A stretch of DNA of 64,000 nucleotides. Source: Candidatus Chloroploca mongolica (GTDB lineage: Bacteria; Chloroflexota; Chloroflexia; Chloroflexales; Chloroflexaceae). The position numbers and the translations under genes are program-made. Shown here piece after piece: positions 1-64,000 of this stretch. The DNA is taken from positions 1-64,000 of the forward strand of contig NZ_SIJK02000018.1 of assembly GCF_004762035.2 (NCBI RefSeq), written 5' to 3'. Each line of letters starts with the position of its first letter. Positions within the stretch are counted from its first letter, which is position 1. The notes beneath the pieces are model-generated. The model saw nothing but the letters and a program-made list of their open reading frames with translations, was not told the origin of the DNA and made no database searches.

Positions 1-3000
1 CCGTGTCGTTGTCCGTTATCCGCACCGTCACCGTCGGCAACGGACGGAAAGGCGCGGTCGCCTGGTTGTAGTTCGGGTCACTACTCGCCGTCGTGTGGGT
101 GATGAAGCTCAGGTGGAGATCCGCCTCGTCGATCGCGTCATCCACCGCCGTCACTTGCACGCTCTGCGCCGTGTTCCAGTTCTGCGGTGTGAAACTCACC
201 GTCGTGCGGTTGACATTCACCTGCGCACCTTCGTACGCCAGCGTGATCGTCACCGGCGCGGTTGGTTCGCTCAAGAGCCGCACACTGTAACTGGTGCTCG
301 CCCCGCCCTCGGTCACCTCCACCGTCGTCGGCGTGATCGTCACGCCCGCTGTGTCATTATCGGTAATCCGCACCGTCACGGTGGGCAACGGGGTAAAGCG
401 CGCGGTTGCCTGGTTGTAATTCGGGTCGGCACTCGCCGTCGTGTGGGTGATGAAGCTCAGGTGGAGATCCGCCTCGTCGATCGCGTCATCCACCGCCGTC
501 ACTTGCACGCTCTGCGCGTCGTTCCAGTTTTGCGGCGTGAACGTCAGGCTGCTGCGGTTGACGCTGACCTGGGCCGCGTCCCGCACGAGCGTAATCGTCA
601 CCGGCGCGGTCGGCTCGCTCAAGAGGCGCACGCTGTAGCTCGCGCTGTCCCCGCCCTCGGCCACCTCCACCGTCGTCGGCGTGATCGTCACGCCCGCCGT
701 GTCGTTGTCCGTTATCCGCACCGTCACCGTCGGCAACGGACGGAAAGGCGCCGTCGCCTGGTTGTAGTTCGGGTCAGCGCTCGCCGTCGTGTGGGTGATG
801 AAGCTCAGATGCACATCCGCTTCGTCGATGGCGTCATCCACCGCCGTCACTTGCACCGTCTGCGCTGTGTTCCAGTTCTGCGGCGTGAACGTCAGGCTGC
901 TGCGGTTGACGCTGACCTGCGCCGCGTCCCGCACGAGCGTAATCGTCACCGGCGCGGTCGGCTCGCTCAAGAGGCGCACGCTGTAGCTCGCGCTGTCCCC
1001 GCCCTCGGCCACCTCCACCGTCGTCGGCGTGATCGCCACCCCCGCCGTGTCGTTATCGGTAATCCGCACCGTCACCGTCGGCAGCGGGGTAAAGCGTGCC
1101 GTCGCCTGGTTGTAATTCGGGTCACTACTCGCCGTCGTGTGCGTGATCAGGCTCAGATGCACATCCGCTTCGTCGATGGCGTCATCCACCGCCGTCACTT
1201 GCACCGTCTGCGCTGTGTTCCAGTTCTGCGGCGTGAACGTCAGGCTGCTGCGGTTGACGCTGACCTGCGCCGCGTCCCGCACGAGCGTAATCGTCACCGG
1301 CGCGGTCGGCTCGCTCAAGAGGCGCACGCTGTAGCTCGCGCTGTCCCCGCCCTCGGCCACCTCCACCGTCGTCGGCGTGATCGCCACCCCCGCCGTGTCG
1401 TTATCGGTAATCCGCACCGTCACCGTCGGCAACGGACGGAAAGGCGCCGTCGCCTGGTTATAGTTCGGGTCGGCACTCGCCGTCGTGTGCGTGATCTGGC
1501 TCGTGTGGACATCCGCCTCATCGATGGCGTCATCCACCGCCGTCACTTGCACGCTCTGCGCCGTGTTCCAGTTCTGCGGTGTGAAACTCACCGTCGTGCG
1601 GTTGACGCTGACCTGGGCCGCGTCGAAGGCCAGCGTGATGCTGACCGGCGCCGTCGGTTCGCTCAACAGGCGCACGCTGTAGCTCGCACTTGCGCCAGCC
1701 TCGGTGACGTCGAGCGTCGTGGGCGTGATCGCCACGCCCGCCGTGTCGTTATCGGTAATCCGCACCGTCACCGTCGGCAACGGACGGAAAGGCGCCGTCG
1801 CCTGGTTATAGTTCGGGTCACTACTCGCGGTCGTGTGGGTGATGAAGCTCAGGTGGAGATCCGCCTCATCGATGGCATCATCCACCGCCGTCACTTGCAC
1901 CGTCTGCGTGATACTCCAGTTCTCTGGCGTGAACGTCAGGCTGTTCCGGTTCACGCTGACCTGCGCCGCGTCGACGGCCAGCGTGAGCGTCACCGGCGCG
2001 GTCGGTTGGCTCAACAAGCGCACCGCGTAGCTCGCGCTGTCCCCGCCCTCGGTCACGTCGAGCGTCGTGGGGGTGATTGCGACGCCCGCTGTGTCATTAT
2101 CGGTAATCCGCACCGTCACCGTCGGCAACGGACGGAAGGGTGCCGTCGCGTGCTGGTAATTCGGGTCGGCACTCGCCGTCGTGTGCGTGATCTGGCTCAG
2201 GTGGAGATCCGCCTCATCGATGGCGTCATCCACCGCCGTCACTTGCACGCTCTGCGCGTCGTTCCAGTTTTGCGGCGTGAACGTCAGGCTGCTGCGGTTG
2301 ACGCTGACCTGGGCCGCGTCCCGCACGAGCGTAATCGTCACCGGCGCGGTCGGCTCGCTCAAGAGGCGCACGCTGTAGCTCGCGCTGTCCCCGCCCTCGG
2401 CCACCTCCACCGTCGTCGGCGTGATCGCCACGCCCGCCGTGTCGTTATCCGTTATCCGCACCGTCACTGTCGGCAACGGACGGAAAGGCGCCGTCGGTTG
2501 GTTATAGTTCGGGTCAGCACTCGCGGTGGTGTGGGTGATGAAGCTCAGGTGGAGATCCGCCTCATCGATGGCATCATCCACCGCCGTCACTTGCACGCTC
2601 TGGGCCGTGTTCCAGTTCTGCGGCGTGAAACTCACCGTCGTGCGGCTGACATTCACCTGCGCCGCGTCGACGGCGAGCGCGATTGTCACCGGCGTGGTCG
2701 GCTCGCTCAAGAGGCGCACGCTGTAGCTCGCACTCGCCCCGCCCTCGGTCACCTCCACCGTCGTCGGCGTGATCGCCACGCCCGCCGTGTCGTTGTCCGT
2801 TATCCGCACCGTCACCGTCGGCAACGGACGGAAAGGCGCGGTCGCCTGGTTGTAGTTCGGGTCACTACTCGCCGTCGTGTGCGTGATCTGGCTCGTGTGG
2901 AGATCCGCTTCGTCGATGGCGTCATCCACCGCCGTCACTTGCACGCTCTGCGCGTCGTTCCAGTTCTGCGGCGTGAAGACAAGGCTTGTCTGATTGACGC

Positions 3001-6000
3001 TGACCTGCGCCGCGTCGACGGCCAGCGTGAGCGTCACCGGCGCGGTCGGTTGGCTCAACAAGCGCACCGCGTAGCTCGCGCTGTCCCCGCCCTCGGTCAC
3101 GTTCACCGTCGTGGGCGTGATCGCCACCCCCGCCGTGTCGTTGTCCGTTATCCGCACCGTCACCGTCGGCAACGGACGGAAAGGCGCCGTCGCCTGGTTA
3201 TAGTTCGGGTCGGCACTCGCCGTCGTGTGCGTGATCTGGCTCGTGTGGACATCCGCCTCATCGATGGCGTCATCCACCGCCGTCACTTGCACCGTCTGCG
3301 TGATACTCCAGTTCCCCGGCGTGAAGGTGAGGCTGTTCCGGTTCACGCTGACCTGCGCCGCGTCACGCACGAGCGTAATCGTCACCGGCGCGGTCGGTTG
3401 GCTCTCCAGGCGCACGCTGTAGCTCGCGCTCGCCCCGCCCTCGGTGACGTCGAGCGTCGTCGGGGTGATTGCGACGCCCGCTGTGTCATTATCCGTTATC
3501 CGCACCGTCACGGTGGGCAGCGGGGTAAAGCGGGCCGTCGCCTGATTGTAGTTCGGGTCTGCGCTCGCCATCGTGTGCGTGATCAGGCTCAGGTGGAGAT
3601 CCGCCTCGTCGATCGCATCATCCACCGCCGTCACTTGCACCGTCTGCGCCGTGTTCCAGTTTTGCGGTGTGAAACTCACCGTCGTGCGGTTGACGCTGAC
3701 CTGGGCCGCGTCGCGCACCAGCGTGATCGTCACCGGGGCGGTCGGCTCGCTCAAGAGGCGCACGTTGTAGCTCGCACTTGCGCCGCCCTCGGCGACGTCG
3801 AGCGTCGTCGGCGTGATCGTCACACCCGCCGTGTCGTTGTCCGTTATCCGCACGGTCACCGTCGGCAACGGACGGAAAGGCGCGGTCGCCTGGTTGTAGT
3901 TCGGGTCACTACTCGCCGTCGTGTGCGTGATCTGGCTCGTGTGGAGATCCGCCTCATCGATGGCGTCATCCACCGCCGTCACTTGCACGCTCTGGGCCGT
4001 GTTCCAGTTCTGCGGCGTGAAACTCACCGTCGTGCGGCTGACATTCACCTGCGCCGCGTCGACGGCGAGCGCGATTGTCACCGGCGTGGTCGGCTCGCTC
4101 AAGAGGCGCACGCTGTAGCTCGCACTCGCCCCGCCCTCGGTCACCTCCACCGTCGTCGGCGTGATCGCCACGCCCGCCGTGTCGTTGTCCGTTATCCGCA
4201 CCGTCACCGTCGGCAACGGACGGAAAGGCGCCGTCGCCTGGTTGTAGTTCGGGTCACGACTCGCCGTCGTGTGCGTGATCTGGCTCGTGTGGACATCCGC
4301 CTCATCGATGGCGTCATCCACCGCCGTCACTTGCACGCTCTGCGCCGTGTTCCAGTTCTGCGGTGTGAAACTCACCGTCGTGCGGTTGGCGCTGACCTGG
4401 GCCGCGTCACGCACGAGCGTAATCGTCACCGGCGCGGTCGGCTCGCTCAAGAGGCGCACGCTGTAGCTCGCGCTGTCCCCGCCCTCGGCCACCTCCACCG
4501 TCGTCGGCGTGATCGCCACCCCCGCCGTGTCGTTATCGGTAATCCGCACCGTCACCGTCGGCAACGGACGGAAAGGCGCCGTCGCCTGGTTATAGTTCGG
4601 GTCGGCACTCGCCGTCGTGTGCGTGATCTGGCTCGTGTGGACATCCGCCTCATCGATGGCGTCATCCACCGCCGTCACTTGCACGCTCTGCGCCGTGTTC
4701 CAGTTCTGTGGCGTGAAACTCACCGTCGTGCGGTTGACGCTGACCTGCGCCGCGTCGACGGCGAGCGTAATCGTCACCGGCGCGGTCGGCTCGCTCAAGA
4801 GGCGCACGCTGTAGCTCGCGCTGTCCCCGCCCTCGGCCACCTCCACCGTCGTCGGCGTGATCGCCACCCCCGCCGTGTCGTTATCGGTAATCCGCACCGT
4901 CACCGTCGGCAACGGACGGAAAGGCGCCGTCGCCTGGTTATAGTTCGGGTCGGCACTCGCCGTCGTGTGCGTGATCTGGCTCGTGTGGACATCCGCCTCA
5001 TCGATGGCGTCATCCACCGCCGTCACTTGCACGCTCTGCGCCGTGTTCCAGTTCTGTGGCGTGAACGTCAGGCTGCTGCGGTTGACGCTGACCTGGGCCG
5101 CGTCGCGCACGAGCGTAATCGTCACCGGCGCGGTCGGTTGGCTCAAGAGGCGCACGCTGTAGTTCGCACTTGCGCCGCCCTCGGCGACGTCGAGCGTCGT
5201 CGGCGTGATCGCCACGCCCGCTGTGTCGTTGTCCGTTATCCGCACGGTCACCGTCGGCAACGGACGGAAAGGCGCGGTCGCCTGGTTGTAGTTCGGGTCA
5301 CTACTCGCCGTCGTGTGGGTGATGAAGCTCAGGTGGAGATCCGCCTCGTCGATCGCGTCATCCACCGCCGTCACTTGCACGCTCTGCGCCGTGTTCCAGT
5401 TCTGCGGTGTGAAACTCACCGTCGTGCGGTTGGCGCTGACCTGGGCCGCGTCACGCACGAGCGTAATCGTCACCGGCGCGGTCGGCTCGCTCAACAGCCG
5501 CACGCTGTAGCTCACGCTCGCCCCACCCTCGGTGACGTCGAGCGTCGTGGGCGTGATCGCCACCCCCGCCGTGTCGTTGTCCGTTATCCGCACCGTCACC
5601 GTCGGCAACGGACGGAAAGGCGCGGTCGCCTGGTTGTAGTTCGGGTCACTACTCGCCGTCGTGTGGGTGATGAAGCTCAGGTGGAGATCCGCCTCGTCGA
5701 TCGCGTCATCCACCGCCGTCACTTGCACGCTCTGCGCCGTGTTCCAGTTGCCCGGCGTGAAGGTGAGGCTGCTCCGGTTCACGCGCACCTGCGCCGCGTC
5801 GAAGGCCAGCGTGATTGTCACCGGCGCGGTCGGTTGGCTCTCCAGCCGCACCGCGTAGTTCGCACTCGCCCCGCCCTCGGCCACCTCCACCGTCGTCGGC
5901 GTGATCGCCACCCCCGCCGTGTCGTTATCCGTTATCCGCACCGTCACACTCGGCAACGGACGGAAGGGCGCGGTCGCCTGGTTGTAATTCGGGTCAGCGC

Positions 6001-9000
6001 TCGCGGTCGTGTGCGTGATCAGGCTCAGATGCACATCCGCCTCATCAAGGGCATCGTTCACCGCCGTCACTTGCACGCTCTGCGCGTCGTTCCAGTTTTG
6101 CGGCGTGAACGTCAGGCTGCTGCGGTTGACGCTGACCTGGGCCGCGTCGAAGGCCAGCGTGATGCTGACCGGCGCCGTCGGTTCGCTCAACAGGCGCACG
6201 CTGTAGTTTGTGCTCGCCCCGCCCTCGGTCACCTCCACCGTCGTCGGCGTGATCGCCACGCCCGCCGTGTCGTTGTCAAGAATTTCAATTGTTACAATCA
6301 GATCCGCAACTTGATTATAATTCGGGTCACTACTTAGTAAAGTATGGCGTATATCAGTTGCATGCAGATCATCTTCATCAATACGATCATCAACAGCCCT
6401 GACAGTCACCACCCGTGCATCATTCCAATTATCGGGCGTAAAGATCAACGACGATGGTGTAACTGTAACCTGGGAAGCATCATAATCAAGGTTGACGACA
6501 ACCGGTGCCACTGGCTGACTCGAGAGATTGATCAGATAGGTTGTCTCATGATTCGCCGCATTCGGATCTTCACTCAGCCGGAGGTTGCCCGTGATGACAA
6601 CCAACCCCGAGGCGTCATTATCAGTAATACGACCAACGACCGTCTGACGCAAACCCTCGTAGTTCAGGTCACTGCTTGTTGTTGTGTGATGAATACGCTG
6701 GAAATGGGGATCAAGTTCATCAACGCGATCATCAATCGTTGTCACCACGATGGTCTGAGGCACGTTCCAATTTTCCGCCGTAAAGCGGAGTTCATTGGCG
6801 CTGACCGTCACTTCACGCGGCAACTGTGCATCGAGCGGGTTGGCCGGATCAAAACTGAGCACGACCGAAACCGGGGCAATTGGCTGACTATTCAACCGCA
6901 CCGTATAGGTACGCATATGATTCGGATGCCCAGGTGTTTCATGCAGATCAAGACTCAACGGAGCAATCAGCAAGCCTGCCGTATCATTATCAAGAATCGT
7001 AAACTCAATTGGTGGCAACGGGACAAAAGGCGCTGTCCTCTGATCATATCTGGGGTCACTACTTGCCACCAGATGATCGACAAAGGTCGTATGCAGATCC
7101 GGTTCATCAATCGCATCATTGACGGCGGTAACATTCACAACCTGAGGCACATTCCAATTGCCCGCATTAAACTGGAGCACGACCGGTTCAAGTGAGAGTT
7201 GAGCACGATCAAAGACGACACTGACGGTGACCGGAGCAAGCGGTTGAGTCTTCAGGCGCAACGAATAGGTCGTGCGATGGTTAGGTGCCGTAGGATGTTC
7301 ACTCAACTGCCGATTCCCGGTCACAAGCTCAACACCTGCCGTATCATTATCGCGAATGCTCACGACCACATCAGGCACCGCAAAGGCGGCTGTCGGCTGG
7401 TTATACCGAAGATCAAGGCTCGCCAGGGTATGACTCAGGCGGCCCGTATGCAGGTCATCCTCATCAATCTGATCATCAACTGCCGAAAAGGATACCGTCT
7501 GAGGAACATTCCAGGTGTCAGGAGTGAAGAGCAATTCAGGTACGGCAACCGCTAGTTGCACATCAGGATTCAGGCGCACCACGACCGGATGCACAGGCTG
7601 GCTCTTCAACACGACCGTATAGGTGGCCGACTGACCTTCGTTCAGCGTAAACGCTGTCTGGCTCAGAATGACCCCGGCGGTATCATTATTTTCCACCGTG
7701 AGCACATAAATACTCGGGCTACCAAGGTTCGCGTTGGTTGGTGAACCAAGCGTAATAATCAGATTGCGATCATCTTCATCAATGCGATTATCACTGATCC
7801 CGAAACGCAGCCGCACACTCGTTGAACCAGCCGAAATCAGAACCGTCCCATCCCGAAGCGTATGTTCACTCCGGGGCAAGGTACCGCCAACAACAAACGG
7901 TACCTGGACATCAAAGGCACTCGGCTGGGTCAACTCGATCGTCACCGACGTGCTTCCAACGTCCTCACTTACCCGATGACCGCTCCCGAGAAAGCGCACT
8001 GTCGGCGGCGCATTGCTATCAAGAATAGTGAGCACTGCGGTTGGCGAGCCAACCAGCATCGCATTGACCGGATTACTCAAGCGCAGAAAGACCGTCTCGG
8101 GCGGTTCGTTCAGCTGATCGGGCAAAATCTCGATCCGAATCGTCTGAAAGACCTCGCCAGGGCGAAAGACCAGGGTTCCACTGGCTGGGCGATAGTCAAG
8201 CCCAGCCGTCGCCGTTCCATCACTGGTCTGATAGGCCAAGGAGACCGTACGGAAAAAAGGTTCGCTCAGGCGAACCTCAAAGATCGCAAAACCATCCTCT
8301 TCACTTGCCGTCACCGCAGTCGTTGAAAAGCCTACTGACGGTATTTCGGGTTCAGGCGTTGCCGTTGGGGTCGGCATATTCGTTGGCGTCGCCGGTGGGG
8401 GCACGGGCGTCGCCGTTGGCGGCGCTGCTGGCGTCGCCGTTGGCGGCGCTGGCGTCGCCGTGGCTTGCCCAGGCGTCGTTGGTGTCGCTGGGGGCGAGGT
8501 ACCGGTGGTGGCAACTGGTGTTGCTGGCACTGGTGTCACCGAACCACCAGGGGCCGTGATTGGCGTTGCCGTCGGTGACACATTCACAGGCGTCGCCGAC
8601 GTCGGTGTTGCGACCAGAGGAGGCCCAGGGAGCGGTGTTGGGCTCGACGGAGCGGCCACCGTCGCGACAGGGGTAGCCGTTGTCAGGCCAGCAGGCAAGA
8701 CCGTTGGTGACGACGTTGGTGACGACGTCGGACTAGGCGTAGCCTGGGTCGCTGTAGGCGAGGGAGTTGGCGTCGGATCAAGCGGATCTGGCAAGCCAAA
8801 CTGGCTCACCGGCGGGGCCGTCGGCAAAGCATCCCCTGGCAAATTAGGGGCAGGTGCATTGCGATCGGTTTCAGCCGCTTGGATCAATGGTGGACTGGGC
8901 GGCTGACTCCTCCGGAAAGGCAAGGGCCAGAACGAATAATTTGGACGCTCGTCCAGAAAACCAAATTCGCCAGTGTAACGTGAAATCCCCGGCATCGCGA

Positions 9001-9148
9001 ACTCTAACGCAAGGCGAGCAACACCAAAGAAGCCCACCCCAAGGAGCATAAGAGCTAAGATTATTAACCATGGCAGCGGCTGTTTAAAGATCGTGCGATT
9101 AGGCAGCCGCAGCCATTTGGGTCGTCTTTTCAGGGCTTGGAATATCAT
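1..9148 (-). CDS. Giant Calx-beta repeat surface protein (3' end outside window)
   Basis: The reading frame is open on the minus strand from an ATG at 9148 to the window edge, about 3049 codons, so the C-terminus is missing. Residues 1-18 are basic, then comes one hydrophobic segment (about 24-45), which is a signal anchor or signal peptide. Residues about 95-275 are a Pro/Thr/Ala-rich spacer. From about residue 276 there are Calx-beta-like domains, recognisable by VDDxIDExDLH and ITDNDTAGV motifs. The first several are divergent; the rest are near-identical 116-residue units. Calx-beta domains bind calcium in extracellular adhesion or matrix proteins, so a role in surface attachment, filament sheath or cell-cell contact is inferred. 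The start overlaps the 3' end of the upstream histidine kinase gene by 50 bp and has no strong ribosome binding site, so translational coupling is likely. No anchor motif is visible because the C-terminus lies outside. Confidence 0.88.
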   Translation of the reverse strand, partial: MIFQALKRRPKWLRLPNRTIFKQPLPWLIILALMLLGVGFFGVARLALEFAMPGISRYTGEFGFLDERPNYSFWPLPFRRSQPPSPPLIQAAETDRNAPAPNLPGDALPTAPPVSQFGLPDPLDPTPTPSPTATQATPSPTSSPTSSPTVLPAGLTTATPVATVAAPSSPTPLPGPPLVATPTSATPVNVSPTATPITAPGGSVTPVPATPVATTGTSPPATPTTPGQATATPAPPTATPAAPPTATPVPPPATPTNMPTPTATPEPEIPSVGFSTTAVTASEEDGFAIFEVRLSEPFFRTVSLAYQTSDGTATAGLDYRPASGTLVFRPGEVFQTIRIEILPDQLNEPPETVFLRLSNPVNAMLVGSPTAVLTILDSNAPPTVRFLGSGHRVSEDVGSTSVTIELTQPSAFDVQVPFVVGGTLPRSEHTLRDGTVLISAGSTSVRLRFGISDNRIDEDDRNLIITLGSPTNANLGSPSIYVLTVENNDTAGVILSQTAFTLNEGQSATYTVVLKSQPVHPVVVRLNPDVQLAVAVPELLFTPDTWNVPQTVSFSAVDDQIDEDDLHTGRLSHTLASLDLRYNQPTAAFAVPDVVVSIRDNDTAGVELVTGNRQLSEHPTAPNHRTTYSLRLKTQPLAPVTVSVVFDRAQLSLEPVVLQFNAGNWNVPQVVNVTAVNDAIDEPDLHTTFVDHLVASSDPRYDQRTAPFVPLPPIEFTILDNDTAGLLIAPLSLDLHETPGHPNHMRTYTVRLNSQPIAPVSVVLSFDPANPLDAQLPREVTVSANELRFTAENWNVPQTIVVTTIDDRVDELDPHFQRIHHTTTSSDLNYEGLRQTVVGRITDNDASGLVVITGNLRLSEDPNAANHETTYLINLSSQPVAPVVVNLDYDASQVTVTPSSLIFTPDNWNDARVVTVRAVDDRIDEDDLHATDIRHTLLSSDPNYNQVADLIVTIEILDNDTAGVAITPTTVEVTEGGASTNYSVRLLSEPTAPVSITLAFDAAQVSVNRSSLTFTPQNWNDAQSVQVTAVNDALDEADVHLSLITHTTASADPNYNQATAPFRPLPSVTVRITDNDTAGVAITPTTVEVAEGGASANYAVRLESQPTAPVTITLAFDAAQVRVNRSSLTFTPGNWNTAQSVQVTAVDDAIDEADLHLSFITHTTASSDPNYNQATAPFRPLPTVTVRITDNDTAGVAITPTTLDVTEGGASVSYSVRLLSEPTAPVTITLVRDAAQVSANRTTVSFTPQNWNTAQSVQVTAVDDAIDEADLHLSFITHTTASSDPNYNQATAPFRPLPTVTVRITDNDTAGVAITPTTLDVAEGGASANYSVRLLSQPTAPVTITLVRDAAQVSVNRSSLTFTPQNWNTAQSVQVTAVDDAIDEADVHTSQITHTTASADPNYNQATAPFRPLPTVTVRITDNDTAGVAITPTTVEVAEGGDSASYSVRLLSEPTAPVTITLAVDAAQVSVNRTTVSFTPQNWNTAQSVQVTAVDDAIDEADVHTSQITHTTASADPNYNQATAPFRPLPTVTVRITDNDTAGVAITPTTVEVAEGGDSASYSVRLLSEPTAPVTITLVRDAAQVSANRTTVSFTPQNWNTAQSVQVTAVDDAIDEADVHTSQITHTTASRDPNYNQATAPFRPLPTVTVRITDNDTAGVAITPTTVEVTEGGASASYSVRLLSEPTTPVTIALAVDAAQVNVSRTTVSFTPQNWNTAQSVQVTAVDDAIDEADLHTSQITHTTASSDPNYNQATAPFRPLPTVTVRITDNDTAGVTITPTTLDVAEGGASASYNVRLLSEPTAPVTITLVRDAAQVSVNRTTVSFTPQNWNTAQTVQVTAVDDAIDEADLHLSLITHTMASADPNYNQATARFTPLPTVTVRITDNDTAGVAITPTTLDVTEGGASASYSVRLESQPTAPVTITLVRDAAQVSVNRNSLTFTPGNWSITQTVQVTAVDDAIDEADVHTSQITHTTASADPNYNQATAPFRPLPTVTVRITDNDTAGVAITPTTVNVTEGGDSASYAVRLLSQPTAPVTLTLAVDAAQVSVNQTSLVFTPQNWNDAQSVQVTAVDDAIDEADLHTSQITHTTASSDPNYNQATAPFRPLPTVTVRITDNDTAGVAITPTTVEVTEGGASASYSVRLLSEPTTPVTIALAVDAAQVNVSRTTVSFTPQNWNTAQSVQVTAVDDAIDEADLHLSFITHTTASADPNYNQPTAPFRPLPTVTVRITDNDTAGVAITPTTVEVAEGGDSASYSVRLLSEPTAPVTITLVRDAAQVSVNRSSLTFTPQNWNDAQSVQVTAVDDAIDEADLHLSQITHTTASADPNYQHATAPFRPLPTVTVRITDNDTAGVAITPTTLDVTEGGDSASYAVRLLSQPTAPVTLTLAVDAAQVSVNRNSLTFTPENWSITQTVQVTAVDDAIDEADLHLSFITHTTASSDPNYNQATAPFRPLPTVTVRITDNDTAGVAITPTTLDVTEAGASASYSVRLLSEPTAPVSITLAFDAAQVSVNRTTVSFTPQNWNTAQSVQVTAVDDAIDEADVHTSQITHTTASADPNYNQATAPFRPLPTVTVRITDNDTAGVAITPTTVEVAEGGDSASYSVRLLSEPTAPVTITLVRDAAQVSVNRSSLTFTPQNWNTAQTVQVTAVDDAIDEADVHLSLITHTTASSDPNYNQATARFTPLPTVTVRITDNDTAGVAITPTTVEVAEGGDSASYSVRLLSEPTAPVTITLVRDAAQVSVNRSSLTFTPQNWNTAQTVQVTAVDDAIDEADVHLSFITHTTASADPNYNQATAPFRPLPTVTVRITDNDTAGVTITPTTVEVAEGGDSASYSVRLLSEPTAPVTITLVRDAAQVSVNRSSLTFTPQNWNDAQSVQVTAVDDAIDEADLHLSFITHTTASADPNYNQATARFTPLPTVTVRITDNDTAGVTITPTTVEVTEGGASTSYSVRLLSEPTAPVTITLAYEGAQVNVNRTTVSFTPQNWNTAQSVQVTAVDDAIDEADLHLSFITHTTASSDPNYNQATAPFRPLPTVTVRITDNDT
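93..6356 (-). repeat. 18 tandem 348-bp (116-codon) repeats
   Basis: The same landmark recurs at 93, 441, 789, 1137 and every 348 bp up to 6009, giving 18 units with no insertion or deletion. Units are near-identical but mosaic. Short blocks occur in a few alternative versions, for example GTGAAACTCACCGTCGTGCGG versus GTGAACGTCAGGCTGCTGCGG, reshuffled between units. Upstream domains (6357-8320) have the same fold but diverged sequence and slightly different lengths. The array continues past the window start. Confidence 0.95.
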
Positions 9149-11375
9149 CAGCGTAGCGCAGCGTAAAGAAGAACGTACTGCCTTGGCCAGGGACACTCTG
9201 CACCCCAATCGTGCCCCCTTGACGTTCTACCAACTGTTTACAGATCGAAAGGCCCAGTCCAATTCCGCGTTCCGTAGAATTAATACCCTCACTGGTACCA
9301 TCGCCACGAATGAAACGCTGAAAGATCTGATCGTGCATATCAACGGGCACACCCTGACCGGTATCCTCGACTTCGACCCGGACATGATCGTGACAATCAA
9401 TGGCACGCAAGATAATCGTGCCTTGTACCGTATACCGACGGGCATTATCAAGCAACTGATACACAACCTGGCGCACATGATCAAAATCGGCCATCACCAT
9501 CCGCAAATGCTCAGGGATCTGGATCTGCAGCGTCAGACCCTTGGCTTTGATCTGGCTCTGCACGCGCCAATGGCTCTCATCAATCGGCAAACGCAAATCC
9601 ACCGGGCCAAGCTCAGTCATCACCACTCCGGCGTCAAGGTTCGCCACTGTAATCACATTTTGGAGCAAACCAGCCATATTATGGGAGTGTTGACGGATCG
9701 CATCCACAAAGACCACCTGGTCATCGTCGAGTTTCCCAACCAGACCACGGAGCAACAGATCGGCATTGCCACTGATCACCGTAAGCGGGGTGCGCAACTC
9801 GTGCGAAATAGTCCCGATAAAGTTTGTTTTCGCCCGGTCAACAGCAACCTCAGCGGTCATATCTTGCAACAGACAGACAAAACCCGAACGGGTTTGATCC
9901 GCCCGCCTGACAGGTGCCAGCGACACCCGAACAATATAGTTGCCAAGCATATAGAGTTCCTGATCTCGCTGAGAAGCAAACTCAGGCACCCCCTCCACCA
10001 GGCGTTTCATCGGAATATCGCTGAGGCGCTGTGGCCCAGGGGCACTCTCGTCGATGCCAAGCAACTTCCGTGTGGCCTGGTTGATCAACGTCACAATCCC
10101 TTGATCATCAATAACCACAATGCCATCGGTGATGCTATCAACGATAGCGGCCCGTTGCGTCGAATCGGCATCGACCCGAGCTAACAATTCGGTCAGAAAC
10201 TCGGTCATCGTATTGAAACTGAGGGCAAGATCGCCAATCTCATTCACCACACGCACATTGGCCCGCCGCACAAAGTTGCCGCTACTCACCTCATTGGCTG
10301 TCTGCACCAACTCTTCCAGTGGAGAAGTAACACGCCGCGCAATCCAGATGCCAGCACCGAAAACCGAAAGCGCAAGCGCAAAAACAACCGCCAGAATCGG
10401 CCAGAAGACCGTATTCGTCGCCTGAATAATCTCACGCATCGAAAGCCCGGTCGCAACATAGCCGAGATGGGTGCCATGCACGATCAGGGGCACGTACGCA
10501 AACTTGAACTCTTCATCGGCGATCGCTTGTTGCACCAGCAATGGTTCACTAAAGCGATTGAACGAATCAGCATTGTTCAGAAAGCGCTCCAGCGCCTCCG
10601 GACTCATCGGCGGTACGACAACGGGTTGCGCGATCAATTTCGGATTAAAGGCAGCCTGGATGAACGTACCATCAGGACCATAGAGCAGCACACCATCGGA
10701 TTGCGAGCGCATAAGCAACGTATTGACGAGGTTATCGGCACGCATCGCGACGATCACGCCCCCCACCACCTCGTCTTCATAACGCACCGGGGCGACCGTC
10801 GCAAAATAAAAGGTGTTGGTATCGGTAAATTCGATCAGGGCAGGAAATTTATCGATCGAATCGTCAACCCCAAGCCTCAAGATCGCGTCAACAAACCAGA
10901 CATCCCGAATATCACGCCGAGGATGCCGAAGATATGTTGTCTGCGTGGAATCAACTGGACGCTCAAAATCAACCAGTGCCTGCCCATCACGATCAAACGC
11001 AATCAGTCGATCCAGGCGCACTCCACTGCGATTCGTTCCCAGCCGAAAGAAGAGATCAAGCACTGAGGCCAGCTCGTCAGGGTCTTGAGCATCGAGCGCG
11101 TCAGGCACCCCTGCTATCTTCAAGGTTTCATCTGGTGCCGCAAAGGTCACATCACGCAGAAAGTCGAGATTCATCTCCTCTTGCAAGGTAAATGAATTGC
11201 GTACCAGATTGGTAACAATAATCACCTGATCGTCCAGGCGACGGTTGAATACACGAGTGTACAAGAAAAATGTATATGACGCCCCGACTAGCACTACACA
11301 GATAGTCAGAAATAAAAATGGTAGAGTGATCTGGTAACTAAGCCGGGAGTTCAGCTTTTTCCAGATCTTATCCAT
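9099..11375 (-). CDS. Membrane sensor histidine kinase with extracellular sensor, HAMP and PAS
   Basis: This is a 758-residue sensor kinase. TM1 is about residues 17-39, followed by a large extracytoplasmic sensor region (40-320, resembling Cache-type sensors), TM2 at about 323-346, HAMP at 347-400, a PAS-like domain at 408-515, and HisKA with the phospho-acceptor His525 in a SHELRTP motif. The ATPase domain has the N-box Asn644, DTGQG at 671-675 and GIGLG at 704-708. All catalytic motifs are intact. The ATG follows AAAGGTGG with good spacing. No response regulator gene is adjacent, so its partner is unknown. Its 3' end overlaps the start of the giant Calx-beta gene, which suggests co-transcription and possibly regulation linked to the surface. 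The ligand cannot be told from sequence. Confidence 0.93.
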   Translation of the reverse strand: MDKIWKKLNSRLSYQITLPFLFLTICVVLVGASYTFFLYTRVFNRRLDDQVIIVTNLVRNSFTLQEEMNLDFLRDVTFAAPDETLKIAGVPDALDAQDPDELASVLDLFFRLGTNRSGVRLDRLIAFDRDGQALVDFERPVDSTQTTYLRHPRRDIRDVWFVDAILRLGVDDSIDKFPALIEFTDTNTFYFATVAPVRYEDEVVGGVIVAMRADNLVNTLLMRSQSDGVLLYGPDGTFIQAAFNPKLIAQPVVVPPMSPEALERFLNNADSFNRFSEPLLVQQAIADEEFKFAYVPLIVHGTHLGYVATGLSMREIIQATNTVFWPILAVVFALALSVFGAGIWIARRVTSPLEELVQTANEVSSGNFVRRANVRVVNEIGDLALSFNTMTEFLTELLARVDADSTQRAAIVDSITDGIVVIDDQGIVTLINQATRKLLGIDESAPGPQRLSDIPMKRLVEGVPEFASQRDQELYMLGNYIVRVSLAPVRRADQTRSGFVCLLQDMTAEVAVDRAKTNFIGTISHELRTPLTVISGNADLLLRGLVGKLDDDQVVFVDAIRQHSHNMAGLLQNVITVANLDAGVVMTELGPVDLRLPIDESHWRVQSQIKAKGLTLQIQIPEHLRMVMADFDHVRQVVYQLLDNARRYTVQGTIILRAIDCHDHVRVEVEDTGQGVPVDMHDQIFQRFIRGDGTSEGINSTERGIGLGLSICKQLVERQGGTIGVQSVPGQGSTFFFTLRYADDIPSPEKTTQMAAAA

Positions 11376-11526
11376 GAAAAGCCACCTTTGGCCTATATTC
11401 GTTTGTCAATGGACAAACAGCACAATATCACGGGATTGCGCAGAACCTGAACCCCCAACCATAAGTATAAAAGGTCAAAGAGGGAAGGGCAAGACCTGGA
11501 TGGGGGTTTTAGATAACAGTTTTGTT

Positions 11527-11581
11527 ACATTCTTTGCGGGAACAACGTCAGCTACGTCGGCGTTGTTCCCGCAAAGAATGT
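11527..11581. repeat. Perfect 21-bp inverted repeat in divergent intergenic region
   Basis: Arms at 11527-11547 and 11561-11581 are perfectly complementary around a 13-nt centre. It lies between two divergent genes, so it is not a terminator for either. It may be a regulator site or a member of the long-hairpin family seen elsewhere in the window. The rest of 11376-11685 shows only the candidate promoter at 11618-11626. Confidence 0.8.
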
Positions 11582-11617
11582 CACGGTCGAGGGCGCACCC
11601 TCATACACAACAGATCA

Positions 11618-11626
11618 TGCTATAAT
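11618..11626 (+). promoter_or_regulatory. Extended -10 promoter (TGcTATAAT)
   Basis: TG-C-TATAAT matches an extended -10 element. It lies about 60 bp upstream of the DarA-like gene on the same strand. No convincing -35 hexamer was seen, as is common for extended -10 promoters. Confidence 0.6.
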
Positions 11627-11685
11627 GTCACCGTTCGAGACACAGATTTGCCGAAGAACAGGGCACGCTCGCACCGAGAAAAATC

Positions 11686-11928
11686 ATGAAACTTATCGTC
11701 TTTGTCACAAATGATGGCGATGCTGACGCAAGCGTTGATGCTTTGGTAGAGCAGGGCTTTCGAGTGACACGCCTGGCAACAACTGGTGGTTTTCTCAGAC
11801 GTGGCAATACGACGCTGCTTGTAGGTGTTGAAGATTCACAGGTCGAGCAGGCGCATGCTTTGCTCAAGCAAGTTGCCCCAGGCACCCTTGCGATTACGAT
11901 GGATCTCGACCGTTACGAGCGGCTTTGA
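11686..11928 (+). CDS. DarA/YaaQ-type (PII-like, cyclic-di-AMP receptor family) protein, short
   Basis: An 80-residue protein matching the PII-like YaaQ/DarA (DUF970) family: MKLIVFVTNDGDAD at the start, then GFRVTRLATTGGFLRRGNTTLL and GVED. In Firmicutes this family binds cyclic di-AMP and relays its level to potassium or osmotic control. Family members are usually about 105-110 residues, so this one lacks part of the C-terminal strand region. Whether it still binds the nucleotide is open. The start ATG is preceded by a weak GAGAAAA purine run. A glycosyltransferase begins 12 nt downstream and is probably co-transcribed. Confidence 0.8.
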   Translation: MKLIVFVTNDGDADASVDALVEQGFRVTRLATTGGFLRRGNTTLLVGVEDSQVEQAHALLKQVAPGTLAITMDLDRYERL

Positions 11929-11940
11929 TATACATATACT

Positions 11941-13113
11941 TTGCGTATCCTCTATATTGCTGCTGGCATTCCTGTTCCTGGCACGCTCGGGGGCAGTACC
12001 CATGCCTATGAAGTCGCCCGGGGGCTCGCGCAACGCGGGCATACGGTGCATCTGCTCGCCTCTTCCCACGAGGGGTGGGGCGGCCTTGCTCCGTTTGTGC
12101 GGCCAGTTTCTCTCGCTGCCGATGGCTTCATGTTGCATCAACAGGATGTCCCCAAGGCGCTAAGCCTGCTGACCGTGCCAACGGTACTGCGCCTGGCACG
12201 TGCGGTGCAGCCCGATCTGCTCATCGAGCGCTACTATAACTTTGCGGGTGCAGGAGTTGTTGCGGCGCACAAACTGGGCATCCCTGCCCTGCTCGAAGTC
12301 AATGCGTTGATCGTTGATCCGCCCGAGGTTGCCAAACGCCGCTTCGATGATGCCTTGGGTGGCCCGTTGCGCCGCTGGGCCGAGTGGCAGTGTCACCACG
12401 CCGCCGCAATTATTACCCCATTGCATACAACCGTTCCGGCAAGTATCCCCCGCGCAAAGGTGATCGAATTACCCTGGGGAGCCGATGTGGAACGGTTTGC
12501 CGCTGTGGCGGAACAACGCATACCTCGCCACTCAGGCCGCCCGCGGATCGTCTTTATGGGGTCGTTCCGTGCCTGGCACGGCGTCACCGATGTGATCCGC
12601 GCTAGTTTGTTGCTGCTCGCCCAGGGGTACGATCTTGAGGTCATGTTGATTGGCGATGGGCCTGAACGCTCGGCCGCCGAGGCGCTCGCCGCTCCACGGG
12701 CAAGCCATTTTCATTTCACCGGGGCCGTGCCGTATGCGCAGATCCCGGCGTTACTCGCCAGGGCCGATCTGGGTGTGGCCCCTTTTACGACCGCACCGCA
12801 TCCCGCCCTCCGTGCCGCCGGTTTCTTCTGGTCGCCCCTCAAAATCTATGAGTATATGGCCGCCGGGTTGCCCGTCGTCACTACGGCGATCCCACCGCTT
12901 GAGACCGTGATCCGCGAAGGTGAGGAAGGGGCACTCTTTGCCGAGGGGGATGTCGCCGGGTTTGCCACTGCGATCAGGCAGGTTCTGGCTGATCCAGTGG
13001 CCGCCCATGCGATGGGTCAGCGCGCACGGGCACGCGTGGTTGAACACTATTCGTGGCAGCACCATTGCGCAGCATTAGAAAAAATTAGCGCTGCCCTCAC
13101 AGGCCTCGCCTGA
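11941..13113 (+). CDS. GT-B glycosyltransferase, GT4-like
   Basis: A 390-residue GT-B fold glycosyltransferase. The N-terminal MRILYIAAG strand and the glycine-rich GGSTHAYEVARGLAQRGH loop are typical of the acceptor domain. The C-terminal nucleotide-sugar domain carries RIVFMGSFRAWHG and the SPLKIYEYMAAGLPVV donor-binding segment of the GT4 family, followed by the usual E-rich loop. The best start is TTG at 11941, because the MRILY motif begins exactly there; no clear ribosome binding site is visible and the gene sits 12 nt after the previous stop. The acceptor and sugar are unknown; cell-surface polysaccharide or glycolipid synthesis is the usual role. Confidence 0.88.
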   Translation: MRILYIAAGIPVPGTLGGSTHAYEVARGLAQRGHTVHLLASSHEGWGGLAPFVRPVSLAADGFMLHQQDVPKALSLLTVPTVLRLARAVQPDLLIERYYNFAGAGVVAAHKLGIPALLEVNALIVDPPEVAKRRFDDALGGPLRRWAEWQCHHAAAIITPLHTTVPASIPRAKVIELPWGADVERFAAVAEQRIPRHSGRPRIVFMGSFRAWHGVTDVIRASLLLLAQGYDLEVMLIGDGPERSAAEALAAPRASHFHFTGAVPYAQIPALLARADLGVAPFTTAPHPALRAAGFFWSPLKIYEYMAAGLPVVTTAIPPLETVIREGEEGALFAEGDVAGFATAIRQVLADPVAAHAMGQRARARVVEHYSWQHHCAALEKISAALTGLA

Positions 13114-13142
13114 GTGGTCAGCGCACCAACCAAGCACCCGTG

Positions 13143-13201
13143 TTGACGCAAAGGCGCAGAGGCGCAAAGAGATGCAGCAAAACATTGCGCCTTTGCGTCA
13201 A
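13143..13201. terminator. 16-bp inverted repeat between convergent genes
   Basis: Arms 13143-13158 and 13186-13201 are perfect complements (TTGACGCAAAGGCGCA). The 27-nt centre holds an extra GGCGCAAAG copy. It sits between the 3' ends of two convergent genes and is probably a bidirectional terminator. The arm sequence resembles a dispersed intergenic repeat rather than a simple GC stem. Confidence 0.6.
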
Positions 13202-13231
13202 ACAAACCACCTTTTTGCCAAGGTGTTGTCC

Positions 13232-13936
13232 CTAGACCTTGGGCTCGTCCGCTTGCTTCGGCTCAACTTCGGTCGCTTCACCTTCGATGATCTGCTCACC
13301 AGCCGTCTCAATGCTGATCTGGGCATTCGCCGCAACGACGCCCTCTTCAGTGACGAGAATGCCGGCAATCTCGATCTCGTCTTCGCCCCCGGCCATCCGT
13401 GAGGCCAGCAGACCTTCGGTCGTCTCGAGCACGGTGTAGGCAACCTCGTTGCCTGTCTCAAGCTGCGCAGCAATATCGGCGGTGATCGCCTCGGTGATCA
13501 ACTGTGCCCCAGCCTCGGCTAGCATCTGCTCGATCTCGGCGACCCAGCGATGCTCGATCACCGCAATGATCGCCGACGTGCCAGGCTGGAGGGCCTCGCC
13601 CATCTCGCGCAACCGCCGATCCGAAAAGCCCGTGTCGCGTAGTTTGGTCGCCAGGCCACCGAGCAATGCACCGATAGCCGTGGGCAAGAGGATTGGCCCA
13701 GCCATAACACCAACCACCGCCCCTACGACGCCGCCACCAAGCATGCCACGCTTGCCGCTAATATCGGTGGCCTCTTTAATATGGAGCTTGCCCTTGCTGT
13801 CGCGCCGCAAGACCGCCGCTCGCTGAATGCCAATCAGTTTCTCGCGTCGCGCTTGCTTCAGCATCTTCAACGTATCGCCAGCCGCACGCTCATCCTGAAA
13901 AGCCGCAACAATGAATTCAATTGGTGTATCGCTCAT
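13232..13936 (-). CDS. DUF1269-family protein with glycine-rich membrane hairpin
   Basis: A 234-residue protein of the DUF1269 type. The N-terminal alpha/beta part (1-70) contains basic segments and an RRDSKGKLHIKEATD stretch. A Gly/Val-rich hydrophobic hairpin (about 74-103) is typical of small-residue helices that insert in or associate with membranes. A second alpha/beta part follows, and the tail is acidic (about 175-234). A clear GGAGG lies just upstream of the ATG. Function is unknown; the glycine-zipper-like segment suggests self-association at membranes. It stands alone, convergent with the glycosyltransferase gene. Confidence 0.72.
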   Translation of the reverse strand: MSDTPIEFIVAAFQDERAAGDTLKMLKQARREKLIGIQRAAVLRRDSKGKLHIKEATDISGKRGMLGGGVVGAVVGVMAGPILLPTAIGALLGGLATKLRDTGFSDRRLREMGEALQPGTSAIIAVIEHRWVAEIEQMLAEAGAQLITEAITADIAAQLETGNEVAYTVLETTEGLLASRMAGGEDEIEIAGILVTEEGVVAANAQISIETAGEQIIEGEATEVEPKQADEPKV

Positions 13937-14041
13937 CTACATCCTCCATTTAAACATATCTTACCTATTATATGGTACCACAATCAAACCAGGGCCGGGA
14001 TCGTCCCCAAGGATAGGCGTCTGCGGCTCCCACATCTCGTG

Positions 14042-14082
14042 CTGCTGCCAAGCGACCAGCGTCACTGGTCGCTTGGCAGCAG
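14042..14082 (-). terminator. 18-bp perfect hairpin after FAD oxidoreductase gene
   Basis: Arms 14042-14059 and 14065-14082 pair perfectly around a CGTCA loop, 4 bp from the stop codon of the minus-strand oxidoreductase gene. There is no U-tract, but stem length and position favour a terminator or 3' stabiliser. Confidence 0.7.
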
Positions 14083-14086
14083 TACC

Positions 14087-15424
14087 TCAAGCCATTCGCT
14101 GCAATAAACGCTGGGCGGCTTGCTCGCCACTGACCAGCGCCCCTTCAATGAAAGGCCCCCCCAGGTAGTCACCCGCAAAGACGATCTGTCCCTGCTCGAT
14201 GGTACCATTGGCAAATGCATTGAGTCGCCGGAAGTGGCCGACATTGAATTCTGGGAGCGCTTCGGGGCACCGGTAGAGACGTTGCACCTCGAGCCCGGGG
14301 GTCGGATCGTACATTGGCAAGAGCCGCCGTAGATCGGCGAGCATCAAACGTGCCAGGGTGTCATCATCTTGCTGCCGCAGGGCTGTGGTGGCCGGCCCGC
14401 TCAAGTGCAGGCAGAGCGCTGCACGGCCTGCGGGTGCTGTGGTCGAATCTTTGACTGTTTGCAGCGTCGCCGAGGCAAGGAATGGTGTTTCTCGGCGGGG
14501 AAAGAGCAGGCCGTAGGTCGCCTGAGGCAAAGGTGTCCGCGTCCCAAGCGCAAGGTTGGCGGTCTGCGAATAGACAATCGCCTCGAAAAAACACCGCCGC
14601 TCGTGATCAAGCCAGGGCAAGAGATGCGGCACCACCGTTGCTGTGGTTGCGATCACAATCCCATCAGCCTGAAGCGTCGCTCCCCCATCCTCATCCTGAA
14701 CATGGAGTGTGTAGCCGCCATCTGCATGGGGTGTAATGGTACGCACTTCGACACCAAGGCGTACCTGAAGATTACCGGCAAGTGCGCGTGCCAGCCCCCC
14801 CAGACCACCACGCAGCGTAAAGAGTTGCAAGCCGGTCGGTCGACTGAACCCGGCCTTGAGCACCAGCAGCAGGAGTGCCCGCGAGGTACGCTCGGGTGTC
14901 CAGTAGAAAATCCCTGCAATCGGTGGTTGCAACACATATTCGAGCAACTCACGCGAGAAGTGATCCAGTGCATAGCGACTGACATCCTGGTCATCAATCG
15001 GATAGGCTTTGTGGAACGCATAGAGATCGAGCAGCTTGCGATGACGCACCAGAGAAGCGAGGAGGTACGTCAACGGCAGTTTCTGCTGTGACCTGATCAG
15101 ATGGGTGAAGGCCAGGCGCAGATTAGGCCAGAGCGGATAGAGTTGCCCGTCACGCAAAATCGCCGAACTACGCGGAATACGCTGCAGAGCCTGGCGCAAG
15201 CCAAGCTCACCAAGCAACGCCAGGGTACGCGTATAAAAACTGGCGAGAAACTCGGCCCCAAGCTCAAAGGCGTAGCCATCAACCAGGGCGGTGCGCGCAC
15301 GCCCACCAACCTCCCGCTCACGTTCGAGCAGCGTTACTGTAAAACCAGCCGCTTGTAAATAGCGCGCTGCCGCCAGGCCCGCGAGGCCTCCTCCGATAAC
15401 CAGAATGTGTCGTTGTTGCTTCAA
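14087..15424 (-). CDS. FAD-dependent amine-oxidase/protoporphyrinogen-oxidase-like oxidoreductase
   Basis: A 445-residue flavoprotein with an N-terminal Rossmann motif GGGLAGLAAARYL (about 10-23), the FAD ribose Glu near residue 35, and a VGGRARTA motif typical of amine oxidases, phytoene desaturases and protoporphyrinogen oxidases. The C-terminus has the second FAD-contact region, FAGDYLGGPFIEGALVSGEQAA. The ATG overlaps the stop of the upstream UbiA prenyltransferase gene by 4 nt, so the two are translated together and probably act on the same lipid or isoprenoid. The substrate is not evident. A role in quinone, carotenoid or tetrapyrrole modification is possible; the subfamily cannot be settled without a phylogeny. 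Confidence 0.85.
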   Translation of the reverse strand: MKQQRHILVIGGGLAGLAAARYLQAAGFTVTLLEREREVGGRARTALVDGYAFELGAEFLASFYTRTLALLGELGLRQALQRIPRSSAILRDGQLYPLWPNLRLAFTHLIRSQQKLPLTYLLASLVRHRKLLDLYAFHKAYPIDDQDVSRYALDHFSRELLEYVLQPPIAGIFYWTPERTSRALLLLVLKAGFSRPTGLQLFTLRGGLGGLARALAGNLQVRLGVEVRTITPHADGGYTLHVQDEDGGATLQADGIVIATTATVVPHLLPWLDHERRCFFEAIVYSQTANLALGTRTPLPQATYGLLFPRRETPFLASATLQTVKDSTTAPAGRAALCLHLSGPATTALRQQDDDTLARLMLADLRRLLPMYDPTPGLEVQRLYRCPEALPEFNVGHFRRLNAFANGTIEQGQIVFAGDYLGGPFIEGALVSGEQAAQRLLQRMA

Positions 15425-16290
15425 GATCGTGAGCTAAGCAAAAGAATAGGAAGAAGATTCGTGATCCACATATAGCGCATTATTTTGAGGCTCAAGGTGA
15501 TCGTTTCATCACTGGTTGAACGCAGCAAAAGTACGATCACAAAGAGCGTAGGCAGCAGGGCACAGGGCACCAGAGCGAGCGCATAGGCCCACGAAGCCAG
15601 GCCAAGCGGCCATGGAAGCAAAGCCACCAGACAAAAGAGCAACGCGAGAAGTTGAAAGATGCGGATCGCACCCGGCACACCGGCATACGTCGCCACCGTC
15701 GTCAAGCCAGCGGCCCGGTCGCCCTCGTGGTCAGCCGTTGTCTTCAAGACTTCATGGCTCACATCAAAGAGGAACATCAACCCTGCCACAACCCAGACCG
15801 CCAGGGTAATGCCTCCACCGGCAAGGGCACCGAAAAGCGGAATCAGCGCAATTAAGACGCCCATGCACACATTGCCGAGCAGCACGGTTCCCTTGAGCAC
15901 AAAAGAATAGAAGGTTGCCAGGGCAAGGGTCGTCGCAACCAGGGCCATGGGGAGCCATCCGAGCACGAGGGCCAGGCCGAGGGCCAGGCTCGCCAGCACA
16001 AGGGCAAAGATCCGGGCATCGGCCTGGCTCAAGCGACCAGCGACAAGCGGGCGATGGGGTTTGGCAAGACGATCAACTTCGACATCAACCATATCATTGA
16101 TGACAAAGCCAAAGGCCACCACCAGGCCTACAATCACCGCCGATACCCAGGCCGCGCCCGACCAGAGCGCCACAATGCCACCAGACAGATAGGCCCCAAC
16201 CAGTGTATACATCCCTGCATAGAGGCTATTGGTAAACCGGGTAACTTCAAAGAGCCCGATCAATTGTTGCCGTACCCCACTTGCAACCAC
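15421..16290 (-). CDS. UbiA-family prenyltransferase
   Basis: A 289-residue polytopic membrane protein of the UbiA superfamily. The first Asp-rich motif is NDMVDVEVDRLAKPHRP (N65, D66, D69, D73) and the second is DVSHEVLKTTADHEGD (D176, D187, D191). Together these bind Mg2+ and prenyl diphosphate. About nine hydrophobic segments are visible. The KPHRP variant resembles (di)geranylgeranylglyceryl-phosphate and homogentisate/hydroxybenzoate branches; the acceptor cannot be assigned. The start is GTG with AAGGA about 6 nt upstream. It is coupled by a 4-nt overlap to an FAD oxidoreductase, implying a two-step pathway: prenylation, then oxidation or reduction of the product. Confidence 0.88.
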   Translation of the reverse strand: MVASGVRQQLIGLFEVTRFTNSLYAGMYTLVGAYLSGGIVALWSGAAWVSAVIVGLVVAFGFVINDMVDVEVDRLAKPHRPLVAGRLSQADARIFALVLASLALGLALVLGWLPMALVATTLALATFYSFVLKGTVLLGNVCMGVLIALIPLFGALAGGGITLAVWVVAGLMFLFDVSHEVLKTTADHEGDRAAGLTTVATYAGVPGAIRIFQLLALLFCLVALLPWPLGLASWAYALALVPCALLPTLFVIVLLLRSTSDETITLSLKIMRYMWITNLLPILLLSSRS

Positions 16291-16388
16291 ACCAGTTCCT
16301 TACTTTGCAACTCGGCACTCGCGCCTAAACGCACCTCGTACCAACATCTCTTTTGATGCAGTATACACGAACTTCACCCGCCCGCACC

Positions 16389-17774
16389 TTAATAAGGAAC
16401 CTCAAGCCCAAAACATGCCCCGGGCGCTTCCGTTCCCTCAAGCCACGCCCGACCACCATGCGCCTCGGCAATCTCACGCACCAGCGCAAGCCCCAGGCCA
16501 GCACTGCCATCAGTAGCCGGATCATCACCACGGATACCCCGCTGCCAGATACGCTCACGCAACACCTCTGGGACACCGGGGCCGGTATCCTTCACCAGTA
16601 CCTGCGCACCAGTCGCCCCTGGCAAGCTTTGCACGCTCACCGCACCGCCTGGTGGCGTCACCCGGATGGCATTATCAACCAGGTTCAGCAGCGCTTGCTT
16701 GAGCCGATCACGATCACCAGCAATGTTCAGTGACGCAGGAGAAGGCACCGCCGTCAGCGTCACGCCGGCACGCCGCGCTCGCCCCATCAGCATGGTTACA
16801 ACCTCCGTCGCGAGTTCACCAAGATCAACCGGGGTACGCGCCAGTAAACGAAGACGACCATCATCAGGAGGACGGAGCAAGTCATCAACAAGGCGACCCA
16901 GGCGCGCCGTTTCGCTCTCAAGCAACGCAAGGTTCTGGCGTTGAGCGTCGGGAAGCGCTTCGGCCAGATTCTCGATCGTCGTCGCCATCACCGTGAGGGG
17001 TGTGCGCAACTCGTGGGAAAGACTGCGATAAAAATGCGCCCGCATCTGCTCAAGCTCTTGAATACGGGCATGATACGCCTGCACCCCCGCCTCAAGGCGA
17101 TCGAGACTCTGGGTAAGCGCCACCAGTTCGTCACGGCTACGCGAGGCATCAGGTGGGCCAACTGGAGCTCCATAGCTTGCGGCGAGTGCCTCGGCGCGCC
17201 CGGTCAGACGGGCAATCGGGCGCACCAAGCCACGTGCAACCATCACACTAACCAGACTCATCACCAGCGCTGCGACAAGGGTAGCCTGCACCACCAGACG
17301 GCTCAAGGCCGCGAGTAAGCGCGTCTCAGCCGTCGTCTCACGCGAAAGCTCAACCACCCCGATTGGCCCCTCAGCCCCGTTGATCGGACTGGCCGCATAG
17401 TGACGGCCTTGAACCTGCGAAGCGGGGAGCGGGAAAGGCGGAGCAATCAAGGAAAGTACCGGGCGACTCGGAAATGGCCCCAACGCCGCATCGCCATACA
17501 GGAGCACCCCGGTCGCCGAAAAGAGACGAGCCTGGGTATCAACGGGCAGCAAATCAGCCCCGGGACGGGGCGAGGCAAGCGCTTGCAGTTGGGCGGGTGT
17601 CGCGGCAAGTTCACCAAGCAGCGCCGCATAGATCGCCGTCTGTGCTTGCAACTGTTGCACCCGCTGCGTTTCGAGATACCGCCCAGTCAACGCGAGCAAG
17701 CCCCCGCCAACAAGCAAAAGCCCGACCAGCGTCACAAAAAGATAGGTTAGCACCAGACGAAACGTGAGGGGCAT
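16389..17774 (-). CDS. Sensor histidine kinase, possibly PhoR-like
   Basis: A 461-residue membrane kinase with TM1 at about 7-29, a roughly 120-residue periplasmic region, TM2 at about 158-180, HAMP at about 181-235, HisKA with His254 in SLSHELRTPLT, N-box Asn368, and DTGPG at 396-400. The catalytic motifs are complete. An AGGAG lies close to the ATG. No response regulator is adjacent. The gene is divergent from a phosphonate/phosphate transporter operon, and the shared intergenic region has a candidate Pho box about 56 bp from this start. A PhoR-like role in phosphate sensing is therefore plausible but inferred only from context. Confidence 0.9.
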   Translation of the reverse strand: MPLTFRLVLTYLFVTLVGLLLVGGGLLALTGRYLETQRVQQLQAQTAIYAALLGELAATPAQLQALASPRPGADLLPVDTQARLFSATGVLLYGDAALGPFPSRPVLSLIAPPFPLPASQVQGRHYAASPINGAEGPIGVVELSRETTAETRLLAALSRLVVQATLVAALVMSLVSVMVARGLVRPIARLTGRAEALAASYGAPVGPPDASRSRDELVALTQSLDRLEAGVQAYHARIQELEQMRAHFYRSLSHELRTPLTVMATTIENLAEALPDAQRQNLALLESETARLGRLVDDLLRPPDDGRLRLLARTPVDLGELATEVVTMLMGRARRAGVTLTAVPSPASLNIAGDRDRLKQALLNLVDNAIRVTPPGGAVSVQSLPGATGAQVLVKDTGPGVPEVLRERIWQRGIRGDDPATDGSAGLGLALVREIAEAHGGRAWLEGTEAPGACFGLEVPY

Positions 17775-17829
17775 AAGCTCCTACAGATGAACATACCTTG
17801 AGACCTGTATCGTACCACAACAACCTCGA

Positions 17830-17894
17830 TTCAACAGATTCTTAACATATGCTTGAAGTGAGTTTCATCTTCTCTTAACATCAATCGCTATAGT
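17830..17894 (+). promoter_or_regulatory. Candidate Pho box: five 8-mers at exact 11-bp period, with -10
   Basis: Octamers start at 17830, 17841, 17852, 17863 and 17874: TTCAACAG, CTTAACAT, CTTGAAGT, TTTCATCT and CTTAACAT. The exact 11-bp period and the CTTAACAT core match PhoB/SphR/PhoP-type operators (the cyanobacterial Pho box is repeats of YTTAACCW every 11 bp). TATAGT at 17889-17894 is a suitable -10 for phnD, placing the last box over the -35 position, as in activated Pho promoters. It lies between the divergent kinase and phnD genes. Confidence 0.7.
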
Positions 17895-17934
17895 AATTGG
17901 GGTCAGATTTTTCGAATGAAAGGACAGATACCCG

Positions 17935-18996
17935 ATGCGTATGCTTGTGAGTCTTCGTATCCTTGCAATGGTGATGCTCGCCACAATCATCCTGGCGGCA
18001 TGTGGTGCTCAGCCCGCAGCACCAGCCGCAGCACCAGCGACAGATGTTCCGGCTGCAGCACCAGCGACAGAGGTTCCAGCGGCAGCAGCCCCCGAAGCTT
18101 GCCCGCGCCCAGCCGAGATGGATGAACGTTTTTGTGACGCCGATGGCGATCTTGTGGCCGATGCGCCGACTGATCCTGCCCTGTGGGTCAACCCAGATAC
18201 CCTGATCTTTGCGTATACCCCGGTCGAAGATCCAGCGGTCTACCGCGATGTCTGGTCTGATTTCCTTGCGCACATGGAAGCAGTTACAGGCAAGAAGGTT
18301 GAGTTCTTCCCGGTCGAGTCGAATGCCGCCCAGCTTGAAGCAATGCGCGCCGGTCGCCTGCATGTTGCCGGCTTTAACACTGGCAGCAACCCCTTTGCCG
18401 TCAACTTTTCCGGCTTTGTGCCGTTTGCGATGATGGCCGCCGAAGATGGCTCCTTTGGGTATGAAATGGAAATTATCGTGCCTGCCGGGAGTGATGTTCA
18501 AGCCATCGAAGATCTGCGTGGTCGCCAGATCGCCTTCACTGCACCAACGTCGAACTCGGGCTTCAAGGCACCGTCGGCCCTGCTCGACGCCCAGTTTGGC
18601 ATGGTTGAAGGAACTGATTTCGAGGCAACCTTCTCGGGTGGTCACGACAACTCGATCCTGGGTGTTGCCAACGAAGACTATGAGGCTGCGGCGATTGCCA
18701 ACTCGGTCATGACCCGTATGATCGAGCGTGGTGCTTTGACAGCAGACCAGATCCGCACGATCTACACCTCAGACACCTTCCCCACCACCGGCTATGGCCA
18801 TGTCTACAACCTTGACCCGGCCCTGGCCGAGAAGGTGCGCGAGGCTTTCTTTAGCTTCGAGTGGGCTGGTTCATCGCTTGAAGAAGAATTTAGCAAGTCG
18901 GGCGAAGCTCAGTTCATTCCAATTACCTACAAAGAGTACTGGGCCGTGATTCGCGAAATTGACGCCGCGCTTGGGGTTGTCTATACGCAACCGTAG
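17935..18996 (+). CDS. phnD: Phosphonate/phosphate ABC transporter substrate-binding lipoprotein
   Basis: A 353-residue PhnD-family periplasmic binding protein. Residues 1-23 are a lipoprotein signal ending in the lipobox LAAC (Cys23), followed by an Ala/Pro-rich tether with a short duplicated unit (ATDVPAAAP / ATEVPAAA) and then the binding domain. PhnD-like motifs include the VESNAAQLEAMRAGRLHVAGF segment, the FTAPTSNSGFKAPSALL hinge and the HDNSILGVANEDYEAAAI region. AAAGGA lies about 10 nt upstream of the ATG. It is the first gene of phnD-phnC-phnE-phnE, downstream of the candidate Pho box, so induction by phosphate starvation is expected. The ligand could be phosphonate, phosphite or phosphate; sequence alone does not decide. 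Confidence 0.92.
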   Translation: MRMLVSLRILAMVMLATIILAACGAQPAAPAAAPATDVPAAAPATEVPAAAAPEACPRPAEMDERFCDADGDLVADAPTDPALWVNPDTLIFAYTPVEDPAVYRDVWSDFLAHMEAVTGKKVEFFPVESNAAQLEAMRAGRLHVAGFNTGSNPFAVNFSGFVPFAMMAAEDGSFGYEMEIIVPAGSDVQAIEDLRGRQIAFTAPTSNSGFKAPSALLDAQFGMVEGTDFEATFSGGHDNSILGVANEDYEAAAIANSVMTRMIERGALTADQIRTIYTSDTFPTTGYGHVYNLDPALAEKVREAFFSFEWAGSSLEEEFSKSGEAQFIPITYKEYWAVIREIDAALGVVYTQP

Positions 18997-19024
18997 AGAC
19001 CGTAAGATAGAGTGCGTCACTTGT

Positions 19025-19071
19025 TATCTTCGCCCGATGCGCCCGTTTCACGGGCGCATCGGGCGAAGATA
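19025..19071 (+). terminator. 21-bp hairpin between phnD and phnC
   Basis: Arms 19025-19045 and 19051-19071 pair perfectly around TTTCA. It sits in the 113-bp gap between the binding-protein gene and the ATPase gene. Such hairpins usually partly terminate transcription or protect upstream mRNA, giving more binding protein than membrane components. Confidence 0.7.
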
Positions 19072-19109
19072 TAGTGATGCTTGAGCCAAGAGAAGAGAGG
19101 CCCGACTGC

Positions 19110-19937
19110 ATGTTACGTCTCGAACAGATTGTAAAAAAATATCCCACGGGCGACCATGCCCTCAGAGGAGTCGATCTTGAGGTGCCTGAGCATCAAGTTA
19201 TGGCGCTGATTGGCCCTTCCGGGGCAGGCAAGAGTACCTTGATCCGGTGTATCAATCGCCTGGTCGAGCCAACCTCGGGGCGTATCTGGCTGAAAGATCT
19301 GGAAATGGTCAGCCTCAATGCACGCGAATTACGCCGTGCCCGACGCCGGATCGGGATGATCTTTCAGGAGTATGCCCTCGTCGAACGCCTGACGGTGATG
19401 GAAAATGTGCTTTCGGGGCGTCTGGGGTATGTCGGTTTCTGGCAAAGCTGGTTTCGCCGGTTTCCTCAGACCGATATTGATCATGCGTTTATGTTGCTTG
19501 ACCGGGTCGGCCTCGCCGAGTTTGCTGATAAACGAGCCGACGCACTCTCGGGTGGGCAGCGCCAGCGCGTCGGTATTGCCCGTGCGCTCATCCAACAACC
19601 CGATCTTCTGCTGGTTGACGAACCTACCGCCAGCCTTGACCCCAAAACTTCCCGTCAAATTATGCGCCTCATCACCGAGCTTGCCCGCGAGCGCAACCTG
19701 GCGGTGATCATCAATATCCACGATGTGCCCCTTGCCCAGATGTTTGCCCAACGCATTGTTGGCTTGCGCCAGGGCACTCTCGTGTATGACGGAACGCCCG
19801 AAGGCCTGACTGCTGACCGCCTGACTGATATTTATGGCGAAGAGAACTGGGAAGGTCAGTTCAAGGCCGAAGAAGATCTTTCAACCGAAGAGCAAGCTCA
19901 GATCGCCGATGCCAGGCGGTTTGATCCGGTGGTGTAG
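19110..19937 (+). CDS. phnC: Phosphonate/phosphate ABC transporter ATP-binding protein
   Basis: A 275-residue ABC ATPase: Walker [10 protein letters not shown] (about 35-43), Q-loop FQEYALV, signature [15 protein letters not shown], Walker [14 protein letters not shown], and the H-loop in INIHDV. The [20 protein letters not shown] segment is typical of PhnC. The start chosen is the ATG at 19110, because AGAAGAGAGG lies 9 nt upstream and the [12 protein letters not shown] beginning fits the family; an upstream in-frame start at 19074 would add 12 atypical residues. It is followed after 2 nt by the first permease gene. Confidence 0.93.
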
Positions 19938-19939
19938 CT

Positions 19940-20746
19940 ATGAGCATCAAGGCACCTTCAACCCGAGGCTGGCGCCCACCGCCACTCATTAGTGATCCAC
20001 GCCTGCGCTGGTTGATCATCATTGGTGTGGTCGTCTATCTCTACTTTGCGCTTAGTTCGGTCAATATCAATGTTGAGCGCCTTATCCGTGGCCTTGATCG
20101 GGGCAGCCGCATGTTCGCCGGCTTTCTGCAACCCGATTTCACAACCCGTTGGCGCGATATTCAGGCCGGCCTCATCGAGAGTCTGACCATGACGGTTGTC
20201 TCCACCGTTATCGGGATCATTATTTCGATTCCGATTGGCTTTGGCGCAGCCCGCAATATGGCGCCTATGCCGATCTATCTCTTCTGCCGGGGCTTGATCA
20301 CGATCTCGCGCACCTTTCAAGAGGTGATTATCGCGATCGTCTTTGTCGTCATGTTTGGCTTTGGGCCACTGGCCGGTGTGTTGACCCTGAGCTTCGCGAC
20401 GATTGGCTTTCTGGCGAAACTGCTCGCCGAAGATATCGAAGAGATTGACGCGGCCCAGGTCGAAGCGACCCGCACAACCGGTGCTTCATGGCTCCAGACG
20501 GTTACCTATGGTGTCTTGCCACAGGTCTCACCTCGCCTCGTTGGCCTCAGCATCTATCGCTTTGATATCAACCTGCGCGAGTCGGCGATCGTCGGCGTCG
20601 TCGGCGCCGGAGGCATTGGCGCAACATTGCAAACAGCGTTTACACGGTATGATTTTGATATTGCCAGTGCTATTTTAATTATCATTATTGTACTCGTTAT
20701 GATCACCGAACTGATCTCAAGTTATATCCGGCGGAGGCTCCAATAA
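19940..20746 (+). CDS. phnE: Phosphonate/phosphate ABC transporter permease 1
   Basis: A 268-residue inner-membrane permease with about six hydrophobic segments. The EAA-type cytoplasmic loop reads IDAAQVEATRTTGASWLQTVTYGVLPQ, and the family motif NLRESAIVGVVGAGGIG is present. It pairs with the next gene, which starts 1 nt inside its stop (TAATG), so two PhnE-type subunits form a heterodimeric channel. This two-permease arrangement is common in Phn/Ptx transporters. Confidence 0.92.
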   Translation: MSIKAPSTRGWRPPPLISDPRLRWLIIIGVVVYLYFALSSVNINVERLIRGLDRGSRMFAGFLQPDFTTRWRDIQAGLIESLTMTVVSTVIGIIISIPIGFGAARNMAPMPIYLFCRGLITISRTFQEVIIAIVFVVMFGFGPLAGVLTLSFATIGFLAKLLAEDIEEIDAAQVEATRTTGASWLQTVTYGVLPQVSPRLVGLSIYRFDINLRESAIVGVVGAGGIGATLQTAFTRYDFDIASAILIIIIVLVMITELISSYIRRRLQ

Positions 20747-21558
20747 TGCCAGTCTCTCTCGAACAGGATCGACGGGTCTGGCAACGGTACGACCGGGCCA
20801 CCGTGCTCAAGCGATGGGCCTGGTGGATTGTCGCGACGATTGTCGTCCTCGGCTGCTGGCAAATCATTTCGGGGGCAACACGGTGGGAGTTTGTCGCTGA
20901 TGCGCCCCAACAGCTTGCGCAACTTGTCGTTCGTGCGTTTCCACCCCGCTGGGACTACATGAGCGAGTTGTGGAAGCCGTTGTGGGATACCGTCAACATT
21001 GCGACCCTGGGCACCCTCGTGGGGCTCATCATCGCCTTTCCCGTGGCCTTTCTCGCAGCGCGCAATACGACGCCGCATCCGGTGATCCGCATCATTGCCC
21101 TGCTGATCATTGTCGTGTCACGCTCGGTCAATTCACTGATCTGGGCGCTCATGCTCGTGGCGCTGATTGGCCCGGGGTTACTCGCAGGCATTATCGCGAT
21201 TGGCCTGCGCTCGATCGGTTTTCTTGGCAAACTCTTCTATGAAGCGATTGAAGAGACAAGCATCGAGCCAATTGAGGCGATTGCATCCACCGGCGCCAGT
21301 CGCTTCCAGGTACTGACCTACGCCTATCTCCCACAGGTACTGCCAGCCTTTACCGGTGTGACCGTCTTTCGCTGGGATATCAATATCCGCGAGTCAACCG
21401 TGCTCGGCCTTGTCGGCGCAGGTGGCCTGGGCATTGCCTTGAATTCCTCGATCAATTCGCTGCAATGGGATCGGGCAGGTATGATCTTTGTGGTCATCTT
21501 TGTGATGGTGCTGATCAGCGAGTGGATCTCAGCACGTGTGCGCAAGGCGATTATTTAA
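20746..21558 (+). CDS. phnE: Phosphonate/phosphate ABC transporter permease 2
   Basis: A 270-residue second PhnE-type permease. Hydrophobic segments alternate with loops; the coupling loop is IEPIEAIASTGASRFQVLTYAYLPQVLP, and NIRESTVLGLVGAGGLGIAL closes the core. It resembles permease 1 in layout but is clearly diverged, so the duplication is not recent. It is the last gene of the operon, followed 8 bp later by a strong hairpin. Confidence 0.92.
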   Translation: MPVSLEQDRRVWQRYDRATVLKRWAWWIVATIVVLGCWQIISGATRWEFVADAPQQLAQLVVRAFPPRWDYMSELWKPLWDTVNIATLGTLVGLIIAFPVAFLAARNTTPHPVIRIIALLIIVVSRSVNSLIWALMLVALIGPGLLAGIIAIGLRSIGFLGKLFYEAIEETSIEPIEAIASTGASRFQVLTYAYLPQVLPAFTGVTVFRWDINIRESTVLGLVGAGGLGIALNSSINSLQWDRAGMIFVVIFVMVLISEWISARVRKAII

Positions 21559-21565
21559 ACGGGAT

Positions 21566-21600
21566 ACCAAAACCAACCAGCGAAGCTGGTTGGTTTTGGT
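21566..21600. terminator. 16-bp perfect hairpin, bidirectional terminator
   Basis: ACCAAAACCAACCAGC at 21566-21581 pairs with 21585-21600 around a GAA loop. The stem has A-rich and T-rich flanks on either side of the CAGC/GCTG core, so it can terminate the phn operon (plus) and msrB (minus), which converge here. Confidence 0.82.
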
Positions 21601-21617
21601 TGTCTCCGTAACCGCAG

Positions 21618-22061
21618 CTAGCGGAAGAGCGCGGCGTATTCGCCGTAGCCCTCTTCCTCCAGTTTCGAGGCAGGAATGAAGCGGAGCGAGGCCGAATTCA
21701 TGCAATAGCGCATGCCTGTCGGCGCAGGCCCATCATCGAAGACATGGCCCAGATGCGAGTCGCCGTTGCGTGAACGAACCTCGGTGCGTGTCATCCAGAG
21801 TTTGCGATCAGTACGGGTGATGACATGGTCAGGTTCGAGTGGTTTGGTAAAACTCGGCCACCCGGTTCCCGAGTCAAACTTGTCGAGCGAGCTAAAGAGC
21901 GGCTCGCCCGAGACGACATCCACGTAAATCCCCGGTTCTTTGTTATCCCAGTACTCATTGTGAAAGGCTGGCTCGGTACCTTCGTGCTGGGTCACTTTAT
22001 ACTGCGTTGGGGTCAAGCGCTCGCGCAATTCGCTCTCTGCCGGCTTGGTGTATGTTTTCAT
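21618..22061 (-). CDS. msrB: Peptide-methionine (R)-S-oxide reductase
   Basis: A 147-residue stand-alone MsrB domain that repairs oxidised methionine in proteins. Conserved blocks are [20 protein letters not shown], the [12 protein letters not shown] segment and the catalytic [11 protein letters not shown], with the active Cys in the last. The two CxxC zinc motifs of many MsrB proteins are absent, so it belongs to the zinc-free form. No MsrA domain is attached or adjacent. It is divergent from a hydrolase gene and shares an intergenic 21-bp inverted repeat with it. Confidence 0.95.
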
Positions 22062-22094
22062 GCAAAATGCTCCTTTTGAATAGTCTTTACCTAT

Positions 22095-22150
22095 CTATTG
22101 TACCTCAAAATGTACATGGCTGCCGCCCCGTACATTTTGAGGTACAATAG
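22095..22150. repeat. Perfect 21-bp inverted repeat in msrB/hydrolase divergent promoter
   Basis: Arms CTATTGTACCTCAAAATGTAC (22095-22115, given here as landmark ends CTATTG and TGTAC) and 22130-22150 are exact reverse complements around a 14-nt centre. The repeat lies between two divergent starts. It could be a dimeric or tetrameric regulator site, or a hairpin in the hydrolase leader. Confidence 0.75.
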
Positions 22151-22190
22151 CGAAGATACAAGCAAAAAAGTAATCCCTTACGGCAACCCT

Positions 22191-23099
22191 ATGCAAACAG
22201 GTTCTTCATTACGCTCCTTGTTGCTCACGACGGCGCTCGGTCTTGCGGGCGGGGCCGTCGGGGCAACCTGGTATGTGACCAACCGCGTCAGTCCCGAACC
22301 GCGCCGCTCGTTTATGGATAGCTATACGTTTACCCCATGGGAACTGGGCATCCCTTTTGAGACCGTCAGTTTTGTCGCCCGCGATGGATTACGCCTGCGT
22401 GGCTGGTGGCTGGTTCACGAGGCACCTCGCGGTGTGGTGATCGGGTGCCACGGGCACGGTGGCACCAAAGATGATCTGCTCGGCATTGGCTCGCAGCTCT
22501 GGCAGGCCGGGTATAGTGTGCTGGTTTTTGATTTTCGCGGGCGCGGTGACTCAGATCCTTGGCCGCAGACATTGGTGAGCCGCGAGGTTGACGATCTGCA
22601 TGCCGCCGTTGCGTTTGCTGCCGAGCGTGCGCCAGCGTTGCCCATTGGTGTCGTCGGGTTCTCGATGGGTGCCGCGGTCGCACTGCTCGCCGCGGCGAGT
22701 GAGCCACGCATTGCGGCAGTTGTCGCCGATAGTGCCTTTACCTCAGGCAGCGATGTGGTCGCGCACGGCATTCGTGCAACCCTGCGCATTCCTGCCGCTA
22801 TGCTGGTGATTGCCGCCGACGAGCTTGTCCATCGCCGCCACGGGTATCGCTTTAGCCATGTGCGCCCGCTCGATGCGATCAGCCAGCTTGCCCCTCGCCC
22901 GGTGATGATCATCCACGGCCAGGACGATAGCCTCGTGCCAGTTGCCCACGCCCACCGCCTCTATGCGGCGGCCAGTGAACCACGTACCCTCTGGGTTGTG
23001 CCAGGGGTCGAACACTGCGGCGGCTATTTTCTTGACCGGCCTGAGTATTGTCACCGTGTCCGTAGCTTCTTCGCTCAATATCTGGGTAGTCTCAGTTGA
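22191..23099 (+). CDS. Membrane-anchored alpha/beta hydrolase
   Basis: A 302-residue serine hydrolase (from ATG 22191). An N-terminal hydrophobic segment (about 7-29) suggests a membrane anchor facing out. The catalytic triad is visible: nucleophile elbow GFSMG, acid Asp in HGQDDSLVP, and His in PGVEHCGGY. The HGHGGTKDD segment forms the oxyanion region. An upstream TTG at 22098 would give 31 more residues, but these fall in the inverted-repeat leader and do not resemble protein. The stop overlaps the TTG start of trmD by 4 nt. The substrate is unknown (esterase, thioesterase or peptidase are all possible). Confidence 0.85.
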
Positions 23100-23833
23100 A
23101 ATTCGATCTTTTGACGCTCTTCCCGGCAATGTTTACCGGGCCATTGACCGAAAGCATCCTCAAACGGGCGCAGCAGGCCGAACACATTACGGTGCAGATG
23201 CACAATATTCGTGACTGGGCCACCGACCGCCATCGCACCGCCGACGATGCCCCCTATGGAGGCGGCGCGGGTATGGTGATGAAAGCCGAACCGCTGGCCG
23301 CCGCGATTCGCGCCGTGCGTGGCGATGAAGCGCCACCGGTGATTCTGCTCAGCCCTGATGGCGAACCTTTTACCCAGGCGCTCGCCCACGAGTTGGCGAC
23401 CTACCCGCGCCTGCTGCTCGTCTGTGGGCACTATGAGGGCGTCGACGAACGGGTACGCGAGCACCTGATCACCCGCGAAATCAGCATTGGCGATTATGTC
23501 CTGACGGGCGGCGAACTGGCCGCGATGGTCATCGTTGATGCCGTTGCCCGCCTGGTACCGGGCGTCATTGATGCCGCGTCGATCACCGAAGAGAGTCACA
23601 GCGACTCTCTGCTCGAATACCCACACTACACTCGCCCTGCCGTCTGGGACGGGCACGCCGTGCCGCCGGTCTTGCTGTCGGGGCACCACGGCGAAGTCGC
23701 TCGCTGGCGTCGCCAGGAACGCCTGCGTCGTACCTGGCTGCGTCGGCCCGATTTGCTTGAACGTGCCAATGCGGCTGGCTTGCTCACCGACACCGACCGC
23801 GCCTTTCTCGCATCATTGCAAGCGCCGGATTGA
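23096..23833 (+). CDS. trmD: tRNA (guanine-37-N1)-methyltransferase
   Basis: A 245-residue SPOUT methyltransferase that makes m1G37 in tRNAs reading CNN codons, preventing +1 frameshifts. The trefoil-knot SAM site is seen in [15 protein letters not shown] and [15 protein letters not shown]. The N-terminal [13 protein letters not shown] and [10 protein letters not shown] are family signatures. The start is TTG at 23096, because the [10 protein letters not shown] motif begins there, coupled by 4-nt overlap to the hydrolase. The usual rpsP-rimM-rplS neighbours are absent; instead it is followed by another RNA-methyltransferase-like gene. Confidence 0.96.
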
Positions 23834-23853
23834 ACAGTTGCGGAAACATTGTT

Positions 23854-24894
23854 ATGCCATATCACCTTGAAGTTGTCGTCGCCGCCGGTTTAGAAAGCCT
23901 TGCCCGTGAAGAGATCCAGCGCCTTGGGCGGGGCACACGTCTCGCACCAGGTCAAACTCCGGGTGTTCTGACCGTCCACTACGATGGCTCCTTGCAACGG
24001 CTCTTTACGTTGCGCCTGGCAACCTCGGTCTACCTGGTCAAACACTTCGCCATTCCCCGCCCGCGCGCCCTGCTTGGCGATCAGCATCTGCGCACCGCCC
24101 TGGGGCTTGCCGAAACAGCGCTGAACCTCCATCCTCGCGGCAGCTTTCAAACGCTCTATCTCAGTGCCGCCGGTGCAGAATCTTCCGTCCTGACACGGCT
24201 CAAAGATGAACTGAGCACGAGCCTCGGGCTACAACTCGGGCAAGAGGATGGCGATCTGCTCGTGCGCTTGCGGCGCGGCACAGGCGGGCATGGCTGGGAT
24301 CTGCTCGTACGCCTGACGCCACGGCCATTGGCAACCCGAGCGTGGCGCGTCTGCAATCGCGAGGGGGCGTTGAATGGCCCGGTCGCCCATGCGATGGCCC
24401 TGCTGACCCACCCAGAACCCGATGACCTCTATCTCAACCTGGGATGCGGCTCCGGGACACTGCTGATCGAACGGCTGCAACTCGGTCGAACCCAACGCGC
24501 CATTGGCTGCGATACAAACAGTGAAGCCCTGGCATGCACCCGCACCAACCTTGAGGCGGCCAAGCTAATGGATCGCTGCGAAATCACGCCCTGGGACGCC
24601 CGGAAGTTACCGTTGCCGGATGGCAGTGTTAATGTCATCACCGCCGATCTGCCCTTTGGTCATCTGGTCGGCAGCCACAACGAAAACCTTGAGCTCTACC
24701 CGGCACTCTTGCAAGAAGCCGCTCGGGTTGCCCGCCCCCACGCCCGCTGCGCCCTGCTCTCGCACGAAGTACGCCTGATGGAACACCTGCTCGCAACGAT
24801 GACCACCTGGCGCCTCATCGAGAACCTGCGGGTAGATCTCGGTGGGCTCTACCCACGGATCTTTCTGCTACGCCGCACCAACCAGAGCGTCTGA
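23854..24894 (+). CDS. THUMP-domain class I RNA methyltransferase (Trm14/RlmKL-like)
   Basis: A 346-residue protein. The N-terminal part (about 1-150) looks like an NFLD/THUMP RNA-binding module (YHLEVVVAAGLESLAREEIQRL). The C-terminal class I SAM domain has motif I LYLNLGCGSGTLLIE, the acidic IGCDTNSEALACTRTN loop, and the catalytic DLPFG tetrapeptide, a variant of (N/D)PP(Y/F) used for guanine-N2 methylation. The ATG at 23854 is chosen over the overlapping TTG at 23830, because MPYHLEVV is the natural family start. It is co-transcribed with trmD, supporting a tRNA or rRNA target; the exact nucleotide is unknown. Confidence 0.83.
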   Translation: MPYHLEVVVAAGLESLAREEIQRLGRGTRLAPGQTPGVLTVHYDGSLQRLFTLRLATSVYLVKHFAIPRPRALLGDQHLRTALGLAETALNLHPRGSFQTLYLSAAGAESSVLTRLKDELSTSLGLQLGQEDGDLLVRLRRGTGGHGWDLLVRLTPRPLATRAWRVCNREGALNGPVAHAMALLTHPEPDDLYLNLGCGSGTLLIERLQLGRTQRAIGCDTNSEALACTRTNLEAAKLMDRCEITPWDARKLPLPDGSVNVITADLPFGHLVGSHNENLELYPALLQEAARVARPHARCALLSHEVRLMEHLLATMTTWRLIENLRVDLGGLYPRIFLLRRTNQSV

Positions 24895-24902
24895 GACGTG
24901 CA

Positions 24903-24967
24903 AAGCCGCTGCTTGACGCACAAAAAAGCCAGCTACGCTGACTTTTTTGTGTGTCAAGCAGCGGCTT
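24903..24967. terminator. 26-bp near-perfect hairpin between convergent genes
   Basis: Arms 24903-24928 and 24942-24967 pair with one G-U position, capped by a second CAGC-TAC-GCTG mini-stem. A-rich and T-rich runs lie in the arms, allowing termination in both directions. The stop codon of the minus-strand coiled-coil gene overlaps the right arm. Confidence 0.8.
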
Positions 24968-26066
24968 ATAACGCGGCTTCGCCACCCTTCGCCTCGATGA
25001 GGGCAGTCTGGTTACGTTCCACAACCCCGCGCAACGACAACAGCAACGCATTGAGCCGTTCCATCTCACGACGCTCGATCTCGGTGATGCGCGCAATATG
25101 CGTCTGATCAGTCACCTCCATCTTGGACACTGTTGCCGTCAGACGTTGCTCGATCTCGCGAATATAGCTATCAATCCGTTCTAGCCAATTGGTCAACTGA
25201 CGCAAATGCTGCTCATCGGCCTCTTGCAAATCACCAATCTTCTCATCAGCCTGCTGCCGCACATCCTCCAACCGCTCCTGATTCATCAAAAAGCGCTCGG
25301 TCGAAATACGCTCGATGCGCTTAATTTCGGCATTGATATCAGGAAACTTGCTAGCAATTTCGGTAATCTGTCCGGGAAGGGTTTCAGCAAAGAGATTGAC
25401 ATGCTGGCGGATCTCATCAATGCGTTCAATGCGCGAGGCATGCTCTTGCAACACGGGGAAGACATCGGCCACCAGTTGTTGCGCTTCAACCGCCTGACGG
25501 CGCAGGCTCTGCTTCTCAATTTGCAACTCGTCATTGACGCGGCGAACTTCTTGCACCGTCGCGGTGTCAGCCTCACGCAGGCGGTCGAGTTGAAGCAAAA
25601 TCTGGCGCTGGCGATCATCAAATTCCTTCAGCTGCGCCTGAAGCGACGGGATCTGCTGCTCGACATGCTCAACCCGCCCGAGCCATGAGGCAATATAATC
25701 ACGATCAGTCTTGCGGGCTTCAGCAATCTGCTGGATCTGCGTCTGAAGATCGCGAATCGGGCGCACCCCTTCGTCAATCTTGACCAGCGCCCCGGCGACC
25801 TCTTTGCGCAAATTCGTCACATCGCGACGAACGGTCTCGGTTGCCTGGGCAACCTCATTCGTATGGCGCTCAAAAAGGGTCTGAACCTGGGTCACCATAC
25901 CCTCAGTCTTCCGCACCTGCTCAACTACCAGATTATATTTGTTCGTCTGCTCTTTGATCAAGCGACGGAGTTCATCGATCTGGCCCTGGAGATAAACAAC
26001 CTGCGATTGCGCATGCGAACGCAACCGCTCTTCTTCATATTTGACCGTCAAATCAGGATTGGTCAT
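24966..26066 (-). CDS. Long coiled-coil protein of unknown function
   Basis: A 366-residue protein rich in Glu, Gln, Arg, Leu and Ile with heptad-like spacing almost throughout and very few Gly or Pro, so an extended coiled-coil rod is predicted. There is no signal peptide or membrane helix and it is likely cytoplasmic. It starts 14 nt after hisA and is probably co-transcribed with the his genes. Coiled-coil rods of this sort serve in cytoskeleton, chromosome or polarity functions in filamentous bacteria, but no family was recognised and no function is claimed. Confidence 0.75.
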   Translation of the reverse strand: MTNPDLTVKYEEERLRSHAQSQVVYLQGQIDELRRLIKEQTNKYNLVVEQVRKTEGMVTQVQTLFERHTNEVAQATETVRRDVTNLRKEVAGALVKIDEGVRPIRDLQTQIQQIAEARKTDRDYIASWLGRVEHVEQQIPSLQAQLKEFDDRQRQILLQLDRLREADTATVQEVRRVNDELQIEKQSLRRQAVEAQQLVADVFPVLQEHASRIERIDEIRQHVNLFAETLPGQITEIASKFPDINAEIKRIERISTERFLMNQERLEDVRQQADEKIGDLQEADEQHLRQLTNWLERIDSYIREIEQRLTATVSKMEVTDQTHIARITEIERREMERLNALLLSLRGVVERNQTALIEAKGGEAAL

Positions 26067-26080
26067 ACAAACACCCTTCG

Positions 26081-26794
26081 CTATCGTAACGCCGCAAGAG
26101 CCTGCGGCAAATCAATGTTGCCATCATAAAGCGCTTTACCCACGATGGCCCCTTCGACCCCCAGCAAGGCAAGGCGCTGCAAATGGGCAATCTCGGCGAT
26201 GCCCCCGCTCGCAATCAAGGCAGGCCCATTGGGATCGAGCAGTGCCGCCATCGCTTCAAAATTCGGCTCGGTCAGGGTACCATCACGGCTAATATCGGTA
26301 TAGATAATGCGTTGCACCCCGAGGTCAGCCATACGACGTACCAGATCAGTCGCCCAGACGTCCGCCGTTGCGAGCCAACCGGCGGTTGCCACCTTGCCAT
26401 TGCGGGCATCCACGCCAACAATGACCCGTTCAGCAAACCGTTCAAGCAGGCGGGAAACAAGTGCAACATCTTCAACCGCCGCCGTCCCAAGAATGATTCG
26501 CTCAACCCCAAGGTTCAGCACGGTCTCAATATCGTGGTCGCGGCGCAACCCGCCCCCCAGTTGCACCGGGATCGTCACGGCCCGGACAATCGCACGCACG
26601 GCCTCAAGATTGGTCGGTTGACCATAGCGCGCTCCATCAAGGTCAACGACATGCAAACGGGACGCCCCCTGGGCCTCCCACTGGCGTGCCATTGCTGCCG
26701 GATCATCGCTATAGACGGTCGTCTGGGCAAAATCACCCTGAAAGAGCCGCACACAGCGCCCATCTTTCAGATCAATCGCAGGTATGATTTCCAT
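26081..26794 (-). CDS. hisA: Phosphoribosylformimino-5-aminoimidazole carboxamide ribotide isomerase
   Basis: A 237-residue TIM barrel that performs the Amadori isomerisation (ProFAR to PRFAR) in histidine synthesis. [22 protein letters not shown] carries the first catalytic Asp (PAIDLKDG), and the second Asp is in YTDISRDGT. Phosphate loops QLGGGLR and IASGGIA are intact. The start overlaps hisH by one base (TAATG). No hisF is adjacent in the window. Confidence 0.96.
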
Positions 26795-27486
26795 TAGCTG
26801 TTTGAGGTAGTGGCAGGAGGCTCGGCCCGTCCAGAGTCAGGCCCCCCACCAGATATTCCATGCCTATGGGCAGCAAAGTTGACAAAATTACGCAGCAACT
26901 GGAGCCCATAGCGTCCAGATTTTTCAGGATGAAACTGCACCGCAACCAGATTGTTGCGGATAAGCACCGACGGAAAACCCAGGCCATAATCGGTCTGACC
27001 GGCGACCACTGCAGGATCATCGACTGCGCAATAGTACGAATGGACAAAATAGAAATCAGTGCCATCGGGAATCCCCACAAACAGGGGATGAGCGGCGAAA
27101 GCCGGGCGATAGTGAACCTGATTCCAGCCGATCTGCGGGATCTTGCCCGCCTCGTCAGGTAACCGTTGCACGGCACCTCCAACAACCCCGAGGCAGGCGT
27201 GATCACCAAATTCAGTGCTTGTCGCAAGCAAAACCTGCATCCCAACACAGATCCCCAGGAAGGGGCAACCACTTGCCACCAGGTCGGGCAACACTGTGGC
27301 CATCCCCATCTGTTGCAGGCTCTGCATGGTATCCGCCGTTGCACCGACACCGGGCAACACCACGGCATCTGCTTGTGACAGATCCTCGGGGCGCTCGGTC
27401 ACAAAGAGATCCGCCCCAACCGCCTGCAAGGCCCGCACTGCATTGGGCAGATTGCCTGCCCCATAATTAATCACGGCAATTTTCAT
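26794..27486 (-). CDS. hisH: Imidazole glycerol phosphate synthase, glutaminase subunit
   Basis: A 230-residue class I glutamine amidotransferase that supplies ammonia to HisF. The nucleophile Cys lies in LGICVGMQ near residue 80, and the His/Glu pair in [17 protein letters not shown] begins the family core. The last about 20 residues (Gly, Pro and Ser rich) extend beyond the usual HisH end. It lies just downstream of a histone-deacetylase-family gene (3-nt gap) and is coupled to hisA. Confidence 0.96.
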
Positions 27487-27489
27487 ACG

Positions 27490-28539
27490 CTAGCCTAACA
27501 GCGGGTGACGTGCCCGCAAGGTCGTGATAATCTGCTCGATCTCCTCCATCGGTTCCGGCGAAGACATCGCTCCAATCGGATCAGGCCCTGGTGACAGGCC
27601 GAGCAATTGACGGAGTGAAGCAACGACACAGGCACTCAAGGCTTCCAGATTATAACCACCCTCGAGCACCATCACCATCCGACCATCACACAACTCATCA
27701 GCCAGATCAAGCATTTGTCGATTCAAGGCCGCAAAACCATCAACCGAGAGCATCATCGGCCCGAGTGGATCAGACCAGTGCCCATCGTACCCAGCCGAAA
27801 CCATGATCAACTCGGGCTGAAAACGCTGCAACGCAGGGGTAATGACCTCGCGGAAGACCGTGGCATACCCACGATCGCCTGTCCCAAAGGGCAACGGCAC
27901 ATTGAGTGTTTGACCTAGTGCATCAACGCGATCACCCATTTCGGCCAGGCTACCGGTTCCAGGGTAAAAAGGGGCCGCATGGGTCGAACAGAAGAGCACA
28001 TGCGGATCGTCGTAGAAGATATCCTGGGTACCATTGCCATGATGTACATCATAATCAACAATGGCAACCCGTTGTACCCCGAGTTGACGCTGCGCATAGC
28101 GTGCCGCAACTGCAATATTATTGATCAGGCAAAAGCCCATCGCCTGCCCAGGGGTCGCGTGATGCCCTGGTGGGCGCACCAGCGCAAAAGCATGGCGCAC
28201 ACTTGAACCAGCCACCGCCTCGACCGCCCCAACCGCTGCCCCGGCAGCAAGGCACGCAACGTCCCACGAGTCCGCAGTCACATAGGTATCTGAGTCAAAC
28301 TGCCCCCCACCATAGCTTGCCATCTGGCGCACCAACCGCAACAGACGCGGCGTATGCACCGCTTCGAGCCACGCCTCAGCGGCAGGTTGAGGGAAACGAT
28401 GTTGCAACTGTTGATGCAAACCCGACCGCGTGATCGCCTGCCGAATCGCTACAAGACGTGATGCTATCTCTACATGACCATGCCATGTATGGGCATCAAA
28501 AGACGGATCAGTGAGAATGACACTACTGCTCATCGGCAC
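27490..28539 (-). CDS. Histone deacetylase/acetylpolyamine amidohydrolase family protein
   Basis: A 349-residue zinc-dependent deacetylase of the arginase/HDAC fold. Conserved motifs: RPPGHHA (catalytic His pair), DYDVHHGNGTQDIF (zinc ligands Asp and His), SAGYDGHWSDPLG (third zinc ligand Asp), and LEGGYN with the following Tyr-containing loop. Bacterial members remove acetyl groups from polyamines, acetoin-pathway proteins or small amides; the substrate is not determined here. A second in-frame ATG two codons downstream may be the real start. The 3-nt gap to hisH implies co-transcription. Confidence 0.92.
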   Translation of the reverse strand: MPMSSSVILTDPSFDAHTWHGHVEIASRLVAIRQAITRSGLHQQLQHRFPQPAAEAWLEAVHTPRLLRLVRQMASYGGGQFDSDTYVTADSWDVACLAAGAAVGAVEAVAGSSVRHAFALVRPPGHHATPGQAMGFCLINNIAVAARYAQRQLGVQRVAIVDYDVHHGNGTQDIFYDDPHVLFCSTHAAPFYPGTGSLAEMGDRVDALGQTLNVPLPFGTGDRGYATVFREVITPALQRFQPELIMVSAGYDGHWSDPLGPMMLSVDGFAALNRQMLDLADELCDGRMVMVLEGGYNLEALSACVVASLRQLLGLSPGPDPIGAMSSPEPMEEIEQIITTLRARHPLLG

Positions 28540-28735
28540 TCCCTATCACCAGTGTAGCGATATCTGTCATATTCGTATTGTACCGCACATCAGCCCAGAC
28601 CGACACATGCTCACTTGCACCCCTAAGACGATTGCCTCTTCCCTTTATGCACCCCGTCAGGCCGGCGGAAGATCCCCATGCGCCCATACCGTCAGCGTAA
28701 ATGGTCTGTCAACGAAGTTTTCTTCTACCAACGGG

Positions 28736-28806
28736 GGCTTCGACAGGCTCAGCCTTCGTCCGTTCGCAACGCCCATCGTCCGCCGTTGGCTGAGCTTGTC
28801 GAAGCC
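28736..28806. repeat. Dispersed-type inverted repeat in intergenic 28540-28866
   Basis: GGCTTCGACAGGCTCAGCC at 28736-28754 pairs with 28788-28806 with one mismatch. The sequence is of the 'CTTCGACAAGCTCAGC' type found scattered in many bacterial genomes. It lies downstream of the minus-strand GH13-like gene's 5' neighbour region and between two minus-strand genes. I see no gene in the rest of 28540-28866. Confidence 0.7.
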
Positions 28807-28866
28807 AAGCCCGAGAGCAGAAACCTTAGGTTACAGACTAGTAAATTGACGTTACACACTACGTAT

Positions 28867-30978
28867 CTAAAGCTCAAAACAATAGACCCCGAACGGGGCC
28901 AGTTCAAGCTGGCGGATGCTCGCTGCTTCGGTATGCGGGGCACCAAATGGTGCAAGCCCAAGCCGATCCACGAGTTTGCCCCGCTTCCAACGCCCTGGCA
29001 GTTCAATGGTCGCTGTGATCGGTATCGCTCCTGTGTGCATCACCCCTAACAACCGCCGTCCCGCATATTCACGGATCACAAGCATCACCTGCGATCGATC
29101 ACAGCGCACGTCGCGAAACAAAGCACGACCATACCGTAACGCTGGCTCGGCCTGCCAGAGTTTCAGCAAAGCCCGCACAAACGCCTCGTCGTGGCGCTCC
29201 TGGCCCATCCAGAGTGAGGGAATAAAGCCGCAGATGACCATGCCTGCTAGCATCATCCGACTCAAGCGCGAGCCACGCAAACCATCGGCCAGCGGGTTGA
29301 TCAGGGCTGTGTCGTGACTCTCGGTAAAACCGATCCGGGCCGCACCCCATGGACGTGTCTGGAACAGATCATCCAGATAGACCCCAAGCTCGGCTGCTTC
29401 CAGGCGTTGCAGCGCGGTATGCACAAACATATGATGCGCTGCATAATCATAGACGCCATCACACACGGCGCTCGAAGCCGCTCCCGCGTGCGTCGAGAAG
29501 AGGGTGAACGCCCAACCCCGTTCGGCAAACGTGCGACGGACATCGCTCAACCAGGTGAGCGGAATCAGCGCGTGATCGCTGGCATGCCCTGGCATCGAAC
29601 GTTTCCAGTTGGCAAACGGACTGTATGGCCCCAGGGCACGAAACCCATCAAGCTGAAAGGTCTCGGCCAGGTGACAAACATGATCGAGCAACAACGCTTG
29701 CAGTTCGCTGTTGTGCCAATCAAGATAATAGCCGCCAGGATACGCCACAGCCCCGGGGTGTCGACTCACCGCCGGTACCTCCTCAGGCTCAGACCATGCG
29801 AGGCGGCCCATTTCGTCACGCACAAACCAGTCGGGATGCTCATGAACATACCGTGACAAAGGGGTACACCCCTGCAAGGGGAGGTCAAGGATGACCTTCA
29901 CCGCTCGTTCATGCGCCCGTGCCACCAGGTAGCGCAGATCGGCATCGGTTCCCTGAGCAGGCGCAAGCGTCGCAAGATCGGAAAAGGCATCAGCTTGACT
30001 ATCGTCAGTGTGGATCGGGCGCAAAACGAGCGTCCCGATCCCCAGGTCAGCAAGCCGATCCATTTCATGGGCCAGGACTGCTAAGCCGCCATGCAATACT
30101 GCACTGGTCGTATAGATCGCCGTTCGCTCAAACCGATCAACCTGCGGTCCATACATATCAGGGCGAGTCACCTGGGCAAAACGCTCACGCGCTTTCGGCC
30201 ACGCTTCATCAAGCAAGAGGAGATACTGCGCGCCAACCTCAAGTCGTTCGTTCGCTTCAAGCGCACCCACAACGCCAACCTCGTGAGCAAACGAGACGGC
30301 ATCCACCCAACCCGGTGTTCCTTCGACAAAGGGCACTGCGGCATCGGTCATGCTGTCGTACCAACAGAGCAAGGTCTGATCTGGAAGGCCCCCATGCATT
30401 GCGAGCAGGCCAATGCCCTGCGTTGGCGCAGGCTCAAACGCTCCCCCACCACGCAGGCCCGGCGCAAAAACTCGTCGCGGCAAGACATCCCGTCGCTGGG
30501 TACTCGCGAGATCGAGCGGTACCCGTGGGCGCACACTATTGCCAGGTGCCTCGACGCGACACTGCTGCGGGTTGCCCACCCGTACGTTCGGCAACCAGAA
30601 TCGCAAGCCATAGATCCGTACTGCATCCAGGCCAACATTCTCGATCTGCACCGAACGCTTCACCAGATCACCACGCAAGGTGTAATACTCTCGCACCTTC
30701 AGTGGCCCCAACCCGATCGCGATCATCATCTCTAACACATCATCACGCTCAGCCAGCGTGTGCCAGAGAAACCGCGGAAAGGAACGCGCCGCTGTCCATC
30801 CTGTTACATGGCCAAGCGCAAGATCCAGGCCCGTTTGAAGCGGCCCATGCCCCAGTACATTCAAACCACCAGGACGTGCCAGCACAACCAGAGCGCCATT
30901 CTCACGCGACCAGCCAAGCTCAAGGAAGGCGGTGCGCAAACGCACTTCACTACCTGTCTCGATCAGATCGCCTTGCAC
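28867..30978 (-). CDS. GH13-like protein lacking catalytic residues (putative pseudo-amylase)
   Basis: A 703-residue protein. The N-terminal part (1-270) looks like an all-beta domain of the kind found before glycosidase barrels. From about 275 to 600 it follows an alpha-amylase barrel: LGIGTLVLRPIHTDD, then VKVILDLPLQG (region I without the usual Asn-His), DGFRALGP (region II, where the nucleophile Asp is replaced), FTLFSTHAG (region III, no general-acid Glu), and FTESHDT (region IV, His-Asp kept). The C-terminal beta domain ends the protein. Two of three catalytic carboxylates are missing, so hydrolytic activity is unlikely. It could bind polysaccharide or act as a partner subunit, as inactive GH13 relatives do elsewhere. 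It stands alone. Confidence 0.78.
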   Translation of the reverse strand: MQGDLIETGSEVRLRTAFLELGWSRENGALVVLARPGGLNVLGHGPLQTGLDLALGHVTGWTAARSFPRFLWHTLAERDDVLEMMIAIGLGPLKVREYYTLRGDLVKRSVQIENVGLDAVRIYGLRFWLPNVRVGNPQQCRVEAPGNSVRPRVPLDLASTQRRDVLPRRVFAPGLRGGGAFEPAPTQGIGLLAMHGGLPDQTLLCWYDSMTDAAVPFVEGTPGWVDAVSFAHEVGVVGALEANERLEVGAQYLLLLDEAWPKARERFAQVTRPDMYGPQVDRFERTAIYTTSAVLHGGLAVLAHEMDRLADLGIGTLVLRPIHTDDSQADAFSDLATLAPAQGTDADLRYLVARAHERAVKVILDLPLQGCTPLSRYVHEHPDWFVRDEMGRLAWSEPEEVPAVSRHPGAVAYPGGYYLDWHNSELQALLLDHVCHLAETFQLDGFRALGPYSPFANWKRSMPGHASDHALIPLTWLSDVRRTFAERGWAFTLFSTHAGAASSAVCDGVYDYAAHHMFVHTALQRLEAAELGVYLDDLFQTRPWGAARIGFTESHDTALINPLADGLRGSRLSRMMLAGMVICGFIPSLWMGQERHDEAFVRALLKLWQAEPALRYGRALFRDVRCDRSQVMLVIREYAGRRLLGVMHTGAIPITATIELPGRWKRGKLVDRLGLAPFGAPHTEAASIRQLELAPFGVYCFEL

Positions 30979-31434
30979 AATGCTATGCCCTGGTTCTAGA
31001 TCTTCCGCTCGAACAAAGCGAGCGGGCGATCAGCAAAAGAGTGTTCATCCGGTTTAGGTGCTCAAGCATGATGAACTCAGGTTTTATTATAGCATCCCGA
31101 CCCTATATATATATGGCGAAGCCGACCTGCGCCGGTTGGCTCATGCCATAAAGGTGGCCTATCGCAAACTACGAGCCAAGCCGTTTAGCGCACCTACGCT
31201 AAAGCGGATAGGAGAAGTTGCGGTAGGGAGGGTCTCAGGGAGGGCAAGTCCTCCCTGAAAAATGCACTACGTACCCACTCAATGCCGCAAGCGCAGCTTG
31301 CAAGCATTGAGAAGACCATCACGGCGACGGCAGAAGATGCCAACCCCCCCCCTGGTTAGGGTTGTTATCTGTACAGACCGCCCCTGGAAAGTGAGGTAGA
31401 ATATCATCAGTCATATGAAAGGAGATTGCTGACC
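30979..31434. other. 456-bp intergenic region with two hairpins
   Basis: CAGGGAGG/CCTCCCTG at 31236-31257 followed by AAAA is a short terminator-like hairpin, and an imperfect hairpin lies at 31278-31311 around GCA. AAAGGAG at 31418-31424 is the ribosome binding site of the next gene. A 66-codon open frame at 31058-31258 lacks any recognisable feature and is not called as a gene. Confidence 0.5.
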
Positions 31435-33399
31435 ATGCAAGAAAAGATAGATGTGCTCCTCATTGGGGGTACCGTGGTGACGATGGATGCCAACTGGACA
31501 ATCATTGCCGATGGTGCCGTGGCGGTGAAAGATAAACGAATCCTCGCCGTTGGCCCAACCCCGATGATCGTCGACCAGTATAGCGCAGACACGATCATTG
31601 ATTGCGCCGGGTGCGCGATTATGCCCGGTCTGATCAATGCCCACGCGCACGTCCCAATGAGTCTGTTGCGCGGGATGGTTGCCGATCAGCAACTGGACGT
31701 CTGGCTCTTTGGTTATATGTTCCCTGTCGAGAGCCAGTTTGTTGATGCTGAGTTTTCCTATGTCGGTACCTTGCTCTCGTGTGCCGAGATGCTCCGTGGG
31801 GGCACGACGACCTTTGTTGATATGTACTATTTTGAAGAGGAGGTCGCCCGCGCCGCCGACGAGTCCGGTATGCGCGCTATCTGCGGGCAGACCGTGATGC
31901 GCTTGCCCACGCCCGATGCCGCCTCGTTTGACGAGGGTATCGAGCGCTCACGTCGCTTTATGGAAGCCTGGCATACCCACGAGCGCATTGTGCCGACAAT
32001 TGCCCCGCACGCTCCTTATACCTGCACCGACCAGATCTACCATGAAGCCTCGGCGCTCTGCAAGGCTTTTGGCGTACCACTGATTACCCATCTCTCGGAA
32101 ACGGCCCGCGAGGTCGAAGAGAGCATCCGTGATCGCGAGGTGACCCCGATTCGCTATGCCAAGCGTGTCGGGGCCTTTGATGTGCCCTGCATTGCCGCCC
32201 ATTGCGTCCACGCTACCGAAGATGATATGCGCCTCCTCCGCGAGGCTCAGGTCGGCGCAGTGCCATGTCCAACAAGTAACCTCAAACTTGCTAGTGGCAT
32301 CGCGCCCATTCGCCGCCTGATCGAAGTCGGCGTACGCACGGGCCTCGGTACCGATGGGCCGGCTTCCAATGATGACCAGGATATGTTTACCGAGATTCAG
32401 CTCGCTGCGCTGCTCCCCAAAGGTGTCAGCGGCGACCCAACTGCCGTGCCCGCCCGCGATGCGCTCGCCATGGCAACCTGCTGGGGTGCCCGTGCGATCC
32501 ATCTCGACCATTTGACTGGCTCGCTTGAGCCCGGCAAGCAGGCTGATATCGCGGTCGTGGGGCTCGGACGCTTGCATAGCGCACCACGCTACACCTACAG
32601 TAACGATGCGATCTATTCGCACCTCGTCTATGGTGCCCGCGCCGCCGATGTGCGCGATGTTTTCGTTGATGGTCGAGCACTCTTGCTCAATGGTGCCCTG
32701 CAAACGCTTGATGAAGAGGCGATCCTGCGCCAGTCACAGGTGATCGCCGAACGCATCAATGCCTTCCTCGCCAGCCGTGAACGCGACCTGCTCGCCAAGA
32801 TTATTGCCCTCGGTGGGGTCGAACAGGCCGAGATCTTTGAGATCCAGGTCAAGGCGCACCTCGATAGTGAGGCCGCCGTTGGAGTGCTGCTCAAGAGCCC
32901 CGAGATTACGATTAGCAAGCAGAGTGTGCGTACCCAGTACGATACGTACTTTCTTTTCCAGAATGAGGAACGCATCCGCATTCGTGAAGATCATCGCACC
33001 GATCCCGGTGCACGTCCCGAACCCAAGTATACGATCACCCTGGTCGCCGAAGCCGTTCGTGGCGAATATCCGCACGCGATCGTGCTCTCACGGGCACGCT
33101 ACACAGCCCCTGCCGATCACAGTGCCCGTTTTTATCGCGAGTATTTCCAGCCCGACCGAGTTCACGAACTCGAGAAGCAGCGCCGACGCTGGCGGATTCT
33201 CTACAAGGGCTATGATTTTGCCCTCAACCTCGATACGCTCGCCGACAGCGCTGACCCTGGCCCCTACCTCGAAATTAAAGCCCGTACATGGAGTAGCCGT
33301 GACGCCGCTCACCGGGCCACGTTGATTGGTGAACTTCTGACGCTCGCCGGTCTCAACGAGCGCAATCTGGTCAAGCAAGAGTATGTAGAGATGGGGTAA
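31435..33399 (+). CDS. Amidohydrolase (MTA/SAH deaminase-like) fused to a CYTH domain
   Basis: A 654-residue two-domain protein. Residues 1-460 are a complete amidohydrolase of the MtaD/chlorohydrolase type: HAHVPM (H70, H72), THLSE (H219, E222), AAHCVH (H256) and GTDGPAS (D307) are the expected metal and catalytic residues. Relatives deaminate 5'-methylthioadenosine, S-adenosylhomocysteine or adenosine. Residues 465-654 match CYTH (CyaB/thiamine-triphosphatase): EIQVK (469-473), YDTYF, RIRIRED, KYTIT, the R-rich middle and YLEIKA, which form the triphosphate tunnel. The second Glu of the ExExK motif is Gln. The ATG at 31435 fits AAAGGAG 10 nt upstream; the TTG at 31426 does not. It is followed after 4 nt by coaE. 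The fusion suggests linked handling of an adenine nucleotide. Confidence 0.88.
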   Translation: MQEKIDVLLIGGTVVTMDANWTIIADGAVAVKDKRILAVGPTPMIVDQYSADTIIDCAGCAIMPGLINAHAHVPMSLLRGMVADQQLDVWLFGYMFPVESQFVDAEFSYVGTLLSCAEMLRGGTTTFVDMYYFEEEVARAADESGMRAICGQTVMRLPTPDAASFDEGIERSRRFMEAWHTHERIVPTIAPHAPYTCTDQIYHEASALCKAFGVPLITHLSETAREVEESIRDREVTPIRYAKRVGAFDVPCIAAHCVHATEDDMRLLREAQVGAVPCPTSNLKLASGIAPIRRLIEVGVRTGLGTDGPASNDDQDMFTEIQLAALLPKGVSGDPTAVPARDALAMATCWGARAIHLDHLTGSLEPGKQADIAVVGLGRLHSAPRYTYSNDAIYSHLVYGARAADVRDVFVDGRALLLNGALQTLDEEAILRQSQVIAERINAFLASRERDLLAKIIALGGVEQAEIFEIQVKAHLDSEAAVGVLLKSPEITISKQSVRTQYDTYFLFQNEERIRIREDHRTDPGARPEPKYTITLVAEAVRGEYPHAIVLSRARYTAPADHSARFYREYFQPDRVHELEKQRRRWRILYKGYDFALNLDTLADSADPGPYLEIKARTWSSRDAAHRATLIGELLTLAGLNERNLVKQEYVEMG

Positions 33400-33403
33400 C
33401 GGG

Positions 33404-34033
33404 GTGAAGAAGACCAGTATCTATCTGCTTGGCCTCACGGGAGGTGTCGCCTGTGGCAAGAGTACGGTACTCAAGCTGCTGGAGGAACTTGGTGCCCAAG
33501 CGCTCGACGCTGACCAGGTAACCCATCGTGTCCAGGTGCCCGGCACCCCTGTCTACGAACAGATCCTGGCTGCCTTTGGCCCCGGGATTGTGCCTGCCCC
33601 TGGCGCACCAATCGATCGACGGCAACTGGGATCGCTTGTCTTCAGCGATCCCGCCCGCCTGCGCGAGCTCGAGCAGATCGTCCACCCGGCAGTGCGCACC
33701 GAAATCCGCGCCTTCCTCGACACGGCTGGTACTGCAACGCCCCCACCAGGCTTTGCACGCCCAGTTGTCGTGCTCGACGCCATCAAACTGATCGAGTCAG
33801 GCTGGATCAACGAATGTGACCAGGTCTGGGTCGTCACCTGCCCCGAAGACCAGCAGATCGCCCGCCTCATGGCCACCCGTGGCTTCAACGAAGCCGAAGC
33901 CCGCCAGCGCGTCAGCGCCCAGGTACCCCAGGCAAACCGCTTGCCCTACGCGACGGTCGTTATCGACAACAGTGGCTCACTGACCACCCTACGCGCCCAG
34001 GTGGAAGCCGCCTGGGCGTCCACCCCCCCGTAG
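33404..34033 (+). CDS. coaE: Dephospho-CoA kinase
   Basis: A 209-residue P-loop kinase for the last step of coenzyme A synthesis. The Walker A is GLTGGVACGKST (10-21) and the DADQVTH motif follows, with the lid region in the middle. A GTG start lies 4 nt after the amidohydrolase-CYTH stop, so they form an operon. The final residues run into a Pro-rich end right at a cluster of intergenic repeats. Otherwise normal for the family (about 200 residues). Confidence 0.94.
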   Translation: MKKTSIYLLGLTGGVACGKSTVLKLLEELGAQALDADQVTHRVQVPGTPVYEQILAAFGPGIVPAPGAPIDRRQLGSLVFSDPARLRELEQIVHPAVRTEIRAFLDTAGTATPPPGFARPVVVLDAIKLIESGWINECDQVWVVTCPEDQQIARLMATRGFNEAEARQRVSAQVPQANRLPYATVVIDNSGSLTTLRAQVEAAWASTPP

Positions 34034-34240
34034 GGGCACGGCTTGCCCGTGCCCGCATCGCCCCGCGTAGGGGCACGGCGCCGCCGTGCCCCTACAGCCG
34101 CCGTGCCCCCACCGCCGTGCCCCACCGACGCCCCCGTAGGGGCACGGCTTGCCCGTGCCCCCGCCGTGCCCCCGCCGTGCCCCGCCGCCGTGCCCCTGCC
34201 CGCCCCCGTAGGGGCACGGCGGCGCCGTGCCCCTACGGGA
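34027..34240. repeat. Cluster of GTAGGGGCACGGC / GCCGTGCCC repeats
   Basis: At least four GTAGGGGCACGGC copies, in part paired with inverted GCCGTGCCCC segments, fill the gap between two convergent genes. The copies are irregularly spaced and palindromic. The repeat enters the 3' ends of both flanking genes; CCCCTAC at the right edge provides the stop codon of the enoyl-CoA hydratase gene. It may also terminate transcription through its stems. Confidence 0.85.
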
Positions 34241-35009
34241 GGGTGCTCCACGCAGGGCGTCGCTTCTCAAGAAAGGCCCGCAAGCCCTCTTGCCCCTCGG
34301 CACTGGTACGAGCAGCAGCAATCGCGCCTACCACATAATCACGCGCTTCGATTGGTGACAGCATGCTGACGGCGGCAACGAGAGCCTTGGCTTCAGCCAC
34401 CGCCTGCGGGCCACAGGCCAGATACGCTTCGATCGCACGCGCAACCGCCGTCTCAAGTTCGCTTTCGGGGACAACTTCATGCACCAGGCCAATTGCCAGC
34501 GCATGCTGGGCCGAAAAACGCTGCGCACTGGTAAAGAGCGCACGGGCATGGCCCAGGCCAATTTTGGGTATCACGTAGCGCGCAATGACCGCCGGCAGCA
34601 AGCCCAGGCGGGCCTCGGTAAAGCCAAAAGTGGCCGTCTCAGTGGCGATCACCATGTCGCAACAGGCAACCAACCCGACCCCACCACCAAGTGCTGCGCC
34701 ATGCACACACCCGATCACCGCCTGGGGCAATTCATTGAGGGCGGCCAGCATCGCATCAAGATATCCGGCATCCTCAAGATTCTCTTCATGACTAAAAGCC
34801 ATGCTCGCCTGCATCCAGTGTAGATCGGCCCCGGCACAAAAAGCCGCACCCTCACCCCGCAAGACGAGCACGCGCACCGAACGATCCCGTGACAACCCGG
34901 CGCACACCTCGCGCAGCGCGGCAATCAACGCCGCATTGAAGGCATTGCGCACCTCGGGGCGACGTAGCGTCAGCGTTGCCATAGCACCATCACGCGTCAA
35001 TTCAAGCAT
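34233..35009 (-). CDS. Enoyl-CoA hydratase/isomerase family protein
   Basis: A 258-residue crotonase-fold protein. The oxyanion-hole segments are FCAGADLHWM and GAALGGGVGLVACCD; the catalytic-acid region TFGFTEARLGLLPAVIARYVIPKIG resembles methylglutaconyl-CoA hydratase and terpenoid-degradation enzymes (LiuC/AtuE), though subfamily is uncertain. It lies 38 nt after the Opp ABC ATPase gene and may be read through from the transporter operon. Its last codons and stop lie in the repeat cluster, so its C-terminus may have been altered by repeat insertion. Confidence 0.85.
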   Translation of the reverse strand: MLELTRDGAMATLTLRRPEVRNAFNAALIAALREVCAGLSRDRSVRVLVLRGEGAAFCAGADLHWMQASMAFSHEENLEDAGYLDAMLAALNELPQAVIGCVHGAALGGGVGLVACCDMVIATETATFGFTEARLGLLPAVIARYVIPKIGLGHARALFTSAQRFSAQHALAIGLVHEVVPESELETAVARAIEAYLACGPQAVAEAKALVAAVSMLSPIEARDYVVGAIAAARTSAEGQEGLRAFLEKRRPAWSTLP

Positions 35010-35047
35010 AGTGACGTGACCCTGATGATGAAAAGTGCTTGAACCCC

Positions 35048-36052
35048 TTAAAACTCTCCCGCAAAATGGCAGGCGGCCCAGTGACCTTTGCGTTTCTCTT
35101 CAAACACCGGATCCTGTTCTTTGCAGATATCACGGGCAATCCAGCAACGGGGATGAAAGCGGCATCCCTGCGGCGGATTGATCGGACTCGGCACATCGCC
35201 CTGTAACACAATGCGATCACGGCGCGTCGTTGGATCAGCACTCGGAATCGCCGAGATCAACGCTTTGGTGTAAGGATGCAATGGCTCACGGAAGAGATCA
35301 TCACGGCCTGCCAGTTCGACCATCTTGCCGAGATACATTACGCCAACGCGATCACTGATGTGCTCAACAACGGCCAGGTTGTGGGCAATGAAGAGATAGG
35401 TGAGGCCAAATTCACGCTGTAGATTCTTGAGCAGATTCAGCACTTGCGACTGGATCGACACATCGAGCGCACTGACTGGCTCATCACACACGACCAGCTT
35501 GGGTTCCATGATCAATGCCCGCGCAATACCAATGCGCTGACGCTGCCCACCCGAAAACTCGTGCGGAAAGCGGTTCATCTGATTGGCATGCAGCCCCACC
35601 CGCCCGAGCACTTCGCGCACCCGTTCACGACGCTCAGCCGAAGAGCCGATATTATGGATCACCAGACCCTCGGCGATGCTCTCACCAACCGTAATGCGGG
35701 GATCGAGCGAAGCGTAGGGATCCTGGAAGACAATCTGCATATCGCGGCGCAGCAACTTCATCTGACGACTGCCAGAGCGGAGAACATCTTTGCCCTCAAA
35801 GAGCACTTCGCCCGACGTTGCTTTTTCAAGGCGCAGCACGGTACGACCCGTCGTCGTCTTGCCACAACCGCTCTCGCCCACCAGACCAAGCGTCTCGCCG
35901 CGTTTGACGACAAAACTCACCCCGTCAACCGCTTTGACCGTCGCCACCGTCCGGCGCAACACACCACCTTTGATCGGAAAATGCTTTTTCAGATCATTCA
36001 CTTCAAGCAACACATTGGGATCTGCTGGCGCAGATGTTGGTACTGTTGTCAT
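35048..36052 (-). CDS. oppF: Oligopeptide/dipeptide ABC transporter ATPase (OppF-like)
   Basis: A 334-residue ABC ATPase. Walker [11 protein letters not shown]-loop [11 protein letters not shown], signature [15 protein letters not shown], Walker [13 protein letters not shown], and the C-terminal Opp/Dpp extension with CRFHPRC and a second Cys pair. Family members often carry an iron-sulfur or metal site formed by these Cys residues. It partners OppD from the upstream gene. Confidence 0.94.
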
Positions 36053-36075
36053 ACGTCTTCTTCCTCAACCTACCA

Positions 36076-37092
36076 TCATTCAAACAACCAGCAACGCACC
36101 TTGCGTCCATGTTCGAGCGAGACCATCGGGGGTGCCTCATCGCACTTCTCGAACCGATGGCTGCACCGCGAGGCAAAGCGACACCCTGTCGGCGGATTGA
36201 TCAGGCTCGGTACCGTACCGGGAATGACGGCGAGCTCCTCGCGCACCTCACCGAGCACCGGCATCGAATTGAGCAACCCGACCGTATAGGGATGTTTCGG
36301 TTCAGCAAAGATCGCCCTGACACTGGCATACTCGACCACCTGACCGGCATACATCACGATCACATTGTCAGCCATTTCGGCAACAACACCCATATCATGG
36401 GTGATCAGGATAATCGCGGTATCAATCTTTTCGCGCATCTCGCGCATCAGATCGAGGATCTGGGCCTGGATCGTCACATCAAGCGCCGTCGTGGGTTCAT
36501 CAGCGATGAGCAACTCGGGGGTACAGGCGAGCGCCATGGCAATCATCACACGCTGGCACTGCCCACCCGACAACTCGTGCGGATACTGGCTCATCCGGCG
36601 CGCCGGGTCAGGCAAACCCACCATCGTCAACAACTCGATGCACCGGCGATCGGCCTCGTCGCCCGTCAAACCCTGGTGAATATTGAGCGTCTCGGTGATC
36701 TGAGCGCCGACACGAAAGACAGGATTGAGCGCGGTCGTCGGCTGCTGAAAGATCATCGAGATCCGGTCACCCCGAATCTTGCGCATGTCCTCTTCGCTCT
36801 TGGCCAGCAGATCCTCGCCATCAAAGATCATACGCCCCTCGACCACACGACCAGGGCGGCTGATCAAGCGCAAAATCGAGAGTGACGTCACACTCTTGCC
36901 CGAACCACTCTCCCCGACAATACTGAGGGTCTCGCCACGTTTGACTTCAAAGTCAACGCCATCTACGGCCTGCACAACCCCTTCATCGGTAAAAAAATGG
37001 GTCTTGAGGCCCTCTACGCGCAACAAAATGCGCTTGTCACTACTATCAACTGCTTGTTGAACCCGTGCAGACGTCTCTGGTGCGGTAGCCAC
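36076..37092 (-). CDS. oppD: Oligopeptide/dipeptide ABC transporter ATPase (OppD-like)
   Basis: A 338-residue ABC ATPase with Walker [21 protein letters not shown], signature [15 protein letters not shown], Walker [13 protein letters not shown], and a C-terminal CRFASRC segment. It starts 6 nt after oppC and is followed 23 nt later by oppF. Both ATPases are complete, so the transporter is likely active. Confidence 0.94.
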
Positions 37093-37098
37093 AGACTC

Positions 37099-38091
37099 TT
37101 ATCCTCTCTGGCGCGGATCAAGCGCATCACGCAGACCATCACCGATATAGTTAATCGCAATCGAGCAGAAGAGAATGGGCAAACTAGGAATCAATGGCAT
37201 CCAGGGATGCTGAAACATATAGCTCTGTGCAAAGGAAAGCATGTTACCCCAGGTTGGCGTCGGATCTTGAATCCCGAACCCGAGAAAACTGAGTGCCGAC
37301 TCAGCTACGAGCGTCGCATTGATGCCAAGGGTAAAGTCGACAATCATCGGTGGTAACGCATTAGGGAAGACGTGACGACCAAGGATGCGCACATTCGAAG
37401 CCCCGAGCGCACGTGACGACTCGATATAGACATTCTCACGCACCGAAAGTACCATCCCGCGCATCAGACGGGCGGTTCCGGTCCACCCAAAGAGCGAGAG
37501 TACCAGGATGACGGCAAAAATAATGCGCGCCTCACGTGGACTCACGGCAAAAATCCAGGCCAGAAAGTTCGCAAAGAAATCTGGTATTGGAATACTGTTA
37601 ATATTCTGTACCAGAATCGAAGACATAATCAGCAAAAGGAGCAGGGTTGGAAACGTTGCGACCACCTCAAGGGTACGGCTAATGGCAATATCCACCCAAC
37701 CACCAAAATATCCTGCAATCATCCCAAGCAGAATCCCGATGGTCGAGGCAATCAAGGTCGCAAAAAAGGCCGTCCCGAGTGACACCCGCGATGCATAGAG
37801 CAAACGGGTATAGAAATCGCGCCCCAGGTGATCGGTGCCAAAAAGCCGGAAATTACCCTGCGAGTCGACGGTAAACGGGGGTACAAAGCGGGTCTGCAAA
37901 TTGGGCGCATCACGGGGAAAGGGAGCAATCACAGGGGCAAGCGCAGAAATGATCACCAGCATCACCAGCAAGACCAGGCTAACGACGGCAATTTTATGCT
38001 TGCGAAAGCGACGGAGCACAATTTGCCATTGCGTTTCTGATGGTGCTCGTGAGGTCTCGTCACCTGGTACAACTGTGGTTGTTGCAGTCAT
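37099..38091 (-). CDS. oppC: Oligopeptide/dipeptide ABC transporter permease (OppC-like)
   Basis: A 330-residue permease with N-terminal QIVLRRFRKHKIAVVSLVLL, the FGTDHLGRDFYTRLLYASRVSLG motif of OppC/DppC, and the coupling loop YIESSRALGASNVRILGRHVFPNALPP. About six membrane helices. It starts 114 bp after oppB, and the gap holds an inverted repeat. Confidence 0.93.
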   Translation of the reverse strand: MTATTTVVPGDETSRAPSETQWQIVLRRFRKHKIAVVSLVLLVMLVIISALAPVIAPFPRDAPNLQTRFVPPFTVDSQGNFRLFGTDHLGRDFYTRLLYASRVSLGTAFFATLIASTIGILLGMIAGYFGGWVDIAISRTLEVVATFPTLLLLLIMSSILVQNINSIPIPDFFANFLAWIFAVSPREARIIFAVILVLSLFGWTGTARLMRGMVLSVRENVYIESSRALGASNVRILGRHVFPNALPPMIVDFTLGINATLVAESALSFLGFGIQDPTPTWGNMLSFAQSYMFQHPWMPLIPSLPILFCSIAINYIGDGLRDALDPRQRG

Positions 38092-38108
38092 CCACTCTTT
38101 TCCTTATG

Positions 38109-38191
38109 CAAGGTTTCAGGCTACTGTAGAGTTCAGGGCTATGCACCGCGTTTTGTGACGCACGATCTGCCCCCTGATCCCTGAAACCTTG
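38109..38191. repeat. 12-bp inverted repeat between oppB and oppC
   Basis: CAAGGTTTCAGG at 38109-38120 is the exact reverse complement of 38180-38191, separated by 59 nt. It lies in the only sizeable gap between the permease genes and could form a long-loop stem in the operon mRNA. Confidence 0.55.
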
Positions 38192-38205
38192 TCTTATATA
38201 CACAT

Positions 38206-39399
38206 TTAACCCAAACGGATCCGGGGATCAACGATCGTATACAAAATATCGGTGATCAGAATACCGATCAACAGCAACACCACATTGATAAAGAGCAGGG
38301 CCATGACCACATTGTAATCATTACGCCCAAGCGCATCAATAAAGAGCCGCCCGAGGCCAGGCCAGTTAAAGACCGACTCGGTGATCAATGCGCCGCCAAA
38401 AAGGGCCGCAAGCACACCAGCCAGCAGGGTCACAAACGGGATCAGCGAGTTCCGCAGGGCATGCTTGGTAATCACAACCTGTTCACGGACACCCTTCGCA
38501 CGGGCGGTACGTACATAATCCTGCTGCAATACTTCAAGCATACTGCCCCGTACAAAGCGGCTCCAGCCAGCAATATTGATAAACGTGAGCACGCTAACCG
38601 GCATCAAGAAGCGCAGGAAACGGTCGAGGAACGAACCAGCCTCCACAGTGCCAATCCAGGGAATGGTATAGTCGCGCACACCGACGGCATCGCCAGGGGG
38701 CAAAAAGGGCAAACCGGCCCGTTGGGCCAGAATCGAAAAGATCAGAATCGCAAAAATACCAAAGACAAAACTGGGTAACGAGGAACCAATGAAGGCAATC
38801 GTCGTCATCGTATAGTCAAAGCGTGAATACTGCTTGACCGCCGAGTAGATCCCGATTGGGACGCCGATCAGGATCGCGAAGAGAATCGAAGCCCCCATCA
38901 GCGAGAGCGTATAGGGCAGACGGGTTGCGATCAGGTCACTTACGGGGCGATCACGCAAAATCACCTGACTCACCCCAAAATCCCCAAAGAAGACCCCACG
39001 ACTCACGCGGCGCCCCTCGAGTTCGGCTAGGGTCAAGTAATCAGCACAACCCTCTTCCACCAGTTCAAACGTACCATCAGGATAGACCAGGCGCACCTGC
39101 CCGGGCGTCTGACAGCCAATCGCCCAGTCAGCGCCGATCGAACCAAAGAGCGGGCCTGAGGGCCAACCGATCAGCCAGCGCGTAAAGCGAAAGGGCAGAT
39201 AGACATCAAGATCAAAGCGCTGTTGCACGCGCTGAATATCAGCCTGATTGATCCGATCCTGCCCCGAATTCTGACGTTCAGCCAGCAACGCATCAACAGG
39301 GCCACCAGGGACGAGATAGAGCAACCCATACGAGAGCAGAGCCGCGACAATCGTCACCACAAACATCTGAAAGATGCGTCGAACAAGAAATGCTACCAT
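38206..39399 (-). CDS. oppB: Oligopeptide/dipeptide ABC transporter permease (OppB-like), with inserted loop
   Basis: A 397-residue permease from the ATG at 39399, because MVAFLVRRIFQMFVV is the family start; an upstream ATG at 39507 would add 36 non-family residues. The first helix is about 5-30. Residues about 45-150 are a longer extracytoplasmic loop than in typical OppB, with FGDFGVS near its end. The coupling loop is QDYVRTARAKGVREQVVITKHALRNSLIP. The insertion may contact the unusual binding protein encoded upstream. Confidence 0.91.
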   Translation of the reverse strand: MVAFLVRRIFQMFVVTIVAALLSYGLLYLVPGGPVDALLAERQNSGQDRINQADIQRVQQRFDLDVYLPFRFTRWLIGWPSGPLFGSIGADWAIGCQTPGQVRLVYPDGTFELVEEGCADYLTLAELEGRRVSRGVFFGDFGVSQVILRDRPVSDLIATRLPYTLSLMGASILFAILIGVPIGIYSAVKQYSRFDYTMTTIAFIGSSLPSFVFGIFAILIFSILAQRAGLPFLPPGDAVGVRDYTIPWIGTVEAGSFLDRFLRFLMPVSVLTFINIAGWSRFVRGSMLEVLQQDYVRTARAKGVREQVVITKHALRNSLIPFVTLLAGVLAALFGGALITESVFNWPGLGRLFIDALGRNDYNVVMALLFINVVLLLIGILITDILYTIVDPRIRLG

Positions 39400-39565
39400 C
39401 GCCAACCCATTCGCCCTGGTCCCATGTGGTCGTAGACCTTGCATCGTCCAGGCTTGATCACAAACTTCCGCCTGTACGTCATTCGTAGGCGCGGCTGCCA
39501 GAGGCAAAGCCCCTGGCAGCCGCTTACGTTACCCCATACCCCCAGATACGCGTGAGGCACAACTT

Positions 39566-41512
39566 TTACCTGACGTTCAGGTTGAAGTCGATATGCTCCC
39601 AGGTCGAGCTTGCAATGGTAAAGGCCTGAACATCACCAGCGACACCAGCCTGCAGCACCGTCTCGACCTCAGGTCCGGCACCCAGGGTCTCGGAACCAAG
39701 CACGTCAACCTCACCAGTCAGCAACTGGGCTACGGCCTGATTGGTATCGGCAATGAACTTGATCACAACCGTCTTGACCTCTGGCTCACCCAGGAAGAAG
39801 TTCGGGTTCGCACGGAAGGTCATGCTCTGACCCTTCTCCCAGCTCTCCAGGATGAAGGGGCCATTGCTCAACGGCTGCTCAACGATCTCGGGCAGGCTGC
39901 TCCACTCGCTAGCAGGCACATCAGCCAGCACGCGGCCATCGCTGATCTCCTGGTGCGACGGGTAGGCCCCAATCGGTGCCAGGAAGTAGGTCGGCCACTG
40001 CACGCCAGGATGATAGGTCACGGTGTAGCTGGTGTCGCTGCTGAAATCAATCTCAGCAATCGAGTTACAGGTAGCAAACGAGACCGCACCCGAGTCAGGG
40101 TCACAGTTGATGCTGTAGGCAAGCTCGAAGTCAGCCTGCTTGAGTGGCTCGCCATCTTCCCAGACCTGACCCTCAACGAAGTTGTAGGTCGCAACCAGTT
40201 GCTTGAGGGTGACTGTGCCGCTCTCATAGACAACCGTCTCACCATTGACGTCAACAACCGTCACGCCGGGGGCGAGTTCGACGGCTTCGCCATCAATATT
40301 CCAGACAATGTCGCCCGCCGTTACTTCAATGTCTTCGTTGGTCGCAAGACCAGACTCGATGGTTGAAAGCTCAGTCTGACCCTTGGCCTGATAGTCGTAG
40401 CTATACTCAGTGGCAAAGGGGTAGCTCAGCAAGAACGAAGCCGTACGCTGGACAGCAGCACTCTCGATCAAGCTCCAGAGCGTAGCCGGCTCCTGCGTAA
40501 AGCCAAGTACCACGGTGTCACCACCATCGGTGAGCGTCCACTCTTCGATGTTGGCGGTGTAGTATTCGGTCGGGTCGGCGATGAAGCCCTCAATGCGGTT
40601 GCTGGCAGCAGCAGCCTCAAGGCGGTTGAAGACGGGCAAGCTCACCATATCATTGGCGAACTCTTCCTGGACAATCGCGTACTGGCGGATGCGCTCGTCG
40701 CGATCAAGCGTATTGTTGGCAGCAACGATGGCCTGGCTGGCACGCTCGTTACACCAACCCATGTAGTTCTGACCTTCCCAGTTGTTATCGGGGGTCGGAA
40801 TTTGGTTACAGGCATAGAGCGTACGGCCAGCGGGGTCAGTCTGACCAACCCAGGCAAAGGCACCAAGCTCGAAGTCGCGGCGCGCCAGGCCGGTGCTGCT
40901 GCCAAACCACCACGAGCCAGGGGCATAGGTCGGGATGACCTGGATGCCACACGCAGCCATCTGCTGAATAAAGACCGCCGACCAGGTCTGACGGAACTGG
41001 GCATTGGTGGTGGTGAAGCTCAGAGCGAGCGGATCACCATCAGCATTGGCACGAACCGGGGTTCCTGTCCAGCCAGCCGCCTCAAGCAGCGCCTGACCCT
41101 GCTCGGGATCAAACGGATAGGTAGTCACATCAGTGTTGACGGCCCAGTGGCTCTTGGGGATAAAGGTATCCATCAACAAGCCGGTCTGCTGCTCCTCATC
41201 AAGGAACGGATAGACCGAGGCAATCAACTCGGGGCGATTGGTGCAGTAGGCAATTGCCTGACGCACATTAATGTCACTCAAAACTGGGTGCGGGGTCGTA
41301 AACGCCCCACCCGTCACCGGCTCACCGGGCTCCGGCTCGGCAACTACGGTCTGCTCAACGACAACCGTCTCGCGTACCGGCTCAGCAGTCTGTACTACCA
41401 CGACCGTCTCTCGCACAACCTCGGTCTGCGCTGCGCCACCACAGGCTGCGAGAATGGGAACCAATACCGCCAGTAGGGTCACTACGACAGCACGTCTGAA
41501 AGCAATACTCAT
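39566..41512 (-). CDS. Circularly permuted Opp/Dpp-family substrate-binding lipoprotein
   Basis: A 648-residue lipoprotein from ATG 41512 (GGAGG upstream; the 41617 start adds 35 non-signal residues). The signal ends in LAAC (Cys24), then a V/E/T-rich tether to about residue 70. Residues about 75-330 match the C-terminal half of SBP_bac_5: DINVRQAIAYCTNR, the YPFDPEQGQALLEAAGW block and the ERIRQYAIVQEEF block. Residues about 332-648 match the N-terminal half: VVLGFTQEPATL, DGEPLKQADFELAYS, NGPFILESWEKGQSMTF, ending WEHIDFNLN. In normal members FNLN is followed by the VRQAIAY block, so the old termini are joined near residue 330 and new ones opened there. Both lobes are complete. It heads the oppBCDF operon. 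Confidence 0.87.
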   Translation of the reverse strand: MSIAFRRAVVVTLLAVLVPILAACGGAAQTEVVRETVVVVQTAEPVRETVVVEQTVVAEPEPGEPVTGGAFTTPHPVLSDINVRQAIAYCTNRPELIASVYPFLDEEQQTGLLMDTFIPKSHWAVNTDVTTYPFDPEQGQALLEAAGWTGTPVRANADGDPLALSFTTTNAQFRQTWSAVFIQQMAACGIQVIPTYAPGSWWFGSSTGLARRDFELGAFAWVGQTDPAGRTLYACNQIPTPDNNWEGQNYMGWCNERASQAIVAANNTLDRDERIRQYAIVQEEFANDMVSLPVFNRLEAAAASNRIEGFIADPTEYYTANIEEWTLTDGGDTVVLGFTQEPATLWSLIESAAVQRTASFLLSYPFATEYSYDYQAKGQTELSTIESGLATNEDIEVTAGDIVWNIDGEAVELAPGVTVVDVNGETVVYESGTVTLKQLVATYNFVEGQVWEDGEPLKQADFELAYSINCDPDSGAVSFATCNSIAEIDFSSDTSYTVTYHPGVQWPTYFLAPIGAYPSHQEISDGRVLADVPASEWSSLPEIVEQPLSNGPFILESWEKGQSMTFRANPNFFLGEPEVKTVVIKFIADTNQAVAQLLTGEVDVLGSETLGAGPEVETVLQAGVAGDVQAFTIASSTWEHIDFNLNVR

Positions 41513-41817
41513 CTTGGCTTTTCCCTCCGTTAACGAAACCGCTCTTCGAAACACACGTCGAACGGGGTGCTGCTTTACCGCGTATCTGGGGGAGATCTGG
41601 GTTCGCAGCCAGAACACTCGTCACTTTCGACAAGAGACCTCAGGATAACGCTGTTTCAGGAGTACGCGACCAAACCCACACAGCTGCCTGTCTGCAAGAG
41701 AGTGCATCATCTTCTGTGGGGGGTATCGTACGTGGAAACAACGGCCTTTGTAGTCTTATGCAGCGAGTTTCAAGTGTTTGGCACTAATTATACGTTGCAA
41801 GTAGGGCACTGTCAAAA
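41513..41817. other. Intergenic region upstream of the binding-protein gene
   Basis: It holds the ribosome binding site GGAGG near 41520 and presumably the promoter of the opp operon. No RNA gene, long hairpin or convincing promoter pair was recognised in the remainder. Confidence 0.4.
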
Positions 41818-44800
41818 TTATTCGTACAGTTGTAAGAAGATTGTCACCACATCGGGGTCAAAATGGGCACCGACCTCTTCGCGAATCATGGCAATCGCCT
41901 TTTCGTGACGCCACGCCCGCTGATACGGGCGATCTGAGGTCACGGCATCATAAACATCGGCGACCGCAAAGATGCGGGCTGCAAGGGGGATTTCGAGGCC
42001 ACGCAGGCCACGTGGATAGCCCGTGCCATTCCATTTTTCGTGATGGCAGTAGGGAATGTCGATCGCCTGTCGCAAGAAGGGGATCGGGCGCAAGAGTTCG
42101 TAGGCGTACCCTGGGTGCAGGTTGATCACATCACGTTCGGGTTCAGTTAATGGCCCCGGCTTGAGCAGAATCGCGTCGGGAATGCCCATTTTGCCAATGT
42201 CATGCAACAGGGCACCCCGTCTGATATGAACAATCTCTTCTTCACTGATCCCCATCGCACGGGCCATTTGCACCGTCATCTCGGTGACCCGTTGTGAATG
42301 GCCTTCCGTCTCTTTGTCACGCAATTCGAGCGCTCGCGACCAGCCTTCTAACGTGGTGTCGTACGCCAGCGTCACATCCAGGTTGGCCCGTTGCATCCGT
42401 TCAAAGAGTTCGGCGTTGTCAACCGCTACCGCTGCTTGCCCTGCCAATGTTTCAAGGAAATCGAGCCATTCCGATTCGAGCTCAAGGGGGGTGCGCTGAA
42501 AGACTTCGAGCACGCCTCGCACCTGGCCCTTGGCGATCAAGGGTACCACAATATAGACTTCAAAGCCTTCACCTACGATCAGGCTCTTCCGAAGAAAAAT
42601 ACTCGCAGGACTAGTCAGGTGTGGCTCAATGATCGTACGCCGCTCTAGGGCGGCCCGACCTGCCAACCCCTCGCCGATCCGTACCCGTGAGGTCAAGATC
42701 AACCCGGTACGAAAGCCGCGTCCAGTATGATATTCGAGCGTGAGGGTGTGCGGATGCAACAGCAACACGGCGGCTGCATCGACACCAAGCTGCTGGATCG
42801 TTTGCTCAACCAGAAAATCAAGCGTGAGCCGCACATCAAAGCTACTGGTGATCGCCCGATCAATGGAACGTAAGGAGGTTAGACGCTGCAACCGTCGTTC
42901 CGTCTGTTCGATTAAGGTTACCCGATAGAGCGTGCTCGCCGCAAGGTCGGCAATCGCCCCCACCAGCCGTGCCTCAGCTTCACTGATGGGGGCCGTCCGC
43001 CCAGCCCACAACACGCCGATGATCGTATCGTCGGTACGTAACGGGGCGCACACGCCCGCCTGCACGCCATTGAGATCGGCGGCTGGCTGAATGGAGGGGT
43101 CGTTCGCAAGGTCATTGCAGTGATACAACGCACCGGTCTCCATCACATGTCCGCTTACACCAACCCCTGCTGGAAGGCGGAGTCCGCGCAGATGCACCCA
43201 CGGCCCTAGTCCGAGCTCAAAGACAGTCTCGCCACTCCGCGGGTCGCGCATCGCCAGAGCGGTCGCCTCGACCCCGACGAGAATGCAGGTCTGCGCCAGC
43301 AGGGTTGGTAGCAGTTCCAGGCGGCTGGAAGTATTGCGCATGGCATCAACTAATGTCAGCAGCGCCTGACGCTCGCGATCACGCTCAACCCGGCTCGTGA
43401 TCTCCTGTTTGATCGCCACAAAATGGCTCAACTGATCATCCACCAGCACCGGGGTGATCGTCATCTCTTCGCTATAGAGGCTGCCATCTTTGCGCTTGTT
43501 GATCAGTTCACCACGCCAGACCTTTCCGCTCAACACGGTCTGCCACATCTCGGTATAAAAGGCCGTATCATGATGACCTGAACGCAACACCGACGTCTTG
43601 CGGCCCATAACTTCACCAATGTTATAGCCGGTCAAGGCCGTAAACGCAGGATTGGCCCACTCGATCATGCCATTGAGATCGGTGATCACCATCGCAGTAG
43701 CGGCAACATTCAATGCCGTGCGCAGCAGTTCAAGGTCGTGCATAGCTTGATGCCGCATACTCACATCGCGGACAACACTGAGGATGATCGTTTCACCATC
43801 AATCATTGCCGAGCTTGCACTCACCTCAACCGGAAAGTAGGTGCCATCTTTGCGTTGATGGCGTGTCTCGAAGATGATCCCACTCTTCAAGGCCTCGGCC
43901 ATCTGCTGTGGCACCAGATCCTGTGTTTCAGGAGCACGCAACTGGGGCATCGTCATTTGCAACAACTCTCCATGGGTGTAACCATATGCCTCACTGGCCG
44001 CCTGGTTGGCCTCGATGATCTGTCCATCCGTGGGGCGCACAAAGAAGACAATATCGCGGGTATGTTCCGCCAGCAAGCGGTAACGCTCTAGGTTACGCTG
44101 GGCCGTGACCCGCATCGTGACATCCCGAGCCACCCCTTCCAGCGCAAGCACCTTGTTGTCGGCATCGGTAACCAGGCTACTGCTCTGCTCAACCCATTTG
44201 AGCGAGCCATCTCTGGTCAAGATACGCACGACCAGGGTGGTATGCGCTTGTTTGCTTGCAATCGCACATTTGAACTGTTCTCGATCGTCAGGATGTACCA
44301 GTTGATGCACCAGTTCAGGATGCGCATAAAATTCATCGGCATGATACCCGGTCAACTGTACAATGGACGGACTGATATACTCAAGTTCAGGCTCGGGAAC
44401 CAGGCGATAACGGTAGATTACATCAAACGCATGTTCCGCCATCGTGCGAAAACGGACCTCAGAGGCGCGTACCGCTTCATGAGCCAACTTCTGCTCAGTG
44501 ATGTCCATCGCCACAGTGATGATCGATTGCATACCGGTCGCGGCATCATAGACCATCGAGGCTGAAATCAGCAGAAAAATCGTGTGCCCATCACGACGCT
44601 CACGTGCAACCTCCTCACCCGTGATCAAACCATCACGGACGACACGGCGGCGCAATTCATCAAATTCTCCGCGTTGCGCTGCATTGACAATGGGCAATGG
44701 CCGCCCAATCACTTCGGCGGCTGACCAACCAAAGATCCGTGCTGAAGCTGCATTCCAGGTAAGGACAAGACCATCGAGGCTGATGGTGTAGATAGGCTGC

Positions 44801-44883
44801 GGGGCAGCCTCGATCATCGCAGTGACATAACTCTGAACTTGTAGCAAGTTGTGATGCACCGGGTGGTTATGACTCGTATCCAT
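41818..44883 (-). CDS. PAS(x4)-GAF(x2)-HD-GYP cyclic-di-GMP phosphodiesterase
   Basis: A 1021-residue soluble signalling protein: four PAS domains (about 25-130, 145-260, 270-385, 392-510), two GAF domains (about 525-665 and 680-835), and a C-terminal HD-GYP domain (about 850-1020). The last has GHSQRVTEM, LLHDIGKMGIPD and HHEKWNGTGYPRGL, the complete metal and GYP motifs. Such proteins hydrolyse cyclic di-GMP in response to redox, light or small ligands, often controlling motility and biofilm. There is no membrane segment. It is not in an operon with neighbours. With the giant adhesin it suggests surface-attachment control, which is inference only. Confidence 0.93.
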   Translation of the reverse strand: MDTSHNHPVHHNLLQVQSYVTAMIEAAPQPIYTISLDGLVLTWNAASARIFGWSAAEVIGRPLPIVNAAQRGEFDELRRRVVRDGLITGEEVARERRDGHTIFLLISASMVYDAATGMQSIITVAMDITEQKLAHEAVRASEVRFRTMAEHAFDVIYRYRLVPEPELEYISPSIVQLTGYHADEFYAHPELVHQLVHPDDREQFKCAIASKQAHTTLVVRILTRDGSLKWVEQSSSLVTDADNKVLALEGVARDVTMRVTAQRNLERYRLLAEHTRDIVFFVRPTDGQIIEANQAASEAYGYTHGELLQMTMPQLRAPETQDLVPQQMAEALKSGIIFETRHQRKDGTYFPVEVSASSAMIDGETIILSVVRDVSMRHQAMHDLELLRTALNVAATAMVITDLNGMIEWANPAFTALTGYNIGEVMGRKTSVLRSGHHDTAFYTEMWQTVLSGKVWRGELINKRKDGSLYSEEMTITPVLVDDQLSHFVAIKQEITSRVERDRERQALLTLVDAMRNTSSRLELLPTLLAQTCILVGVEATALAMRDPRSGETVFELGLGPWVHLRGLRLPAGVGVSGHVMETGALYHCNDLANDPSIQPAADLNGVQAGVCAPLRTDDTIIGVLWAGRTAPISEAEARLVGAIADLAASTLYRVTLIEQTERRLQRLTSLRSIDRAITSSFDVRLTLDFLVEQTIQQLGVDAAAVLLLHPHTLTLEYHTGRGFRTGLILTSRVRIGEGLAGRAALERRTIIEPHLTSPASIFLRKSLIVGEGFEVYIVVPLIAKGQVRGVLEVFQRTPLELESEWLDFLETLAGQAAVAVDNAELFERMQRANLDVTLAYDTTLEGWSRALELRDKETEGHSQRVTEMTVQMARAMGISEEEIVHIRRGALLHDIGKMGIPDAILLKPGPLTEPERDVINLHPGYAYELLRPIPFLRQAIDIPYCHHEKWNGTGYPRGLRGLEIPLAARIFAVADVYDAVTSDRPYQRAWRHEKAIAMIREEVGAHFDPDVVTIFLQLYE

Positions 44884-45076
44884 GTGAAACAGCCTGGCAA
44901 GCGCAACTGCGTTCTCAGGTCAGGATGAGGTACGCATCACAATAATCCAGCACGACAGCATGATGAAAACAGGGTTTGGATACCCTTTCCTAGTGTACCA
45001 TGTAGGGTGTACAATTTGAATACCTGATGCACAAGATCGCCATTCTGTAGGGGCCTCCCAGAAGAGGAGAAACTCG

Positions 45077-46756
45077 ATGACCCGTCTACCGGTGCTCTTT
45101 ATCCCTGGCATCACTGGTTCGTTTAACCTGGGGGTGCTGCTCAACTGGCGAGGATCAACGTTAAAGGATTGGAATTTTCCGCCTTTTACCGATTATGGCA
45201 AGCAGTTGACGGCAGCGTTCACAGCGGCTGGCTATCGTCGTGACCACGACTTTTTTGTCGCCTTCTATGACTGGCGGATGTCGGTCAAGGATAGTGCGAC
45301 AACCTATCTCAAGCCCTGGATCGACCTGGCCAAGAAGCGCTCGGGGGCGGCAACCGTGATTCTGATCGGCCATAGCATGGGTGGCCTGGTGGCGCGTAGC
45401 TACCTGCAAAGCCCTGCGTATGAAGATGATGTTGCCCATCTGATCACACTCGGGACACCCCATCGCGGTGCCGCCGATTCCTACTATGCCTGGGGTGGCG
45501 GCGAACCAAAGTCGGATGGGCAGATCAAGCTTGTCTTCGATGTCTATCTCTGGTACCTCCGCCATGCCCATCCTTTCCAGACTGAACTGGATCGCCTGCG
45601 CGCCATGCGTACGCTGGTACCAGGGGTGCGCGACCTTTTGCCAATTGATGGCTTTTTGCTCAATGAGGGTGGGCCTGCACTCCCTAAACGCCCCGCGACC
45701 CTGGTTGAACGCAATCTTGTGGGCGATATGCTCAATCAGCCTCCCGGTCTCGAGACGCTCTTGTCACGGGTGCCTGTCACGACCATCAGCGGTATTGGCC
45801 GAGCAACCATCGCGACCATTACCGTAACGTCGCCCCCTATCCCACCGGGCGATCCGCCCCGCTTTCCCGATGGGGCACCAGTCAGCGATCAGAGTAGCAG
45901 TGATGGCGATGGTACGGTGTTACGCTCGAATGCCCAGGTCGATCATCCCCAGGTCAACAATAGTCCACCCTTGCACGATGTCGGCCACGGGACAATGCCC
46001 GATCATCCCGCGACCATCGAGCGTATCTTTGCCTCACTCCAAGCCGATCCGCCCCCAGTGCTCGGCGGTATTCCTGTTACCGAGCCGCGTCTGGTGATTA
46101 TGACCGCCTCGCCTGTGACGATGCAGGTCGAAATGCCCACTGGCAGAGCAATGCAGGCCCCAACTGTCCTTGGTGGCACACCCGAACAGGCACCAACGCG
46201 CCGTAAACGGGTGATCAAAGGGCGCGACCACGGCCATCAGGGCAAACACCTCAATATGGTGGTGATTCCGCAGCCCGTTGCTGGTTCATATAGCGTGCAT
46301 GTGACCGGCACCGCCACCGGCGTGTTTGCCGTTGGGGCGATGCTGATCGGCGGTGAAGAGGTAACCGTGCTTGGTGGGAGTGAAACGAGCGAGGGCTCCA
46401 TCAATCGCTCAGAGAACACGTCCATCACAACTCGTCATGGGCAGGTTGCGGCTGGAACCGAACTCTTCTTTGCCGTTGATTGTCAGCATCTCGATGTAGC
46501 CCCGGCGATGTGGCTCGATAAGACGAGAACCATGAACCATGCCGTAGAACGCTTGCGCACGGCAATGCAAACAACCGAGCCGACCGTGCTCGGTGGGGGC
46601 AGTGAGGGCGACGAGATGGTCAATGCCGCCATGCGGAGTGCCACCGAACCCTCGGATCAGGTTGACGCCCTCTGCAATCTCGCCGAGCATATGCTGGGGC
46701 CACACAACGAAGATCTGGCCGAGGCAGTCATTATGCAGCTACGCGCCGTCAAGTGA
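45077..46756 (+). CDS. LCAT/PDAT-like alpha/beta hydrolase (lipase) with long C-terminal extension
   Basis: A 559-residue protein. Residues 1-300 form a hydrolase related to LCAT-type acyltransferases/lipases: PVLFIPGITGS at the start, FYDWRMSVKDSA, nucleophile elbow GHSMGG, and DGDGTVLR and LHDVGHG carrying the acid and His. The rest (about 325-559) is of unknown fold, with four V-L-G-G motifs: PPVLGGIP, PTVLGGTP, VTVLGGSE, PTVLGGGS. No signal peptide is visible. The SD is AGAGGAG just upstream of ATG 45077. It is coupled to a small membrane protein by a 4-nt overlap. Confidence 0.83.
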   Translation: MTRLPVLFIPGITGSFNLGVLLNWRGSTLKDWNFPPFTDYGKQLTAAFTAAGYRRDHDFFVAFYDWRMSVKDSATTYLKPWIDLAKKRSGAATVILIGHSMGGLVARSYLQSPAYEDDVAHLITLGTPHRGAADSYYAWGGGEPKSDGQIKLVFDVYLWYLRHAHPFQTELDRLRAMRTLVPGVRDLLPIDGFLLNEGGPALPKRPATLVERNLVGDMLNQPPGLETLLSRVPVTTISGIGRATIATITVTSPPIPPGDPPRFPDGAPVSDQSSSDGDGTVLRSNAQVDHPQVNNSPPLHDVGHGTMPDHPATIERIFASLQADPPPVLGGIPVTEPRLVIMTASPVTMQVEMPTGRAMQAPTVLGGTPEQAPTRRKRVIKGRDHGHQGKHLNMVVIPQPVAGSYSVHVTGTATGVFAVGAMLIGGEEVTVLGGSETSEGSINRSENTSITTRHGQVAAGTELFFAVDCQHLDVAPAMWLDKTRTMNHAVERLRTAMQTTEPTVLGGGSEGDEMVNAAMRSATEPSDQVDALCNLAEHMLGPHNEDLAEAVIMQLRAVK

Positions 46757-46968
46757 AACGGGTTGTGCTCTTTCTGCGCGGTGCCATCCCGCTGCTGTTC
46801 GTGGCCGCGCTGCTGATTGCAGGGCCAACCTTGCTGGCCTGGTGGTTGATCGGCGGGGCTTTTAGCTGGCACCACCTGGCCTTTGGGCTCGGTGGTGCCG
46901 TGTTGCTACTCGCAATAGGGGGCACATGGTTGGGCTGGGCCATGGGGCGTTTCAAGCAGAAGATGTGA
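46753..46968 (+). CDS. Small two-helix membrane protein
   Basis: A 71-residue protein with two hydrophobic segments (about 7-34 and 42-64), a GTG start overlapping the lipase stop by 4 nt, and a basic C-terminus. Translational coupling suggests that it works with the lipase, perhaps as a membrane tether. No family was recognised. Confidence 0.7.
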   Translation: MKRVVLFLRGAIPLLFVAALLIAGPTLLAWWLIGGAFSWHHLAFGLGGAVLLLAIGGTWLGWAMGRFKQKM

Positions 46969-46976
46969 GGCTTGTC

Positions 46977-47321
46977 CTAGCCAAAGACACGCTCGGCGGC
47001 AATAATGCGCGGCGTAACAGCGCGACGCAACTCATAGTAACGTACCGAGAGCCAGCGCCCCGTCTGGCGCAATGAGGGTACCGGGTGCCGACGCAACCAG
47101 CGCAACGAACGCCGCCACGAGAGATGGGCTAGGCGCAGCATTCGATCACGCCGACCAAGCAGAACAATTGCCAGAACCAAGGCAGGCCAACCAGGAATGA
47201 TTGGCAAGACCATGCCAAGCACCCAGACACCAAGCAAAGCTAGCCCGAGTGTGCGCCGAAGCAGTGGATTCAGCTTATATCTCCCATCACGACGCACCCG
47301 CATCGATCTTCTCCTTCGCAT
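46977..47321 (-). CDS. PGPGW-type small membrane protein
   Basis: A 114-residue protein with a very basic N-terminus, a hydrophobic segment pair around IIPGWPALVLAIVLLG (about 27-57) that resembles the 'PGPGW' transmembrane family, and a long Arg-rich C-terminal part (about 57-114). An in-frame ATG six codons downstream is an alternative start. Function unknown. It is convergent with the small membrane protein gene. Confidence 0.62.
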   Translation of the reverse strand: MRRRRSMRVRRDGRYKLNPLLRRTLGLALLGVWVLGMVLPIIPGWPALVLAIVLLGRRDRMLRLAHLSWRRSLRWLRRHPVPSLRQTGRWLSVRYYELRRAVTPRIIAAERVFG

Positions 47322-47330
47322 CTACTTCGT

Positions 47331-47373
47331 TGCTGTTGGAAAAAGCCAGCAAAGCTGGTTTTTTCCAACAGCA
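47331..47373 (-). terminator. 20-bp hairpin after polyprenyl-synthase-like gene
   Basis: Arms 47331-47350 and 47354-47373 pair with one G-U, around AAA and a CAGC/GCTG core, with A/T runs in the arms. It lies 19 nt after the stop of the minus-strand gene at 47392 and ahead of the PGPGW gene. Confidence 0.75.
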
Positions 47374-47391
47374 GAAAACCTTCTCTTCAAA

Positions 47392-48387
47392 TTATAGCGA
47401 ATCGTGATGATGAACAGATCGCTGCTGAATGAGATCTGGATGAGAAGATTGTCCAATTGCCTGAGCAATGGTGAGCAGATCGTCACGCGCCTGACAGTGC
47501 GGGAGATCGCTCAAGGCCTTCTGGGCATAGTCGGTGAGGCGCAGGATTTCGTGGCACGTCGGTGCGATCCCGAGACACCGCACTTCATTGATAGCCCACG
47601 TCTGCTCGGCGGGATCAGTGGTATCCAGTGCCGCAGCGAGGCGCTCGCTGTCGCTCTGCGTCGCAGCGAAGATCATAGGGAGCGTCACTGTTGCCATGCC
47701 CAGACGCACCGCAGCAGCATGGGCATCCACTGCAACGTCAGCGAAGAGGCTCACTTCATCGATGAGGCGCCAGGCACACCCGAGCGCGGCCCCAAAGCGG
47801 CCAAGATCATCAATGTGTTGCTCGCCAAACCCGCCACAGATTGCCCCGGCGCGACAGGCAGCCCTAAAGAGCGCGGCATGAGCGTCAGTCATATGATCAT
47901 AGTGAGCACGGCGCGCTTCGTCGAAGGGAACCAGGTTGATCACGGGGGCAAGCGCACTTGCGCTGATCTGCATCACCGCCTCGGCATAGACATCAATGAC
48001 GCGTCGATCAGGGCTCAAGGCCATTTCACCCGAGGCCAAGGCAAAAAGATAGTCACCCACCATCAAAGGAATCCCGTGCGACCAGGGATCGCCCGACAAG
48101 AAACCACGCCGACGCGCAGCAGCGTCAACAAGCACGTCATGCGTCTGGGTGGCCGCATGAATCAATTCAACGGCGGCAGCAACATGCGCGACCGACTCAG
48201 GATGGTAGGTTCCCGTCTGTGCCGCAAGAATGACCAGCGCCGCACGCACATAGGCATCCTCGGTCGCAAAGAGATGCGTCTCAACAACCTGGATAATCGC
48301 CGTACGTTGCGCGGTGCGTTGCCGTACAATAGTCTGGACGTAGCCAAGCTCGGTTGCAAGCTTTGATAAAATGGATGACGGTATCAT
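47392..48387 (-). CDS. Polyprenyl-diphosphate-synthase-like protein with degenerate Asp-rich motifs
   Basis: A 331-residue all-alpha protein with the trans-prenyl-synthase pattern: AAAVELIHAATQTHD at the first motif, ARRRG after it, PLMVGDYLFALA, and FGAALGCAWRLIDE at the second motif. The first Asp-rich motif reads H83-D84-V-L-V-D88 instead of DDxxD, and the second D210-E-V-S-L-F-A-D217 instead of DDxxD. Since both bind Mg2+-diphosphate, catalysis is doubtful. It may be a regulatory or noncatalytic subunit, as in heterodimeric prenyl synthases. It stands alone, divergent from penicillin acylase. Confidence 0.78.
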   Translation of the reverse strand: MIPSSILSKLATELGYVQTIVRQRTAQRTAIIQVVETHLFATEDAYVRAALVILAAQTGTYHPESVAHVAAAVELIHAATQTHDVLVDAAARRRGFLSGDPWSHGIPLMVGDYLFALASGEMALSPDRRVIDVYAEAVMQISASALAPVINLVPFDEARRAHYDHMTDAHAALFRAACRAGAICGGFGEQHIDDLGRFGAALGCAWRLIDEVSLFADVAVDAHAAAVRLGMATVTLPMIFAATQSDSERLAAALDTTDPAEQTWAINEVRCLGIAPTCHEILRLTDYAQKALSDLPHCQARDDLLTIAQAIGQSSHPDLIQQRSVHHHDSL

Positions 48388-48517
48388 ACAATTTATTATA
48401 CGTTGTTTCGGCCTCGCTGTGGGTTGACATTATAGCCGAGCACACTCACAATTGTGCTGATAATCCGTTTCACGCTGAATTTGATGGAACGAGGGCCACA
48501 GGCCACCAGGAGAAGCT

Positions 48518-50977
48518 ATGTCAATGTTTGACTTTTCTCGCCTTGCCCGAGCGTTCGGGCTCACGATGGGCCTCGCCGCCGGTGCCGCTGGTGTGGGTGC
48601 CCTTGCAGCCCTGCGCCGCCCTTTGCCACGCACAACGGGGCGCGTGGCACTGCCGGGTCTGACGGCTCGTGCCACGGTTCACCGCGACCGCTGGGGTATT
48701 CCTCATCTCTATGCCAGCACGAATCAAGATCTCTTCGCCGCCCTCGGTTTTGTCCATAGCCAGGATCGGCTCTGGCAAATGGAATTGCATCGCCGTACCG
48801 CCCGCGGCCAATTGGCCGAGATCTTCGGACCAATTGCCCTCAGTTCAGATCAGTTTATCCGTACCCTCGGTTTTTCACGCGTGGCTGAACGTGAAGCTGA
48901 ACTGATTGATGCTGAGACGGCATCGCTGATTGAAGCCTATGTCACCGGCATCAATCAAGGCGTCGAGACCCTGCGCGGTCGCCTCCCGCTCGAATATACG
49001 ATCCTCGGGTTTCAACCACGTCCCTGGGATCTTGTCGATATTCTCGCGTGGCCCAAGATGATGGCGCTGAATCTTTCAACTAACTGGATGAGCGAGCTCT
49101 TCAATGCTCAGATGGTTGCGCTCGTTGGTGAAGAACGGGCCACCGCACTCGCGGCGCGGTCTTGCCAGCCTGAGATGCTGACCTTGCCCCGGGGAACCAG
49201 TTACCCAGAAGATCTCGGGGCAACAATCCTGCGCATCGCCGGCGATGCAACGCGCTTTACCGGCGATACAAGTGGGCCACAAGGCTCGAATGCGTGGGTC
49301 GTCAGCGGTGACCGCACCGTCCACGGGCGGCCTCTGCTGGCCAACGATCCCCACCTTGGCCTTGGGTTGCCGGGCCTCTGGTATCTGGCCCATCTCGAAG
49401 GGGGCGATTTTCATGTCGCCGGGGTGACGATGCCCGGTACCTGTGGCGTGGTCATCGGCCATAATCGCGATATCGCCTGGGGCATGACCAATGCGCCGCT
49501 TGATATCCAGGATCTCTATCTTGAACGTCTGCATCCAGAAGATCCGACCCGGTATGCCTGGCAGGGCGAGTGGCGTACGATGGAGACGCTGCGCGAAGAG
49601 ATTGTGGTCAAGGGGCAAAAAGAGGTTGTGCTGGTTGATGTGCATCTGACCCATCACGGGCCGATCATTGATCAGGTGCGCGGGCGGATTGGCGATGCTA
49701 TCATTGATCCCGCGCCCAATACGGCGCTTGCCCTGCGCTGGACAGCGCTCGATCCATCGCCAGACCTCAGTCGGGCGGTGCTCAAACTCAACCGGGCTGG
49801 GAACTGGGACGAGTTTCGTGCGGCGCTGGCCGACTGGCATGTGCCGCCCCAGAATTTTGTCTATGCCGACACCCATGGTCAGATTGGGTACGCGCTCGCC
49901 GGCAAGATCCCGCTCCGTCCCCACGGCCATCCGCATCTGCCTGTGCCAGGCTGGGATGGTGCGTATGAGTGGCAGGGCTTTCTTCCCCCCGAGCACGTAC
50001 CGGCCAGCCTTAACCCCCCCGATGGGATGGTCGTCACGGCCAATAACCGCATCGTTGGCCCCGACCATCCGCTTGCGGCCTTGCTCCAAGGCGAATATGC
50101 CAACCCGTATCGCGCCGAGCGCATCACCACGTTGCTTGAGGCGACCGAACGTCACGATACCCGGAGTTTTGCCCAGATCCAGCAGGATGCGCTCGCGCTT
50201 CCAGGGCTGAAGCTGGCACGTTTGATCGCAACTCTTGAACTGTCAGATCCGCTTGAACAGGCCGCCCGCGATCTGTTGGTTGCCTGGGATGGCGTGTTGA
50301 ATATCGAGAGCAGTGCGGCAACCGTCTATGATAGCCTGCGCTACCACCTTACGCGAGTGACCTACCGCGAACTCGACGGGCTGATTGGGGTGGCCGCAGC
50401 TGTTGGTGCGTTCAGCGCAATTCCCGCGAATATTTATCTCGAACATGCGCTGCCAACCCTTCTGGAACGCATCGAAGCAGCCCCCCTCCCTGATCGACCC
50501 GATCCCTGGCTCGGCAACGGGCGCACCTGGAACGAGGTGCTCGCGCAGGCTTTCAGTCGCGCTGTCACCGAGTTGCGCAACCGCCTCGGCACCGATCCAA
50601 AACGCTGGGTCTATAAACGCGTCCATACGCTGACCCTGCGGCATCCCCTGGGGAGCGTCCCGGCCCTTGCCTCGCTCTTCAACCGTGGCCCCTGGCCGAT
50701 GGTCGGTGATGTTGACACGGTCAATCACCAGTATGTGCCGCGCGAAACGGCAGCAGGGCCAGCCTATAATGGTCCCTCATATCGTCAGATCCTCGATCCA
50801 GGCGACTGGGATAACGCACGAGTCATCATTCCAACTGGGCAAAGCGGCCATCCCGCCAGCAAGCACTACGCCAGCCTGACCAGTACGTGGCGAACCGGCG
50901 GGTATCTTCCTCTCTTCTGGACCCGTGAAGCCGTCGAGCGGCACACGGTCGAGACATTGATCCTGGAGTCAGCATGA
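48518..50977 (+). CDS. Penicillin acylase family (S45) Ntn-hydrolase
   Basis: An 819-residue precursor of the penicillin G/acyl-homoserine-lactone acylase family. The N-terminal alanine-rich hydrophobic stretch (about 11-33) is a signal or anchor. The alpha-chain motif WGIPHLYASTNQDLFAALGFVHSQDRLWQME is followed by the spacer and the autocleavage site QG-SNAW with Ser257 as the new N-terminal nucleophile. The beta chain has HGRPLLANDPHL and conserved NWDEF. AGGAG lies ahead of the ATG. It is first of a three-gene operon with GH13 and a metallophosphoesterase. The substrate (lactam, AHL or other amide) is unknown. Confidence 0.92.
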   Translation: MSMFDFSRLARAFGLTMGLAAGAAGVGALAALRRPLPRTTGRVALPGLTARATVHRDRWGIPHLYASTNQDLFAALGFVHSQDRLWQMELHRRTARGQLAEIFGPIALSSDQFIRTLGFSRVAEREAELIDAETASLIEAYVTGINQGVETLRGRLPLEYTILGFQPRPWDLVDILAWPKMMALNLSTNWMSELFNAQMVALVGEERATALAARSCQPEMLTLPRGTSYPEDLGATILRIAGDATRFTGDTSGPQGSNAWVVSGDRTVHGRPLLANDPHLGLGLPGLWYLAHLEGGDFHVAGVTMPGTCGVVIGHNRDIAWGMTNAPLDIQDLYLERLHPEDPTRYAWQGEWRTMETLREEIVVKGQKEVVLVDVHLTHHGPIIDQVRGRIGDAIIDPAPNTALALRWTALDPSPDLSRAVLKLNRAGNWDEFRAALADWHVPPQNFVYADTHGQIGYALAGKIPLRPHGHPHLPVPGWDGAYEWQGFLPPEHVPASLNPPDGMVVTANNRIVGPDHPLAALLQGEYANPYRAERITTLLEATERHDTRSFAQIQQDALALPGLKLARLIATLELSDPLEQAARDLLVAWDGVLNIESSAATVYDSLRYHLTRVTYRELDGLIGVAAAVGAFSAIPANIYLEHALPTLLERIEAAPLPDRPDPWLGNGRTWNEVLAQAFSRAVTELRNRLGTDPKRWVYKRVHTLTLRHPLGSVPALASLFNRGPWPMVGDVDTVNHQYVPRETAAGPAYNGPSYRQILDPGDWDNARVIIPTGQSGHPASKHYASLTSTWRTGGYLPLFWTREAVERHTVETLILESA

Positions 50978-52575
50978 AAGCATCTTATCACTGGTGGCAA
51001 ACCGACGTAGTCTACCAGATCTATCCACGTAGTTTTCAAGACAGCAATGGCGATGGTATCGGCGATCTTCCTGGCATTCGGCAACGGCTTGACTATCTGC
51101 AATGGCTCGGCATTGACGCGATCTGGCTCTCGCCGATCTTCCCCTCACCAATGGCCGATTTTGGCTATGATGTCGCCAATTATGTTGATGTTGATCCAAT
51201 GTTTGGCACGCTCGCCGAGCTCGATCAACTCGTGAGCGAAGCCCACCAGCGCGGGATGCGAGTACTGCTCGATCTTGTGCCCAATCACTCCTCTGATGAA
51301 CATCCCTGGTTTGTCGCGGCGCGGAGTTCACGCGACAACCCGTATCGCGATTGGTATATCTGGCGTGATCCGGCCCCCGATGGCGGCCCGCCCAACAACT
51401 GGCTCAGCCATTTTGGTGGCCCTGCCTGGAGCCTCGACCATACCACGGGGCAGTACTATTTGCATCTCTTTGACCCAAAGCAGGCCGATCTCAACTGGCG
51501 CAATCCGGCGGTGCGCCAGGCGATCTATGATGCGATGCGTTTCTGGTTTGCCCGCGGCATTGACGGGTTTCGCATTGATGTCATTTGGATGCTGATCAAA
51601 CATCCCGATCTGCCCGATAACCCGCCTGATCCGCAGTGGAAACCAGGCCAACCTGAACAGCACCGGCTCTTGCGGCGGCACGATCAGCATCAACCCGAGG
51701 TGCATGCGATCATTCGCGAGATGCGCATGGTCGCCGATGAGTATCAGGACAGGGTCTTGATTGGCGAGATTTACCTTCCCATTGATGATCTGGTCGCCTA
51801 TTATGGCGAAAACCTTGATGGCGTGCATCTGCCCTTCAATTTCAATCTCGTGACGCTTGGTGAGTGGAACGCCCACGCGATCCGCGAACTGGTCGAGCAC
51901 TACGAACGGGCCTTGCCGCCAGGTGGCTGGCCCAACTGGGTGCTTGGCAACCACGATCAACCCCGCATCGCTTCACGTCTGGGCCAGCCAATGGCGCGAC
52001 TCGCCCAGATGTTGCTCTTGACCCTGCGCGGCACCCCAACGCTCTATTACGGCGACGAGCTCGGCATGGAAGATGTGCCCATTCCCGCCGAGCTTGTGGT
52101 TGACCCGCAAGGCATCCGAACACCGGGGCACGGGCGCGACCCCGAGCGTACGCCCATGCAATGGGACGCCACGCCGGGGGCCGGCTTTACCACAGGCACG
52201 CCGTGGCTGCCGATCGCCGCTGACTATGCCACCCGCAACGTCACACGTCAGCAAGACGACCCGCAGAGCATGCTGGTCCTGACGCACCACCTGCTCGAGC
52301 TACGGCAGGCTTCGGCAGCGCTCAACCGTGGTAGCTATGCCACCGTCGCCACCAGCGAGCCGGATCTCTTTGCCTATCTGCGCCGGGCAGGGGGTGAACA
52401 GATCCTGGTCATTCTCAATATGGGGGCAACGCCGGTGACCCTCGACCTCAGCAGCGTTGGGCCAACGGGAACAATTGCCGCAAGTACGGGCATGCAGCGT
52501 ACCGGCCACGTCACCCTCGATGCGATCATGCTCGATGCCGTGGAAGGACTGGTCATCGCCATTGATGAGGAATGA
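50974..52575 (+). CDS. GH13 alpha-glucosidase (oligo-1,6-glucosidase type)
   Basis: A 533-residue cytoplasmic GH13 enzyme with all four regions: DLVPNHSSD (about 100-108), GFRIDVIW with nucleophile Asp202, LIGEIYLP with acid/base Glu265, and LGNHDQPR with Asp328. The layout (DVVYQIYPRSFQDSNGDGIGDL at the N-terminus, a B domain, and the C-terminal beta sandwich) fits subfamilies cleaving alpha-1,6, sucrose-isomer or short malto-oligosaccharides. Its start overlaps the acylase stop by 4 nt (ATGA). It contrasts with the degenerate GH13-like protein at 28.9-31 kb. Confidence 0.93.
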   Translation: MKASYHWWQTDVVYQIYPRSFQDSNGDGIGDLPGIRQRLDYLQWLGIDAIWLSPIFPSPMADFGYDVANYVDVDPMFGTLAELDQLVSEAHQRGMRVLLDLVPNHSSDEHPWFVAARSSRDNPYRDWYIWRDPAPDGGPPNNWLSHFGGPAWSLDHTTGQYYLHLFDPKQADLNWRNPAVRQAIYDAMRFWFARGIDGFRIDVIWMLIKHPDLPDNPPDPQWKPGQPEQHRLLRRHDQHQPEVHAIIREMRMVADEYQDRVLIGEIYLPIDDLVAYYGENLDGVHLPFNFNLVTLGEWNAHAIRELVEHYERALPPGGWPNWVLGNHDQPRIASRLGQPMARLAQMLLLTLRGTPTLYYGDELGMEDVPIPAELVVDPQGIRTPGHGRDPERTPMQWDATPGAGFTTGTPWLPIAADYATRNVTRQQDDPQSMLVLTHHLLELRQASAALNRGSYATVATSEPDLFAYLRRAGGEQILVILNMGATPVTLDLSSVGPTGTIAASTGMQRTGHVTLDAIMLDAVEGLVIAIDEE

Positions 52576-52579
52576 ACCT

Positions 52580-53953
52580 ATGGAACACGTTGTCTATGTC
52601 ATCAGCGACCTGCATCTGGGGCCGGGATGGTTGCCTGATGGCCGTACTGATCCGCTCGAAGATTTCACCTCAGATGAGGCGCTGATCCATTTTCTTGACC
52701 ATATTGGTACCCAGGGGTACCTGGTCGAACTCGTCATCGCGGGCGATTTCCTCGAATTCTGTCAGACCTTGCCCGAGATTGGCCTTGCTTCGCCCGAAGA
52801 TAGTCTGGGGAGCACCGAGAGCGAGTCGCTGCGCCGGGCACGCGTGATCCTCGGGTACGAGCCACAGATTTCAAGCGGCCATCCTCGGGTTTTCACGGCG
52901 CTGCGCCGTTTTATGATGGAAGGCCACTCGATCACGATCATTGCCGGCAACCACGATATTGATCTGCTCTGGAAGAAGGTCTGGGCACTTGTCTTTGATA
53001 CGATCTATCCGCCGGGCGCGTGGGGCGATCTGCGGCTCGTCAACTATAGCCATACCGTCGGCGACGGAACCCAGGGCCGCGTCTTTATCGAGCACGGGCA
53101 CGAATACGATCGCGCCAATCGTTTTGGCGATATGATGAGCCGCCCCTTTGGGGTGGATAACCTGGGGATGCAACGGCTCAAGCGCTGCTGGGGCACCCTG
53201 TTTGTCGACAAGGTCTTCAATCAACTCGAGCGCGAACGCTGGTTTATCGACAATGTCAAACCAATCATGCGGGTCATCCAGCTCGGGCTACGCAACGACT
53301 TTATCTTTACCGCAACCGCAATTGCCCTTGTCGTACGCTTCTTGATGGTCAGTGGGCTGCCACCGCTCATTCTCGGGGGCATCGAAGAGAGCGAGGCAAC
53401 GCCACCAGACCTTGATGCGCTGGCTGATAGCATTGCCGATCCGGCGCTCCAGGCAGCTGTACGCGCTCACCTCGCTGATCCAGCGGCCCGCGCCGAATTC
53501 GAGCGCGTGATCGACGAGGCCGATCCAACGCAACTCGCAATGGTTGCCTATAGCGAACTGGCCTCGATGAGCCTCGAAGAAGTGACCACTGAGCCAGACG
53601 ATGAGATCGTCGTGCTTGGCGGCGGGCGCAGCGAGGATGCCTATCGCCGGGCAGCCCGTGCCATTGTGATGGCTGACCCCACCCTCTCGACGGTGCTGAT
53701 GGGCCATACCCATACCAAGATTGACGGCAACGAACATCCAATCAGCCTGCCCGACGGTCGCCAGTGCGCCTATTTCAACAGTGGCACCTGGACCCGCCAC
53801 CTGATTGACGACGGCGCGCAGAGTTATAGCTGGCAAGAGATAGGCGACGAAAATAATTACACCACGCTCTTCAGTTATATCAAACTCGACCCGGATGGCA
53901 AGGGCGGCTATGTGCCGTCACTCCATAGCTGGTTCCACGAAGAGCAGGCATAA
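52580..53953 (+). CDS. Calcineurin-like metallophosphoesterase with inserted helical region
   Basis: A 457-residue phosphoesterase. The two-metal motifs are VISDLHLG (about 7-14), AGDFLEF, AGNHDIDLLW, EHGHEYD and MGHTHTKIDG. Between the fourth and fifth lies an insert of about 170 residues with a hydrophobic stretch (FTATAIALVVRFLMVSGLPPLIL), suggesting membrane contact. The ATG at 52580 follows GAGGAATG and begins directly with MEHVVYVISDLHLG; the longer frame from 52457 overlaps the GH13 gene. A VVLGGGRSED motif resembles those in the lipase extension at 45-46.7 kb. The phosphodiester substrate is not known. Confidence 0.87.
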   Translation: MEHVVYVISDLHLGPGWLPDGRTDPLEDFTSDEALIHFLDHIGTQGYLVELVIAGDFLEFCQTLPEIGLASPEDSLGSTESESLRRARVILGYEPQISSGHPRVFTALRRFMMEGHSITIIAGNHDIDLLWKKVWALVFDTIYPPGAWGDLRLVNYSHTVGDGTQGRVFIEHGHEYDRANRFGDMMSRPFGVDNLGMQRLKRCWGTLFVDKVFNQLERERWFIDNVKPIMRVIQLGLRNDFIFTATAIALVVRFLMVSGLPPLILGGIEESEATPPDLDALADSIADPALQAAVRAHLADPAARAEFERVIDEADPTQLAMVAYSELASMSLEEVTTEPDDEIVVLGGGRSEDAYRRAARAIVMADPTLSTVLMGHTHTKIDGNEHPISLPDGRQCAYFNSGTWTRHLIDDGAQSYSWQEIGDENNYTTLFSYIKLDPDGKGGYVPSLHSWFHEEQA

Positions 53954-53962
53954 ACCGCGGCG

Positions 53963-55858
53963 TCACGCAGGCCCGAGACAGAGGCGGAAGCCACGGGTGC
54001 CAAAACGATAGTTGAAGTCGGGCAAGAGCCGATAGCGGGTTCCGCAGTGCAGCAAAGCGCCATGATCGTGCCACGAACCGCCCCGCTGGGCGACCGTGGC
54101 ACGTTCGGGCAAGAAGCCCTGCGTATACGGAACATCGGCAAGCGGCGTGCCACTCTGCGCAGGGTAGGCGCGCGCATCGCTGCACGTCCATTCCCAGACA
54201 TTGCCAAGCAGATCGAGCGCCCCACAAGGCGCCGCTCCTGCGGGGAAACATCCAACCGGTGCAGCACGGCCGTCGCGCTCGAGGGCAAAGAGGGCGTGCT
54301 CGCTGGTGATTGGCACTGCGCCCCAGGGGTAGCGACGCCGAACACCAGTCTGGTCATAGGCAGCAGCGCTTTCCCATTCAGCCTCGGTGGGCAGGCGCAC
54401 CCGATAGCCTAGAGGCAGCTGTAGCCCAGGCTGCGCATTGAGCCAGTTGCAAAATGCAGTTGCTTCGTACCAGTTGAGATTGGTGACCGGCTGATTTGCG
54501 CCTGCATAACGCATCTCAGCCCAACCAGCAGGTTCGTAGCTGCCCTGTTCACACTTCCACCGCCAGCCCTCGGGCGTCCACCACTGCTCGGCCTCATCAC
54601 CATAGCCCTCGGCGACAAAAGGGGCATACTGCGCAACCGTGAGCGGATAACGCGCCAGCCAGAACGAGGCTAGGTTGACGTCGGCGGGTGCTTCACCCGC
54701 GCCCCATCCACCAATCTGATAGGTGCCGGCAGGCATCGCACACCAGTAGCCCTCGCCGTCTCGTTGAGCCAGCGTAGAACGCCACGCCTCCAGCTGCACA
54801 GGCAGCCGTGGATCACCGGTGCGCCCAAGCCGCTCGGCCAGACGCAACCGGTCGGCAAGCGGCAGCGCGGGCATTTCAATCCGCTGCGCCACATAGCGCA
54901 CAAGGTCAGGCTCAACAAAGGCCTGCTCGCCATACATGGTGCCCAGCGCGTCAGTTAGTTCCTGGGGGAGGGTCGAACGTAGCCCCGGCGCACCGTGGGG
55001 GTTATAGGTACGCACAAGCAGCGTGGCGAGCAACCGGGGCGAGCTGGTCAGACGGCGCACCTGTTGCCCGTCAGGGTGGTGCAACCAGTGATCCAGCACC
55101 TCACCCTGATCGGCAGAACCAGTCATTGCAACATACCAACGTTTCAGCGCCTGCCGCACCTGTGCGTCATCAAAGGGCCTCAAGTGCCGCACCCGCCACC
55201 CTTCCTCGGGTGGCAACTGAGGGCCTTGCGTATAGGCGTGCGTACGGCAACTCACCACCACTGATGCCTTGCGGTAGACCTGCGGCAACCGCTTGATGGC
55301 CTCAACGAGGCGCTGACGCGGCGACGGCAGGCCGACGTCGGCAGGTTGAGCAACAGGACTCACCGCATCGAGACTGTCGAGACAGAGCAAGAGCTTGCGC
55401 TGAACAAGCAACGCGTACAGCGCTTCCTTTAGCAGGCCAGCGTCAGCAAAAGGACGAAAGATGAACGACAGCAGGTGATCGAAATCATGCGCTGGATCAT
55501 GCGGGAGGACACGCGCAACCTCAGGCAACGAGCAGAGCAAGGGCAGACGCAACGTCGTGCGACCAGCGCGCAGACTGGTTGCCAACGAGAGCGTCAGATG
55601 CCGCAGACCGACCGACTTACCGGAACCAGGGCCACCAAGCAGCACAAGACGACGTGATGAACCAACGACACTCGCCAGCGTTGAGCCACCATCGGTGAGC
55701 AAGGGCGTATAGACCTTGAGCAGAGGAAGCGAAGCCTCGCCCCCAGTCGACCCGACGGGCACGCCATCAAACGCAAGCTGGGCATGCTCAGCAATGAACG
55801 CCTGCAGATACCCGTCCAGAAATTGAGTGAAATTGACCTCGATGTCATTCATTGACAT
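53963..55858 (-). CDS. NACHT NTPase fused to FGE-sulfatase (SUMF1-type) domain
   Basis: A 631-residue STAND-type protein. Residues about 1-65 are an N-terminal region; the NACHT NTPase has Walker A GGPGSGKS (75-82), Walker B LLLCLDSLDAV (156-166) and a VVVSCRT sensor (200-206). A helical middle (about 230-370) follows. The C-terminal FGE-sulfatase/C-type-lectin-like domain (about 375-631) has CAMPAGTYQIGG, the NLNWYEATAFCNWLN block, LPTEAEWESAAAYD, LLGNVWEWTCSD and the GGSWHDHG-GTRGFRL end. Such architectures serve as ligand-triggered immune or signalling switches in filamentous bacteria, and the FGE part acts as a sensor or effector. The gene is alone. Confidence 0.9.
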   Translation of the reverse strand: MSMNDIEVNFTQFLDGYLQAFIAEHAQLAFDGVPVGSTGGEASLPLLKVYTPLLTDGGSTLASVVGSSRRLVLLGGPGSGKSVGLRHLTLSLATSLRAGRTTLRLPLLCSLPEVARVLPHDPAHDFDHLLSFIFRPFADAGLLKEALYALLVQRKLLLCLDSLDAVSPVAQPADVGLPSPRQRLVEAIKRLPQVYRKASVVVSCRTHAYTQGPQLPPEEGWRVRHLRPFDDAQVRQALKRWYVAMTGSADQGEVLDHWLHHPDGQQVRRLTSSPRLLATLLVRTYNPHGAPGLRSTLPQELTDALGTMYGEQAFVEPDLVRYVAQRIEMPALPLADRLRLAERLGRTGDPRLPVQLEAWRSTLAQRDGEGYWCAMPAGTYQIGGWGAGEAPADVNLASFWLARYPLTVAQYAPFVAEGYGDEAEQWWTPEGWRWKCEQGSYEPAGWAEMRYAGANQPVTNLNWYEATAFCNWLNAQPGLQLPLGYRVRLPTEAEWESAAAYDQTGVRRRYPWGAVPITSEHALFALERDGRAAPVGCFPAGAAPCGALDLLGNVWEWTCSDARAYPAQSGTPLADVPYTQGFLPERATVAQRGGSWHDHGALLHCGTRYRLLPDFNYRFGTRGFRLCLGPA

Positions 55859-56001
55859 ATCACCCCTTCTTCGGAGAGGCTTTCAGGGCAAAAGAGGCAA
55901 CGGATCATCCTTGACGTACCCTTTCAGAACGTGGTAACATCCACACAAGTATAACATTGTTGGGCAAACGCTCAGCAATCCTTTCGACGAAAGGCCTGGA
56001 G

Positions 56002-56571
56002 ATGATACGCGTCGTGGTAGACAGTATTCGCGTCAGCTTGCTCACCCAGAACAGGGTCGTTGTGCTGCGCGAAACCGACAGCAAGCGCTACCTCCCCATA
56101 TGGATCGGACCCTTTGAGGCTGATGCCATTGCCATGGCCATCCAGGGCCACGAACCGCAGCGCCCGATGACCCATGATCTGCTCAAAGCAACTATCGGCG
56201 ATCTGGGCGGCAGTATTACCCATATCTTTGTCAATGACATCCAGGACAACACCTTCTTTGCCCGCATTGTCATTGACCAACAAGGGAATACCGTTGAGGT
56301 CGACGCTCGACCGAGTGATGCCATAGCCCTGGCGGTCCGGACAGAAGTACCCATTTTTGTTGAAGATCATGTGATTGATCAGGCCGGGGTCTTTTTTGAT
56401 GAAGACGAGCAAGCTGAGATCAGCGAGCAAACACCCGGAACCTCAGAAGGTGAATCTGAAGGCGAAGTTGAATCTGAACTAAATGATGATTCAATGTCGA
56501 TTTTTCGTAATTTTATCAACACCCTCGATCTTGACGATCCACCCAAGGGCGGGCCAGAACAGGCATCCTAG
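56002..56571 (+). CDS. Bifunctional nuclease family (DUF151) protein
   Basis: A 189-residue protein. The BFN/DUF151 core (1-130) has the LRETDSKRYLPIWIGPFEADAIA and the VDARPSDAIALAVRTEVPIFV signatures. The remaining tail is acidic and low in complexity (Glu, Ser, Asp) and ends DDPPKGGPEQAS. Plant members have DNase/RNase activity; bacterial function is unclear. The start at ATG 56002 matches the MIRVVVDSIR family beginning. It flanks the DnaA-box cluster. Confidence 0.9.
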   Translation: MIRVVVDSIRVSLLTQNRVVVLRETDSKRYLPIWIGPFEADAIAMAIQGHEPQRPMTHDLLKATIGDLGGSITHIFVNDIQDNTFFARIVIDQQGNTVEVDARPSDAIALAVRTEVPIFVEDHVIDQAGVFFDEDEQAEISEQTPGTSEGESEGEVESELNDDSMSIFRNFINTLDLDDPPKGGPEQAS

Positions 56572-56584
56572 CATCCAAAGCGTA

Positions 56585-56840
56585 CGATTGTGTGGATAAC
56601 TGGCGCATATCTGTGGATAACTTTCGACAATTGTGGATAACTCTTCGCTTGACTCGTGGATGATGTGTGTACAGAATTCACTGTGGCAAGAAGAGACACC
56701 AGTTTTCCCCACCTTGTGATCGGCTATCCACAATCCGTGCCCAGCTTGCTTTGAGGCATCGGGCTGGCGAATCAATGACGTTATCCACGTTGTCCACATG
56801 CCTACTGTCATTGCTATGATCCTTCTCCTTTTATCAACAT
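56585..56840. other. Cluster of DnaA boxes, candidate replication origin (oriC)
   Basis: Three perfect TGTGGATAA boxes (complement of TTATCCACA) are at 56591-56599, 56612-56620 and 56632-56640, spaced 21 and 20 bp. A weaker CGTGGATGA is at 56655-56663. In the opposite orientation are CTATCCACA (56724-56732), TTATCCACG (56781-56789), TTGTCCACA (56790-56798) and TTATCAACA (56831-56839), each with one mismatch. An AT-rich run follows (56826-56863). Two oppositely oriented groups around a centre, next to an AT-rich stretch, are typical of bacterial origins. dnaA is not in the window, so a non-origin DnaA-titration site is possible. Confidence 0.7.
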
Positions 56841-56860
56841 GATCATGAATATGGTATAAT
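56831..56860 (+). promoter_or_regulatory. Promoter of SRP RNA gene
   Basis: TATAAT at 56855-56860 with TTATCA at 56831-56836 (18-bp spacer), 6 bp before the RNA start. The -35 overlaps the TTATCAACA DnaA box. Confidence 0.65.
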
Positions 56861-56866
56861 ACCTCT

Positions 56867-56956
56867 GGCACTGACAAACGGCAGATACGTGCTAAACCCC
56901 GCCAGGGCCGAAAGGCAGCAACGGTAGGTGCGTTCCTCTGGGTGTTTGGAAGTGCC
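56867..56956 (+). ncRNA. ffs: Signal recognition particle RNA (4.5S type)
   Basis: An approximately 90-nt RNA. GGCACT at the 5' end pairs with AGTGCC at the 3' end, and the conserved apical domain GCCAGGGCCGAAAGGCAGCAACGGTAGG matches the Ffh-binding helix 8 (tetraloop-like GAAA and the AGCA symmetric loop). It binds Ffh for cotranslational targeting of membrane proteins. It has its own promoter and terminator. Confidence 0.9.
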
Positions 56957-56973
56957 AAATCTTTTGAATGACA

Positions 56974-57000
56974 AAACGCCGCCCCTTGGGGGCGGCGTTT
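56974..57000 (+). terminator. Rho-independent terminator of SRP RNA
   Basis: A 12-bp GC-rich stem (56974-56985 with 56989-57000) with a 3-nt loop, followed by a TTGTTGTTG tract. Confidence 0.88.
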
Positions 57001-57020
57001 GTTGTTGTTGTCAAAAGCTT

Positions 57021-57434
57021 CTACCGGTTTGCTTCATCCAGCTGGCTCGGCCCAAAACTATGTGGCAACAATTCGTGAGGTGAGGTACGGCGCTCGTCAC
57101 CCTGGAGATTGAGCAGAAGAACCTCACACTGTGGCGCAAGCTCGATCATCACCTGACGACACGCCCCACATGGGCTGGCAACATCATCAGTAGCGGTGAC
57201 CACCGCCAGCGCCAGAATTTCACGCTCGCCGGCGGCATAGGCACTATAGATGGCTACGCGCTCAGCGCACATCGTCAACGGATAGGCCGCGTTCTCGATG
57301 TTTCCGCCGCAAAAGATCTTGCCCGACGCAGTCAAGACTGCTGCCCCAACCTGAAAACGTGAGTAGGGCGCGTAGGCCAGGTTGCGAGCGTTCTGCGCGG
57401 CGGTAGCGAGCGCCTCGTAGTCAACCAGGGTCAT
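57021..57434 (-). CDS. cdd: Cytidine deaminase
   Basis: A 137-residue zinc cytidine deaminase (cytidine to uridine salvage) with CAERVAIYSA (zinc Cys and catalytic Glu) and PCGACRQV (two zinc Cys). AAGGAGG stands 6 nt before the ATG. It overlaps the end of the CNNM gene upstream by 14 bp. Length is typical for the homotetrameric form. Confidence 0.96.
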   Translation of the reverse strand: MTLVDYEALATAAQNARNLAYAPYSRFQVGAAVLTASGKIFCGGNIENAAYPLTMCAERVAIYSAYAAGEREILALAVVTATDDVASPCGACRQVMIELAPQCEVLLLNLQGDERRTSPHELLPHSFGPSQLDEANR

Positions 57435-58827
57435 GCTTACCTCCTTCGTTCAAGATACTCATCGCGACGGCAAGCCCTGGGGTACTGGAACTTGGCATTC
57501 CTGGTTGACTAGGCGCAGCAACATTGGGCATGCCTGACGTGTGGGGCATGTCGTCGAGTGCCGGCGAGGAGCGGATCAGTTGCAGTTTCTGGGCACGAAT
57601 CCCTTTGACTGCCAGCACCCGTACCGTCAATTCGTCGAGCACGATCGCATCGTCTACCCGTGGAACCCGTCCTAAGGTCTCGTACACGAGACCACCAATG
57701 CGCTCAGCCGCAGTCGACGTGATGTTGAGGTCAAGCAACTCGTTGATATCATAGATTGGGACACGCGCATTGACAAGATAACTTCCATCGGCCAGCGGTT
57801 GCACTGACGGGCCTTCGGTATCGTACTCGTCCTGGATCTCGCCGACAATCTGTTCGATCAGGTCTTCAATGGTCGCCAGACCGGCCGTGCCGCCGTACTC
57901 ATCGACAATGACGGCCAGATGCACCTTGCGGTGCTGCAAATCTTCGAGGAGTGCGTTGACCTTCATTGTCTCAGGGACAAAGTGGGCTGGACGGAGCACG
58001 CTTTCAATCGTTTGATCGAGTTTGCCCTGGCGGAGGATCGGGATAAGATCTTTGGCATAGAGGATACCCGCGATCTGGTCAATCGTCTCGGTATAGACGG
58101 GAATACGGGAATGGCCACTGTTACTCACCATATCGAGCGCTTCTTCGAGCGAGGACTCAAGCTCAATCCCCACAATATCGACCCGGGGCACCATAATCTC
58201 GCGCAGCAGCGTATCGCCAAATTCAAAGACGCTCTCGATCATCTCGCGCTCATCATGCTCGATGAAGCCCTCTTCTTCCCCAACATTTACCAGCATCCGT
58301 AGCTCTTCTTCGGTGACAAGCGGGGTGGCTGGCGACTCTTTCCCGCTGAGCCAGCGGTAAAGTGGGCGGAGGGGCAGACTGACGAGGCCAATCAAAGGTG
58401 TCAGGAGCAAGACAAGCAGACTCATCGGTGTCGCAAGCAGGCGTGCGGTTGCAGCTGGATTGCGTGTTGCGAGTGCTTTGGGTACCACTTCGCTCATCGT
58501 CAGCATCACGACCAACAAGCCGAGTAAGCCGGCGACCGTGGCCCACAGACCAGATGTCCCGACCACACCAAGCGTCAGACTGGTTGCCAGAATAGTCAGA
58601 CTGATATTGAGCAGCAGGATCGTCGTTTTGAAGCGATAGGGATCATCAAGCAGGTGGGTAATGGTGCGATGCGTCCGAGGGCTACTCTGATCGAGGAGCG
58701 TATGCAAGCGGTGCCGACTGATCGAGGTAAAGGCAGCATCAACCGCCGACGTAAAGGCCAGCAGCACAAGGCAGAGGCCGATACCAACGAGCAACAAACT
58801 AGGGCCAGGGTCCTCCAACAAGATCAT
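57421..58827 (-). CDS. CNNM/CorC-type transporter-associated protein with CBS pair
   Basis: A 468-residue membrane protein. DUF21/CNNM domain with about four helices (residues 10-170), a CBS pair (about 200-330) with EEEGFIEHDEREMIESVFEFGDT before it, and a C-terminal CorC/HlyC (TerC-like) domain with DEYGGTAGLATIEDLIEQIVGEIQDEYD. These proteins are linked to Mg2+/Co2+ efflux. The ATG at 58827 is taken rather than the distant one at 58881; a TTG at 58821 with AGAAGG 7 nt upstream is equally possible. The Pro/Ser-rich tail (about 430-468) is unusual. Confidence 0.88.
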   Translation of the reverse strand: MILLEDPGPSLLLVGIGLCLVLLAFTSAVDAAFTSISRHRLHTLLDQSSPRTHRTITHLLDDPYRFKTTILLLNISLTILATSLTLGVVGTSGLWATVAGLLGLLVVMLTMSEVVPKALATRNPAATARLLATPMSLLVLLLTPLIGLVSLPLRPLYRWLSGKESPATPLVTEEELRMLVNVGEEEGFIEHDEREMIESVFEFGDTLLREIMVPRVDIVGIELESSLEEALDMVSNSGHSRIPVYTETIDQIAGILYAKDLIPILRQGKLDQTIESVLRPAHFVPETMKVNALLEDLQHRKVHLAVIVDEYGGTAGLATIEDLIEQIVGEIQDEYDTEGPSVQPLADGSYLVNARVPIYDINELLDLNITSTAAERIGGLVYETLGRVPRVDDAIVLDELTVRVLAVKGIRAQKLQLIRSSPALDDMPHTSGMPNVAAPSQPGMPSSSTPGLAVAMSILNEGGKHDPG

Positions 58828-58944
58828 TCCTTCTGCTAATGACCAGTTGTAGCTTGTGCAATGCAGCGTGCGCGGCATCAAGCCGCGTGCAGCAATGAAA
58901 CAGAGGCCAGGGTGCCCCTCCGAGGGGCGCTCAACTGGTCAAAC

Positions 58945-59883
58945 TTATGAAAAGAGTGCGCTCAGCGAGAGATCTTTATGAATACGCATAATTGCTTCGG
59001 CGAAGAGCGGGGCGACACTAATCGTGCGCACGCGGGCCGACGAAGCCTCGCTACTTTGCGGGATCGTATTGGTAATCAAGGTCTCGATCAGATCCGAGCG
59101 TCCAATAATTGAGAGGGCATCAGCTGAAAAGACGCCGTGGGTTGCGCAGGCATAGACTTTGGTTGCCCCGCGCTCGATCAATGCCTCGGCGGCTTCAACG
59201 AGCGTGCTCCCAGTCGAGATCATATCATCAACAATGATCGCTGTTTTGCCTTCGACCTCACCAACCATTTCGAGCACCTCGGAGGTATCAGGCTCGGGGC
59301 GTTGTTTGGCAATAATCGCCAGGTTCGCCCCCATGCGCTCACGAAAGCGATTTGCTCGCCCCACCCCACCGGCATCCGGCGAAACGACAACCGGATTTGA
59401 TAAGTTCATGGTGTGAATATAATCGGCCAGGAGCGGTCCAGCTTGCAAGTGATCAACTGGGATGTCAAAAAAACCTTCGATGGCCGGGGTGTGCAGATCC
59501 ATTGTCAATACGCGATCAGCCCCGGCGGTACGGATCAGGTTTGCGACCAGTTTGGCCGAAATAGGCTCACGTCCGGCCGTCTTCTTCTCTTGTTTGGCAT
59601 ACCCATAGTAAGGAATGACCGCGGTGACCCGGTTGGCTGAAGCCCGACGCAGGGCGTCGATCATCAGCAGCAACTCCATCAAGTGATGATCGACAGGATT
59701 GCACGTTGGTTGAATCACAAAGACATCGCAGCCCCGGACATTATCATGAATCTTGATCCTGGTCTCACCGTTCTTAAATTGACCAACCAACGCACGTCCA
59801 ACTGACATACGCAGACACGTTGCAATCTCTTTTGCTAACTCGGGGTTGGCTGATCCGCTAAAGATGAGTAGCCGACCGTCCAT
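58945..59883 (-). CDS. prs: Ribose-phosphate pyrophosphokinase
   Basis: A 312-residue PRPP synthase (ribose 5-phosphate + ATP to PRPP). The start at ATG 59883 is chosen: AAGGA lies 8 nt upstream and MDGRLLIFSGSANP is the family start; the 59952 start would add a hydrophobic 23-residue lead of no family likeness. Motifs: FKNGET, AVIPYYGYAKQEKK (flexible loop, with YGYAKQEKKTAGRE), VSPDAGGVGRA and the PRPP loop IVDDMISTGST. PRPP feeds the his and pyrimidine genes. Confidence 0.95.
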   Translation of the reverse strand: MDGRLLIFSGSANPELAKEIATCLRMSVGRALVGQFKNGETRIKIHDNVRGCDVFVIQPTCNPVDHHLMELLLMIDALRRASANRVTAVIPYYGYAKQEKKTAGREPISAKLVANLIRTAGADRVLTMDLHTPAIEGFFDIPVDHLQAGPLLADYIHTMNLSNPVVVSPDAGGVGRANRFRERMGANLAIIAKQRPEPDTSEVLEMVGEVEGKTAIIVDDMISTGSTLVEAAEALIERGATKVYACATHGVFSADALSIIGRSDLIETLITNTIPQSSEASSARVRTISVAPLFAEAIMRIHKDLSLSALFS

Positions 59884-60056
59884 CACTTCGTTCCTTATCT
59901 GTATGACTGATCCACAACCAGAAGCAAAAAAAAAGAAACACAGCAAAGCCATGCTCCACTGCGTTGGTGATCAGCGGTACTGGCGGTCATCGGAAATGCC
60001 GTAGGGCATTGTGCTCCACGCTCCACCTTTGATTCTGCCAGTCAGACAACATACAG

Positions 60057-60130
60057 TGGCTGCCGGGCCAGGATTCGAACCTGGACAGACGGATTCAAAG
60101 TCCGCCGTGCTACCATTACACAACCCGGCA
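60057..60130 (-). tRNA. tRNA-Gln (anticodon TTG)
   Basis: On the minus strand: acceptor TGCCGGG/CCCGGCA, D-loop with AATGGTAGCAC, anticodon arm GCGGA-CTTTGAA-TCCGT with anticodon TTG, T arm CAGG-TTCGAAT-CCTG, discriminator G and encoded CCA. A TATAAT -10 at 60141-60146 is placed 10 bp upstream. The rest of 59884-60427 holds the hairpin at 60214-60250 and no gene. Confidence 0.95.
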
Positions 60131-60213
60131 CCACGCTTCCATTATAACACACTCTGCCAAGGACCTCACCGCATTCCCTCACGGTAAGGATTCACAGTTG
60201 GGGTAACAGGCAA

Positions 60214-60250
60214 GCCTGGGAGCGAGGGCGGGACGCCCTCGCTCCCAGGC
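60214..60250. repeat. 17-bp perfect hairpin, GGA loop
   Basis: GCCTGGGAGCGAGGGCG at 60214-60230 pairs with 60234-60250. It is upstream of the O-methyltransferase gene and downstream of no coding gene on the plus strand. Possibly a dispersed repeat. Confidence 0.7.
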
Positions 60251-60427
60251 GAAGGGTGAACACGTACCTCTCACGCAGGGCAGGGCGGAGTGTGATACAA
60301 TCATCGCGTACAAAATCAACCAGCGGTGCTGTTTTGTTACTGGACTGTTCGCGGTTCTTTGTCTCATCGGCAAGCCTGGATGGTGTGTATGCCTGAAAAA
60401 ACAGTAAAGATGGAGTGAGGTGAGCTT

Positions 60428-61078
60428 GTGCGTTACGACATTACGAATATTGCGATTGAGGACTATTTGCTCGATTTGATGCCGCCCCGTGATCAGGTTC
60501 TGGCTAACCTTGAAGAACGTGCGCGTGTTCAAGGGCTGTCGCTGGTTGGTCCCGTGCAGGGCCAGTTTCTCTATCTGCAGGCGCTCTCTATGCAGGCCCG
60601 CAAGACGCTAGAGATTGGGATTACGACGGGCTATGCCGCGATGTATCTGCTGCGTGCCATGGTGCAGACCGATGGGCATCTGACGGCGATTGAACGCCAT
60701 GCTGATCGCGTGGAATTTGCTTCGCAGTTGATTGGTCAGGCGGGCCTCAGTGAGAAGGTGACCATCCATCATGGTGAATGGGCCGAGGTGATGCCCACGC
60801 TTGACCATGACTATGACCTGATCTTTCTTGATGTGCTGCGAAGTGCTTCGAGTGAGGGCCATGCCCTTGAGTCACTTGAGTTGTGTGTTCCGTTGCTGCG
60901 CTCGGGCGGGCTACTCATTGCTGATAATGTGCTTTGTAGCGCTCAGGTGCTTGAAGAGGATGCCCCACCGCTGGTGCGTGGTATTCAGCAGTTCAACCGC
61001 ACATTGATGAACCATCCCCAGCTCGAGTCAGTGATCCTGCCGCTGCGTGATGGGGTCGCGCTTAGCCGTAAGAAGTAA
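60428..61078 (+). CDS. O-methyltransferase family 3 (SAM-dependent)
   Basis: A 216-residue class I methyltransferase like catechol/caffeoyl-CoA O-methyltransferases. TLEIGITTGYAAMYLLRAM is motif I; TAIERHADRVEFA binds the SAM ribose; DLIFLDVLRSASS and GGLLIADNVL carry the metal-ligand positions in the family. The GTG start is preceded by GGAG. It is 16 nt ahead of a stress-response phosphatase gene. Substrate unknown. Confidence 0.87.
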   Translation: MRYDITNIAIEDYLLDLMPPRDQVLANLEERARVQGLSLVGPVQGQFLYLQALSMQARKTLEIGITTGYAAMYLLRAMVQTDGHLTAIERHADRVEFASQLIGQAGLSEKVTIHHGEWAEVMPTLDHDYDLIFLDVLRSASSEGHALESLELCVPLLRSGGLLIADNVLCSAQVLEEDAPPLVRGIQQFNRTLMNHPQLESVILPLRDGVALSRKK

Positions 61079-61094
61079 TGCTGTTGAGTTGAGC

Positions 61095-62978
61095 ATGCCT
61101 CCTTTTGATAGGCAACAACGCAACAATGATCTCGCGATTCTCAGTGCTTTGGCCGCGACACTGCATCATGCGGTGGATCTGCGCGAGACGCTTGACATTG
61201 CTCTGGGCCATATTGTTGACCTGATGGGTCTGACAACCGGCTGGATTTTTCTCAAAGACGAGGGTGATCATTATACGCTGGCGGCGCGTCACCATGTGCC
61301 GCCAGCGCTTGCCTATCCTGGTCCGGCCTGGGATGGCGATTGCACATGCCAGGATCTTTGTCAGGCTGGTAAACTCGACCACTCGGTGGCAATGCTTGAG
61401 TGTTCGCGCCTCCGTGATGCCGTCGGTGATAAACGTGGCCTTGCTCAGCACGCTTCGGTTCCGATCACCAGTACCGATGGGTTGCTGGGCTTGTTGAATG
61501 TCGCCACAACTCGCTGGGGCCGTCTTGCCCCTGCCGATCTGCAGTTGCTTACCATTGCGGGGCACATGCTTGGAATGGCGATGGCTCGCCTTCATCTCTA
61601 CGAACAGGTGAAGGTGCGTCGGGTGCAAGAGCAACGTGCGCTGCTCTCTCTCTCGCAGGATCTCTTGATGAGTGAGTCACTTGAGCCTGCGCTGCAACGT
61701 TTGACTCGGGTGGGAACCCGTTTGCTCGAGGCCGATGCCTGTGCCTTTGTCGAGGCTGATGAACTCGCAGGCCGTGCGGTGCTGCGGGCGGCGCATGGTT
61801 GGCAGCTTCCCGCGCATGCACCCTGGCCGTTGCCCCTCGATCCCTCTAGTCCCCACCTCTGGTATTTGCCCGAACGCGCAACTAGTTTGAGTGATGAGGC
61901 ACTGGCCGAGTTGCCGCCATTGCTGCGCCAGCAACACTTCAAAGGCTATCTTGGGCTACCGGTGGAACTGGGTGGTGTCCCGGTTGGGACGCTGATGGTG
62001 GCGAGCCGTAGCCCGCGACTGTTTCTTGATGATGAAGCGCAGTTACTTGGCATTCTTTCTAATTTGCTGGTGCAGACCCTTGAACGTGAACGCCTCCAGT
62101 ATGAGGCTATGGCCCGCGAAAAGCTTGAGCAAGAGCTTGAGCTTGCCCGTGAGATCCAGGCAAGTTTTTTGCCCAATTGTTGCCCGGTCATGGCTGGCTA
62201 TCAAATCGAGGCCTATTACCGGGCGGCCCGTCAGGTTGGAGGCGATTTCTACGATTTTATCCCGTTGCCTGCACGTTCTGCGTCACCATCCGCCGTACCT
62301 TCTGTGCGAGCGCAGTCGTCTTCGGTGGTCTATCGCGGTGGCACGCGTATCGCAACACCTGAAGCGCCCGACCTCTCGACGGCACAGCGCATAGGGATTG
62401 TGATTGCCGATGTGACCGATAAAGGGGTGCCAGCGGCCCTCTTTATGGCCCTCTCGCGGACGCTGCTTCGAGCGACGGCGATTGATGGACGCCGCCCCGA
62501 TGAGGTACTCGAGCGGGCCAATCGTCTGATCCTCGCCGACTCACGGGCTGGGCTTTTTGTGACCTGTTTTTATGCGATCATCGAGATCGATACCGGGTTG
62601 GTCAGTTTTGCCAATGGCGGCCACAACTATCCGTTGCTCTGGCAGGCGGCTACACGTACGGTACGCCCGCTACGTGCCCAGGGCATTGTGCTCGGCATTG
62701 TGCCTGAACCAACCTTTGAGTTGCAAGAGTTTGTGATGGCCCCCGGTGATGTGCTGCTCTTTTATACCGATGGCATCACTGAGGCAATGAATCAGGCCCG
62801 TGAGCTCTTTGGTGATGAGCGCTTGACCGAGATCTTGATTGCCAATCATCAGCGGAGTCCTGAAGAGATTATTCAGGCCGTCCTCGCCCACGTGACGGCT
62901 TTTGCCAGTGGGCAGAACCAGTCTGATGATATCACGATGGTTGTTATCAAACGCAATGCTACGCCGTCGGCAGCGTAA
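61095..62978 (+). CDS. GAF-GAF-PP2C (RsbU/SpoIIE-type) serine phosphatase
   Basis: A 627-residue soluble protein. GAF 1 (about 10-160) carries an unusual D-C-T-C-Q-D-L-C metal-type cluster; GAF 2 (about 175-330); a coiled linker EQELELAREIQASFLP; and an SpoIIE-type phosphatase (about 385-620) with the GGDFYDF and IADVTDKGVPAALFM Mn2+ sites, FANGGHNYPLLW, and QSDDITMVVI. A low-complexity insert (about 405-440) splits the phosphatase. RsbU-type enzymes dephosphorylate an anti-sigma-factor antagonist, but no RsbV/RsbW is nearby. The ATG at 61095 begins the family-like region. Confidence 0.9.
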   Translation: MPPFDRQQRNNDLAILSALAATLHHAVDLRETLDIALGHIVDLMGLTTGWIFLKDEGDHYTLAARHHVPPALAYPGPAWDGDCTCQDLCQAGKLDHSVAMLECSRLRDAVGDKRGLAQHASVPITSTDGLLGLLNVATTRWGRLAPADLQLLTIAGHMLGMAMARLHLYEQVKVRRVQEQRALLSLSQDLLMSESLEPALQRLTRVGTRLLEADACAFVEADELAGRAVLRAAHGWQLPAHAPWPLPLDPSSPHLWYLPERATSLSDEALAELPPLLRQQHFKGYLGLPVELGGVPVGTLMVASRSPRLFLDDEAQLLGILSNLLVQTLERERLQYEAMAREKLEQELELAREIQASFLPNCCPVMAGYQIEAYYRAARQVGGDFYDFIPLPARSASPSAVPSVRAQSSSVVYRGGTRIATPEAPDLSTAQRIGIVIADVTDKGVPAALFMALSRTLLRATAIDGRRPDEVLERANRLILADSRAGLFVTCFYAIIEIDTGLVSFANGGHNYPLLWQAATRTVRPLRAQGIVLGIVPEPTFELQEFVMAPGDVLLFYTDGITEAMNQARELFGDERLTEILIANHQRSPEEIIQAVLAHVTAFASGQNQSDDITMVVIKRNATPSAA

Positions 62979-64000
62979 AGCTGAAGGTGCTGCCCTGGCC
63001 TTCGATGCTGTTAACACTCAATCGCCCGCCATGACCCTCAACGAGGTGTTTGGCAATCGCTAGGCCCAGCCCGGTGCCGCCGGCATTGCGCGTGCGGGCT
63101 CGATCAACTTTGTAGAACCGCTCAAAGATGCGCGGCAGATCCTGCGCCGGAATGCCCACTCCGGTATCACGCACGCTGATCTCGAGCCATGTGTTTGGGG
63201 TTCCATTGTTCGCGCCTTCGTCATTGTTCAAGAGGTGGGTGCAGATGATGACAATGCCCCCGGGTGAACTGAACTTGACGGCGTTGTGCAGCAGGTTGAG
63301 CAAGACCTGCCCAATGCGATCCCCATCCATCAAGATCTGCAGATCCTCGTGACTATATTCTGCCGAGACCTCGATCTGTTTGCGCTCGGCCTGCGGTTTG
63401 ATGCGCTCGATCGCACGCTCGATCACGGGTCTGACCGGGGTTGGGGCCAGTTTCAACGTCACGCGCCCCGATTCGATCTGCGAGAGTTCGTGCAGTTCGT
63501 CGACGAGTTGGGTGATGGCATCAACCTCTTCGGTCATTTGCCCGAGCATCCGCCGTGTTACGTCGGGTGGTGGCTCGGATTGCACGGTCTCAACCAGGAG
63601 TTTGAGTGAAGCAAGTGGGGTGCGTAGCTCATGCGAGACATTGGCAACGAGATCGCGGCGCGAGCGCTCGAGCATGCTGATCTGAGTCAGATCGCGAATC
63701 AAGATCAAGGCCCCTGATCCGGGTTGACCTGGTTCCAGCGCGTTGCACGAGAGGCGCAGGATGCGCCCGCTGATGATTGGCTTCATGGTCATCTGACGTG
63801 GTTCGCCATCGCGCAAGACTTCATCAACCAGCAGATCGGCCTGATGATCACGAAGCAGGGCGATCAAGCCCTGGCCGAGCACCGGGCGGTTCAGTTCAAA
63901 GGTTTCATTGGCGCTGCGGTTAAGGTAGCGCACCTGGCGGTTGCCATCCACGACGACGAGGCCAACGTCAATGGTTGCCGCGACTGCTTGAAAAAGGGGA
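62959..64000 (-). CDS. PAS-containing sensor histidine kinase (5' end outside window)
   Basis: The frame runs from a stop at 62959 to the window end without a stop, and the residues before the GTG at 63951 (VGLVVVDGNRQVRYLN) continue a PAS fold, so the gene begins beyond 64000. It has a PAS (in part), HisKA with the SHELRTP His, the N-box NLLHNAVKF, DTGVG and GTGLG ATP motifs. It resembles PhoR-type kinases. Its 3' end overlaps the phosphatase gene by 20 bp (convergent). Membrane segments, if any, are outside. Confidence 0.9.
   Translation of the reverse strand, partial: PLFQAVAATIDVGLVVVDGNRQVRYLNRSANETFELNRPVLGQGLIALLRDHQADLLVDEVLRDGEPRQMTMKPIISGRILRLSCNALEPGQPGSGALILIRDLTQISMLERSRRDLVANVSHELRTPLASLKLLVETVQSEPPPDVTRRMLGQMTEEVDAITQLVDELHELSQIESGRVTLKLAPTPVRPVIERAIERIKPQAERKQIEVSAEYSHEDLQILMDGDRIGQVLLNLLHNAVKFSSPGGIVIICTHLLNNDEGANNGTPNTWLEISVRDTGVGIPAQDLPRIFERFYKVDRARTRNAGGTGLGLAIAKHLVEGHGGRLSVNSIEGQGSTFSFTLPTA

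Follow-up and report, generated by a model that had tools for sequence, protein, structure and literature searches.

The closest described systems are oligopeptide-binding proteins of cluster C (SBP_bac_5), namely AppA of B. subtilis (1xoc), the T. thermophilus protein 2d5w and E. coli DppA, all of them secreted solute-binding proteins (SBPs) with an OppBCDF-type partner, and both of their half-folds are shared by the 648-aa protein described here. Compared with these three, the latter has its halves in reversed order, its tether on the hinge of the C-lobe and a free C-terminal hinge strand, and compared with DppA it apparently lacks the ligand aspartate. A permuted and tethered SBP of cluster B has been described in Treponema pallidum as MglB-2 (Tp0684) and named 'cluster Bc' (PMC4990184). 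The likeness consists of a natural circular permutation in a tethered SBP of an ABC importer, common to a family of relatives; MglB-2, however, has a cluster B sugar-binding fold, differs in SBP family, in class of transporter and in phyla, and is a precedent only in the way it works. As for the permease, the architecture resembles that of E. coli DppABCDF, whose B subunit has a scoop motif located between TM1 and helix alpha3 (PMC12136057), but the SBP of that system is canonical. No published report of a permuted SBP_bac_5 or Opp/Dpp (cluster C) protein was found in the open-access literature searched, and within that literature no natural circular permutant of the Opp/Dpp (cluster C) binding proteins seems to have been described before the present one. 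With a probability of about 0.9, the gene is taken to encode a true solute-binding lipoprotein of cluster C, circularly permuted in nature and working with the OppBCDF importer encoded next to it.

Order of the two halves and predicted fold

The gene occupies positions 39566..41512 on the minus strand of the window (the whole stretch of 64,000 nucleotides that was analysed), which also carries all the features given below unless noted otherwise. Its start codon ATG at 41512 is preceded, 10 nt upstream, by an SD-like GGAGGG (41523-41528). A signal peptide with the lipobox LAAC and Cys24 could be read from the sequence (41441..41512), a lipobox-like motif being found in 125 of 128 permuted homologues, and it is followed by a low-complexity tether (residues 25–70; 41303..41440), predicted with pLDDT below 50 at protein residues 59–67 (residues 1–9 of the structural model). 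The half corresponding to the C-terminal half of the canonical fold (approximately DppA 268–496) comes first (40532..41302, from phmmer against PDB and structure alignment), and the N-terminal half comes second (39569..40525, from Pfam, phmmer against PDB and a model of that half). At the fusion junction (40520..40537) the old C-terminal end NIEEWTL is connected through TDGG to the old N-terminal start DTVVLGF; the junction is only about 2–5 residues long. The chain ends with a free strand bearing the WEHxDxN motif of the old hinge crossover (protein residues 628–643, 39584..39631; strand 570–585 of the full model), and this tail is near-invariant among the permuted homologues.

Pfam assigns only SBP_bac_5 to the 648-aa protein; the profile PF00496 matches it in two stretches (E-value 6e-42), the strongest of which aligns protein residues 430–646 with profile positions 8–209. 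Two partial matches are what profile tools give for these genes because of the reversed order. In phmmer searches of PDB, residues 70–315 corresponded to DppA 268–496 and residues 541–605 to DppA 172–237, and the same swap was seen with AppA, residues 447–604 matching AppA 88–239 and residues 76–327 matching AppA 276–518. The nearest NCBIfam model was Opp4A, at 113 bits against a cutoff of 650. The order of N-terminal half followed by C-terminal half, which characterizes the family, was not found, while the profile match and both half-folds are present; for this lack of the canonical order the protein is classed here as a relative of SBP_bac_5 in permuted form and not as an ordinary member.

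The rotation test employed a profile built from 43 canonical-order relatives only, against which the native order, a cut at residue ~330 and 22 other cut points were scored. The native order yielded 232 bits over profile positions 307–556, i.e. half of the profile, whereas rotation at residue ~330 produced a single full-length match of 450 bits over positions 3–556, and the scores dropped on either side of that cut. Together with the order of the phmmer matches and the half-by-half structural matches, this result bears out the circular permutation, with a breakpoint near residue 330, proposed in the sequence-only reading of the window. One detail of that reading has to be amended, namely that VRQAIA immediately follows WEHIDFNLN in ordinary proteins, as canonical relatives carry a connector of ~6–20 residues between WEHxDFN and VRQAIA.

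An AlphaFold2 model of residues 59–648, based on an alignment of 58 permuted homologues, was predicted with a pLDDT of 92.2 and a pTM of 0.86. Its C-half (model residues 16–271) aligned with residues 274–520 of AppA 1xoc (Z 24.5), and the N-half folded alone (pLDDT 92.9) matched 1xoc residues 20–323 (Z 21.3). The structural check suggested earlier has thus returned a confident fold, both halves of which match AppA in swapped order when aligned separately. Foldseek and VIA-align each matched one half of the model at a time and not the whole chain, as expected for sequential aligners confronted with a permutant. The WEHIDFN strand was confident in the whole model but became a low-confidence helix in the N-half folded alone, that is without the C-lobe, and therefore the last strand probably belongs to the hinge and C-lobe. 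A paralogue in genome G030 (L150:3431-4675, minus strand) consists of the C-lobe plus a WEHIDFNL strand, has lost most of the N-half and bears a beta-rich-looking C-terminal extension ending in FLPMVMR; the fact that this mini-protein keeps the strand joined to the C-lobe supports the need of the strand for that lobe.

Distribution and evolutionary history

All 71 full-length homologues kept from the collection searches have the permuted order, and about 45 of 400 genomes across the phylum Chloroflexota carry the permuted gene. Within the class, matches at E ≤ 1e-80 were obtained in 59 of 158 genomes, one of which (G423) is represented by the canonical-order protein L180. The named records with the permuted gene comprise Chloroflexaceae, Roseiflexus, Caldilineaceae and several Anaerolineae, and genomes with this gene also hold canonical-order paralogues. 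When the whole collection was scanned for the pattern with the window protein as the query, the permuted matches were in records named as Chloroflexota except for L052 and L093; these two, from records named Singulisphaera and Gracilibacteria, are Chloroflexales-like permuted operons and probably come from misnamed or mixed MAGs. The plasmid search gave remote relatives only, with less than 60% identity.

The question of whether the permutation is shared by other Chloroflexota can be answered affirmatively, dozens of genomes exhibiting the same order. Since the window lies in a draft genome of 160 contigs, a misassembly or a frameshift artefact that swapped the two halves had to be considered. 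The order is nevertheless shared, in open frames and at 42–97% identity, by independent orthologues in dozens of other Chloroflexota genomes, several of which are single-contig assemblies (G030, G148, G164, G045, G357 and G345), so that an assembly error is ruled out and an artefact of either kind has a practically negligible probability. In the single-contig genome G262 the permuted gene is found in two overlapping frames (L158:4303-6343, plus strand), reflecting either decay or a sequencing error, and the gene of G285 is split likewise.

In the tree of rotated sequences the permuted SBPs fall into a single clade (SH-aLRT 100), with L180 (family f3) of canonical order as its sister (SH-aLRT 99). 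The motifs AWVGQADPGG..LYACNQIP and WEHMDFN of L180 are common with the permuted clade. This sister position is supported at 99 by the tree of the C-half, but the tree of the N-half by itself gives no resolution at this point. The OppB proteins of the permutant operons also form one clade (support 100/99), to which the OppB of L180 is not the nearest sister.

The halves would have been swapped once, probably through tandem duplication or fusion of an SBP from an opp operon. A linker of ~4 residues would have come to join the old C-terminus to the old N-terminus, and the first of the crossovers linking domains I and III would have been severed. Neither a repeated-half ORF nor a tandem-duplicated intermediate was found in the searched loci, the near misses being split HMM matches of one half. 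That observation favours an origin by fusion of two split half-genes instead of duplication followed by truncation, a history that would leave the main reading intact; however, no separate half-genes from which the clade could descend were seen either, L150 with its C-lobe only seems to have arisen by a later deletion, as it keeps the terminal strand, and an origin by fusion of half-genes is considered unlikely. The residues NVR at both ends of the protein, previously proposed as a possible trace of duplication, find no support as such, because the terminal residues vary among other members (LFTK, LFVR, LFIR, LYTK, etc.) and no repeated-half ORF occurs in the searched loci.

The OppBCDF operon and the function of the permuted protein

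The permuted gene is followed by genes for an OppB-type permease of 397 aa (38206..39399, from ATG 39399), an OppC-type permease (37099..38091), an OppD-type ATPase (36076..37092) and an OppF-type ATPase (35048..36052), so that the complete gene set of an Opp/Dpp importer is present in the operon. The same arrangement of SBP, OppB, OppC, OppD and OppF was seen in almost all loci whose flanks were long enough, the permuted gene keeping the first place across several families, in agreement with the intact operon claimed originally. In some Anaerolineae a canonical SBP adjoins the cassette, and a few orphan permuted paralogues (L147 and L149) have no adjacent OppBCDF. Two permuted SBPs (L147:4035-6500, minus strand; L181:3604-6186, plus strand) bear a C-terminal extension of ~160 aa, that of L147 being ITVPNGAV...LYLPIINR, and OppBCDF was not found beside either within the sequence stretches examined. 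At L149:4412-9477 (plus strand) a diverged permuted paralogue is followed by a 958-aa protein with Phosphonate-bd and SBP_bac_5 domains. Elsewhere in the window, a 657-aa ORF on the plus strand (31426-33399) combines an amidohydrolase-like N-terminus with an extra C-terminal part of ~200 aa and is a possible fusion.

Hand alignment indicated that the position of Asp408 of mature DppA, one of its peptide-binding residues together with Arg355, reads Gln in the motif AWVGQ, and that Gln is already present at this position of the DppA aspartate for the peptide amino end in L180. As the ligand aspartate is apparently replaced, peptide specificity is doubtful and non-peptide ligands are possible. 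The apparent loss of this aspartate, as well as the extended paralogues L147 and L181, could be taken to indicate that the permuted protein is a sensor or a surface lipoprotein merely co-transcribed with the transporter; the conserved place of its gene at the head of the full set of four transporter genes in several families and the congruence of the SBP and OppB clades argue against such a role, which is judged very improbable.

The sequence-only reading had also pointed to an enlarged outer loop in OppB. A two-Cys segment is indeed found in the TM1-TM2 outer loop just past the scoop region (38995..39159), and segments of 59–72 aa with two cysteines were present after the scoop in all 29 sampled OppBs of permutant operons, whereas in 13 of 14 OppBs of canonical operons, that of L180 included, the segment is 7–25 aa long and contains no cysteine. 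The sole exception is the OppB at L140:1033-2220 (minus strand), which has a canonical SBP as its neighbour and a two-Cys segment of 62 aa with unlike sequence. The scoop part of the loop is conserved in length in permutant operons (34–39 aa). In DppABCDF the scoop motif, which sits in the cleft separating the two lobes of the SBP (PMC12136057), belongs to the TM1-alpha3 region of the B subunit; unlike the present OppB, no two-Cys segment of 59–72 aa past the scoop is reported there, according to our reading of the family.

As a transport SBP, the permuted protein should remain able to close around a ligand in Venus flytrap fashion and to dock on OppBC. The signal peptide and the tether would now lead into the hinge of the C-lobe, and the old crossover strand (WEHxDFN) would be a free C-terminal strand completing the sheet of the hinge and C-lobe, leaving one covalent hinge link fewer than in canonical proteins and the lipid anchor relocated. 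The OppB insert, which follows the scoop directly, may receive this free strand and is tentatively put forward, at odds well short of even, as the leading candidate for a docking element matched to the permuted SBP.

In the broadest version, held as a possibility well short of even odds, the permutation and the rewiring of OppB would be one coupled innovation, in which docking and opening were altered by the relocated anchor and the freed hinge strand, an OppB segment with a disulfide, located past the scoop, evolved to serve specifically as receptor, and the outcome was an importer subtype of its own, 'cluster Cc', passed down through much of Chloroflexota. The permutant may instead be real but neutral, the cut of the hinge crossover being tolerated, the OppB insert unrelated drift and transport ordinary, and the chance of this falls just below even. 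Insert and permutation changed on approximately one branch only, and their coincidence there makes co-adaptation something other than an independent statistical result; in L140 a canonical SBP is accompanied by an OppB whose loop is long and has two cysteines, and no obvious advantage of the permutation was found by the authors of the MglB-2 study (PMC4990184). Against neutrality stand the retention of the insert and its Cys pair in 29 of 29 sampled permutant OppBs and the near-invariance of the WEHxDxN tail.

In the permuted clade, evolution is seen breaking the hinge crossover of a large two-lobed protein. The existence of a canonical-order sister and of a co-inherited change in the permease makes it testable how much it matters, in ABC importers, how the SBP docks, how its hinge moves and where its tether is placed, and what these genomes present, in testable form, is a nutrient-uptake machine rewired across one branch of Chloroflexota.
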